Shown: one piece after another, positions 1 through 39,916 of the stretch
How the letters are laid out: every line of letters begins with the position of its first letter
How positions within the stretch are numbered: position 1 is the first letter of the stretch
Assembly: GCF_017464355.1 (NCBI RefSeq)
Contig: NZ_JAFUAG010000022.1
Location: forward strand, 1-39,916
Length of the DNA stretch: 39,916 nt
Reading direction: 5' to 3'
Origin: Ruminococcus sp.
GTDB lineage: Bacteria; Bacillota; Clostridia; Oscillospirales; Ruminococcaceae
Made by a program: the position numbers and the translations under genes
The notes under the pieces: generated by a model
Database searches by the model: none
Seen by the model: only the letters and a program-made list of their open reading frames with translations
Told to the model about the DNA's origin: nothing

Positions 1-287
1 CACGCTCAGAATTTTGCGCCCGCCCGCGTTTTTGTCATTTGCGGTGGTTCGCTGTTCTTATCGCTTTCCCGACGTTTGCTTTGCTCTTAATGTTTGTTGT
101 GGTCGTTGCTTTGCTCCTTGGTGATTGAGGGCTCTGCCCGTTCATCAGCTCTGCTGATGTTGGACTCCCCGCAAGCCTGCTGGCGCGAGGCTTGACCGCG
201 CGCTTTTTTTCCTTGGCATTCCCCGATAGAACTGCAATCTTTCGCCCCTGTCAACAATTATGAATTATGAATTCAGAATTATGAATT
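1..287. repeat. Tandem intergenic repeat, copy 1 (no gene)
   Basis: This is the first of two copies of a mosaic repeat. It starts CACGCTCAGAATTTTGCG and runs through GTCATTTGCGGTGG, a GGTGATTGAGGGCTCTGCCC hairpin, an AAGCCTGCTGG/CGAGGCTTGA stem and CCTTGGCATTCCCCGATAG, ending in repeats of AATTATGAATT at 256-288. The second copy begins at 388, so the offset is 387 bp at the start and 369 bp at the end. The copies differ mainly in the hairpin. Positions 288-387 hold more of the unit, including the stem GCAATTTTCG/CGAAAATTGC. I see no coding region in 1-633; the short open frame at 291-515 lies wholly inside the repeat. Confidence 0.8.
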
Positions 288-387
288 AAAGTGCCCCTGT
301 CGGGGCGCAATTTTCGTCGCTCCGCCGAAAATTGCACGCGGGCGGTCGTTATCCGCACAGGGTTTTGTTATAGGGTGAAACATCGCT

Positions 388-636
388 CACGCTCAGAATT
401 TTGCGCCCGCCCGCGTTTTTGTCATTTGCGGTGGTTCGCTGTTCTTATCGCTTTCCCGACGTTTGCCTCGCTCTTATCGTTCGCTTTGCATTTTGGCTTG
501 CGCCTTGGTGATTGAGGGGCTCTGCCCCTCAAGCTCCCTGCAAGCCTGCTGGCGCGAGGCTTGACCGCGCGCTTTTTTTCCTTGGCATTCCCCGATAGAA
601 CTGCAAATTCTCGCCCCTGCCAACAATTATGAATTA
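388..636. repeat. Tandem intergenic repeat, copy 2
   Basis: This second copy of the 1-287 unit ends in CCAACAATTATGAATTA. Its hairpin reads GAGGGGCTCTGCCCCTC, a perfect stem that is damaged in copy 1. The closing AATTA overlaps the stop codon of the minus-strand gene at 634, so the repeat abuts or supplies that stop. Related pieces recur at 2155-2227 and 12337-12503. Confidence 0.8.
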
Positions 637-1578
637 ATCCGTGTACCTGCTTCCCCCAAGGAACTCACGGACAAGGGTGTCATCTCCGATAAGTTCAGTG
701 TCAATGGGGTCAACAGCCTCCAGCAGACTCAGTATGCTGCTGTATCTGTCAAAATCCTTGTAGGTCTTGCTGGCCTCCCTCATCTTGTCCAGCAGAAGCC
801 CCTTGTATGCCGCAGGCTCGTAGCCGATGTAGGTGTCCAGCGAGAATTCTTTCTCTTCCTCAGCACGGTACTTGTAGGGGAGTATGTACTGCTCCTCGCC
901 CCTTGATACGTTGCGGAACATATCAAAGGTTTCCGCAGGCACCCTGCCCCTTGACCTCTCGTCCCTGATGAGCCTCCTCATCAGCCTTATCATCGAGGGG
1001 TGTACCAGCGTGCCGTCCTCTAATTCTATACGGGTGCGCACACTTACATACATACATCTGGCAAAATCACCCGCACCGCCCGTCACTTGTGGGTTTAGTG
1101 CGTGTATGCCCTCAAATACTATTATGTCGTCCCTGCCCCTCTTGAACAGAAAACCGTCCGAGCTTGACTGCTCCGCAAAGTTGAACTTTGGTATCATCAC
1201 TTCCTCGCAGCGCGATATCTTCTCCATGTGTTCGTTGAGCTTGTTTATGTCTATCCTCATGGGCGATTCGTAGTCAGGGGTGCCGTCCTCGTTGACTATA
1301 TGCTCAAAAAAACCCTTCGGCAGAAAATAGTCGTCCATGGATATGGTGTGGGTGTGTATCCCCATGTCGTCCAGCATATTGTCTATTTTCAGCGCCGTGG
1401 TGGTCTTGCCCGAACCCGATGGCCCCGCCAGCAGTATTATGGGCTTTTCCCTGTGCTCGTCCGCTATCCTCTCGGCAGCACGGCGAAGCTTCTTCTCGTA
1501 CTTCTCGTTGCACTCGCCGATGAATGCTCCCTGTTCCGCTATCTTGCTGTTGAGTTTGTTGATGTTGATCTTTTTCAT
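634..1578 (-). CDS. Uridine kinase / phosphoribulokinase-family P-loop NTPase
   Basis: The 314-residue protein has a Walker A motif GPSGSGKTTT near residue 52, a SMDDYF motif after it, and the FEGIHAL stretch typical of the uridine kinase/phosphoribulokinase fold, so it probably phosphorylates a nucleoside or similar small molecule in the cytoplasm. It is longer than classical Udk (about 210 residues): a roughly 40-residue charged N-terminal helix precedes the kinase core and a helical tail follows it. The substrate is therefore not certain, and close Clostridia relatives are annotated simply as nucleoside kinase. I chose the ATG at 1578 because AGGGAG lies about 10 nt upstream; an upstream ATG at 1599 in the same frame has no ribosome site. 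The TAA stop lies in the end of the adjacent repeat. It lies 194 nt downstream of acylphosphatase on the same strand, with a CTCCCGAT/ATCGGGAG hairpin between them. Confidence 0.8.
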   Translation of the reverse strand: MKKININKLNSKIAEQGAFIGECNEKYEKKLRRAAERIADEHREKPIILLAGPSGSGKTTTALKIDNMLDDMGIHTHTISMDDYFLPKGFFEHIVNEDGTPDYESPMRIDINKLNEHMEKISRCEEVMIPKFNFAEQSSSDGFLFKRGRDDIIVFEGIHALNPQVTGGAGDFARCMYVSVRTRIELEDGTLVHPSMIRLMRRLIRDERSRGRVPAETFDMFRNVSRGEEQYILPYKYRAEEEKEFSLDTYIGYEPAAYKGLLLDKMREASKTYKDFDRYSSILSLLEAVDPIDTELIGDDTLVREFLGGSRYTD

Positions 1579-1689
1579 AGTGCGCCTGCTCCCTTTCATA
1601 AAGCCCTGCAGCCCTGTCCGCCGCAAAGGCCGTAATATAGTGCGGCCGCCCCGTGTTCTTCGGAACGTCCGTTTTTTTTCATCTCCCGA

Positions 1690-1728
1690 TTTTGAAGTGT
1701 ATTGCTGATGATACAGAATAGCTTTTTT
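1690..1728 (-). repeat. 39-bp dispersed repeat, copy A
   Basis: Read on the minus strand, this segment matches 30175-30213 on the plus strand at 37 of 39 positions. It contains the near-palindrome TGTATC-ATCAGC-AATACA. It lies inside a larger hairpin (CTCCCGAT/ATCGGGAG, about 1684-1738) followed on the minus strand by an A-run rather than a T-run, so a terminator role is not clear. Confidence 0.6.
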
Positions 1729-1772
1729 CGTATCGGGAGTAATAAGTCATCGCCCTTCGGACGTAAGCATTC

Positions 1773-2042
1773 TTACCTTATGCGAAAATCGCTGCCGCCT
1801 TTCAGCGGTATCTCCTTTACGTCCATGTAGTCTATCTGTATAAAGCGTCCCCGCCTTAAATCCTGTATCATCATGTCAATGGCAGCCTCCGTCCCCTCGA
1901 CCTCAGCCTCCACCGTGTCGTCAGGCAGATTTCTCACCCAGCCCGCTACTCCGCAGCTCCTCGCCGCATAGTATGCCGTGTACCGAAAACCTACCCCCTG
2001 GACCATTCCATGGAATATTATATGCCTGCGTATCCTCTCCAT
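1773..2042 (-). CDS. acyP: Acylphosphatase
   Basis: This 89-residue protein matches the acylphosphatase family in length and motifs. It hydrolyses carboxyl-phosphate bonds of acylphosphates in the cytoplasm. The signature GMVQGVGFR sits at residues 12-20, with the phosphate-binding Arg20, and GWVRNLPDD follows with the catalytic Asn38. The C-terminal FRIR ends the last beta strand as is usual. The open frame extends upstream to 2123, but that part overlaps a consensus promoter (-10 at 2095-2100), so the ATG at 2042 is the real start. The ribosome site is weak (GGAGAAAGGCAGGG). The gene appears to be transcribed alone or with the downstream kinase-like gene at 634. Confidence 0.93.
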   Translation of the reverse strand: MERIRRHIIFHGMVQGVGFRYTAYYAARSCGVAGWVRNLPDDTVEAEVEGTEAAIDMMIQDLRRGRFIQIDYMDVKEIPLKGGSDFRIR

Positions 2043-2094
2043 TTCATAGCCCTGCCTTTCTCCGACATTTTCCGACTTTACATATCGTACATAC

Positions 2095-2123
2095 ATTATA
2101 CCATTTTGCACATGATATGTCAA
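2095..2123 (-). promoter_or_regulatory. Sigma-A promoter of acylphosphatase
   Basis: On the minus strand TTGACA (2123-2118) is followed after exactly 17 nt by TATAAT (2100-2095), a perfect housekeeping promoter. The transcript should start near 2088, about 45 nt before the ATG at 2042. Confidence 0.85.
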
Positions 2124-2154
2124 TCAGCCTTGCCAAAATGGACGAAGCCCCCGA

Positions 2155-2227
2155 AGCTCGTCTCCTTTGTATTCCCCGATTGAACTGCTATTTATCGCCC
2201 CTGCCAACAATTATGAATTATGAATTA
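2155..2227. repeat. Partial mosaic repeat ending in AATTATGAATTATGAATTA
   Basis: This is a shortened copy of the 1-636 family. It keeps the module ATTCCCCGATTGAACTGC, then ATCGCCCCTGCCAACAATTA and the AT-rich end at 2209-2227. It lies between the divergent acylphosphatase and metF promoters, 46 bp upstream of the metF -35 box. Confidence 0.7.
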
Positions 2228-2273
2228 AAAAAGCTATAGTCTCAGCCTATACCCCGCCATAATAAAAATCTAC

Positions 2274-2302
2274 TTGACTATATCGCAAAAATGTGGTATA
2301 AT
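2274..2302 (+). promoter_or_regulatory. Sigma-A promoter of metF
   Basis: TTGACT (2274-2279) is followed after 17 nt by TATAAT (2297-2302). The leader is about 55 nt; I see no S-box or other riboswitch in it. Confidence 0.82.
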
Positions 2303-2365
2303 TCATATCAATTTGCGGGGTATTTAACCCTATAAAGCAGTAAATTGATGAGAGGAAGAAATTAT

Positions 2366-3220
2366 ATGAAGACCTGCGAGATTTTCAAGCAGAAGACCAC
2401 CCTGTCATTCGAGGTGTTCCCCCCTAAAAGCGATACCCCTATCGAAAACATCTACTCTACCATTGACGGCCTTGCGCCCCTTAAACCCGATTTCATCAGC
2501 GTTACCTACGGCGCAGGCGGCAACGGCAGCAATGCCACTATCGGCATTTGCGAGATGATAAAGGAGAAGTATAACATTGAGCCCGTGGCTCACCTGGCCT
2601 GCATCAATCTCACTAAGGAAAAGGTGCTGTTTGAACTGGCTCAGATGAGAGCCGCAGGTATCGAGAATATCCTTGCCCTCAGGGGCGATGTCAACCCAAA
2701 TATCCCTCCCCATGAGGATTTCAGGTATGCCTCCGAGCTGATAGAGCTTATCAGGCAGAACGGAGATTTCAATATCCTGGGCGCCTGCTACCCCGAGGGA
2801 CACCCCGAGGCTCCAAGCATGGTCGATGATATAAAGCACCTTAAAGAAAAGGTAGACGCAGGCTGTTCCCAGCTCATCTCCCAGCTTTTCTTCGATAACG
2901 AAGACTTCTACGCTTTCAGGGAAAAAGCCGCCATAGCAGGTATCGATGTCCCCATAGAAGCAGGCATAATGCCCGTCACCAATCCCAAGACCATTGCGAG
3001 AATGGCTACCCTCTGCCACGCAAAGCTCCCCAAGAAGTTCCTGACCATCATGTCAAAATACGAGAACGACCCCATAGCCATGAGAGATGCAGGCATAGCC
3101 TACGCAGTCTCCCAGATAGTAGACCTCATCGCCAACGATGTGGACGGCATACACCTCTACACCATGAATAACCCCTACATCGCCACAAAGATCTGCGAAG
3201 CAGTAAGATCGCTTTTTTAA
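2366..3220 (+). CDS. metF: Methylenetetrahydrofolate reductase
   Basis: The 284-residue protein is the FAD-dependent TIM-barrel enzyme that reduces 5,10-methylenetetrahydrofolate to 5-methyltetrahydrofolate for methionine synthesis. The N-terminal LSFEVFPPKSD holds the conserved catalytic-region Glu. SVTYGAGG, LALRGD and CYPEGHPEA are family signatures, and QLFFDNEDFY and GIMPVTN follow in the usual order. The length is normal for bacterial MetF. A TTG at 2345 and another ATG are open upstream in frame, but AGAGGA 9 nt before the ATG at 2366 decides the start. The stop codon TAA at 3218-3220 is the first three bases of a TAATTCATAATTCATAATT repeat, so the repeat begins exactly at the end of the gene. 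No methionine synthase gene lies nearby; the gene is apparently monocistronic. Confidence 0.95.
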   Translation: MKTCEIFKQKTTLSFEVFPPKSDTPIENIYSTIDGLAPLKPDFISVTYGAGGNGSNATIGICEMIKEKYNIEPVAHLACINLTKEKVLFELAQMRAAGIENILALRGDVNPNIPPHEDFRYASELIELIRQNGDFNILGACYPEGHPEAPSMVDDIKHLKEKVDAGCSQLISQLFFDNEDFYAFREKAAIAGIDVPIEAGIMPVTNPKTIARMATLCHAKLPKKFLTIMSKYENDPIAMRDAGIAYAVSQIVDLIANDVDGIHLYTMNNPYIATKICEAVRSLF

Positions 3221-3470
3221 TTCATAATTCATAATTATTGACATTACCGAAAACTTTGTTGTTCTTAACATAGATGTTCAAACCAATACATATCGTAGGG
3301 CGGGGGCGCATACGACTGCGTCGGTATGCCCCCCGCCGCTTTTTTACCTCATCAACTATTCTTCCGCGTTTTCCCGCTATCGTCGGGGGAAATACATACC
3401 CAAAAAAGGGGGTGATGCCAACCGGGCACCACCCCCTATTTAATTCATAATGCATAATTCATAATTATTG
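3217..3470. repeat. Intergenic repeat unit with terminator-like hairpin, first copy
   Basis: From the metF stop codon this unit runs TTAATTCATAATTCATAATT, TATTGACATTACCGAAA, a 40-bp hairpin at 3298-3337 and CTTTTTTACCTCATCAAC. The hairpin followed by T6 probably terminates metF transcription. The same order of modules recurs in 3441-3657. Confidence 0.75.
3298..3337. repeat. 40-bp covarying hairpin, copy a
   Basis: The outer stem GGGCGGGGGC pairs with CCCCCGCC, and the inner stem CATAC(GAC)TGC(GTC)GGTATG. The CTTTTTT tail makes it a likely rho-independent terminator for metF. Copies b-d are at 3531, 9531 and 11986; c and d keep the pairing with changed bases. Confidence 0.75.
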
Positions 3471-3657
3471 ACATTACCGAAAAACTTTGTTTGATAAAAC
3501 ATAATTTTTCTTGAAAATCACAAGATCGTAGGGCGGGGGCGCATACGACTGCGTCGGTATGACCCCCGCCGCTTTTTTTACCTCATCAACCTAAAGACAC
3601 AACTATTCTTCCGCCCACATAAAACAGCGAGCCGCCTTAATTATGAATTATGAATTA
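3441..3657. repeat. Intergenic repeat unit, second copy
   Basis: This direct duplicate of 3217-3440 shares the TAATTCATAA start, TATTGACATTACCGAAAA, the hairpin and CTTTTTTTACCTCATCAAC. It ends in AGCGAGCCGCC plus AATTATGAATTATGAATTA (3639-3657). The AGCGAGCCGCC end recurs at 31217-31240 downstream of ssrA. No gene lies in 3221-3744. Confidence 0.75.
3531..3570. repeat. 40-bp covarying hairpin, copy b
   Basis: This is almost identical to copy a (CATACGACTGCGTCGGTATG inner part), with one outer base changed, followed by GCTTTTTTT. Confidence 0.75.
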
Positions 3658-3668
3658 AATAAGCCTTT

Positions 3669-3713
3669 TTTAAGACTATATTTAAGTGTTTTTTAAGACC
3701 TTCCTGCTATAAT
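3669..3713 (+). promoter_or_regulatory. ABC-transporter promoter region with three TTTAAG direct repeats
   Basis: A TATAAT box lies at 3708-3713, 32 nt before the ATG at 3745. No good -35 is present at 17 nt. Instead three direct repeats of TTTAAG begin at 3669, 3681 and 3692, about one helical turn apart. This is the layout of binding sites for OmpR-family response regulators that replace the -35 contact. No such regulator is encoded in the window; the interpretation is inference. Confidence 0.5.
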
Positions 3714-3744
3714 AAGACCAGACCAAAGGAAAGGAGCTAACAAC

Positions 3745-4662
3745 ATGAAAGAAATAGTCCTTAAAACCAAGGCGCTCACTAAGCGCTATAAAAAGTTCAC
3801 CGCCCTCGACAGCGCTGACCTCACTGTCTATAAAGGGGATATCTATGGCCTCATCGGCCGCAACGGCGCAGGCAAGACCACCCTTATGAAGACCATCACA
3901 GGCCTGACAGATAAGACCTCGGGCGATTATGAGATATTCGGCAAAACAGGCGCCGCCGCCGAGCGTGAGCGCCGCCGTATAGGCTGCCTTATTGAGAACC
4001 CCTCATTCTTCGGAAGCATGACAGCCTACCGCAACCTGAAATATTACTGCCTCCAGAAAGGCATAACCGACCTCTCCAAGATAGATGAGGTCCTCTCCCT
4101 CGTAAACCTCACCGAGGCCCGTGACCGTAAATTCAAACAGTTCTCCCTCGGTATGAAACAGCGCCTGGGTATCGCCTTCGCTATGCTCGATGACCCCGAC
4201 CTCGTCGTCCTCGATGAGCCTATCAACGGCCTTGACCCCATTGGTATCAGCGAGCTGCGCGATACCTTCCATATGCTCAACCGCGAGAGGGGAGTCACTT
4301 TCATGATATCTTCCCATATCCTCTCCGAGCTGTATGCCGTTGCCAACAGGTTCATCTTCATCGACAGCGGCCATGTCCTCAAAGAGCTTACCAAGGAAGA
4401 ACTTGACCTCGAATGCAGCCGCTGCCTTGTCGTAAAAACTGCCGATACCAAGGCCGCCGTCACCGTCATCGAGGATAAGCTCCATATATCCGATTATAAA
4501 GTCATCGACAGCGGCGAGATCAGGGTCTATGACCAGTCCGCCCGCCCCGATGAGCTCAACCGCGTCCTCATCAAAGCCGATGTCCCCGTTTCAGGCATTT
4601 CCGAAGCAGGCATCTCGCTGGAGGATTACTTCAAATCTTTAGTAGGGGAGGGTCAGAAATGA
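3745..4662 (+). CDS. ABC transporter ATP-binding protein, BcrA-like
   Basis: This 305-residue ATPase drives the membrane partner encoded immediately downstream. It has Walker A GRNGAGKT at residues 38-45, the signature FSLGMKQRL at 133-141, Walker B LVVLDE at 153-158 and the switch His191 in SSHILSE. After the roughly 220-residue nucleotide-binding domain comes an 80-residue C-terminal extension, as in BcrA-type bacitracin and lantibiotic-immunity exporters. AAGGAG 9 nt before the ATG fixes the start. The stop overlaps the permease start by 4 bases (ATGA), so the two are translationally coupled. The likely role is export of a peptide antibiotic or other amphiphile; the substrate cannot be read from the sequence. 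Confidence 0.9.
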   Translation: MKEIVLKTKALTKRYKKFTALDSADLTVYKGDIYGLIGRNGAGKTTLMKTITGLTDKTSGDYEIFGKTGAAAERERRRIGCLIENPSFFGSMTAYRNLKYYCLQKGITDLSKIDEVLSLVNLTEARDRKFKQFSLGMKQRLGIAFAMLDDPDLVVLDEPINGLDPIGISELRDTFHMLNRERGVTFMISSHILSELYAVANRFIFIDSGHVLKELTKEELDLECSRCLVVKTADTKAAVTVIEDKLHISDYKVIDSGEIRVYDQSARPDELNRVLIKADVPVSGISEAGISLEDYFKSLVGEGQK

Positions 4663-5423
4663 TCAATATCTTCAAAGCAGAATTCTACCGTATGTTAAGG
4701 ACAAAGGGCTTTATCTTCTTCTGGCTTTTCATAGTCATCACCTTCGCCATATCCATAATATACCGCGAGCCCGGCGGCATTTCATTCGGCGCCCCCCTCG
4801 ATTATCCCCCCGATATCAAGCTTGATATCGCCCAGACAGCCATGAACTTCACGTTCTACTTCCTGCTGCTCATGCCCGCATTCTGTATAATAGCCACCGA
4901 ATTCGGCGAGCATACTATCAAAAATACCATAACCTCCGCTATCAGCAAGAAGATGTACTTCATCTCCAAGACCCTGTTCACGTTCTTCTATTCCCTCATC
5001 GCACTTATCATCGCAAATTACCTCTTCTATTTCGTGAACCGTGCGGTCAACGGCACTAAGTTCAGTTCCTCTCTGGCAGACTTCTCCAAAGCCTTTTTAG
5101 GACAGCTCCCCGTCTTCGGCGCCGTTGTGTCCATATTCATCTTCCTGGCCTTCTTCCTGCGGAAAGGTGCCGCCCTCAACGCAGTGGCTATCATCACTCC
5201 ACTGGTCTATGCCACCGTATCACTGACAATGTTCGGCATAAACGCTGTCAAAAAGCTGGCAGAACACCTGCTCACCTACGAGCTCAGCTATATGCTCAGC
5301 AAACTCGCCGTCAACTGCACCGACAGCTACCGCACAAAATGCTATATCATCAGTGCAGTAATAATGGCCGTCTGCTTCATACTCGGCTATATCACCTTCA
5401 CCAAACGCGAGATCGACTGCTGA
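4659..5423 (+). CDS. ABC-2 type transporter permease, BcrB-like
   Basis: The 254-residue membrane protein begins with a short amphipathic stretch (MINIFKAEFYRMLRTKGF). It has about six hydrophobic helices: near 18-32, 66-84, 106-124, 150-167, 173-195 and 225-243. This fits the permease half of a BcrAB/ABC-2 exporter. Its ATG overlaps the ATPase stop codon, so the two proteins are made in matched amounts and act together in the cytoplasmic membrane. No recognisable substrate-binding domain is present. Two tandem genes followed by a large hairpin element suggest a complete two-gene operon. Confidence 0.87.
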   Translation: MINIFKAEFYRMLRTKGFIFFWLFIVITFAISIIYREPGGISFGAPLDYPPDIKLDIAQTAMNFTFYFLLLMPAFCIIATEFGEHTIKNTITSAISKKMYFISKTLFTFFYSLIALIIANYLFYFVNRAVNGTKFSSSLADFSKAFLGQLPVFGAVVSIFIFLAFFLRKGAALNAVAIITPLVYATVSLTMFGINAVKKLAEHLLTYELSYMLSKLAVNCTDSYRTKCYIISAVIMAVCFILGYITFTKREIDC

Positions 5424-5424
5424 T

Positions 5425-5760
5425 AAAAAAGGACACTCACAATGGGTAGTTCTCATAAAGAAGCTTATATGTTCTACTGGGGGAGACCCTTTTGAAAAAG
5501 GGTCGTCCCCCTATGTCAGCTATGCTGACATATACCCCACTCCCTAAAACTTTTTACGTTTTGGGGCGAAAGGGTGCTGTTCTATAGTAGTACAGTGAAT
5601 GTCCGCTACACACTGTCCTATCGTAGAATAGCACCCTTTCGCCCCAAAATATAAAAGTCTTTGGAAAGGGGTTCGGGGGATAACCTTTCTTCAGAAAGGT
5701 TTCCCCCGATAAAACGCACAAGTTTCTTTATGAGTGCCACCCATTGTGGGTGTCCTTTTT
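5425..5760. repeat. Large nested-palindrome element, copy 1 (bidirectional terminator)
   Basis: This roughly 336-bp imperfect palindrome lies between the convergent permease and MscS-like genes. The outer arms AAAAAAGGACACTCACAATG and CATTGTGGGTGTCCTTTTTT pair and end in A/T runs, so the element can terminate transcription from both sides. Inside are a GGGGGAGACCC hairpin, TATGTCAGC/GCTGACATA, a 20-bp central stem (5559-5578 with 5630-5649), and AACCTTTC/GAAAGGTT. A second copy is at 6626-6923 and a shrunken one at 26117-26252. No transposase is present, so it resembles a MITE or a structured RNA. Confidence 0.8.
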
Positions 5761-6561
5761 TTAATCTTTGGCCATATGGATATCTACCTGCTCGAAAGGT
5801 ATGGTTATGCCGTTCTCGTCGAAGGCTTCCTTTACTTTCTGTATGATATCCCAGCGGTAGGGCCAGTAGTCCTCGGTCTTCACCCATGTCCTCGTGAGTA
5901 TGACTATGGCGCTGCTGCCATGCTCGCTCATTACCACAAGGGGCTCATTTGGTGAGTTAAGCGTCCTGCTGTCGCTTTTTATGACGCTCTTTATGATATC
6001 CATAGCCTTGCGGTGGTCATCGGCATAGGATATGGAAAAGCTAAGTTCAAGGCGGCGGCTGACCTCGTTGGTGAAGTTGGTAACAGGGCTTTTGGCCGCT
6101 GTGCTGTTGGGTATGAACACTGCTTTGTTATCTATGGTGTTAAGCTTGGTGTACAGTATGGATATGACATCTACAGTGCCTTCGTCCGTGCCTATGCGGA
6201 CATAATCGCCGCAGCGGAAAGGCTTGGCGAAGAGTATGATAAATCCTCCTGCCACGTTGGAAAGGCTGTCCTGCAAAGCAAGACCCACCGCTATGCCCGC
6301 CGTGCCAATGGTGGCCAGTATGGAGGACATGGGCACTTTCATGGCGGAAAGCGCACTCACCACCACGATGACCGTAAGTATCACCTTGACCATGGACATC
6401 AGGAACTTGTGTATGGTGGCATCAACGTGCTTTATGTTCAGCGCCTTGCCCATTATGCGCAGGGTTATCCTCTGGGCTATGTAGCCGCCCACAAGTATTA
6501 TGGCAGCCGCCGCAAGGTTGGGCATAAGGTCTTCAAACCGAAGAATGAATTTTTCCAGCAT
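5761..6561 (-). CDS. Small-conductance mechanosensitive channel (MscS family)
   Basis: The 266-residue protein has three transmembrane segments (about 13-30, 53-72 and 78-112). The pore-lining third helix runs into IGTAGIAVGLALQDSLSNV and then GGFIILFAKPFRCGDYV, the family hallmark. The cytoplasmic beta and alpha/beta domains follow (FIPNS, VTNFT, then a VREAFDENGI-like helix), as in MscS. It opens under membrane tension to release solutes in osmotic downshock. The length is normal for a minimal MscS. The ATG at 6561 is chosen because GAGGTGA lies just upstream and a promoter overlaps the longer frame that begins at 6609. The stop codon is embedded in the T-run of the flanking palindromic element. 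Confidence 0.93.
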   Translation of the reverse strand: MLEKFILRFEDLMPNLAAAAIILVGGYIAQRITLRIMGKALNIKHVDATIHKFLMSMVKVILTVIVVVSALSAMKVPMSSILATIGTAGIAVGLALQDSLSNVAGGFIILFAKPFRCGDYVRIGTDEGTVDVISILYTKLNTIDNKAVFIPNSTAAKSPVTNFTNEVSRRLELSFSISYADDHRKAMDIIKSVIKSDSRTLNSPNEPLVVMSEHGSSAIVILTRTWVKTEDYWPYRWDIIQKVKEAFDENGITIPFEQVDIHMAKD

Positions 6562-6580
6562 TATTTTCACCTCAGAGGAT

Positions 6581-6609
6581 ATTATAACATATTTTGGACG
6601 CCTTTGCAA
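6581..6609 (-). promoter_or_regulatory. Promoter of the MscS-like gene
   Basis: On the minus strand TTGCAA (6609-6604) is spaced 17 nt from TATAAT (6586-6581). The transcript would start near 6574, leaving a short leader that carries the GAGGTGA ribosome site. Confidence 0.75.
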
Positions 6610-6625
6610 GGTGTCGGCAAAGCAA

Positions 6626-6923
6626 GGGCGGTACCCATAAAAAAGCTTATATGTTCTACTGGGGGAGACCCTTTTGAAAAAGGGTCTCCCCTATGTCAGC
6701 TATGCTGACATATACCCCACTCCCTAAAACTTCTATTTTGGGTGGGCGAAAAGTCACTGCACTTGCGAAGTATAGCAAGTGTCAGACATTCGCTGTTCTA
6801 TCATAGAACAGTGACCTTTCGCCCACCCAATATAAAAAGTCTTTGGAAAGGGGTTTGGGGGATAACCTTTCTTCAGAAAGGTTTCCCCCAATAAATACAT
6901 AAGCTTTTTTATGAGTACCGCCC
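6626..6923. repeat. Large nested-palindrome element, copy 2
   Basis: This element has the same architecture as 5425-5760. Here the outer arms are GGGCGGTAC and GTACCGCCC, and the 20-bp central stem (6740-6759 with 6809-6828) starts GGGTGGGCGAAAAG. Many bases differ from copy 1, yet the arms still pair, which means compensating changes. It lies between the iorB stop and the mscS promoter, so it probably terminates the iorAB transcript. Confidence 0.8.
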
Positions 6924-6930
6924 GATGTCC

Positions 6931-7503
6931 CTATATCTCCAGCCTGAGCGCCTTTGAGTTCATCTCCACGAACTGCGCCCTGACGGTCTTAGCCATAACT
7001 TCCTCGACCTCGTCAATGCCAAAGGGCAGAACTCCCGTCTTCACGGCCTGTCCCAGCATGACCATGTTCAAAGCTCTGGGCGAACCCACTGCCTCGCAGG
7101 CAGCCTCGCCGTCGATGACCTTCACATCATTCACCTTTTCCGCCAGATATCCCAGCATCTCGCTGCCGTTGTAGCTGCTGCCTTTCAGCGAAGCAGTAAC
7201 AGGCATTATAGGGTGCGAGTTCACTATCACCCGTCCGCCCTCTTTCAGGTAAGGCAGCATACGTACCGCCTCCGCAGGCTCAAAGGCTATTATAAGGTCA
7301 GCCGTCTTCTTAGCGAACATGGGGCAGTGCAGTCCCTCGCCCAGCCTTAAAAAGCTGAAAACGCTGCCGCCCTTCTGGGCCATGCCTATGGTCTCCGCAC
7401 TCATCACAGGTATGTCCTTTGACATCGCCGTGGCAGCTATCAGCTTCGAGGTCAGTACGATGCCCTGCCCTCCGACTCCGCATATAAGTATGTTATTCTG
7501 CAT
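6931..7503 (-). CDS. iorB: Indolepyruvate ferredoxin oxidoreductase, beta subunit
   Basis: The 190-residue protein has the pyruvate-ferredoxin oxidoreductase gamma-domain fold, with ICGVGGQGIVLTSKLIA at the N-terminus. Together with IorA it oxidatively decarboxylates indolepyruvate and other aryl-pyruvates to aryl-acetyl-CoA, reducing ferredoxin in the cytoplasm. The EPAEA, PYLKEGG and NMVMLGQAV motifs are conserved in the family, and the length is normal. The ATG begins one base after the iorA stop codon, so the two are certainly co-transcribed. The pair feeds aromatic amino acids into acyl-CoA and ATP formation in anaerobes. Copy 2 of the large palindrome follows and probably ends the transcript. 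Confidence 0.94.
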   Translation of the reverse strand: MQNNILICGVGGQGIVLTSKLIAATAMSKDIPVMSAETIGMAQKGGSVFSFLRLGEGLHCPMFAKKTADLIIAFEPAEAVRMLPYLKEGGRVIVNSHPIMPVTASLKGSSYNGSEMLGYLAEKVNDVKVIDGEAACEAVGSPRALNMVMLGQAVKTGVLPFGIDEVEEVMAKTVRAQFVEMNSKALRLEI

Positions 7504-7504
7504 C

Positions 7505-9304
7505 TTAGCCGCCTCCTATCGCATCAACGGGACATACCTGCCCGCAAAGTCCGCAGCCTACGCATAAGCTGGGCTCAATGGCAGCCTTGCCGTCCTTTAT
7601 AACTAAACCGGGACATCCCAGCGAGTTTATGCACTTCTTGCAGTTTATGCACTTGCCGCTGTCTATCTTAACAGGCGCCTTGCCCTTTACAAGCACCGCG
7701 CAGGGCGACTTGAATATTATGGCCTTTACACCCTTCTCCGCTGCCGCACGCTTAACGCACTCCACAGCCTCGCCGTGTTTCAGAGGGTCAACAGTCTCCA
7801 CGAACTTCACGCCTATGCCCCTCAGCACCTGCTCTATGTTCACCTTGTCCACTACCTGACCCATCATGGTCCTGCCCGTGCCGGGGTGGGGCTGGTGTCC
7901 TGTCATGGCCGTGGTGGAATTGTCCAGCACCACCAGCACCATGTCCGCCTGATTGTATACCGCATTGATAACACCCGTTATCGCCGATGCAAAGAAAGTC
8001 GAGTCACCCACAAAGGCAAAGCACTTCGTGTCAGGCTGAATGTGCCCAATGCCCTGGGCTATGTTCACTCCCGCACCCATGCACAGACAAGTGTCTACCA
8101 TGTCCAGGGGCATGGCATTGCCCAGGGTGTAGCAGCCTATGTCCCCGCAGAATACGCTCTTCTGCCCCCTCATGGCCTGCTTTACCGCATAGAAAGAAGC
8201 CCTGTGCGGACAGCCCGCACATAACACAGGCGGTCTTACAGGCAGCTCGGGCGCATCGTTTGCTGCCTCGCAGCAGCTGTCCTCAATGCCCAGCGCTTTC
8301 GCTGCCATTCCCCTTACCGAGTCGCAGGTGTTCTCGCCCGCCGCAGGCACATCGCCCGTCAGCTTGCCCTTTATCTTCTTGTCAAGACCGTACTTGCCGC
8401 ATACAAAAGTCAGCCCTCTCTCAATAACAGGGTCAAGCTCCTCTATGCACAATACCTCGTCCACACCCTTTAAAAACTCCAGCGCAGCCTCCTCAGGGAA
8501 CGGGAAAGGTGTCCCCACCTTGAATATAGCAGGCTCAGCCCCCAGCGCCTTTACAGCTTCCATAACGTAGGTGTAGCTGATACCGTGGGTAGCTATGCCG
8601 ACCTTCCCGCTGCCCGCACTCACCTTGTTAAGTCCGCTGCCGCTGAATACCGCGGAAAGCTCAGCGTTGCGCTTTTCAATGGCTCCGTGTGCCGCAAAGG
8701 ATAACCTGGGGAATATGACCCACTTCGAGGGATCTCTCACAAAGCCCTCAGGCTCCACCCTTTTGCACTCAGCCTCGTCCTTCACGACTATGCTGGCATA
8801 CCCGTGACAGACTCTCGTAGTCGGCCTGAAAAGTACAGGTGTGTGATACTTCTCCGAATATTCAAAAGCCTCCTGTATCATGTCATAGGCTTCCTGTACC
8901 GATGAGGGGTCAAAGCAGGGGAGCTTCGAGTACCCCGCAAAGGTCCTTGTGTCCTGTTCCGTCTGCGAAGATATAGGCCCCGGGTCGTCCGCCACCATAA
9001 TGACCATTCCGCCCTTTACACCTATGTAAGCCAGGCTCATCAGCGGGTCGGAAGCCACGTTCAGCCCCACCTGCTTCATAGTCACCATAGTCCGTGCGCC
9101 GCAGTAAGCAGCACCCGCCCCCAGCTCCAGCGCAGCCTTCTCATTAACGGACCACTCCACATACAGTCCGCCGTCGTTGCACTTAGCCGCTGTTTCCAGC
9201 ACCTCGGTAGAAGGTGTCCCGGGATACCCCGACACCACATTCAATCCCGCCGCTATCGCACCTCTGGCAATAGCCGCATTGCCCATCAAAAACTCACTAT
9301 GCAT
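7505..9304 (-). CDS. iorA: Indolepyruvate ferredoxin oxidoreductase, alpha subunit
   Basis: This 599-residue protein is the thiamine-diphosphate-binding catalytic subunit. The N-terminal pyrimidine-binding domain shows VVSGYPGTPSTEVLE. The diphosphate-binding domain shows CAGCPHR, GDIGCYTLG and GDSTFFASAITG, followed by LDNSTTAMTGHQPHPG. Two [4Fe-4S] ferredoxin motifs close the protein: Cys552, 555, 558 and 564, and Cys581, 584, 587 and 591. The start is ATG at 9304 with AGGAG 7 nt upstream. iorB follows after one base. I found no strong promoter in the repeat-filled region upstream, and no adjacent acyl-CoA synthetase. All cofactor motifs are intact, so an active enzyme is expected. Confidence 0.96.
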   Translation of the reverse strand: MHSEFLMGNAAIARGAIAAGLNVVSGYPGTPSTEVLETAAKCNDGGLYVEWSVNEKAALELGAGAAYCGARTMVTMKQVGLNVASDPLMSLAYIGVKGGMVIMVADDPGPISSQTEQDTRTFAGYSKLPCFDPSSVQEAYDMIQEAFEYSEKYHTPVLFRPTTRVCHGYASIVVKDEAECKRVEPEGFVRDPSKWVIFPRLSFAAHGAIEKRNAELSAVFSGSGLNKVSAGSGKVGIATHGISYTYVMEAVKALGAEPAIFKVGTPFPFPEEAALEFLKGVDEVLCIEELDPVIERGLTFVCGKYGLDKKIKGKLTGDVPAAGENTCDSVRGMAAKALGIEDSCCEAANDAPELPVRPPVLCAGCPHRASFYAVKQAMRGQKSVFCGDIGCYTLGNAMPLDMVDTCLCMGAGVNIAQGIGHIQPDTKCFAFVGDSTFFASAITGVINAVYNQADMVLVVLDNSTTAMTGHQPHPGTGRTMMGQVVDKVNIEQVLRGIGVKFVETVDPLKHGEAVECVKRAAAEKGVKAIIFKSPCAVLVKGKAPVKIDSGKCINCKKCINSLGCPGLVIKDGKAAIEPSLCVGCGLCGQVCPVDAIGGG

Positions 9305-9339
9305 CTTAATTCTCCTATCTCAAATGGTGAATATCTATT

Positions 9340-9570
9340 TAAATGGGGACTTGCCCCCGCCATTGTCTTACCACAAAACCCTAGTCCGCAAGGCAGGGTG
9401 TGCCTTATACAAGGGTAGGGTGGGGGCTTGCCCCCACCATTTCCCCCATAGACTTTCACTATATGCCCCGCATTCTCGCCAACTTTGAAATAAACGATTA
9501 TTTTAAATGTGGGCACACCCAAAACTTGTAGGGCGGGGGCAGGTGCAACTGCGTTGGCATCACCCCCGCC
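9340..9570. repeat. Mosaic repeats upstream of iorA (with hairpin copy c)
   Basis: The gap 9305-9915 has no gene. This half contains GGGGACTTGCCCCCGCCATTG, GGGTAGGGTGGGGGCTTGC with a CCCCCACC complement, and GCCCCGCATTCTCGCC-like modules. All have counterparts in 11986-12160, in a different order. It also holds the 40-bp hairpin copy c at 9531-9570, whose inner stem reads GTGCAACTGCGTTGGCAT. Confidence 0.7.
9531..9570. repeat. 40-bp covarying hairpin, copy c
   Basis: The outer stem GGGCGGGGGC/CCCCCGCC is unchanged from copies a and b. The inner pairs become GTGC(AAC)TGC(GTT)GGCAT, so A-T pairs of a and b are replaced by G-C pairs, and GAC/GTC by AAC/GTT. No T-tail follows. Confidence 0.7.
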
Positions 9571-9673
9571 GAATTGTCCTCACACCGCCGTATTCTCCCA
9601 CAAACTTCCGCTTATGCCCCGCATTCTCACAAACTTTCGCTTTATGCCCCTGTTCTCCCCGACTTTTGTCATT

Positions 9674-9828
9674 AACGATTATTTTAAATGGGGGCTTCGC
9701 CCCCATACCCCCCTGCGCACCAAGACCCTCACGCAGTAACTTGACCGTCGTTCGCTCATTCGCTCGTTCCTCGCTCATTCGTTCACTATGGTCAAGGCGT
9801 GCTCGGGTCTTGGCTTGCCGTGGTTCTA
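9674..9828. repeat. 155-bp direct repeat flanking pulA, downstream copy
   Basis: The segment from AACGATTATTTTAAATGGGG to TTGGCTTGCCGTGGTTCTA is nearly identical to 12156-12309 on the other side of pulA. It folds into a long hairpin: CCAAGACCC pairs with GGGTCTTGG, CACGC with GCGTG, and CTTGACC with GGTCAAG, around a CGTTCGCTCATTCGCTCG core. Confidence 0.85.
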
Positions 9829-9915
9829 ATAATGCTTTGCGTGCAACGTTTTGCCATTCTTATAATGCTTTGCCGTCCACACGGCAGAACAACACCCTTG
9901 CGCTCATGTCAACAA

Positions 9916-11883
9916 TTATGAATTCCTCTTAAACACCGTCGCCGCCAGAGGTGCCACCCTGACATACCCCGAGCATTCCGTTTCGTCAATAGCTCCGAAT
10001 TCGTCCAGCCTCCGCTGAAATATCCCCCAGGGCAGATTGAAATATCTCTCCTCGGGATAGGGGTTCAGCGCTATGACAAAGCATTCCTTGTCATCCTCCA
10101 GCTTCCATACCACCAGGTTGTAGTCCCCCGTGTCCAGAAACTGCAAGTGCCGTTCCACCGAACCCTTGTCCGCCAGCCTGAAAAGCGGGCTCGATCTCCT
10201 CAGCTTTATCAGCGCCTTGTAGTAGTTGAAAACACACCTGTATTTGTTCTTCTTGTCCCATTTTATCGCATTGGTGAAGTCGGGTGCATTGTAGCTGTCG
10301 TGGCTGTAAATGTTTACCTCGTTGGGGCTCTCGCCCTCCGCCAGCTTTCTCGGCTTGCTCCTCAGGAAATCCTGCCCCAGCTGTATAAAAGGCATACCCT
10401 GGGAAAGTATTATTATCGCCGCCGCCAGCCTGTCCATTTTTATAAGATCCTCAGGGGAATAATGGTTGCTCCCCGATATCTTCAGCTTGTCCCACAGCGT
10501 GTGGTTGTCGTGTGCCTCCGCATAGTTCACAGCCTGTGTAGGCTCAAAAGCCCAGCAGGCCTCCGAGGCGTCCTTAAGCTGATAGTGCGGCACCGACCCC
10601 GCTATCCCCCGCCTCAGTATCGAAGCCGTGTTGCGGTTGCCGCTGATAAATCCCAGGTCGTAAGGGTTGAATGTGCCGCCCTTTACCGAATCCCTGATGT
10701 TGTCGTTGAAAAGCCCCACTCTCCCGAAGCTGTAGCTGTTCCACTTGTATGCCAGCTTGTCCGCCGCCAAAGGGGACTCTCCCCCCGTCCAGCCCTCGCC
10801 GTACATCAGCAGCTGCGGGTCTATCTTGTTCAGTTCGTCCCTGATCAGGTTCACCGTGTCGATGTCGTGCAGCGCCATAAGGTCGAACCTGAACCCGTCT
10901 ACCTTGTATTCCGTTGCCCAGAATTTCAGCGAGTCTATCATAAATTTGCGGAACATCAGGTGGTCGGAAGCTGTTTCGTTCCCGCACCCCGAACCGTTTG
11001 AAAAACTGCCGTCCTTCCTCGTGCGGTGGTAGTACCTCGGGAAAGCCTTCTCAAAGGAACTTTCCTCCGTGTAATATGTATGGTTGTATACCACGTCCAT
11101 GATGACCCCTATGCCGTTCTTGTGCAGGGTCATCACCAGTTCCTTGAATTCTCTTATCCTGCACTTCGGGTCAGCAGGGTCGGTGGAATATGACCCCTCA
11201 AGACAGTTGTAGTTCTTCGGGTCGTAGCCCCAGTTGTACTGCCCCTTCTCAGGGTGCGCCTCATCGACGGTCGCATAGTCCGCCACAGGCAGCAGATGAA
11301 CGTGAGTCACCCCCAGCTCTTTCAGGTGGTCAAGACAGGTCTCCGACCTCCCGCACCTTGTCCTGCTGTGTGTAAATCCCGGGAATTTCCCCCTGTGCTC
11401 AGGACAGACCCCCGAGCTCTCATCAATGGAAAAATCCCTCACATGGCATTCGTATACTATGGCCTGACAAGCGTTCTCGCACTCAGGCTTTTTCACCTTG
11501 TCCCAGCCCGCAGGGTCAGTGGTCGAAAAGTCCACCACAGCGCCCCTGTTGCCGTTTATACCGCAGGCCTTGGCGTAGATGTCTATAGTCTCCACCCTGT
11601 TGTGGGCATTCTCAAACTCATAGGAGAACGTGTAGAACAGCCCGTCGCAGCTGCGGAAAAGCTCCACATACCACACACCCTTGTCCAGTTTCTCCATAGG
11701 CAGTGTTTCAATGCGGTTGTCACCCTCCCCGTCAAGATAAAGGTTCAGGTACACCCCCGTAGCCAGCGGCGACCATGTCTTGAACACCGTCCTGTCCTTA
11801 TTCTCCCCGACAATGCTTGCCCCAAGGTCATCACCGTCGTAATAATACTTCTTGTCGATCTCTGCCGCATTGTATCTCAGCAA
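9916..11883 (-). CDS. pulA: Type I pullulanase (glycogen/starch debranching, GH13)
   Basis: The 655-residue enzyme hydrolyses alpha-1,6 branches in pullulan, starch or glycogen fragments. An N-terminal CBM48-like beta domain (about 20-115) precedes the GH13 barrel. YNWGYDPKNY (216-225) is the type I pullulanase signature. Region I is DVVYNH (263-268), the nucleophile is Asp334 in GFRFDLMA, the acid/base is Glu363 in YGEGW, and the transition-state Asp459 is in EAHDNH. There is no signal peptide, so the enzyme is probably cytoplasmic. The start is a TTG at 11883 preceded by GGTGA; no upstream ATG is available in frame. The C-terminal codons and TAA stop lie in the GAATTCATAATTG end of a mosaic repeat. 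The gene is flanked by 155-bp direct repeats 2.5 kb apart. Confidence 0.95.
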   Translation of the reverse strand: MLRYNAAEIDKKYYYDGDDLGASIVGENKDRTVFKTWSPLATGVYLNLYLDGEGDNRIETLPMEKLDKGVWYVELFRSCDGLFYTFSYEFENAHNRVETIDIYAKACGINGNRGAVVDFSTTDPAGWDKVKKPECENACQAIVYECHVRDFSIDESSGVCPEHRGKFPGFTHSRTRCGRSETCLDHLKELGVTHVHLLPVADYATVDEAHPEKGQYNWGYDPKNYNCLEGSYSTDPADPKCRIREFKELVMTLHKNGIGVIMDVVYNHTYYTEESSFEKAFPRYYHRTRKDGSFSNGSGCGNETASDHLMFRKFMIDSLKFWATEYKVDGFRFDLMALHDIDTVNLIRDELNKIDPQLLMYGEGWTGGESPLAADKLAYKWNSYSFGRVGLFNDNIRDSVKGGTFNPYDLGFISGNRNTASILRRGIAGSVPHYQLKDASEACWAFEPTQAVNYAEAHDNHTLWDKLKISGSNHYSPEDLIKMDRLAAAIIILSQGMPFIQLGQDFLRSKPRKLAEGESPNEVNIYSHDSYNAPDFTNAIKWDKKNKYRCVFNYYKALIKLRRSSPLFRLADKGSVERHLQFLDTGDYNLVVWKLEDDKECFVIALNPYPEERYFNLPWGIFQRRLDEFGAIDETECSGYVRVAPLAATVFKRNS

Positions 11884-11985
11884 TTAGTTCACCAACTTCA
11901 TAAAAAAATTCTCAGGGAACGCTCCCCATATCTCAAAAAAAAATTCCCGCCCAAAAATTACTTTAGGCCACACCCCAAACCGGCA

Positions 11986-12025
11986 GGGCGGGGGCAGATG
12001 CAACTGCGTTGGCATCGCCCCCGCC
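11986..12025. repeat. 40-bp covarying hairpin, copy d
   Basis: The outer stem matches the other copies; the inner stem is GATGC(AAC)TGC(GTT)GGCATC, complete on both sides. With copies a and b this gives compensating changes at three inner base pairs. It lies in the 11884-12493 gap, which has no gene. Confidence 0.75.
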
Positions 12026-12155
12026 ATTGTCTTACCACAAACCCCTCGTCCGCAATGCAGGGTGTGCTTTATACAAGGGTAGGGTGGGGGCTTGCCCCCG
12101 CCGTTTCTCCCACAAACTTCCGCCATATGCCCCGCATTCTCGCCAACTTTGAAAT

Positions 12156-12503
12156 AAACGATTATCTAAATGGGGGCTTCGCCCCCATACCCCCCTGCGC
12201 ACCAAGACCCTCACGCAGTAACTTGACCGTCGTTCGCTCATTCGCTCGTTCCTCACTCATTCGTTCACTATGGTCAAGGCGTGCTCGGGTCTTGGCTTGC
12301 CGTGGTTCTGACATTGCTCTGCCTGTGGCAACTTTGGCTTTGCTCTTGTCGTTCGCTGTGCATTTTGGTTTCGTACCTTGGTGATTGAGAGGCTCTGCCT
12401 CTCAAACTCTCCGCAAGCCTTTCGCGAAAGGCTTGACCCAAAGCTCCCTTCCTTGGCATTCTCCGCCTGAACTGCAAACTTTCGCCATAAGAATTATGAA
12501 TTA
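12156..12503. repeat. 155-bp direct repeat flanking pulA (upstream copy) plus mosaic repeat
   Basis: 12156-12309 repeats 9674-9828 in the same orientation. It is followed directly by a member of the 1-636 family: TTGGTGATTGAGAGGCTCTG with a perfect GAGAGGC/GCCTCTC stem, AAGCCTTTCGCGAAAGGCTT, and CCTTGGCATTCTCCGC, ending in GAATTATGAATTACA. That end contains the psd stop codon at 12494-12496. Confidence 0.8.
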
Positions 12504-13366
12504 CAAACCGCCAGCTGTTCCCCCTGAAGTACCTTGGTCTCACAGCCGTCCTCAGTGTTCTTCAAAAGGTCTTCATCAACTATGGCCTTGCCTTTCTCCA
12601 GAAGTAAAACAATGGTCGAACCGCCGAACTCAAAATAGCCCTTCTCTTCGCCCTGCCTTACCCTGTGGTTCCCCCATGGGTGATGATTGCTTATCCTGCC
12701 CACCAGCAAAGCCCCTACTTCCATTTGTATCACATCGCCGAAATGCTCCGTGCGTATCATGCAGTAGTGTCTAGTGTTCTCTTTGTAGACCTCCACATGG
12801 CGGTTGGCCACAGGGTTCACCGTGTTCAGGAAACCCTCTATCACCCTGTCATGGCTCTTTATCCCGCTGAGAGGGTATATGTAGCGGTGGTAGTCATCTA
12901 CGCTCAGCCTTATCACCAGCGCATATCCCCCCGCATACTTCGCCGCCAGCTTCTTGTCCCTCAGCAGACTTTCCACATTGTATACCGAGTTCTTTATCAC
13001 AAAGCTGTTGGCATTGGTTATGGCATAAGCGCTTACCTTTCCGTCCGAGGGCGATACCAGCTTCTTCTCATCAGGCTCAAAATACCTCCGCCCCTCCTTT
13101 ATCTTCCTCGTGAAGAAATCATTGAAAGAGGTGTACTGCTTGTCCTCGTAGTCGAACATATCTATCTTGTTGTTCTCCGCGAACTGCTCTATGAACCCGC
13201 TGCTCATCCTGCTCGAAAGCACCTTCCTGCTCAGCTTTGAAAGGGCAGGCAGCGACGCTATCTCCAGCAGGCTCCTGCCTATGTAGCTGTCGTATGCATC
13301 ATTCAGCAGCCTGTCCTGCTTGGTAGTCACCTTGTAGGTGTGCCCCTGACGATCTCTGTATTTCAT
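12494..13366 (-). CDS. psd: Phosphatidylserine decarboxylase proenzyme
   Basis: This 290-residue proenzyme decarboxylates phosphatidylserine to phosphatidylethanolamine at the membrane. It self-cleaves before Ser250 in the GGST motif (248-251), and the Ser becomes the pyruvoyl group. Other family landmarks are FNDFFTRKI (81-89), SPSDGK (105-110), VDDYHRYIYPLSG (156-168) and VGRISNHHPWG (222-232). GGST in place of LGST is common in the clostridial Psd type. The start is ATG at 13366 with AAAGGAGG upstream. The last residues (CNS) and the TAA stop come from the abutting TAATTCATAATTC repeat. The substrate is supplied by PssA, encoded upstream on the same strand. A possible -10 (TATACT, 13421-13416) and a UUCG hairpin lie between mutS-like and psd. 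Confidence 0.95.
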   Translation of the reverse strand: MKYRDRQGHTYKVTTKQDRLLNDAYDSYIGRSLLEIASLPALSKLSRKVLSSRMSSGFIEQFAENNKIDMFDYEDKQYTSFNDFFTRKIKEGRRYFEPDEKKLVSPSDGKVSAYAITNANSFVIKNSVYNVESLLRDKKLAAKYAGGYALVIRLSVDDYHRYIYPLSGIKSHDRVIEGFLNTVNPVANRHVEVYKENTRHYCMIRTEHFGDVIQMEVGALLVGRISNHHPWGNHRVRQGEEKGYFEFGGSTIVLLLEKGKAIVDEDLLKNTEDGCETKVLQGEQLAVCNS

Positions 13367-13452
13367 TTTTTCGTTCCTCCTTTACACAATGCAATGTGCG
13401 GTACATATCCCTGTAAGTATAGTGTATCTCAGATAGTACAAAATATCCTTGG

Positions 13453-13494
13453 TATGTGCTGTTCCCCGAGCTTCGGCAGGGGAGACAGCACATA
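13453..13494. other. Strong hairpin with TTCG loop between the MutS-like gene and psd
   Basis: TATGTGCTGT (13453-13462) pairs perfectly with ACAGCACATA (13485-13494), and CCCC/GGGG and GC/GC continue the stem to a CTTCGG-type loop. There is no T-run, so it looks like an RNA-processing or stability element, or a weak attenuator, rather than a classical terminator. Confidence 0.6.
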
Positions 13495-13539
13495 AACGTT
13501 CAGTTTCATATCATAAGTCTGCCTGCCGTGACCCGCCGC

Positions 13540-15180
13540 CTATTCAGCCGCCGCTTTCTCAGCCCCCGCAACTATCTCCTCAGGGAAGCCTATCACCCGC
13601 AGCAGCTTTATAGCATTGCAGGAGGAGCTTATCCCCCTGTGCAGCTTGTAGTCGAACTTTACGTCCTCGCTGCCTATCACCTCCGAGAAGTAGTAGTTGT
13701 CGTACTTCCCCTCAAAAGCCTTTGCCAGTTCAAGGTCGTGGGTCGCCACGATAAGCATACATTTCTTGTCCGCAAAATATTCCAGTATGGCCTTTGAAGC
13801 CCCTATGCGCTCTCTCGTGTTCGTGCCTTTCAGTATCTCGTCAATGGCCAGGAAAAGCAGCCTGTCCCCGCGGCAAAGCTCTACCATTCTCTTAAGGTAC
13901 TTTATCTCACGGATATAATAGCTCTCACCCGAAAGCACATCGTCCCTTACCGCCATGGAGGTTATCACCCCGCAGCAGGGTATCACCGCACTTTCCGCCG
14001 TGCAGGTGTGTATCGTCTGCCCCAGTATAAGGTTTATGGCCGCAGATTTTATAAACGTCGATTTACCCGAGGCATTCGAGCCCGTTATCAGCCCGTTCCT
14101 CTCATGAGTGTAGTCGTTTGCCACCGCCCCTGCAATGGCAGGGTGTACCAGCCCCTCAAAGGAGAACTTGTCCTCTCCCGTAAATTCAGGCACACAGCAG
14201 TTTCTCAGGCTCTTCCTGTAGGAAGCCGCCGCTATGGCGCAGTCGAGCCTGCCCACATATTTGTATACCCTCATGCATTCGCCGCTTTTTCCCTCTATCT
14301 CCGCTACCAGCCTGTCGTACATGATAAAGTCTGTCATAAAAGGCCCCAGCAGATATGTGATAAGTACGCTCATAGGGTCGCCGTTGTCCGAAGCGCTCCT
14401 CATCTCCAGGAAAGCCGCCTTCTTAGCAGCCCCCCTCATGGCCTCCAGATCACCGCCTATGTCCCCCGAATGCTCGGGTATCAGCTCCTTAAGGGCAAAA
14501 GCCGTGTTCAGCAGCCTGCCCAGCCCGAACATGGACTTTATGTTCACGTCCATCTTCTCTTTCTTTATCCCGTGTACCGTCATGTTGAAAACGTATATCA
14601 CCACAGGCAGCAGCAGCGCCTTTGCGGTGTGTATCACCGCCGCAAATACTATCGAAAGTACCAGCAGTACCGCCAGTACATAATATAGCTTAACATTTTT
14701 TACCCGCAGCACACCCGCCGCCTTTATTATCACAGGCACATCGTAGTCTATGTACCTCTTTCCCAGCGAGTACAGCTTCTTCCGTACCTTGAAGCGCTTC
14801 TCAGCGTCCCCGTCAAAGTCACGGGCCATTTTCTCAAATCCCGAAAGCTCTTCCTTGTCCGCCCGCAGGTCGTGCAGCCTTTCATACATATACTGCTCTC
14901 CCGCAAAGCTGTCAGTGTGGTCAGCCAGCGCGAAGACCGTGTCCATGCCCAGATCGTCCCAGGTTATGTCATCTACCCTGTAGCCCTCGGGTATCTCCTC
15001 CTGCTCACAAAGATAAAGCTGCTCTATGTTCCCCAGCATATCCGGCCGCGAAGCCATGTCCGCCCTGACCGTGCCATAGGAATTTCGCAGATACCTCTCG
15101 GTCTCCTTCTTCCTCTTTATGTCCTGCCATACTATTATACCTATGGCAAGAGCTATCGCTCCCGCGATCATCCAAAGCAT
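13540..15180 (-). CDS. Membrane-anchored MutS-family ATPase
   Basis: The 546-residue protein has an N-terminal transmembrane helix (about 3-18), a middle hydrophobic pair (about 165-200) and a C-terminal MutS domain V. Walker A is GSNASGKST (367-375), Walker B LLFLAIDE (441-448), followed by KGTNTRERIGASKAI and the H-loop ATHDLEL. The mismatch-recognition and connector domains of true MutS are absent, so it is not a mismatch repair enzyme. Membrane MutS-like proteins of this type occur widely in Firmicutes, but their role is unknown to me. The start is ATG at 15180 with GGTGA upstream. It lies between pssA (110 nt) and psd (173 nt) on the same strand, which hints at a membrane-linked role. 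Confidence 0.85.
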   Translation of the reverse strand: MLWMIAGAIALAIGIIVWQDIKRKKETERYLRNSYGTVRADMASRPDMLGNIEQLYLCEQEEIPEGYRVDDITWDDLGMDTVFALADHTDSFAGEQYMYERLHDLRADKEELSGFEKMARDFDGDAEKRFKVRKKLYSLGKRYIDYDVPVIIKAAGVLRVKNVKLYYVLAVLLVLSIVFAAVIHTAKALLLPVVIYVFNMTVHGIKKEKMDVNIKSMFGLGRLLNTAFALKELIPEHSGDIGGDLEAMRGAAKKAAFLEMRSASDNGDPMSVLITYLLGPFMTDFIMYDRLVAEIEGKSGECMRVYKYVGRLDCAIAAASYRKSLRNCCVPEFTGEDKFSFEGLVHPAIAGAVANDYTHERNGLITGSNASGKSTFIKSAAINLILGQTIHTCTAESAVIPCCGVITSMAVRDDVLSGESYYIREIKYLKRMVELCRGDRLLFLAIDEILKGTNTRERIGASKAILEYFADKKCMLIVATHDLELAKAFEGKYDNYYFSEVIGSEDVKFDYKLHRGISSSCNAIKLLRVIGFPEEIVAGAEKAAAE

Positions 15181-15290
15181 ATCTGTTCACCTGTCCTTTT
15201 GTTGTTTTTCTCTTTCTCCCTGTATCTTTTTGTATCACCGATATCGCCGTGCAGCCGCACAGCCCCGCTGACAGCTTTTTTCTGTATCTG

Positions 15291-15929
15291 TCAGATTATA
15301 TGCTCCATCTTAAGGTAGCTGAAGAATATCACTATAGCCAGCGCGAACATTATCAGCAGCGCCTTGTTGTTGGGCTTGTTCACCTTTATCCTCGCCACGA
15401 AGAGTATGGATATCAGCATGAGAAATCCCTGGAAAACATAAGGGAAGATGTGGGGCGGTATGTTGTGCCTGCCCACATATAACAGGGGAAGCACCGCACT
15501 TACGCTCGTCACAGGCAGTCCCTCGTATTCCTTGCGGTTCTCCGTGGTGCTGCGCTGTCTTTCCTCCTCCATAACGTTGAAGTATCCCAGCCTTATCACC
15601 GCCGCCAGCACTATCATCAGCGAGGGTATGAGCTTCATGGGGTAAACACTGTCATAGTGATAGCCCAGCACAGCAGGGAAGACACCAAAGCATACCAGGT
15701 CACACAGCGAATCTATCTGTATGCCGAATACCTTCTCATGGTCGGAACGGTTCTTCATGCTCCTTGCTATCTTGCCGTCAAACAGGTCGCATATGCCCGA
15801 TATCACCAGGCAGAAGAAAGCAACAGCCTCATGCCCCTCGAACACCTGTGTTATACCGAAGACCGAAGAAAGCAGACCTATATAAGTAAGTATAACCGAA
15901 TAATTGTAAAATCCAATCATATTTATCAC
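15291..15929 (-). CDS. pssA: CDP-diacylglycerol-serine O-phosphatidyltransferase
   Basis: The 212-residue membrane enzyme joins serine to CDP-diacylglycerol to make phosphatidylserine. The CDP-alcohol phosphotransferase motif reads DLFDGKIAR, then FGIQIDSLCD, with the spacing seen in the Bacillus-type PssA (12 residues instead of 8 between AR and G). About six hydrophobic helices are visible. The frame opens with GTG at 15929, three codons before an ATG at 15920; the AGGATAAA ribosome site lies too close to the GTG and rather far from the ATG, so the start is uncertain by three residues. The product is the substrate of Psd, encoded two genes downstream on the same strand. Confidence 0.92.
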   Translation of the reverse strand: MINMIGFYNYSVILTYIGLLSSVFGITQVFEGHEAVAFFCLVISGICDLFDGKIARSMKNRSDHEKVFGIQIDSLCDLVCFGVFPAVLGYHYDSVYPMKLIPSLMIVLAAVIRLGYFNVMEEERQRSTTENRKEYEGLPVTSVSAVLPLLYVGRHNIPPHIFPYVFQGFLMLISILFVARIKVNKPNNKALLIMFALAIVIFFSYLKMEHII

Positions 15930-16004
15930 TTTATCCTATCTTAAAAAATTTTACCATATAAATATATATCCCGGGAAAAACAACGATCTTACCCCAATTA
16001 CCCC

Positions 16005-17033
16005 CTACCTGTGCTCCACAGGTATGTTCAGCCTCTTGTCCGACCTCATCACCCTTAAATGGGCTATCAGCGTAACTATACCACCGACTATCAGCACCGC
16101 ATAAAATGTCAGCCCTCTGCTCAGCAGTAAAGCAGGCTTCACAAGCCCCTCCCCGAATATCTTCTCAAATACCAGTATGAAGCTTGCTTCCGTCGCTCCC
16201 GCCGCCCCGGGCAAGGGCAGCATCTCTACCGCTATGGCTATCATCACCTGCATGGTCACTATGTCTAAAAAGCTGACCCCCGTCAGCCCGTAGGCCTTGT
16301 ATACCACCCAGGTCACAGCGAATAAGCATAACCTCTGTATAAGCGTCATGCCGAAGACCTTCGCTACCACCACAGCATTTTCCTTGACATACGATGAACC
16401 TATAACATAGGTGTCGCATATCCTGTTTATCTTGTCTACCCACTTCTCGTGGTTCTTCTCTTTTACTATCTTCCAGTCTGTCAGCTTGTTCAGTATGGAT
16501 ATCCCCGCGCGCCTCGCCCAGTCAGGCTTTGTCACCACAAAGGCCAGCCCCGCTATGAAGGCACAGTTCAGCACGAACCCTATGGTCAGCAGCCAACCCA
16601 GCCTGTCCCCGTAGGTGAATACCGCATCAAAGTTGAATATCAGCAGTACCAGCCCCAGTATCACCAGTATGGATTTGTAAGCTATCGTCACCAGCAGCAT
16701 CACCAGCGTCGAGAACCCTATCTTCACGCCGTCCTTTTTCATGTAGTACATCTGCGCAGGCTGTCCCCCCGAGGAAGACGGTGTTATATAGCTGAAAAAG
16801 AACCCTATGAACGAATATTTCAGACAACTCAGAAAGGGTACCTTCTGCTTGCATACTCTCAGCGTGTAATGTATTATGCATGACTCTCCCGCCACAAAGC
16901 AGAAGACCAGCACCAGCCCAAGCACCAGCCAGGCCGTGTCCGCCTCCTGTAAGTCCTTCGCTATCTCGGATATCTCCTGCCCCGAGAACAAAAGCCTGTA
17001 GGTCAGCCACATTATCACCCCGATGAATGACAC
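16005..17033 (-). CDS. UPF0104 / lysylphosphatidylglycerol-synthase-type membrane protein (flippase-like)
   Basis: The 342-residue protein has about eight transmembrane segments and the family motifs PSSSGGQPAQMYYMKK (near 89-104) and MLPLPGAAGATEASF. This is the TM domain found at the N-terminus of MprF; here the catalytic aminoacyl-transferase domain is absent. Members of this family are proposed to flip lipids or lipid-linked molecules, so transport of a product of the neighbouring MraY-like or phospholipid enzymes is plausible but unproven. The start is doubtful: GTG at 17033 has no ribosome site, and the frame stays open upstream. A GGTGAG lies 6 nt before an ATA codon at 17075, which would add a basic KRLIKKYLKY-like end typical of such proteins. 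Confidence 0.8.
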   Translation of the reverse strand: MSFIGVIMWLTYRLLFSGQEISEIAKDLQEADTAWLVLGLVLVFCFVAGESCIIHYTLRVCKQKVPFLSCLKYSFIGFFFSYITPSSSGGQPAQMYYMKKDGVKIGFSTLVMLLVTIAYKSILVILGLVLLIFNFDAVFTYGDRLGWLLTIGFVLNCAFIAGLAFVVTKPDWARRAGISILNKLTDWKIVKEKNHEKWVDKINRICDTYVIGSSYVKENAVVVAKVFGMTLIQRLCLFAVTWVVYKAYGLTGVSFLDIVTMQVMIAIAVEMLPLPGAAGATEASFILVFEKIFGEGLVKPALLLSRGLTFYAVLIVGGIVTLIAHLRVMRSDKRLNIPVEHR

Positions 17034-17131
17034 ATCAAGTACATATTTAAGATATTTCTTTATAAGACGTTTTATTGTTTCTCACCAACTTTTACTGTAT
17101 CTTTCTCTTGTCTTCCCGCCGTAAGCGTATA

Positions 17132-18187
17132 TCATCTTACCGCTACCAGCGAATGTGCATTTATGGCAGAAAGATATATTATGTCTATTATAAGCTGTAT
17201 TATCGCAAATCTCATGACTACCTGTGTGTCCGACCAGCCCTTGTTCTTCCTGCAGTGGTCGTGTAAAGGTGTCCTTATGTCCTTCATGAAGTTCTTCATC
17301 TTCAGGAAACGTATAAAGCTTACCTTCAGCAGGCTCAGCCCGCCGTCCAGTATTATCACTATGCACCCGGGTATAAAGCCGAAGGGATTGCCCGAAACAA
17401 GGAACATTATCGCCAGGAAAACACCCAGCGCCCTTGAACCCGCATCGCCCATCAGCATGGTCGAAGGCGAGCAGTTGAACCAGAGATAAGCCGCCAGCGT
17501 GGCCAGCATGATGACAGGGGTAAAGTCCACAAAGCGTAAGCCCACAGCCAGCGATACCACTCCCCGTGCTATCACAAAGCCCATCATTACTACCATTACC
17601 AGCGTAGCACACAGCCCGTCCACACCGTCGGTGCAGTTGGTCACGTTTATGGCGGCCCATACCAGTACTCCCGCCAGTATAATGTATATCACCGCAGGTA
17701 TGTGCAGCGTTATGTGCAGAAGAGGCAGCCCCACAGGCACCATAGCCCTCTCAGCAGGCACCGTGGAGGAAAAATACCACTGGTTCACCGCTACACCCAG
17801 AGATATCACCAGGTCCAGCAGACCCTTTTTCAGATTTCCCCAGGGCACCTTGGCCGCGTCGTCCAGATATCCCGTTATCATCGCCAGGTATATCAGCACC
17901 AGATATATAAGGTATTCCATATCCAGCGGAACGAACAGCGCCGCCGTCAGACAAAAGGTCGTTATAAATAGCAGCCCGCACCCTCTTGCCTTGCCCTGGC
18001 TGAGTTCACCGTTCACCGCGAACTCACGTCCCTGATCCTTGGGCAGTATCCTCCTGAAAAATTTCAGCGCAAAAAAGCAGGCCCAGAAAGCGAAGGCTAT
18101 CATCAGTACCATATAAAGAGAGTACTTCGTCAGCGCGCTCTCGTCAAAAAAATCAAAGGTCTTTCCGAAAAAAAGTCTGAAAATCAT
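17132..18187 (-). CDS. MraY-like polyprenyl-phosphate sugar-1-phosphate transferase
   Basis: The 351-residue protein has about ten transmembrane helices and the MraY/WecA family motifs: GYLDDAAKV (Asp109 and Asp110), NVTNCTDGVDGL (181-192), FN...MLMGDAGSRALG with Asp248, and TPLHDHCRKNKGW (306-318). The HHH of classical MraY is here H-D-H. MraY makes lipid I for peptidoglycan. This copy lies outside any visible division/cell-wall cluster, next to lipid genes, and has a slightly altered nucleotide loop, so it may be a second MraY or an enzyme for another wall polymer. The start is ATG at 18187 with AAAAGGAAG upstream. It is the first gene of the minus-strand envelope group. Confidence 0.85.
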   Translation of the reverse strand: MIFRLFFGKTFDFFDESALTKYSLYMVLMIAFAFWACFFALKFFRRILPKDQGREFAVNGELSQGKARGCGLLFITTFCLTAALFVPLDMEYLIYLVLIYLAMITGYLDDAAKVPWGNLKKGLLDLVISLGVAVNQWYFSSTVPAERAMVPVGLPLLHITLHIPAVIYIILAGVLVWAAINVTNCTDGVDGLCATLVMVVMMGFVIARGVVSLAVGLRFVDFTPVIMLATLAAYLWFNCSPSTMLMGDAGSRALGVFLAIMFLVSGNPFGFIPGCIVIILDGGLSLLKVSFIRFLKMKNFMKDIRTPLHDHCRKNKGWSDTQVVMRFAIIQLIIDIIYLSAINAHSLVAVR

Positions 18188-18227
18188 TTACATCTTCCTT
18201 TTAAATAAAAATACTCATACATCATAT

Positions 18228-18256
18228 ATTATACTACATCTTAAAGAAAAATGCAA
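18228..18256 (-). promoter_or_regulatory. Promoter of the MraY-like gene
   Basis: On the minus strand TTGCAT (18256-18251) is spaced 17 nt from TATAAT (18233-18228), 41 nt before the start codon. It is divergent from the peptide operon and lies 92 bp from the operator array at 18348. Confidence 0.78.
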
Positions 18257-18347
18257 ATTTTACAGCGTGGCATTTTGCACAAAATTTCCCCATTTCCGCC
18301 CTCCTGCCATATTTTGCAGAAATCTCCCGCCGCCCCGCCCTGTCTCA

Positions 18348-18448
18348 CTGTGTATATACACACCCCTCCCCCGCATACACAGTTGACCTCTGTATATACA
18401 CAGTTCACCCCCACATATACACAGCTATCCCCCTGTATATACACAGTT
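18348..18448. promoter_or_regulatory. Array of five TGTATATACACAG operator repeats with 21-bp pitch
   Basis: Five copies of a site whose consensus is TGTATATACACAGTT lie here. The shared ACACA(G/C) cores start at 18358, 18377, 18398, 18419 and 18441, so the steps are 19, 21, 21 and 22 bp, about two helical turns, and the sites face one side of the DNA. Copies 1, 3 and 5 are full; 2 and 4 are degenerate on the left. The GTATATAC core fits the general GntR-family operator pattern. The spacers are C-rich (CACCCC, CTATCCCC). The same half-site recurs over the -10 box of the promoter at 18548. Confidence 0.75.
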
Positions 18449-18547
18449 CACCGCCTGAAAATGCTCTTGTTTTGTGCAGATCATACATCGAAATACCCTG
18501 CGCCTGCCTTCTGAATTATGCACCTATACGATTGTGTCTCCACCCTA

Positions 18548-18590
18548 TTGACAAAACTGCACAAACTGTGTATACTGTATACATACAGTT
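18548..18590 (+). promoter_or_regulatory. Promoter of the small-peptide/ABC operon with overlapping palindrome
   Basis: TTGACA (18548-18553) and TATACT (18571-18576) are 17 nt apart. An inverted repeat with arms AACTGTGTATAC and GTATACATACAGTT (18564-18590) covers the -10 box. Its arms match the repeats of the upstream array, so one repressor could bind both and block RNA polymerase. The leader is about 80 nt to the first ATG. Confidence 0.8.
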
Positions 18591-18663
18591 AAGGCTGCAA
18601 TAACAGTCATAACAGTAATAACAGAAACAAGACAACAAAGCATATCAAAAGGAGAGAAACACC

Positions 18664-18831
18664 ATGAAAAACAAGAAAGTGACCGCACTCAGGATAGCCG
18701 CTGCAGGCTCAATGATCACAGGCATCGTCGCCTCAGCCTTCACCATGTTCGCCATGACCCCCTGCGTGGCAGCCACCATATTGCTGTTCAATGCCTCAAA
18801 TGCCGAAGCTAAGAAAAACGCAGAAACGTAA
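18664..18831 (+). CDS. Small membrane peptide 1
   Basis: This 55-residue peptide has a basic start (MKNKKVTALR), two hydrophobic segments (about 11-30 and 33-43) parted by a Pro-Cys, and a polar Lys-rich tail. AAAGGAG upstream supports translation. It resembles the next peptide (shared K-VTALRI near the start and NASN...KKN near the end), so the two are tandem paralogues. No double-Gly leader or signal-peptidase site is clear. I do not recognise a family. As the first gene of an operon that ends in an ABC exporter, it may be an exported peptide, an immunity peptide or a small partner of the transporter. Confidence 0.75.
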   Translation: MKNKKVTALRIAAAGSMITGIVASAFTMFAMTPCVAATILLFNASNAEAKKNAET

Positions 18832-18850
18832 AACAGAAAGGAGCATCACT

Positions 18851-19033
18851 ATGAAAGACAACAGAACAGACAAAAGAGTAACAGCCCTCAGGATAATAGG
18901 CATTGCCTCCCTAGCCATGGGATTTATAGCCCTTGCCACAGGCGCTCCCAATTCCACCATAGCCTGCTTCTGCGGCGCAGGCACCTGTATCAACGCCTCG
19001 AACGTCATAAACAAGAAAAACAAAGAAAGATAA
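18851..19033 (+). CDS. Small membrane peptide 2 (paralogue of peptide 1)
   Basis: This 60-residue peptide opens with MKDNRTDKRVTALRI, has a hydrophobic helix (about 14-32), and then a short second segment with the Cys-rich IACFCGAGTC, ending NASNVINKKNKER. The Cys cluster could bind metal or form disulfides; peptide 1 has only one Cys there. AAAGGAG precedes the ATG at 18851; longer in-frame starts lie inside peptide 1 and lack a ribosome site. The function is unknown. Confidence 0.75.
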   Translation: MKDNRTDKRVTALRIIGIASLAMGFIALATGAPNSTIACFCGAGTCINASNVINKKNKER

Positions 19034-19055
19034 TTATAGCAAAGGAGAAACAAAA

Positions 19056-19250
19056 ATGAAACTGAAGACCAACAAGAGAGATATCATCACAACGATCATA
19101 TTAGTTATATCAGGCGTCCTGGGCGGCGTCCTCGTAAATGTCCTCGAAGCCTACGGCGTACCCGTAAAGGTCACAGCAGGCATACTTCTCGCACTGACCC
19201 TCGGCGCCAACATCTTCCGCCGTGCGTACCCCCGGCGGTATAAGGAATAA
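19056..19250 (+). CDS. Small membrane peptide 3
   Basis: This 64-residue protein has a basic N-terminus (MKLKTNKRD), two transmembrane helices (about 10-29 and 36-53) and a basic tail (RRAYPRRYKE). The gap after peptide 2 is only 22 nt and contains AAAGGAG. It looks like a hairpin membrane protein with both ends in the cytoplasm. I do not recognise a family. Confidence 0.72.
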   Translation: MKLKTNKRDIITTIILVISGVLGGVLVNVLEAYGVPVKVTAGILLALTLGANIFRRAYPRRYKE

Positions 19251-19293
19251 ACTGCCGTTCACACCTCAGAATTTACCGTTCGCACGATTTTAG

Positions 19294-19322
19294 TTGCACT
19301 TGCCCAAAAGATAGTATATAAT
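19294..19322 (+). promoter_or_regulatory. Internal promoter before peptide 4
   Basis: TTGCAC (19294-19299) and TATAAT (19317-19322) are 17 nt apart. The roughly 95-nt leader that follows is almost only A, G and C, with repeated ACAAAAGAAAGACAACA units, and ends in AAGGAGG. It would allow the ABC part of the cassette to be expressed apart from peptides 1-3. Confidence 0.72.
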
Positions 19323-19425
19323 AAAGACACAGAGAGAAAGAGAACAAAAGAAAGACAACAAAAGACAAAGAACAAAAGAAAGACAACAGAGAAAGAGATA
19401 ACAAGACAAATAAGGAGGCATCATC

Positions 19426-19620
19426 ATGAAAGAGAGAAATATTTCAAAGGTATGGTCACTGTCACTTCTCGCGACAGGTATCTTCGCTATACTGCTCGGT
19501 GCAGCAGGCATGACAGATACAGCTGTCGGGGATACCCTGATAAGAGTCCTCGGCACAGCCGAGATACTGGCGCTGCCCGTCCTCGCCTTCACCACAGTGC
19601 TGAAAATAAAGAACAGATAA
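19426..19620 (+). CDS. Small membrane peptide 4
   Basis: This 64-residue protein has a charged start (MKERNISK), two hydrophobic helices (about 9-28 and 38-59) and a basic end (KIKNR). AAGGAGG lies 8-9 nt before the ATG. It is not clearly similar to peptides 1-3 beyond its two-helix plan. The function is unknown; its position just ahead of the ABC transporter suggests a linked role. Confidence 0.72.
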   Translation: MKERNISKVWSLSLLATGIFAILLGAAGMTDTAVGDTLIRVLGTAEILALPVLAFTTVLKIKNR

Positions 19621-19679
19621 GCACCCCGAAGAAACAAAGAACAAGAGAAAGGTCACCCGAAACGTAAAGGAGAATAACA

Positions 19680-19916
19680 ATGAAAGCAAATACAAAGCGC
19701 AATGTCATCAAAGCCGTCAAAGGTCTGCTCGCAGCCGTACTTATCGCTGTGCTGTACTTCCTGCTCAATAACAGGCTCCCCGCTTCGGGGGACGTTATGG
19801 GGCTTGTCGCACTGGCTGCAGCCTGCACCTCCATAAGCTTTGGCGGATTCATGATAGATAATACTGATACAGAGGACCTCCTTGGCTTTGAACCCCTGGG
19901 AGAGCCCCTCAGATAA
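19680..19916 (+). CDS. Small membrane protein 5
   Basis: This 78-residue protein has a basic N-terminus (MKANTKRN), two hydrophobic helices (about 12-28 and 39-58) and an acidic C-terminal tail (DNTDTEDLLGFEPLGEPLR). AAAGGAG precedes the ATG. The next gene (ABC ATPase) starts 10 nt after its stop, so they are co-transcribed. The acidic tail would face the cytoplasm, where it could contact the ATPase; that is inference. Confidence 0.72.
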   Translation: MKANTKRNVIKAVKGLLAAVLIAVLYFLLNNRLPASGDVMGLVALAAACTSISFGGFMIDNTDTEDLLGFEPLGEPLR

Positions 19917-19926
19917 GAGGTCACTT

Positions 19927-20685
19927 ATGGAAAATGAAAAGGTACTGGAAGTCAGAGGACTTTCCAAACAATATAAAAAAGGTGTCTACGCTTCCGAGAA
20001 AGTCACCTTCGATGTGCATAAAGGCGAGATATTCGCCCTCATAGGCCCCAACGGCGCAGGCAAGACCACCACTATCCGCATGATATCCACCCTCCTGCAG
20101 GCCACCGAGGGCGACGCAGTTATCAGCGGCCACAGTATCCTCACCGAACCCGAGAACGTCAGGCGCTGTATAACCTACCTGCCCGATGAAGCAGGCGCCT
20201 ATAAAAATATGAAAGGTATCGACTACCTTAAGTTCATGGCCGAGCTATATGCCGATAATAAACAGCAGGCGGAAGAATATGTAAAAACAGGCCGCGAGAT
20301 CTGCGAGCTCGGCGACAGGCTCAACGATAAGATAGCCAGCTATTCCAGAGGTATGCAGCGCAAGCTCCTCCTTGCCCGTGCTATCATGTCAAAGCCCGAT
20401 CTCGCTATCCTCGATGAACCTACCTCAGGCCTTGATATCATCAATGCCCTTGAGATAAGAAGAATGATAAGATCTCTGGCCAGGGACGGCATGAGCTTCC
20501 TGCTCTCCTCCCATAATATGCTGGAGATAGAGTACGTTTCCGACCGCGTGGGCATAATCGCCCAGGGGCACCTCCTGGAAACAGGCACCCCTCGGGAGCT
20601 CATCAGTAAATACCGCGCCGATAACCTCGAAGATGTCTTCGAGCTGGTAGTCATGAGAAAAGAACTTAAGGAGGGTAAAGCATAA
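19927..20685 (+). CDS. ABC transporter ATP-binding protein, NatA-like
   Basis: The 252-residue ATPase has Walker A GPNGAGKT (40-47), signature YSRGMQRK (139-146), Walker B LAILDE (159-164) and switch His196 in SSHNMLE. It resembles NatA and other ATPases that work with ABC-2 permeases having a large outer loop. The ATG at 19927 is preceded by GAGG; a longer frame from 19882 overlaps gene 5 and has no ribosome site. The stop TAA shares its last A with the ATG of the permease (TAATG), so translation is coupled. It energises export of an unknown substrate, perhaps one of the small peptides. Confidence 0.9.
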   Translation: MENEKVLEVRGLSKQYKKGVYASEKVTFDVHKGEIFALIGPNGAGKTTTIRMISTLLQATEGDAVISGHSILTEPENVRRCITYLPDEAGAYKNMKGIDYLKFMAELYADNKQQAEEYVKTGREICELGDRLNDKIASYSRGMQRKLLLARAIMSKPDLAILDEPTSGLDIINALEIRRMIRSLARDGMSFLLSSHNMLEIEYVSDRVGIIAQGHLLETGTPRELISKYRADNLEDVFELVVMRKELKEGKA

Positions 20686-21986
20686 TGAAATTCCGTACCC
20701 TCTTTTTTAAAGAACTCCGTGAGATGCTCAGCGCCCAGACTATCCTGGTCATGGTCATCTCCGTCTTCGTGCTTGCCTTTGCAGGCAAGGCCATGTCCAA
20801 AGCGGTGGAGGATAACGCCGAGACCATGATGGACCTGACTATCTGCGACAGGGACGATACCGAGTTCACCCGTAATATGCTGAAATTCCTGCGCTCCAAT
20901 CTGGCTCAGCTCGACGGCGAAGTCACCGTCATCGATGTCACCACCGATGACTATGCCGCAGAACTCAAAAAGGCGGACGCAAAAAGCGTCATCATAATCC
21001 CCGAGGGCTTCACCGAAAGCGTGCAGAACAGCGAGCCTGCCACAGTAAAATTCGTCCAGCGGCTTTCCTCGCTGGCCACCTTCTCCAACCTCAATACAGG
21101 TTCCCAGGTGGCAGTCGAATACCTCTCTGCCGCCGTCAAGGACGTTGTTTTCAGCGCCAAGGTAGCAGGGGGCAAGCTCACCAATACCGAGGTAAGCTTC
21201 CTCAATGACCCCATACACCTGGAAGAATCCACCGTCGTAGCCGATAAAAGCGAGGATATCTCCGCTTCCATAGTAATGTCCCTCTGCTCCGCACAGAACA
21301 TGGTAGTACCTATCATGATGTTCGTGCTGGTCATGATGTCCTCGAATATGATACTCAACGCAGTCAGCACCGAAAAGATAGATAAGACCCTTGAAACTCT
21401 GCTTTCCGCCCCTATCTCCCGACTTTCCGTCATAGCGGCAAAAATGCTTTCCGCAGCAGTGGTCGCGGCAATGCAGGCAGCTGTGTATATGATAGGCGCC
21501 AGAAGCATGATGAACGGTGTCCTTGATAACGTCAGCGGCGATACAGGCTACAGCGAGGCCATGAAGAACTTAGGTCTTACCATGGACGCAGGCCAGTATG
21601 TGATGGTAGGCATACAGATGTTCCTGTCCATACTCATAGCGCTGTCCATCTCCCTTGTACTGGGTGTACTTGCCAGAGATTCCAAAAGCGCCCAGACACT
21701 CACTCTGCCTATCATGATGTTCACCATGATACCTTATATGCTTTCCATGTTCGTTGACATCAGAACTATGTCACCCATGGTAAAATACTTTGTCTATGCG
21801 ATACCCTTCTCCCATGCTTTCATGGCTTCGGAGAATGCTATGTTCGGCAACACCGCCTTGTATATAGGCGGCCTCATTTACCAGACCATATTCCTTGCCG
21901 TATGTATGTTCATAGCATTACGCATATTCATGAGTGACCGCATCTTCACCATGACCTTAGGCGGAAAGAAGAAAGTCAATTTATGA
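20685..21986 (+). CDS. ABC-2 type permease, NatB-like
   Basis: This 433-residue permease has one N-terminal transmembrane helix (about 20-37), an extracytoplasmic domain of about 165 residues, then five or six helices in the C-terminal half (from about 206 on, including AQNMVVPIMMFVLVMMSS, LSIALSISLVLGVLARD and IYQTIFLAVCMFIALRIFM). This is the NatB/YhgE-like ABC-2 layout seen in exporters of sodium, drugs or peptides. It starts on the last base of the ATPase stop codon. The EKIDKTLETLL motif between helices is a typical coupling-helix region of this family. The substrate is not visible. Confidence 0.9.
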   Translation: MKFRTLFFKELREMLSAQTILVMVISVFVLAFAGKAMSKAVEDNAETMMDLTICDRDDTEFTRNMLKFLRSNLAQLDGEVTVIDVTTDDYAAELKKADAKSVIIIPEGFTESVQNSEPATVKFVQRLSSLATFSNLNTGSQVAVEYLSAAVKDVVFSAKVAGGKLTNTEVSFLNDPIHLEESTVVADKSEDISASIVMSLCSAQNMVVPIMMFVLVMMSSNMILNAVSTEKIDKTLETLLSAPISRLSVIAAKMLSAAVVAAMQAAVYMIGARSMMNGVLDNVSGDTGYSEAMKNLGLTMDAGQYVMVGIQMFLSILIALSISLVLGVLARDSKSAQTLTLPIMMFTMIPYMLSMFVDIRTMSPMVKYFVYAIPFSHAFMASENAMFGNTALYIGGLIYQTIFLAVCMFIALRIFMSDRIFTMTLGGKKKVNL

Positions 21987-22106
21987 TCGCGCGGCGAGCG
22001 TGCTGTGATCCGTAGCTTGGTTTTGCACAGCACAGGGCAGTAAACAAAGGCCGCCCCGCCCCCCCTGTAAAGAAAACACCCCCGACAACAGAAAGAGAGA
22101 GACAAC

Positions 22107-22274
22107 ATGAAAAAATTCATAAAAAAGATAACCGCAGTTATAGCCGCCGCAGCCGTTGCCCTCGCAATGCTGTCATCAGCGTGCGCACTCAATATCGAGC
22201 ACGATGAGCATGGAACTCAGTGCCCGTCCATCGGTCAGTGCCGTGCGCTCATACCCCTGCGGCTGACATTATAA
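22107..22274 (+). CDS. 55-residue secreted lipopeptide/lipoprotein at the end of the ABC operon
   Basis: The peptide has a strong signal sequence (MKKFIKKITAV, Ala-rich core) with a lipobox LSSAC, so Cys26 should be lipid-modified and the mature chain is 30 residues with Cys at 26, 39 and 45. The mature part (HDEHGTQCPSIGQC) is polar, ending in a hydrophobic PLRLTL. The upstream GAAAGAGAGAG is a weak ribosome site. It lies 120 nt after the permease and is followed at once by a terminator, so it closes the cassette. It may be a substrate, a sensor or an immunity lipoprotein for the exporter. I do not recognise a family. Confidence 0.65.
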   Translation: MKKFIKKITAVIAAAAVALAMLSSACALNIEHDEHGTQCPSIGQCRALIPLRLTL

Positions 22275-22280
22275 CAGCAA

Positions 22281-22305
22281 AGCCCCGCAAAAACGGGGCT
22301 TTTTT
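22281..22305 (+). terminator. Rho-independent terminator of the peptide/ABC operon
   Basis: AGCCCCG (22281-22287), loop CAAAAA, and CGGGGCT (22294-22300) followed by TTTTT. The next gene starts only 20 nt later, so the downstream gene may rely on read-through. Confidence 0.9.
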
Positions 22306-22324
22306 CTGAGAACAGGAGATAGCC

Positions 22325-23044
22325 ATGATAACAGATAACATCAAAGTCATAAAGCATAGCTGCGTCCGTATCGAATGCGGCATAGTCATCTATATCGACC
22401 CCTTTATGGTCGAGGGCGCTCCCCATGACGCTGACCTCGTCCTCGTCACCCACCCCCACTTCGACCACTTCTCACCACCCAATATCCGTAAGGTCGCTAA
22501 ACAAGGCACCGTAGTCGCAGGCCCCTATATGCTCAAACGAGCTAAGGCTGTCATCGGCGGCTGCTCCCTCGTCCCCCTCTCAGCAGGGCAGAAAACCAAC
22601 CTCTGCGGCATAAATATCGAAGCCGTCCCCGCCTATAACCTTAAGCCTGCCCGCCCCCATAAGCGTTTCCTCGGTTGGCTGGGCTATGTCCTTGATATCG
22701 GCGGAGAAAAGGTCTACATAACAGGGGATACCGATGCCACCCCCGAAAGCAAAGCCGTTAAATGCGATGTCCTCATGCTCCCCGTGGGCGGCAGCAACTA
22801 TACCATGAATGCCGCCGAAGCCGCTGACCTCGCCAATACCATAAGACCCAAAACAGTTATCCCTATCCACTACGGCGCCCTCCTTGGCGGAAGACAGGCT
22901 GCCCAAAAATTCAAAGACCTCGTGTCCCCCGATATCCATACCGATATCCGACCCACCGTCTACAGCAATGCCATGGTCTATGCCTATTCTATCGCCGCCG
23001 CAGCTATAGCGTTGCTCCTTGTTGTCTATTTTGCTCTATTGTGA
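22325..23044 (+). CDS. Metallo-beta-lactamase-fold hydrolase with C-terminal membrane anchor
   Basis: The 239-residue protein has the metal site THPHFDHF (His43, His45, Asp47, His48), then TGDTDATPE and IPIHYG, typical of UlaG/UPF0173-like MBL-fold hydrolases that use two metal ions. The substrate is unknown. The last roughly 20 residues (SIAAAAIALLLVVYFALL) form a hydrophobic helix, unusual for this family, which would tether the enzyme to the inner membrane face. AGGAG precedes the ATG. No promoter lies between the terminator at 22305 and this gene. The TGA stop overlaps the first operator of the next operon. Confidence 0.87.
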   Translation: MITDNIKVIKHSCVRIECGIVIYIDPFMVEGAPHDADLVLVTHPHFDHFSPPNIRKVAKQGTVVAGPYMLKRAKAVIGGCSLVPLSAGQKTNLCGINIEAVPAYNLKPARPHKRFLGWLGYVLDIGGEKVYITGDTDATPESKAVKCDVLMLPVGGSNYTMNAAEAADLANTIRPKTVIPIHYGALLGGRQAAQKFKDLVSPDIHTDIRPTVYSNAMVYAYSIAAAAIALLLVVYFALL

Positions 23045-23150
23045 TATATTTGTCACATTAAAGAACTCCCGATTTTGTGCATATCTCCAAAAGTGATAAA
23101 AATGTCACTTTTCCCTTGACAATCATATATTAAGGTGATATAATTGTCAC
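23041..23150 (+). promoter_or_regulatory. Promoter and three GTGATA-N4-TGTCAC operators of the XRE/CPBP operon
   Basis: Three 16-bp sites of form GTGATA-N4-TGTCAC lie at 23041-23056, 23093-23108 and 23135-23150. Their centres are 52 and 42 bp apart, five and four helical turns. The promoter is TTGACA (23116-23121), 17 nt, TATAAT (23139-23144); the third operator covers the -10 box completely, so binding must repress. A GGTGAG half-site follows at 23155. The likely repressor is the XRE protein encoded fourth in the operon. Confidence 0.85.
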
Positions 23151-23208
23151 ATAAGGTGAGAAATACATCACACCAAAAAAGAGATAACAAAAAACGGAGG
23201 AACCCAAA

Positions 23209-23769
23209 ATGAAACAAGACAGCAAAACTATCCGCGAACTCTACGCTAAGTATCAGAAACCCCATATGACCCGTGCCGAGCGTCAGGAGCTTATGGAAAA
23301 GATCTACCGTGAGCGCTATAAAGATGACCCCCGCAAACCCGTCTCCCAAAGGGGACAGGCCTTGATGAACCTCATCTGCGGTGTCATCATCTTCGCTATG
23401 GCCATGCTCATGACCCTCGGTATCAAGGCCGATAATATCCCCTCATCAGTGCCTCTGGCAGCCATTGTGCTGTTCATGGCCGTTATGGGATACTTCGAGG
23501 TAAGGCATAAAAAAGAACCCGCCGATGAGCTTTCAAAGGAGCTTATGCTCAAAGCCACCTCCTATTCCGCCTATGCCATGATAATAACGGTCTGGGCGCT
23601 GGGCTTCATCACCACCCTCATCAGTAATAAGAGAGGGGAAGAGTTCATCAGGGTGAACAGCGATAACCTAATGGGTCTTACAATGCTGCTGCTGGGCGTA
23701 TACCTCATAGTCAGAAATGCCGCCTACCTCCTGCTGGATAAAGCCCCCGCAGAAGACGAGGAGGAGTGA
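23209..23769 (+). CDS. Four-helix membrane protein A of the XRE operon
   Basis: This 186-residue protein has a charged, helical N-terminal 45 residues, then four hydrophobic helices (about 52-72, 82-95, 119-137 and 152-171), with EPADELSKELMLKATSYS between helices 2 and 3 and a very acidic end (DEEE). The next two genes share this plan, including the (D/E)-(L/M)S...KA...S loop and DEEE end. ACGGAGG precedes the ATG. The family resembles uncharacterised membrane proteins often encoded beside small XRE regulators; I assign no function. The stop region GAGGAGGAG is also the ribosome site of the next gene. Confidence 0.82.
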   Translation: MKQDSKTIRELYAKYQKPHMTRAERQELMEKIYRERYKDDPRKPVSQRGQALMNLICGVIIFAMAMLMTLGIKADNIPSSVPLAAIVLFMAVMGYFEVRHKKEPADELSKELMLKATSYSAYAMIITVWALGFITTLISNKRGEEFIRVNSDNLMGLTMLLLGVYLIVRNAAYLLLDKAPAEDEEE

Positions 23770-23771
23770 CC

Positions 23772-24293
23772 ATGAAAAATACCGTAAAGTCCCCCGAGGA
23801 GATAAGGGCACAGTATAAAAAAGATAAGCGCAAGCCCATGAGCGTCCGCGCCCACACAAAGCTGAATGCCATAACAGCCCTGTTCGCAGGCCTCTTCTGC
23901 TTCTATACGGTCTTCTCAGCCGATGTCATAGGTATGCAGGATCAGGATCACCCTGCCGACCTGGCCATATTTGTGGTGCTGATGATAGGTATGTTAGTCA
24001 GCGGCTTCATCTGGCTGATGAACCTGGCTTCCTATAAAATGGAACCCGATGACGAGCTTTCCGAACGGATAAGGGGCAAGGCCAACGGTATAAGCTTCGT
24101 GGTCTGGCATATCATCGTCATCAACCTGTTCTTCGTGGCCGAGCTTGTGAAAAAAGGCGCCATGTCCGCCATGTTCAGGCCGGGGAACTTCTTCATGCTC
24201 TTCATAAGCGGCATACTTACCTACGACGCCGCAAGGCACTTCACCTTCCTTATCCTTGACAGACCCGAAAAGTCCGATGACGAGGAGGAGTGA
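23772..24293 (+). CDS. Four-helix membrane protein B
   Basis: This 173-residue paralogue of the genes on both sides has an N-terminal EIRAQYKKDKRKPMSVRAHT, four hydrophobic helices (about 35-50, 64-85, 106-124 and 135-156), a MEPDDELSERIRGKANG loop and a DDEEE tail. The ATG at 23772 sits 7 nt after AGGAGG; the GTG at 23766 is too close to it. Protein C is highly similar, including nearly identical DNA over the first 100 bases, showing a recent tandem duplication. Confidence 0.83.
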   Translation: MKNTVKSPEEIRAQYKKDKRKPMSVRAHTKLNAITALFAGLFCFYTVFSADVIGMQDQDHPADLAIFVVLMIGMLVSGFIWLMNLASYKMEPDDELSERIRGKANGISFVVWHIIVINLFFVAELVKKGAMSAMFRPGNFFMLFISGILTYDAARHFTFLILDRPEKSDDEEE

Positions 24294-24295
24294 CC

Positions 24296-24814
24296 ATGAA
24301 AAATACTCCAAAGTCCACCGAAGAGATCAGGGCACAATATAAAAAAGATAAGCGCAAGCCCATGAGCGTTCGCGCCCACACAAAGCTCAAAGCCATAACA
24401 GCACTGTTTTCAGGCCTGTTTTTCTTCTACATGGTATTCTCGGGAGATGTCCTCGGCATGAATGATAAGGAAGACCACCCCGCTGATATCGCCGTAATGT
24501 TCGTGCTGATGACAGGTATGTTAATCAGCGGCTTCATCTGGCTGATGAACCTGGCTTCCTATAAAATGGAGCCTGATGACGAGATGTCCGCCCGTACAAG
24601 GGACAAGGCAAACGGTGTTTCGTTCTTTGTATGGTACCTGGCAGTGTTCCCGCTGCTGATGGTCATGGAGAAAGTTAAAAACGGCTCGGTGTCGCAGCTG
24701 CTCAGAGGGAGCTTTTATCTCATATTCATCAGCGGGCTGCTGATATACGATGCATTGAGGCATTTCATGTTCCTTATGCTTGATAAGCCCGACAGGGCAG
24801 ATGAGGAGGAATGA
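24296..24814 (+). CDS. Four-helix membrane protein C
   Basis: This 172-residue protein is closely similar to protein B (EIRAQYKKDKRKPMSVRAHT is identical, as is GFIWLMNLASYKMEPDDE). The divergence is concentrated in the third and fourth helices, where the outer-facing parts may differ in specificity. It ends in ADEEE. The start is ATG at 24296 after AGGAGG. Its stop overlaps the first possible ATG of the XRE gene, so they are coupled. Confidence 0.83.
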   Translation: MKNTPKSTEEIRAQYKKDKRKPMSVRAHTKLKAITALFSGLFFFYMVFSGDVLGMNDKEDHPADIAVMFVLMTGMLISGFIWLMNLASYKMEPDDEMSARTRDKANGVSFFVWYLAVFPLLMVMEKVKNGSVSQLLRGSFYLIFISGLLIYDALRHFMFLMLDKPDRADEEE

Positions 24815-24816
24815 AA

Positions 24817-25020
24817 ATGCCCGAGATGAAAACAAAACTCAAAGAACTCCGCGCTTCAAAAAACATGAAGCAGGGCGACCTTGCCGACCTGGTAGGTGTC
24901 CGCCGCGAAACTATAATCCGCCTTGAAAAAGGCCAGTATAACCCCTCCCTGAAGCTTGCCATGGATATAGCAAAGATCTTCGGCACCTCAGTGGAAGACA
25001 TCTTCTTCTTTGAAGATTGA
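24817..25020 (+). CDS. Small XRE-family transcriptional regulator
   Basis: The 67-residue protein is a single helix-turn-helix domain: LKELRASKNMKQGDLADLVG, then RRETIIRLEKGQYNPSLKLA, ending in VEDIFFFED. Small one-domain XRE proteins of this sort (YazB/YgzD-like) typically repress their own operon together with adjacent membrane proteins. I chose ATG 24817, 7 nt after AGGAGG, over ATG 24811. The three matched palindromes at 23041-23150 are its probable binding sites. Confidence 0.92.
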   Translation: MPEMKTKLKELRASKNMKQGDLADLVGVRRETIIRLEKGQYNPSLKLAMDIAKIFGTSVEDIFFFED

Positions 25021-25051
25021 CCCTCATATAAACGAAAGGAAGACAAAAGAA

Positions 25052-26116
25052 ATGGAAAACAACAACAACCCCCAGTACGGCACCCCCGTGAACGGTGCCC
25101 CGCAGTACGGCGCCCCCATGAACGGCGCCCCGCAGTACGGCACCCCCGTGAACGGCGCCCCACAGTACGGCACCCCCATGAACGGCACCCCACAGTACGG
25201 CGCACCCATGAACAACATGGCGCCAGGCGGACAGTTTGCCCCGCCCCCCATGGGCTACAGGCCGCCCCCCGCCCCCCGCACCTCCACCCTGCGCACCGTA
25301 ATCATCATAGTGGCAACTATCGTGCTTTATTTCGGTATCGAATGGCTCTTCGCCAACCTCAATGCCATTTTCTTCAAAATACCCAATACGTCCTATAAGC
25401 TCCAGTTCATAGGCTCTATCCCCGTAGCCGCCATGCTCATTATCATGGTCATGGCCGTCATGAAAAAAAAGCATATCTTCACCGCTAAGGGCAACGGCTT
25501 CTTCCCTGGGCTCCTGGTCGGCGGATATCTCATCTTCGGCGCAGTGTCCAGCCTCTTCACCCAGCTTTTCCAGCATACCGATGCCAACGGCCAACCCACC
25601 TACTCTGCCCCCGAAAGCCTCACCTTCGGCACCGAGCAGATCTGGCTCATCATCGGTGTTATCCTCAGCGCAGGTATCTGCGAGGAGCTCATGTTCCGCG
25701 GTGTTATCCTCAATGCCCTCCGTGACCGCTTCGGCAGAGATACCTTCAAAGGCACCCTCCTCGCTATCATAATTTCAGGCGTGATGTTCGGCTGTATGCA
25801 CTTCATCAACCTCAGGGCAGGCGTGCCTCTCCCCAACGTGCTGGCACAGGTCGTTTCCGTAACGGGAATGGGTATCTTCATGGGCGCAGTTTACTGCCGC
25901 AGCGGAAATATCAAGGTATGCTTCTTCCTCCATTCTTTCCTGGATCTCTGCATACTCCTCCCCAACAGCATGACCACAGGCAATGACCTCGTTTCCTCCC
26001 TCACCCAGACCATCACTCCCGCTGCATTCCTGGGTATCTTCATCTATAGCGGAGTTACCTGCTATCTCCTCAGAAAAGATGTCCGTTACGACCTCTTCAC
26101 CTACGATATCACCTGA
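25052..26116 (+). CDS. CPBP (CAAX-type) intramembrane protease with repetitive N-terminus
   Basis: The 354-residue protein has an N-terminal tail of five 10-residue repeats, PQYG(T/A)P(V/M)NG(A/T), at residues 7-56, then a Pro-rich linker and about eight transmembrane helices. The Abi/CPBP active-site motifs are EELMFRG (Glu211, Glu212, Arg216), FGCMHF (His250) and FLHSFLD (His294, Asp298). Such enzymes cleave or mature membrane peptides and often confer bacteriocin immunity. The start is ATG at 25052 after AAAGGAAG. It lies 31 nt downstream of the XRE gene, so it is the last gene of that operon. The tail is predicted to be cytoplasmic and disordered; its role is unknown. Confidence 0.9.
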   Translation: MENNNNPQYGTPVNGAPQYGAPMNGAPQYGTPVNGAPQYGTPMNGTPQYGAPMNNMAPGGQFAPPPMGYRPPPAPRTSTLRTVIIIVATIVLYFGIEWLFANLNAIFFKIPNTSYKLQFIGSIPVAAMLIIMVMAVMKKKHIFTAKGNGFFPGLLVGGYLIFGAVSSLFTQLFQHTDANGQPTYSAPESLTFGTEQIWLIIGVILSAGICEELMFRGVILNALRDRFGRDTFKGTLLAIIISGVMFGCMHFINLRAGVPLPNVLAQVVSVTGMGIFMGAVYCRSGNIKVCFFLHSFLDLCILLPNSMTTGNDLVSSLTQTITPAAFLGIFIYSGVTCYLLRKDVRYDLFTYDIT

Positions 26117-26252
26117 AAAAACGTCCCCCGCCGGGGGCGGCTTACAGCAAGAACTGCGTATCCTGCCATGGGAGAGCCTTCTTCAGAAAGGTTTCCCCGA
26201 TAAGATACGCAGTTCTTTTCTATGAGCCGTCCCTGTCGTGGGGACTTTTTTT
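26117..26252. repeat. Shrunken copy of the large palindromic element, acting as terminator
   Basis: The outer arms AAAAAACGTCCCC and GGGGACTTTTTTT pair, and GGCTTACAGC...AAGAACTGCGTATC pairs with GATACGCAGTTCTT...TATGAGCC. Of the internal modules only CTTCTTCAGAAAGGTTTCCCCGATAA remains. Sequence and position show it to be a deleted relative of 5425-5760 and 6626-6923. It ends the XRE/CPBP operon. Confidence 0.72.
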
Positions 26253-26267
26253 AGCTGACGGGGGCTA

Positions 26268-26296
26268 TTGAAAAGCGGTGAGATTTGTGATATAAT
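26268..26296 (+). promoter_or_regulatory. Promoter of the hybrid histidine kinase
   Basis: TTGAAA (26268-26273), 17 nt, TATAAT (26291-26296), about 30-40 nt before the start codon. Confidence 0.78.
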
Positions 26297-26324
26297 CATA
26301 TTAACTTGATACGGTGCAAGGCGG

Positions 26325-29300
26325 GTGAAGACATTGAAAAAGAATACTAAGGTCATAGTAACGGTAGCAGTGGCAGCGTCGCTGCTGGTCACAGCGATGA
26401 TAATGGAGATAGTTCTGGTTTTCAGGATGACTACCGAGCAGGCCAAGGAAGCAGGCAGCAGCAAACTCAGCGAAGTCAGCAGCAGGCTGGACGACACCAT
26501 AAACGAGGCCCGTGAGGAAGTCATGTCCCTGGCCATGGGGGCGCAGCTGTACCTTGATGACCGCGCCCAGCTTGAAGGCTATCTGCGCACCCGCAAGAAA
26601 GACCTCAGCGAGAGGACAGGGGGCTCCTGCTACAATGCCTATGCCGCAGGAGAGGGCTGGGCTGTCATACCCGATTTCGATGCCCCCGCCGATTACGTCG
26701 CCACAGAGCGCAGCTGGTATGCGGGAGCCAAGCGCAGCATGGGTACCCCCTACGTCACCGACCCCTACGTCGATGCCGCCACAGGGGATCTCTGCTATAC
26801 CGTTTCCGTTATCCTCAATGACGGTGATACAGTAGTAGCCCTTGACTATTCCATGGACACCGTCCGTTCCTACATAGATGAAATGTATACCGATGACGGC
26901 CACGAAGCTGTCATCGTCACCGCCCAGGGTACTATCGCAGGCTGTACCTCCCCCGACCTGGTGGGAAAGGATATGCTCACCGAGCTGCCCGATTATACAG
27001 GCATTTTCTCCCTGGCCAAAAACAGCGATGCCCCCGTGCATATAAGCCGTCGGGGCGAGAACCTCTTTGCTGTCCGTTCAGGCTTCGGCTGGTACCTCAT
27101 AGTCTCCGAGAACGACCTTTCCCTCTACCGTTCTTCCTATACCCAGATACTGGTAATGACAGGGGTCTCCCTTATCATTCTCATCATAATGATACATATG
27201 TACCTCACCACCGCCCGTGCGGCCAAGCAGGCAGAGGATACCCTGGCAGGCAGCGAAAAGTTCCTCAAAGACCTTACGGCAGGCGTGCAGGAACCCCTGC
27301 GCCGTATCATCACAGGGGCAAGCCCCGAGAACGTCCGCAGCTCCACCGACTATGAGCTTGAATTCGAGAATATCCGCGAAGCAGGCAGCCAGCTCAGCGA
27401 AATGATAGGCGAGATAAACTCCTATAACAGCATAGTCAGCACCGAAAAGAAAAACAAAGAGAAAAAGAAGATAAAAAATACCACCGTCCTTACCCTTGAC
27501 CGCCACTTCAAGCGGCTCATAAGTATAGCCCTGGCGCTGGTCTTCATCATGAGCGCCTATATAAACTTCACCTCCGCCTTCCGCTTCGGCAAGGGTCAGA
27601 TGAAGGAGAAACTGGGCGTACATACCGCCCGTCTTCAGGAATGGGTCAGCTCCCAGATGAGCATACTGGATATGTTCTGCTCCGTCATCTCCACCTCCCC
27701 CGAAATGCTCGATGATTACGAGGGCATGGTCAGGTACCTTGACGATATCACTATCCAGTACCCCGAGATATCCGCCAGCTATATCACCAACCCCTCCTGG
27801 GAACATACCGTTATCATGAACAACGGCTGGGAACCCGATGATAACTGGCACGTCGAGGACAGAGAGTGGTATAAGCAGCTGGAGACCTCCAAGAACGGCA
27901 GGTGTATCTCCGCCCCCTACTACGATGAACAGACAGGCCTCTACTGCGTCACATTCGCCGAAAGGGTCTGCGATGCCCGCACAGGCGCCTATCTGGGCAG
28001 CTTCGGTATCGACTTCTATATGGATAAACTGGTGGATATCCTTGGCTCCAGCTACGGCGAGAACGGCTATGCCTTTATCTCCGATGCCGAGGGCAGAATG
28101 GTCGATCACCCCTACGGCGCCTACCGCATGACAGGCTCCGATGTCACCAATATAGCCGAACAGCCCTACGTTTCCGTCAAGACCGACGGCGATGATATGG
28201 CTTTCATCATGGACTACGACGGCAAGCTCCGTGCCCTGCTGGCACAGTCCGTCCCCGAGGCAGGCTTCACCGTCTACCTGGCAGAAAACATAACCAGCGT
28301 ATTCAGCGGCGTCCTCCTCTACGGACTCATCTGCCTGGCCATACTCCTTGTATGCACCGTGGCAGTCTATATGCTGACAAATAACCTCATAGCCATGCAG
28401 GAGGAAGCCAACCGCCAGCTGAAACTCTCAGCCGAAGCCGCTATCGCCGCCGATGAAGCCAAGAGCAGCTTCCTCGCCCAGATGTCCCACGAGATACGCA
28501 CCCCCATAAATGCCGTCCTCGGCATGAATGAGATGATACTCCGTGAAAGCGACGACGAGGATATCAAGGACTATGCCGAGAATATCCGTTCCGCAGGCAG
28601 AACTCTGCTCTCACTCATAAACTCTATCCTTGATTTCTCCAAGATAGAAGACGGCAAAATGAAGATAATCCCCGCCGCCTACAGCACCTCCTCCATGATA
28701 AATGACCTCGTGACCTCCGTGGCAGCCCGTGCCGCCGCCAAGGACCTCACCCTCAATGTCAAGGCCGACCCCGACCTGCCCGCCAAGCTCAAAGGCGATG
28801 ATATGCGCATAAAACAGGTCATATCCAATTTGCTGACCAATGCGGTCAAGTATACCGAAAAGGGAAGTGTCACCCTGACCATAAAGGCCGACGACCGTAC
28901 CGATGACAGCATACAGCTCTATGTCGAGGTGGCCGATACAGGCATAGGTATCAAGGAAGAAGACCTGGGCGCCCTCTTCGAGACCTTCCGCCGCCTGGAC
29001 GAAACACGCAACCGCAGTATCGAAGGCACAGGCCTGGGTATGTCCATAGTCACCAAGCTCCTTGAAATGATGGACAGCGAGCTCCATGTGGAAAGTATCT
29101 ACGGTGTGGGCAGTACCTTCTGGTTCCGCCTGCCCCAGCGTATCTCCGACCCCTCTCCTATGGGTCAGTATAACCACCGCAAGCACCTGCGCTCCAGGGA
29201 GAAAGACCGCCATATCTATGCCCCCGAAGCTAAAGTGCTGGTGGTGGACGACAACGAAATGAACATCAAGGTGGCCGTCAGCCTCATGAAGCTCTACGGC

Positions 29301-30053
29301 ATAGTCCCCGAAACAGCCTCCTCAGGCTACATGGCTCTGTCCATGATAAGGGAAAAGCGCTACGATGTCATCCTCCTTGACCATATGATGCCCGGCATGG
29401 ACGGCATCGAAACTCTCATGCGTATCGAGGAAGAGGGTATGCGTGACGCTGAAACAGCTATCATCGCCCTTACCGCCAACGCAGTGGTCGGCGCCAGGGA
29501 TACCTACATCTCAGCAGGCTTCGATGACTACCTTACCAAGCCCATCGAAAGCGCCCAGCTGGAAAAAATGCTGAAAAAATATATCCCCGCCGACCTCGTC
29601 ACCATGGTCAGAACAGGAGAAAAGAAAAAACAGCAGGAGGAAACCCCCGCTGACAGCTTCACCGTAGATGAACTGAAAAAACTCTGTGAGCTCTGCCGTG
29701 ACCTCAACCCCCTGCTGGGTCTTGAATACTGCATGGGTTCGCGGGAATTCTACCTCGATACCCTCGCAGGCTTTGCCGAAGCTGATAAGCGTGAAAAGCT
29801 CATATCAGCCTTTGCCGCCTGCGATGCCGAGAACTACCGCATAACCGCCCACAGTATCAAAAGCGCCGCCCTTACCGTAGGCTACCAGCTTTTGTCAGAC
29901 CATGCCAAAGCCCTGGAATTTGCCGCCCGTGACGGCGATACCGACTACATCGCCCATCACCACGAAGCTTTCCTGGAAGAATACACCAATGCCCTGACCT
30001 CAGCCAAAACCGCCGCAGAGCATTTTTCAGGGAAAGAACAGCCCCGTGGGTAG
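26325..30053 (+). CDS. Double-sensor hybrid histidine kinase (Cache x2, HisKA, HATPase, REC, Hpt)
   Basis: This 1242-residue membrane sensor has a TM helix (about 9-33), an extracellular Cache-like domain (about 70-265) and a second TM helix (274-293). A degenerate HisKA-like segment (310-372) carries Ala319 where the phospho-His should be. A third TM (397-413), a second Cache-like domain (about 430-655) and a fourth TM (660-684) follow. Then come an intact HisKA (His722 in MSHEIRTP), a HATPase with NLLTNAVKY, DTGIGI and GTGLGMS, a receiver domain (970-1085, Asp1019 in LLDHMMPGMDG) and a C-terminal Hpt domain (His1176 in AHSIKSAA). It should run a multi-step phosphorelay; no output regulator is adjacent. 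GTG at 26325 or TTG at 26334 is the start; AAGGCGGGTGA suits the TTG better by spacing. It appears to have arisen by fusion of two sensor kinases. Confidence 0.92.
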   Translation: MKTLKKNTKVIVTVAVAASLLVTAMIMEIVLVFRMTTEQAKEAGSSKLSEVSSRLDDTINEAREEVMSLAMGAQLYLDDRAQLEGYLRTRKKDLSERTGGSCYNAYAAGEGWAVIPDFDAPADYVATERSWYAGAKRSMGTPYVTDPYVDAATGDLCYTVSVILNDGDTVVALDYSMDTVRSYIDEMYTDDGHEAVIVTAQGTIAGCTSPDLVGKDMLTELPDYTGIFSLAKNSDAPVHISRRGENLFAVRSGFGWYLIVSENDLSLYRSSYTQILVMTGVSLIILIIMIHMYLTTARAAKQAEDTLAGSEKFLKDLTAGVQEPLRRIITGASPENVRSSTDYELEFENIREAGSQLSEMIGEINSYNSIVSTEKKNKEKKKIKNTTVLTLDRHFKRLISIALALVFIMSAYINFTSAFRFGKGQMKEKLGVHTARLQEWVSSQMSILDMFCSVISTSPEMLDDYEGMVRYLDDITIQYPEISASYITNPSWEHTVIMNNGWEPDDNWHVEDREWYKQLETSKNGRCISAPYYDEQTGLYCVTFAERVCDARTGAYLGSFGIDFYMDKLVDILGSSYGENGYAFISDAEGRMVDHPYGAYRMTGSDVTNIAEQPYVSVKTDGDDMAFIMDYDGKLRALLAQSVPEAGFTVYLAENITSVFSGVLLYGLICLAILLVCTVAVYMLTNNLIAMQEEANRQLKLSAEAAIAADEAKSSFLAQMSHEIRTPINAVLGMNEMILRESDDEDIKDYAENIRSAGRTLLSLINSILDFSKIEDGKMKIIPAAYSTSSMINDLVTSVAARAAAKDLTLNVKADPDLPAKLKGDDMRIKQVISNLLTNAVKYTEKGSVTLTIKADDRTDDSIQLYVEVADTGIGIKEEDLGALFETFRRLDETRNRSIEGTGLGMSIVTKLLEMMDSELHVESIYGVGSTFWFRLPQRISDPSPMGQYNHRKHLRSREKDRHIYAPEAKVLVVDDNEMNIKVAVSLMKLYGIVPETASSGYMALSMIREKRYDVILLDHMMPGMDGIETLMRIEEEGMRDAETAIIALTANAVVGARDTYISAGFDDYLTKPIESAQLEKMLKKYIPADLVTMVRTGEKKKQQEETPADSFTVDELKKLCELCRDLNPLLGLEYCMGSREFYLDTLAGFAEADKREKLISAFAACDAENYRITAHSIKSAALTVGYQLLSDHAKALEFAARDGDTDYIAHHHEAFLEEYTNALTSAKTAAEHFSGKEQPRG

Positions 30054-30103
30054 GCCGTGTCCTGCGAAAACTATCATGCAGTAAACAAAATGTCCCGCTG
30101 ATA

Positions 30104-30143
30104 AAGCGATGTCCTCCTATATTCGGAGGACATCGCTTTTGCT
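30104..30143 (+). terminator. Strong terminator of the histidine kinase gene
   Basis: AAAGCGATGTCCTCC (30104-30118) pairs perfectly with GGAGGACATCGCTTT (30126-30140), a 15-bp stem followed by TTG. The flanking A/T runs allow function in both directions. Confidence 0.88.
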
Positions 30144-30344
30144 GTATATCCCGATCTGGTTGTGTATTGATCGAAAAAAAGCCATTCTGTATCATCAGCG
30201 ATACACTTCAAAAACGGTATCAGCTTTGATGTGCCCGGGGGCTGTATCTGAAAGGGGTCGGGCAGTATGAGCATTAAAAACGAAGACGCAAAGCAGCTGG
30301 GTATCTGTCTGCTGCCCGTATCTCCCTGTTGTAAAACTTTACCA
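30144..30344. other. Gene-free segment with 39-bp dispersed repeat (copy B at 30175-30213)
   Basis: Positions 30175-30213 match 1690-1728 (minus) at 37 of 39 bases. Here the inner palindrome TGTATC-ATCAGC-GATACA is perfect. On the minus strand an open frame runs through the region and reads KLIPFLKCIADDTE in it, but no start, ribosome site or known family supports a gene. It may be a decayed coding fragment or a mobile palindrome. Confidence 0.45.
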
Positions 30345-30391
30345 CAAAAAACAAAGCCTCGGGAAATGCCTGTCATCAGCTCCCGGGGCTT
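30345..30391 (-). terminator. Terminator of the FMN reductase gene
   Basis: On the minus strand AAGCCCCGGGA pairs with TCCCGAGGCTT, followed by TGTTTTTT. It lies 35 nt after the stop codon at 30426. Confidence 0.85.
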
Positions 30392-30425
30392 GAATGTTAT
30401 TCGGTTACGCCAAACTGCGGGTCTG

Positions 30426-30986
30426 TCATTGTTCTTCGCGCTTTCCGACAGAAGCACCGAGCATATAGGCAGCTTCACATTCGGGGATAGCCCGCATATC
30501 CATATCATCGGTATGCAGCATAGCCGCCTTTCCGAGATTTCGCCACGCAAGCCGTTTCATCATGTGATCGAAATGCTCATACAGCAGTTCAGGGTGACTT
30601 CCGCCTGCCGCGACCAGCAATGCACCGCCTCTGCCTTTGCCTATCAGTTCACTTCTGTCATACTCTGCCAGCGCCCACAGCCTGTCGATGACATTTTTGA
30701 GCAGACCGCTGTACGACCAGAAAAACAGGGGAGTAGCAAACACTATCACATCAGCCTTGCGCAGCTCTGCATATATGGTATCCATATCGTCACGCTGCAC
30801 GCAGGGGTGCTCCCTGTCCCTGCCTCCGTTCAGACAACCGATACAGCAATGGATATCAAGCTTGCACAGGTCAATGACCGTGACCCTGTGACCGACCGTT
30901 TCTGCCCCCCTGCAGAATGATCTTATCATTTCAGCCGTGAAAGCATTTGGTCTGGCAGAGCCATTGAGCACGAGAATATTTGACAT
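30426..30986 (-). CDS. NAD(P)H-dependent FMN reductase / flavodoxin-fold oxidoreductase
   Basis: The 186-residue flavoprotein has the FMN-phosphate loop LNGSARPNAFT at the N-terminus, a CCIGCLNGG segment, the ATPLFFWSYSGLLKNVIDR motif and GGALLVAAGG, typical of NADPH-dependent FMN reductases and iron-sulfur-flavoprotein relatives. Only two Cys flank the GxC motif, not a full cluster site. It probably reduces flavins, quinones or other electrophiles in the cytoplasm. ATG 30986 is chosen with AGGAGG upstream; the longer frame to 31004 lacks a ribosome site. It is a single gene with its own promoter, overlapping operator palindrome and terminator, as is usual for an inducible detoxification enzyme. 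Confidence 0.9.
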   Translation of the reverse strand: MSNILVLNGSARPNAFTAEMIRSFCRGAETVGHRVTVIDLCKLDIHCCIGCLNGGRDREHPCVQRDDMDTIYAELRKADVIVFATPLFFWSYSGLLKNVIDRLWALAEYDRSELIGKGRGGALLVAAGGSHPELLYEHFDHMMKRLAWRNLGKAAMLHTDDMDMRAIPECEAAYMLGASVGKREEQ

Positions 30987-31004
30987 TGCGATACCTCCTG
31001 TCAT

Positions 31005-31044
31005 GTCGTATCATAATTATACGACCTGCCGTTGTAAAAGTCAA
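31005..31044 (-). promoter_or_regulatory. Promoter and operator palindrome of the FMN reductase gene
   Basis: On the minus strand TTGACT (31044-31039), 17 nt, TATAAT (31021-31016). A perfect inverted repeat GTCGTAT-N7-ATACGAC (31005-31025) covers the -10 box and transcription start, as for a MarR- or HxlR-type repressor. No regulator gene is adjacent. Confidence 0.8.
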
Positions 31045-31240
31045 GCTCGGTGCTGTAAAATATCCGTTCCCCGTGAAGTCCGATCGCGTGTTGCCTGCCA
31101 TGCCCTGTGTAAAACATCTCCCATTCAACTGTTTGCCAAGCTTACATACCATCGTCATATCCAAACGGCAGGCGCAGCTACACCGCACTGTTATCCCCCC
31201 TGAAAACCCGCGAGCGCAGCGAGCCGCCACAATTATGAAT

Positions 31241-31281
31241 CAAAAAGCCCCCCTCAGCCGAAAAAGCCAAGGGGGGAAAAC
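31241..31281 (-). terminator. Terminator of ssrA
   Basis: On the minus strand CCCCCCTTGGC, loop TTTTTC, GGCTGAGGGGGG, then CTTTTTG. It directly follows the CCA end of tmRNA. Just beyond it lies AGCGAGCCGCC with AATTATGAAT (31217-31240), another mosaic-repeat end. Confidence 0.85.
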
Positions 31282-31284
31282 ATA

Positions 31285-31638
31285 TGGTGGAGATGAGGAG
31301 AGTCGAACTCCTGTCCGAAAGCCCATTCACACGAATTTCTACGAGTCTAGTCTGTTAAGCGGCTTGCGCCCGTTCCCTCCCCGCAGGCAAACAGACAGGC
31401 CAAACGGTTCGGTAGGCTGTAGTACATCAGCAGGTCACAGCCGTCGCCTGCCGACGTTCACCACTGATCGACGCCTTTACCCAAGCCGTGGTACTCTCAG
31501 GCAAGACGGGCTGCCCTTAGGCTGCCATTGCAAAATTATCGTTGTCGTCTAATTTTAAAACGTACGCCGTTTTAGGAGAGTGCGCTCCTCCACTCGCTTA
31601 TCGTCCTTCAAGACCCCCGTCGAAACCTTTACATCCCC
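31285..31638 (-). ncRNA. ssrA: Transfer-messenger RNA
   Basis: The 354-nt RNA starts GGGGATGTAAAGGTTTCGAC, and its 3' end reads GTTCGACTCTCCTCATCTCC followed by ACCA. GGGGATG and CATCTCC form the acceptor stem. The tag frame on the minus strand (31549-31517) encodes DDNDNFAMAA then TAA. With the charged Ala the tag is probably (A)DDNDNFAMAA; a reading that starts upstream at a GCG codon is less likely. It rescues stalled ribosomes with SmpB, whose gene lies 1.1 kb upstream on the same strand. No clear -35/-10 pair precedes it; a GATAAT is only 4 nt from the mature 5' end, so the RNA may be processed from a longer transcript. Confidence 0.95.
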
Positions 31639-31645
31639 TTTTATT

Positions 31646-31905
31646 ATCGGCCGCTTGTCGCTTTGCTCCTCGCTGTCATTTGCGGTGCGGTCCGTTCGTT
31701 TACGAAAACTACACAGTGCAAATAATCACCTTAAAGGCGCAACATTGTTCGCTTTAGCTGTTCTAAGGGAACTAGCTTTTAGCATCGGCCGCTTGTCGCT
31801 CCGCTCCTCGCTGTCATTTGCGGTGCATTCCGTTTGTTTACGAAGTCTGCACAGTGCAAATAATCACCTTAAAGGCGCAGCCCTGTTCGCTTTAGCCGTT
31901 TTATA
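31646..31905. repeat. 138-bp tandem repeat immediately upstream of ssrA
   Basis: Two copies of a unit start ATCGGCCGCTTGTCGCT at 31646 and 31784. Each contains CTCCTCGCTGTCATTTGCGG, GTGCAAATAATCACCTTAAA and GTTCGCTTTAG. The GTCATTTGCGGTG core also occurs in the repeats at 36-50 and 420-437. The rest of the gap (31906-32233) has no gene; it holds a 20-bp inverted repeat at 32078-32097 (GTTGTAC/GTGCAAC). Confidence 0.8.
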
Positions 31906-32233
31906 GAGTCGGCTTTTCCCCGCAAGGGTGCCCGTTCCGCAGGACTTTTCCGCCCCACTCACAACACCTTGCGTTCATTCCTGTCTGCGGAGGAATTGTG
32001 TCTTCTGCCCAAAGCCTCCGCATTCGCCTTGTGCAGAAAAATGATTTTTTATCAAATCAATTTATATTTCATTAAAGGTTGTACAAAAACGTGCAACTTT
32101 TAAAGAAAATCATGTATTAATAAGGGATCGCGCACGATGACTTCGCTGCTATCGTGACCACGGCACGACTATCGGCCGAGCCATACTGCTTTTCCGAGCA
32201 GCTTGACAATTGAATAACACCGCGGCTCAAAAC

Positions 32234-32731
32234 TCAATTTTCAGCCGACATATCAGCGCACCCGTGACATACCCATGTCCCGTCCGCCCGATGTTCCACC
32301 GCCCAGTAGGCATCTTCGTGGAATTTCCCGCGGAAGCGCTCTTCCACCGTGTCGGCATATCCCGTGTACACCCGTGACCTCAGATATATCCAGTCACCGG
32401 CGTTCTCGTCCTGCCTGCTCTCGCTGAAATCATCTTCATACCTCAGCTCCAGCAGGTAGACCCCGTTGTAGGTGTACCACTTTTCTTCGTAGACCTTGAG
32501 CGCCGCCTCCATGGCTTTGCTTATGTCTTCGTCACTGTATCTGGCAGACTTCTCAGCCGAAGTCACCGTTTCGGGTCTGTGCCACGGGGTCGCCCCGATG
32601 TCCTTGTAAAGCCTGTAAACAGAGCCTTTCGTTATACTCAACGCAATGCTCAGCACTAGGCATACCAGCACCGCAGATATCAGCGTAAGCGGCAGTATCT
32701 CCCCGAAACCAAGCTTCTTCTGTCTGTCCAT
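32234..32731 (-). CDS. Small membrane-anchored protein downstream of smpB
   Basis: The 165-residue protein has a short cytoplasmic start, one transmembrane helix (about 12-34, LPLTLISAVLVCLVLSIALSI) and an outer domain of about 125 residues rich in Trp, Tyr and charged residues. A central SDEDISKAMEAALKVYEEKW resembles helices of uncharacterised secreted Firmicutes proteins. It ends in HGCADMSAEN with two Cys (about 156 and 159). It starts 7 nt after the smpB stop, and its GAGG ribosome site overlaps that stop, so it is translationally coupled to smpB. The function is unknown. Confidence 0.82.
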   Translation of the reverse strand: MDRQKKLGFGEILPLTLISAVLVCLVLSIALSITKGSVYRLYKDIGATPWHRPETVTSAEKSARYSDEDISKAMEAALKVYEEKWYTYNGVYLLELRYEDDFSESRQDENAGDWIYLRSRVYTGYADTVEERFRGKFHEDAYWAVEHRADGTWVCHGCADMSAEN

Positions 32732-32738
32732 AGCAGCC

Positions 32739-33212
32739 TCAGAAGTTCTGCCTGTCCTTCAGCGCCCTTTCGATCTCGCGGTTCGCCGCCTTTCTGGCCA
32801 TGTCGTCCCGCTTGTCGTGGAGCTTCTTGCCCTTGCAGAGCCCCAGCGCCAGCTTGACCCTGCTGCCCTTGAAATACAGCGACAGCGGTATCAGCGCCAG
32901 ACCTTCCTGCTGTACCTGGCCGAAAAGCCTCATTATCTCCCTTTTGTGTAGCAGCAGCCTGCGTACCCGCCTGGGGTCCTTGTTGAATATGTTGCCCTGT
33001 TCATAGGGACTTATGTGCATACCCTTGACCCACATCTCGCCGTCATCGACACTGCACCAGCTGTCCTTGAGGTTAACGCCCCCCTTGCGGATAGACTTTA
33101 CCTCAGTACCCACCAGCTCAATGCCGCATTCAATGGTCTCCAGTATGAAATAGTCGTGCCGCGCCTTGCGGTTATCGGCTATCTGTTTGGTGCCTTTTTT
33201 GTCGATCGCCAC
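32739..33212 (-). CDS. smpB: SsrA-binding protein SmpB
   Basis: The 157-residue protein binds the tRNA-like end of tmRNA and delivers it to stalled ribosomes. It shows [22 protein letters not shown] and GVNLKDSWC at the N-terminus, then [10 protein letters not shown], and [15 protein letters not shown], with a basic tail [22 protein letters not shown] that enters the mRNA channel. All are family hallmarks and the length is normal. The start is a GTG at 33212 with AAAGGAGG 8 nt upstream. It has its own consensus promoter and is followed by a coupled membrane protein and then ssrA. Confidence 0.97.
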
Positions 33213-33246
33213 AAGCGAGCCCTCCTTTCACTACCGTGCATTACAT

Positions 33247-33275
33247 AGTATAGCACATTCCCCCGCATTTGTCAA
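33247..33275 (-). promoter_or_regulatory. Promoter of smpB
   Basis: On the minus strand TTGACA (33275-33270), 17 nt, TATACT (33252-33247), 35 nt before the GTG start. Confidence 0.85.
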
Positions 33276-33299
33276 AGGGTGAAAAATATATTTTTCTGC

Positions 33300-33696
33300 G
33301 AACCAACGTCCCCGCCCCGCCGAACCCCCAAAAACCGCCTCACTGCCCCATTTATCGGGAAATTATATCCCCGCCCCCATAATTCGCCTGAACCCCGATA
33401 CCCCCAAAAAAATCACCCACCGCCTTCCCCGCGATCCCCCCCTTATCTCCCCAAGAAAAAACTCGGGTAGGGCGGGTGCTTGCCCCCACCTGTCCCCCAA
33501 AAACCGACCTCGCCCAAACCCCGTGTATTTTCCCGAAAAATGCGCACCTCCACCAAACCCCATAACCTGCCAAAAAACGGCGGGGCAAGCCACCACCCTA
33601 CAAATGCTGTCCCCCAATTCCACCCAAAAATCGCCCAAACAAATGACCCGCAAAACCACAAACTTCCGCCCATGCCGATAATTATGAATTATGAAT
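33300..33696. repeat. C-rich gene-free tract ending in AATTATGAATTATGAAT
   Basis: The segment is strongly C-rich on the plus strand (many CCCC runs parted by AAAA), with a GGGTAGGGCGGGTGCTTGCC/CCCCCACC piece like those beside pulA, and AATTATGAATTATGAAT at 33680-33696. Long open frames here on both strands follow from the base skew and match nothing. 33697-33950 is AT-richer and shows no gene. Confidence 0.6.
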
Positions 33697-33958
33697 CAAC
33701 TCATCCTTTCGTCAGTGGCGGTGAATTGTGTATCATCAACAAAATCCCGCATAATGTGAATAGAGTTAATTATGATAACCAAAATCTCTGCATTCATATG
33801 GAATACCATACTTATTCAGTGTACATTGTGGCCGAAAGTCATTTGTGAAAACATTAACACTCCAAACGAATATATATGCCCGTTTCGGGGATTCATCCCG
33901 TTTTTGCACAGTATGCACAATTGAATTGGTAAAAGAATTTTTGAAACTATATAAAATT

Positions 33959-34004
33959 ATTCTTGAAAAGCAGAATGAAATATGTTATAATTGGTTTCAA
34001 GAAT
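33959..34004 (+). promoter_or_regulatory. Promoter framed by a 10-bp inverted repeat
   Basis: TTGAAA (33963-33968), 17 nt, TATAAT (33986-33991). ATTCTTGAAA (33959-33968) and TTTCAAGAAT (33995-34004) form perfect inverted arms 26 nt apart; the left arm contains the -35 box and the right arm covers the transcription start. A repressor bridging both arms would shut the promoter. The downstream gene starts at 34142 after a leader of about 140 nt. Confidence 0.7.
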
Positions 34005-34141
34005 AAACAAGAAAATTGCCCCTTAATGTCATTTTAACAAAAATATCAACAAATCAGCTCTTGTATTTAAATGAATGCAAGGATCAAACCTGAAACCTCT
34101 GCTTAAACGCAGGTGTAAGACAAAAGAAAGGAAGATATCAG

Positions 34142-34567
34142 ATGACAGCAATGTTAGTGTTCACGGTCGTTATGAACCTGGTGGGCTGGGGCATTTTCGC
34201 CCTTACCGACTTTTTCCTCGGCAGTTATTCGTTCGTAAATATGGTCGTTCTGGCTGAATGGTTCGTGGTGCCCATGGCCGCTTCTGCTATCTACAGGGCT
34301 GTCACAGGGGCAGGCCATTTCTCTGATTTCGCCGAGAAAGCCATGTACATGATAGCCTGGTTCGTCCTGGGCGCAGCTATGTCGGGCGTGATCTGCAAGG
34401 CTGTAGAAACAGGCCACTGGTTCAGCGGACGCTTTACCAGATTTGACTACCTCTCCTATGCCGTTTCTATGGTCATCGGGTTCGTCATCTATTCCGCAAT
34501 TTATGAGATAGTACGCTTTTTCGTAGACGGCGGTCTCGCTGCCAGAAGAATGGCAAGAGCCAAATGA
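34142..34567 (+). CDS. Small integral membrane protein
   Basis: The 141-residue protein has four hydrophobic helices (about 2-27, 33-52, 67-88 and 104-127) and a short basic C-terminus (AARRMARAK). AAAGGAAG is 8 nt before the ATG. No domain is recognised. It stands alone between a promoter with an inverted repeat and a terminator-like hairpin at 34701-34731, and base composition around it is more AT-rich than in the rest of the window. Confidence 0.8.
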   Translation: MTAMLVFTVVMNLVGWGIFALTDFFLGSYSFVNMVVLAEWFVVPMAASAIYRAVTGAGHFSDFAEKAMYMIAWFVLGAAMSGVICKAVETGHWFSGRFTRFDYLSYAVSMVIGFVIYSAIYEIVRFFVDGGLAARRMARAK

Positions 34568-34700
34568 CAAAATTAACCAATCGTTAAACGAAAATTCCTC
34601 TTGCCAAAACGGCAATTATCGGAACGAGGAATATTACAGAATTAAGTATTATTAGGCAATATTAACATTAGAGAACAGCATATAAAGTGTCGTTTTGACA

Positions 34701-34733
34701 AAGCCGCTACCATATATGGGGCGGCTTATTTAA
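34701..34733 (+). terminator. Terminator-like hairpin upstream of the Cna-B protein gene
   Basis: AAGCCGC pairs with GCGGCTT, enclosing an inner CCATATATGG palindrome, followed by ATTTAATT. The T-run is short, so termination may be moderate. Confidence 0.6.
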
Positions 34734-34779
34734 TTGGTTAATTTTTTTCTCAGTTAAGCGAAAAAAACGAAAAAATAGC

Positions 34780-34808
34780 TTGACATTTGTGATAAAATTG
34801 TGTATAAT
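34780..34808 (+). promoter_or_regulatory. Promoter of the Cna-B protein gene
   Basis: TTGACA (34780-34785), 17 nt, TATAAT (34803-34808). The start codon is about 240 nt downstream, leaving a long leader. Confidence 0.85.
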
Positions 34809-34814
34809 GGATTT

Positions 34815-35056
34815 ACATATAATAGTGTAAACGGAGGTGTTTGAATTTTTGGGAGAGGATGGTGTCCTGTCTGGAAAACGGGACATATCTGACAACGGTT
34901 TGCGCACAGGTACGATGTTGAAAATAGGGGTGGTCAGACCGATTTCTTACCACGATTGTATGCAGACGCTGAAAAGCGCTGGGATAAAGGATTGTGAAAG
35001 GGATGCTCGTACTTGTTTGAGTAAACAAAAGATATTATTATGAAAGGAAAGAAGCT
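34815..35056 (+). promoter_or_regulatory. Long structured leader of the Cna-B protein gene (candidate cis-RNA or leader ORF)
   Basis: The roughly 240-nt leader contains the hairpins TGTCCTG/CGGGACA (about 34860-34887) and CGCT-GAAA-AGCG (a GNRA loop, near 34970). Near its start there is an ACGGAGG ribosome-like site followed by an open frame of up to 68 codons to 35043. It matches no riboswitch consensus known to me. The true ribosome site of the main gene is AAAGGAAAG at 35043-35051. Confidence 0.45.
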
Positions 35057-38000
35057 ATGAAAAAGACAATTGGTAAACGAATTGTCAGCGGTGTAACAGC
35101 TTTGCTGATGGCTGCTTCGGTAAGTGTCAGTGATCTGAACCTTTTCAGTGTGATCGAGGCTTCGGCAGAAGGCGAAGGCGCATTCAGCTATGCAGGCAGT
35201 GAACTGGGTGGCGTAAGCGGTTCTAATCTGTACGCAGGCGTTTCTTTCACCGATGCCAACGGCAAGAGTGTAGGTGTCAATATACCTGATAATACCTACT
35301 ATTTGCTTGTACACGCGGTAGGCGATGATGGCATGGGTTGGGGTGCTTTCAAGTACGAAGAAAACGAAACAAAAGAAACCTATAAGCTCATCGAGATCAG
35401 CGGCAACACATCTTACTGGAAATCGGAAAAGTTCGATCTGTTACCCAGTATAGTAGGCTGGGGCGGCTTCATTAACTATGCCACTACGGTCAGCGTTGAC
35501 GGTAAGTTCATAAAGAGCGCTAACCCCGATCAGGAACTGACTATCAATGACGCGGTGAACGGCTGGGGCTGCACCACTGTTGACAATATCGAAGGCTTTA
35601 AGTTGTCTGAGCCTACTCTTGGCAATGTGAACTATTTTGCAAATCCATGGACTAATGAAGTCAAGTTCACTGCACAGTATGACGCGGCCATAGATACTAA
35701 GGGTGTCAACGTAAACGTGCTTGATTACGATCAGGCAACACCTGCAGTTATAGGCGCTGACAGTGGTAAGGATTATTACGTTCTCGCGGGTATCTATTCT
35801 GATGGCAGCGATGAGGACGTAAGATTCAGCGACCCTGATGCTTGGGCTATTGCCAAGATAGACCCCAAATCAGATGCAACAACAAACCTGAACTTCTGGA
35901 AGTTCACTGACTCCAAGACCGGGGAGGAAGTTTTCTACGAAACAGGAAAGTATTATTTTGATGCTGCACTGTATGCCGTAGATGAGGGTGAGAAGATCGG
36001 TCAGATGGCCGAACTGAAAAACAAGGGCACGGATCAGATCTTTGGTTATACATTTTTCCCCAAGGATCACAGCAAGGATCCCCTCGATATCACACTTTAC
36101 AGCGATAAGGTAGAGTATGAGATCACTATCGATTCAAGCGACGATGCACTGCAGATAGGTCCTGACGACAACGTATTTGTGAGAGTCGATGTTAAGCATA
36201 ACAGCGGTTCACACACATATTTCGTACAGCAGCTGAAGCTTGACGGCGATCTCACTATCCCTGTTCAGACTGTTGACGAAGCTTATTGGAGAAACGGCAA
36301 CGGTAATCCCGTTGACAATGAGCGCTATCACGGCGCTGAGGAGGTAAAGGTCAACCTGGTCGTAACTGACGGTGAAAAGACAGTTGAACAGGTAGCCAAG
36401 TGGGATCCAAACAGCTGCTACAACATTGAAGACGGCGGTTTCTTCAACGGTTATGAGGTAACTTATACCAATGAGGAACCTGTAAGGAATGAAGATACCA
36501 AGACTTCGACTTATAAGACCGTTATCAAGCTCGACAGTGTAGAGGCTGCTTCGTATCCTACATACGCTGAGATACTGGGCAACGGTATCCACTATGGTTT
36601 TGTCGCAGACAGGTACGAGCAGGGCGGTCATACCGAAACTAACCTTGCTGTAAATTACTACCAGGGTAAAGGCGACCTTCAGAGTGACCTGAGCGGTTAT
36701 TACGGCGGCGATTTCTATATCGCAAACTTTGTTAAGTTTGACGATCCTACTCATTATACGATAGATCCTGATGGAAAGATAATCCTGGGCGACGCTAATA
36801 AGCACACCAGAGACGGCTGCACACTTCATGTTGACAGCGCTGACCGTCAGGCTCAGACTACCGATCCTACGGTAGCTATAGTTATCGACGATCCCGATAA
36901 CATGAAGAACAATGTTATCGATCCTCTTATAAAGGATATGCAGGATATGTCGGCTGAACTGCTCAATGGCAAGATCAATGCCAAGCCCCTCATCAAGGGC
37001 ACGGGAACTGAGCAGACAGCAAAGCTGGATACCACAGGTTATCCTAAGGATGCTACCATTTATGTTGACGGTGACGAGATAAAGGATACACTGTCTAAGT
37101 CAGGTGCCCTCAGCATGAAGATACTTGACGGACAGACCATAGTTTTCAATTTCGATGATACAGAAGAGCTGACGATCAATCAGTACACTATCGAGATACT
37201 TGATGAAAACGGCGATCCTATCCCCGAGACCGCGTACAGCTTGGAGAATTCTTCCAAGCCTCTGGAGTTTAGAAATTCTCTGGACGGCAACCAGAATACC
37301 TGGCTGGATCAGGTGACAAGACACGTTGTATGGAACGCAGCGTCGGCTGACGAGCTGACTATCAGCAACAGTGCGGGCATATTCCTTGTCCCCAAAGAGA
37401 ATTCTGAGACTACAGTTCAGGACTCCTCCACAGGCTGGCTGCACAGCGCAGGCTATGTTACCAACAACGGTGAGTGGCACTTCGTATTCAGCGAGATGGG
37501 CTACACAGGCCAGGTCAAGCTGCAGAAGACCGATATCACCGGTGAGAATGAGATCGCAGGCGCTACACTTACCATTTTTGATGCTAATGGCAAGCGTATA
37601 GCAAGCTGGAAGTCTACAGGCGGCGAGCCCAAGACCATAGCACTTGCTCCCGGCGAATACACACTGAAAGAAACGGGCGAAGAATTTGAAGCAGCTGACG
37701 GCACGGTATATACTGTTACCGAATCTGAGTTCAAGTTCAAAGTGATCGAAAACCCTGCGGCTGCAACTGATGACCAGGCAACCAGATGCCTTATCGTTGT
37801 TGAAGCACAGGATAGTCTGAAGGAGGAAGCTGATCCTACTTCGGCTGAGGGTTACTACCTTTATGATGAAACAAGTCATCAGATCACCCTTTGCGACGCA
37901 AGCAAGTCTGAAGGCCCCGCAACTGTTGTTATCAACAAGTACGACCTGACAGGCGAGAATGAGATCGCAGGCGCTACTATCACAGTAAGCAAGAAGAACG

Positions 38001-39916
38001 AAGAAGGCGAGTACGAGACCAAGGACGAGTGGCAGTGGACTTCAACTGTCAGCACAGCAGCTGCAGGCAGACAGAAGGTACTGGAGCTTGAAGACGGCGA
38101 GTACAAGCTTGAAGAAACAGGCGAAACAGTTGTTACCGAAGATGGTATCTACGAGGTAGTTGCTTCCGAGCTGACCTTTACTATCGCAGGCGGCAAGCTG
38201 GTGAAGCCTGCCAGCAAGGTTTCCAACATAAGCACTGACGGCTTTGACAGCAAGGCTGAAGCAAGCTACTACACTGTTGGAAAGAATGCTGACAACGATG
38301 AGAATGTCATCAACATCTGCGATGCTAAGTGTACTGACGTTACACTGAGCAAGCAGAACAGCGGCAACGATGAGGTCGAAGGCGCTTCTCTGACAGTGAC
38401 AGGCACAAAGGACAATGATGAAGCAGTTGTATTCACTGCTGACAACCTGCCTGCAAACGCCAGAGCGTACAGTGCTTCTATAAGCTCTGACGGCAAAACC
38501 GTGACCTGGACCTCAGGCACTGAGCCTTTTGAGCTGAAGGGTCTGCCTAACGGCACCTACACATTCCACGAGGAGACTGCTCCCAGGGGCTACCAGGTAG
38601 CTAACGACATTGAATTCACTGTCAAGAACGGTGTTGTTACACTGTCGGGCGCTAACGGTGAAGCCGTTGAAGGCAACAAGGTAGTTCTGCTCGACTCCAA
38701 GACCACCGCTATCCTGCTCAATAAGTTCAACCTGGCAGGCGATGAGGTCACAGGCGCTAAGCTGATACTGAGAGGTATCTCCGAGGGCGTTGAGAATTAC
38801 AAGATCGAGTGGGTATCCAGTGCGAACGCTGCTTGTTCCACAGGCTCACTGAAGGACGGCACCTATGAGCTGACCGAGACTTCGGCTGACGGCAAGGATG
38901 AGATCTATGATGAGAACACCGATACCTGGTACTCCATTATAGACAGCAAACTTACATTCAGCGTAAAGGACGGCAGAATAGTTGAGGGTTCAGCTAAGTC
39001 TGACGGTGCTGATGTATATCCTGAGTTCACAGAAAAAGCAGATGAGGAATACTACTATGTTTATTCTGGTTCTTCTGGTTCGAGAGGTAACGAAATCGGC
39101 GTTTGCAACGCTGAAATCAAGAGTGCTGACATAACTGTCAACAAGTACGACATCACTGGCGACAATGAGATCGCAGGTGCTGTGCTGACTATCACAGGCG
39201 ATGATATTGACTGGGATAAGGCAGCTGAACTGAACCCCGATTCAGAAAAGGTCGTTGAAAACGGCAAGACCGTTGGCCTGACCTGGACTTCTGTTGAGGG
39301 ACAGTCATGGAACGTTAAGCTGAGAGACGGCAGCTACTCACTGACTGAGACAGGTTTTGCTACCGCAGACAGTGAGTATGAGGTAATTCCTTCCAGCGTT
39401 GATTTCACTATCAGCGACGGCAAGGTTTCCGCAGTTTCCTCCAGAGAAACTACTCTTAGCGGAGAATTCCAGAAGAGCGAAGCAGCTGCGGGCAATGAGA
39501 GCTACGCTGTAGCTTCCGCAGGCAGCAACGAGATATTCGTTTGCGACGCTAAGAAGGTAACTACTACTAAGGTTACTATCAACAAGTTCGATATCACCGG
39601 CGAGGAAGAGCTGGAAGGCGCTATCCTGACCATCAAGGACGAAGAGGGCAACACCGTTGGTGAGCCTTGGACCTCCAAGAAGGGCGAGAAGCTGGAAGTT
39701 GAACTTGAAAATGGTACTTACACACTGACCGAGAGCGGCGATAAGATCGTTGACGAGGACGGTAATGAGTACGATGTTATCGAGTCGAGCCTGACATTCA
39801 AGGTAGAGGACGGCAAGGTAACAGTAGTTGAGAACAAGACTACTAAGGACAGCGGCGAGGGCTTCTACGAGGTAAATGAGGAAACGAATGAGATCGTAGT
39901 AAGCGACGCTAAGAAG
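35057..39916 (+). CDS. Secreted multi-Cna-B (SpaA-like) surface protein, 3' end outside window
   Basis: The frame runs 1620 codons without a stop to the window end. A signal peptide (MKKTIGKR, hydrophobic core, EASA before EGEG) is cleaved about residue 37. Residues 38-815 show no family I recognise; they are rich in Tyr, Trp, Asp and Gly, as in adhesin heads. At least six repeats of 125-150 residues start near 817, 955, 1091, 1214, 1355 and 1504. Each begins like V-INK(Y/F)D-TGE-EIAGA, with the Lys used for isopeptide bonds in Cna-B domains. Each has a YTLTE(T/S)G-like E-box and most end with a (V/I)CDAK-like linker. Repeats 3 and 4 are the most diverged. Anchoring (LPXTG or other) would lie beyond the window. 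Codon choice differs from neighbours (more GCT, GTT and CCT), fitting high expression or separate origin. Confidence 0.88.
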   Translation, partial: MKKTIGKRIVSGVTALLMAASVSVSDLNLFSVIEASAEGEGAFSYAGSELGGVSGSNLYAGVSFTDANGKSVGVNIPDNTYYLLVHAVGDDGMGWGAFKYEENETKETYKLIEISGNTSYWKSEKFDLLPSIVGWGGFINYATTVSVDGKFIKSANPDQELTINDAVNGWGCTTVDNIEGFKLSEPTLGNVNYFANPWTNEVKFTAQYDAAIDTKGVNVNVLDYDQATPAVIGADSGKDYYVLAGIYSDGSDEDVRFSDPDAWAIAKIDPKSDATTNLNFWKFTDSKTGEEVFYETGKYYFDAALYAVDEGEKIGQMAELKNKGTDQIFGYTFFPKDHSKDPLDITLYSDKVEYEITIDSSDDALQIGPDDNVFVRVDVKHNSGSHTYFVQQLKLDGDLTIPVQTVDEAYWRNGNGNPVDNERYHGAEEVKVNLVVTDGEKTVEQVAKWDPNSCYNIEDGGFFNGYEVTYTNEEPVRNEDTKTSTYKTVIKLDSVEAASYPTYAEILGNGIHYGFVADRYEQGGHTETNLAVNYYQGKGDLQSDLSGYYGGDFYIANFVKFDDPTHYTIDPDGKIILGDANKHTRDGCTLHVDSADRQAQTTDPTVAIVIDDPDNMKNNVIDPLIKDMQDMSAELLNGKINAKPLIKGTGTEQTAKLDTTGYPKDATIYVDGDEIKDTLSKSGALSMKILDGQTIVFNFDDTEELTINQYTIEILDENGDPIPETAYSLENSSKPLEFRNSLDGNQNTWLDQVTRHVVWNAASADELTISNSAGIFLVPKENSETTVQDSSTGWLHSAGYVTNNGEWHFVFSEMGYTGQVKLQKTDITGENEIAGATLTIFDANGKRIASWKSTGGEPKTIALAPGEYTLKETGEEFEAADGTVYTVTESEFKFKVIENPAAATDDQATRCLIVVEAQDSLKEEADPTSAEGYYLYDETSHQITLCDASKSEGPATVVINKYDLTGENEIAGATITVSKKNEEGEYETKDEWQWTSTVSTAAAGRQKVLELEDGEYKLEETGETVVTEDGIYEVVASELTFTIAGGKLVKPASKVSNISTDGFDSKAEASYYTVGKNADNDENVINICDAKCTDVTLSKQNSGNDEVEGASLTVTGTKDNDEAVVFTADNLPANARAYSASISSDGKTVTWTSGTEPFELKGLPNGTYTFHEETAPRGYQVANDIEFTVKNGVVTLSGANGEAVEGNKVVLLDSKTTAILLNKFNLAGDEVTGAKLILRGISEGVENYKIEWVSSANAACSTGSLKDGTYELTETSADGKDEIYDENTDTWYSIIDSKLTFSVKDGRIVEGSAKSDGADVYPEFTEKADEEYYYVYSGSSGSRGNEIGVCNAEIKSADITVNKYDITGDNEIAGAVLTITGDDIDWDKAAELNPDSEKVVENGKTVGLTWTSVEGQSWNVKLRDGSYSLTETGFATADSEYEVIPSSVDFTISDGKVSAVSSRETTLSGEFQKSEAAAGNESYAVASAGSNEIFVCDAKKVTTTKVTINKFDITGEEELEGAILTIKDEEGNTVGEPWTSKKGEKLEVELENGTYTLTESGDKIVDEDGNEYDVIESSLTFKVEDGKVTVVENKTTKDSGEGFYEVNEETNEIVVSDAKK

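What the first reader, a model, noticed from the sequence alone, without database searches (positions are those of the whole stretch)
18664..22274. Cassette of five two-helix peptides, an ABC-2 exporter and a Cys-containing lipopeptide
Five tiny membrane proteins (55-78 residues, two of them paralogues, one with a CFCGAGTC cluster) precede a NatAB-like exporter. A 55-residue lipobox peptide with three Cys closes the operon before a terminator. The set has its own repressor-type promoter. None of the small proteins belongs to a family I recognise. The layout fits an undescribed peptide export, envelope-stress or self-immunity system.
Basis: inference. Interest (0 to 1): 0.75.

Follow-up and report, generated by a model that had tools for sequence, protein, structure and literature searches.

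The report
Repressor-controlled exporter with membrane microproteins
In Ruminococcus albus and its close relatives an old membrane exporter sits behind a string of tiny, fast-changing membrane proteins and under a DNA switch identical to the one in front of an unlinked repressor-and-transporter operon, so it is probably one arm of a cell-envelope response with small proteins of unknown function.

Summary
Five small frames are real proteins, each with two hydrophobic helices, ahead of an ABC-2 exporter pair; selection is purifying where it could be measured. The exporter is old (natB in 28 of 29 genus genomes). The peptides are not obligatory partners: the p1/p2 family is in 10 of 29, one clade, only at this locus. 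The promoter is the main finding. A 23-bp operator over its -10 box occurs twice, unchanged, in each of those 10 genomes: before this cassette and before an unlinked operon with a YtrA-type GntR repressor and an ABC transporter, usually with small membrane proteins too. The same 10 genomes hold the closest repressor orthologues; G018, which lacks the operator, lacks the orthologue and keeps only p5. In GTDB, 90 of 111 matches to this operator type have a YtrA-type gntR within 200 bp downstream. A second, LytTR-type promoter lies inside 6 of 11 cassette loci. The closing peptide is not a convincing lipoprotein; it looks secreted. Best reading: a NatAB-like exporter captured by a YtrA-type envelope-stress regulon, with lineage-specific microproteins as modulators. 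Regulation is well supported, function inferred. New variant of a known kind.

The parts
18348..18446 (.). Distal array of operator-like palindromes (CTGTATATACACAG type; starts 18348, 18388, 18433)
   Evidence: 26 such elements (up to 2 mismatches) in the upstream stretches of 20 operator sites (280 bp each, one 176 bp), against 5 in 240,106 bp of the rest of the loci. 5 of 20 stretches had none at this cut-off; 8 of 20 have one starting 131-133 bp before the core operator. The consensus was chosen after seeing the window.
18548..18576 (+). Main promoter, TTGACA-17-TATACT
   Evidence: 11 of 12 consensus positions; the scan as a whole is not above shuffles; the -35 and -10 boxes are seen in all 10 cassettes with the operator.
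18566..18588 (.). Core operator CTGTGTATACTGTATACATACAG (YtrA-GntR type), overlapping the -10 box
   Evidence: of 22 matches with up to 3 mismatches in 29 genus genomes, 20 are perfect, two in each of 10 genomes; the backward control pattern matched once; 90 of 111 GTDB matches to a slightly degenerate form have a YtrA-type gntR within 200 bp downstream.
18589..18625 (+). Leader with repeated ACAG half-sites
   Evidence: 20 of 37 columns invariant in 10 cassettes; differs from the leader of the gntR operon. ACAG 18 and 27 bp after the right half-site in 11 of 11 clade loci; L040 deviates.
18664..18831 (+). p1, 55-aa two-helix protein, p1/p2 family
18851..19033 (+). p2, 60-aa two-helix protein, CxC and ASN motifs
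   Evidence: (15 family copies in 10 of 29 genomes, all in this cassette).
19056..19250 (+). p3, 64-aa two-helix protein
19254..19322 (+). Second, LytTR-type promoter: GCCGTTCAC-12-ACCGTTCGC-10-TTGCAC-17-TATAAT
   Evidence: Read: same element in window and L032, L033, L034, L039, L040 (6 of 28 loci); in 263 held loci (1.68 Mb, overlapping) the 27 hits are all copies of these six.
19426..19620 (+). p4, 64-aa two-helix protein
19680..19916 (+). p5, 78-aa two-helix protein next to natA
   Evidence: low-confidence model.
19927..20685 (+). natA, ABC ATPase, 252 aa
   Evidence: PF00005 E 7.8e-28.
20685..21986 (+). natB, ABC-2 permease, 433 aa
   Evidence: PF12698 E 2.3e-29, in 28 of 29 genus genomes.
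22107..22274 (+). L, 55-aa peptide with a signal sequence, probably secreted (not a convincing lipoprotein)
   Evidence: full-length homologues in 5 of 29 genus genomes, all after natB; four further partial hits (E 1.4e-4 to 9.3e-4) elsewhere were not followed.
22282..22305 (+). Intrinsic terminator, stem GCCCCG/CGGGGC then T6
   Evidence: Read from the sequence; not listed by the scan.

Best explanation
A NatAB-like ABC-2 exporter, old in the genus, was captured in one clade (R. albus and relatives) by a YtrA-type GntR repressor that sits in an unlinked operon with its own ABC transporter. The repressor binds the operator over the -10 box, helped by half-sites and a distal array, and shuts both operons. 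A cell-envelope signal, by analogy with B. subtilis YtrA a disturbed lipid II cycle, releases it. The operons then supply transporters together with small two-helix membrane proteins that probably dock on the transporters or membrane and tune them. A second LytTR-type promoter can raise p4-p5-natAB-L alone. Shown by computation: genes, selection, operator identity, its link to YtrA-type repressor genes, a single clade, the second promoter's geometry. Inferred: DNA binding, the inducing signal, the microproteins' role, the transport substrate.
For: Of 22 operator matches with up to 3 mismatches, 20 are perfect, two in each of 10 genomes; the cassette copies were also seen by reading the upstream DNA of 11 cassette loci, 10 of which have it. 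The other copy heads gntR and ABC genes, with small membrane proteins in 8 of 10 genomes. The GntR orthologue at 90% identity or more is in exactly the 10 genomes with operators and p1/p2. G018 lacks operators and orthologue and keeps only p5 at this locus. 90 of 111 GTDB operator matches have a YtrA-type gntR within 200 bp downstream; 15 of the 21 others are this clade. The two leaders differ while the operator is the same, so a recent copy does not explain it. Cassette loci form one clade of the natB tree (100/99). One relative has a PspC protein as first cassette gene. B. subtilis YtrA controls an ABC operon with the small membrane protein YtrG and a second operon ywoBCD, both induced by cell-wall inhibitors (PMC12772383, introduction and passages).
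Against: No expression, binding or phenotype data. Operator, repressor and peptides co-occur in one clade, so the 10 of 10 match is about one gain plus one loss, not ten events. The 23/23 invariance is by construction (sites were picked by the exact word). The microproteins of the two operons are not shown to be homologous, and two second operons (L092, L094) showed none. B. subtilis ytr mutants showed no consistent antibiotic phenotype (PMC12772383 abstract). The inner promoter means natAB could be made without p1-p3.
Confidence: 0.6

Rival explanations
1. Pmt-like peptide export: the two-helix peptides are the cargo of NatAB and also release the GntR repressor, as phenol-soluble modulins do for PmtR in S. 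aureus.
For: A YtrA-type repressor, an ABC-2 exporter and several small helical peptides occur in one regulon; PSMs directly relieve the GntR-type repressor of their exporter (PMC5080381, abstract and section 9). The p1/p2 family varies in copy number (four tandem copies in L040).
Against: natAB exists without p1/p2 in 18 of 28 natB-bearing genus genomes (17 with none of p1-p5 recognisable, G018 with p5 alone). Two hydrophobic helices with mostly basic ends look like resident membrane proteins. natA scores 103 bits against PmtA's cut-off of 350.
Confidence: 0.17
2. Peptide-signal loop: L is a secreted peptide sensed through a LytTR regulator that activates the inner promoter for p4-p5-natAB-L.
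For: LytTR direct repeats with the published geometry 9-12-9, about 10 bp, -35 (PMC6193735 passages). All 5 loci with full-length L have this promoter, the sixth (L039) has a different 47-aa peptide with a hydrophobic start, and the 5 cassettes without the promoter have no L at the locus. Six LytTR genes are in the genome.
Against: Few independent events on the tree. The responsible LytTR regulator was not identified. LytTR promoters need not involve a peptide.
Confidence: 0.1
3. Plain NatAB-type cation or drug exporter operon; the small frames are minor passengers with no shared role.
For: 17 of 28 natB loci have no recognisable p1-p5 upstream; gene content of the cassette varies between species.
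Against: Purifying selection, keeping of p1/p2 in 10 of the 11 loci of the clade, and small membrane proteins also in the second operon in 8 of 10 genomes.
Confidence: 0.08
4. Bacteriocin and self-immunity cassette.
For: Small helical peptides beside an exporter.
Against: No bacteriocin or processing family at cut-off among the ten window proteins scanned; one and the same promoter and operator in 10 species-level genomes.
Confidence: 0.05

Closest known systems
Bacillus subtilis YtrA regulon (ytrGABCDEF and ywoBCD)
   Same: YtrA-type short GntR, ABC transporter, a small membrane protein (YtrG), a second unlinked operon under the same repressor (PMC12772383, introduction and passages).
   Different: Here the second operon carries a NatAB-like exporter and up to five two-helix proteins; distal operator array; LytTR-type inner promoter. 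Homology of the small proteins to YtrG was not tested.
YtrA of Sulfolobus acidocaldarius
   Same: Repressor with just two targets, own operon and a distinct locus for a membrane protein; extra half-sites around the core (PMC6746942, abstract and section 17).
   Different: Archaeal; the abstract names a putative membrane protein at each locus and no ABC transporter.
PmtR and PmtABCD of Staphylococcus aureus
   Same: GntR-type repressor, ABC exporter, small helical peptides (PMC5080381, abstract and section 9).
   Different: The peptides there are secreted cargo; here they look membrane-resident; repressor and exporter are unlinked.
NatAB of Bacillus subtilis
   Same: ABC ATPase plus ABC2_membrane_3 permease. 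That natAB there answers to NatR, a LytTR regulator, is recalled; my paper search did not confirm it.
   Different: No regulator or kinase frame directly beside it in the ORF lists; substrate unknown.
LytTR regulatory systems
   Same: Direct-repeat promoter geometry (PMC6193735 passages).
   Different: No LytTR regulator at the locus; none assigned.

Membership tests
YtrA-type GntR regulon | Short GntR (about 120 aa, reduced C-terminus) in an operon with ABC genes | tested here: met
   124-aa GntR, PF00392 E 6.4e-13; solved relatives include short GntR chains of 121-134 aa as well as longer ones; followed by a 281-aa ABC ATPase and permeases. This is the unlinked operon, not the window.
YtrA-type GntR regulon | Long operator with far-apart half-sites at the promoter | tested here: met
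YtrA-type GntR regulon | Repressor binds the operator | not testable with these tools
   Needs EMSA or footprinting.
YtrA-type GntR regulon | Induction by lipid II-cycle inhibitors (as in B. subtilis) | not testable with these tools
   Needs expression data.
NatAB exporter | ABC_tran ATPase plus ABC2_membrane_3 permease | tested here: met
NatAB exporter | Sodium export | not testable with these tools
   Needs a transport assay; among the NCBIfam rows shown none reached its cut-off (best 25 of 206 shown for natA).
Pmt peptide exporter | PmtA-type ATPase at the curated cut-off | tested here: not met
   103 bits against a cut-off of 350.
Lipoprotein (for L) | Lipobox with L/V/I at -3 and G/A/S at -1 | tested here: not met
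   -1 is V in 4 of 5 homologues, -3 is S or F in 5 of 5 (motif recalled).
LytTR-activated promoter | Two 9-bp direct repeats 12 bp apart, about 10 bp before the -35 | tested here: met
   Window 19254-19322 and 5 relatives.
LytTR-activated promoter | A LytTR protein that binds it | tested here: inconclusive
   Six LytTR genes in the genome, none assigned.
YtrG | Homology of p1-p5 to YtrG | not tested
   The YtrG sequence was not fetched.

The most novel reading that the evidence does not exclude
A modular 'microprotein stress operon': a YtrA-type repressor derepresses two ABC exporters at once, each with its own rapidly evolving set of two-helix microproteins acting as interchangeable exporter subunits or adaptors, while a secreted peptide and a LytTR regulator add a positive-feedback promoter inside the cassette.
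Probability: 0.15. Interest if true: 0.75.

Novelty: new variant of a known kind. Interest (0 to 1): 0.5.

Why it matters
Small two-helix proteins are easily missed, and YtrG, the small protein of the B. subtilis YtrA regulon, has no known function (PMC12772383 abstract). This clade gives a comparative test: the same switch, two transporters, and microproteins that come and go while the switch stays frozen. It also names two operons to read together in a rumen fibre degrader under envelope stress.

Tried and rejected
Rejected: lipoprotein reading of L; obligatory link of peptides and natAB; plasmid-borne relatives of p2 (no match in 72,556 plasmid records); an Rfam element at 18000-22500 (none at gathering score). 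p1/p2 and p5 families in the wider family: 396 genomes each, only the first 14-16 candidates per genome scored; outside the genus 2 and 1 weak hits at E 2e-4 to 5e-4, taken as chance and not followed. Solved relatives of natB: none by sequence. Literature: the listings showed no description of this cassette; YtrA with Ruminococcus albus gave 0 papers. These cover open-licence PMC papers only. A general scan for LytTR geometry without the repeat consensus gave many chance hits and did not name a regulator; one LytTR receiver-kinase pair (L264) has similar repeats beside it but pointing away from its gene. The 9-bp half-site ladder is only partly general: an extra CTGT 9 bp upstream in 23 of 67 and ACAG 18 bp downstream in 9 of 67 loci outside the clade (of the 80 loci used there 11 are the clade and L153 and L204 were left out).

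Counts that lean on chosen rows: dN/dS is quoted only for pairs with dS under 1.5. Alignments A1-A3 were built from loci in which they were then searched, so presence there is by construction; absence elsewhere is the result. Sites were picked by the exact 23-bp word. A search with L also gave four partial weak hits in G013, G018, G019 and G026, not counted. One search looked at 80 of the 111 operator loci; at all 111.
Full report
What is there. None of the six small proteins reaches a Pfam or NCBIfam cut-off. natA is an ABC ATPase and natB an ABC2_membrane_3 permease.

The small frames are genes. Relatives of p1/p2, p3, p4 and p5 lie in the same place in related species, in differing sets, while natA keeps 86-93% identity. 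dN/dS is below 1 in every pair with usable dS: 0.10-0.61 in 31 of 66 p2-family pairs, 0.16-0.34 in 6 of 36 p5 pairs, 2 of 6 p4 pairs and 1 of 10 p3 pairs; p1 was not tested alone. The p1/p2 family mostly keeps a CxC motif and an ASN motif; p1 itself and the G009 member lack the CxC. All five have two hydrophobic stretches, and p2 folds as a hairpin in prediction. Content varies: four tandem p2 copies in L040, a PspC protein first in L032 (PF04024, E 5.4e-21), only p5 left in L033.

They do not always accompany the exporter. natB is in 28 of 29 genus genomes, once each. The p1/p2 family is in 10 of 29, 15 copies, every one in this cassette. In a sample of 396 family genomes it is confined to this genus apart from two weak hits, and p5 apart from one. 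On a natB tree the 10 cassette loci and G018 form one clade, support 100/99. So the cassette was most simply gained once.

The switch. The cassette promoter is TTGACA-17-TATACT with a 23-bp operator over its -10 box. In the window's genome the operator occurs only twice with up to 3 mismatches. The other copy heads an unlinked operon: small membrane proteins, a 79-aa GntR-like protein, a 124-aa GntR, an ABC ATPase and permeases. Over 29 genus genomes, 10 have two perfect copies and 19 have none; G003 and G013 have a further 3-mismatch copy before another YtrA-type gntR, and the backward control pattern matched once, in G013. Small membrane proteins precede gntR in 8 of the 10 second operons; none was seen in L092 and L094. 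The leaders after the operator differ between the two operons. The GntR-124 orthologue is present at 90% identity or more in those same 10 genomes, at 84% in G014, and at 54% or less elsewhere. G014 has a diverged operator before gntR and ABC genes, without peptides. G018, inside the cassette clade, lacks operators and orthologue and keeps only p5 at this locus.

The operator is of YtrA type. A slightly degenerate form was scanned over GTDB genome contigs: 111 stretches. In 90 of 111 a homologue of GntR-124 starts within 200 bp downstream, 75 of them at 40-59 bp. Of the other 21, 15 are the R. albus clade (8 natAB cassettes, 7 gntR operons whose gntR lies further down), 2 are cut by the contig end (L145, L216), and 4 are L153, L177, L204 and L214. 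In L177 the operator precedes a 309-aa membrane protein gene. Upstream of the operator lies a distal array: 26 palindromic elements in 20 upstream stretches (5 of the 20 have none) against 5 in 240 kb of the rest; 8 of 20 have one starting 131-133 bp before the operator. Most YtrA regulons in print have one operon and single sites (PMC4494728, section 12), so two operons with arrays are unusual. Extra half-sites that add to binding are known for Sulfolobus YtrA (PMC6746942, section 17).

A second promoter. Between p3 and p4 the window has GCCGTTCAC-12 bp-ACCGTTCGC-10 bp-TTGCAC-17 bp-TATAAT (19254-19322). The same element is in L032, L033, L034, L039 and L040, that is 6 of 28 natB loci including the window, before p4 or p5, and nowhere else in the loci then held. 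This is the geometry described for LytTR-activated promoters (PMC6193735 passages). The genome has six LytTR genes, one of them followed by a weak DUF3021 match, below its cut-off; none could be assigned.

The last peptide. Full-length L homologues are in 5 of 29 genomes, all after natB; four partial weak hits elsewhere were not followed. Their hydrophobic start ends in V-C-A or A-C-A, which fits signal peptidase I better than a lipobox (recalled motifs). All five loci have the LytTR-type promoter, the sixth such locus has a different 47-aa peptide, and the five cassettes without the promoter have no L there. The tree allows few independent events, so this is a lead only.

How it most likely works. 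GntR-124 holds both operons shut. An envelope signal lifts it. In B. subtilis the YtrA operons answer to inhibitors of the lipid II cycle, include the small membrane protein YtrG, and act on cell-wall synthesis rather than drug survival (PMC12772383, abstract, introduction and passages). I infer the same class of signal here. The microproteins probably sit in the membrane and tune the exporters. Cargo or inducer roles, as for phenol-soluble modulins and PmtR (PMC5080381, abstract and section 9), remain possible but fit less well, because natAB exists without p1/p2 in 18 of 28 natB-bearing genomes of the genus.

Limits. All of this is sequence evidence. Ten genomes of one clade are not ten events; the independent support is the loss in G018, the difference between the two leaders, and the GTDB-wide link between operator and YtrA-type genes. 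No claim about substrate is made.

Noticed in passing
L068 (G000:C28), and L090-L098: The gntR operon carries a second, 76-86 aa GntR-like protein that is little more than the DNA-binding domain, in 9 of the 10 genomes (not G009/L094), next to the 124-aa repressor.
   Followed up: partly
window 18515-18533 and the same offset in relatives: A conserved block (about TTGTGCA..TATAC) roughly 15-33 bp before the -35 box of both operons, not explained by the operator.
   Followed up: no
L099, L100: G003 and G013 have another YtrA-type gntR/ABC operon with a 3-mismatch operator directly before gntR.
   Followed up: partly
L177: The operator precedes a 309-aa membrane protein gene (CPBP-protease-like by eye) with no gntR found downstream, a possible further regulon member in another lineage.
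   Followed up: no
L032, L033, L034, L040, after natB: A conserved 50-56 aa cytosolic-looking protein lies between natB and L in four relatives and is not in the window's ORF list there; no Pfam match for the L032 copy.
   Followed up: partly
window 31285-31638 (-): tmRNA gene (tag DNDNFAMAA), with a SmpB-like frame at 32739-33212 (name by eye).
   Followed up: partly
window 23209-24814: Three neighbouring membrane proteins of 174-186 aa, two of them close paralogues in tandem (23766-24293 and 24290-24814), followed by an XRE-type regulator (by eye); the first has weak DUF6442/DUF3796 matches below cut-off.
   Followed up: no
window 26325-30053: A 1242-aa hybrid sensor kinase frame whose first part looks, by eye, like two sensor halves in tandem.
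   Followed up: no
L264 near 4337-4370: Repeats ACCATTCAT-12-ACCATTCAT, like those of the inner promoter, beside a LytTR receiver and GHKL kinase pair but pointing away from it.
   Followed up: partly
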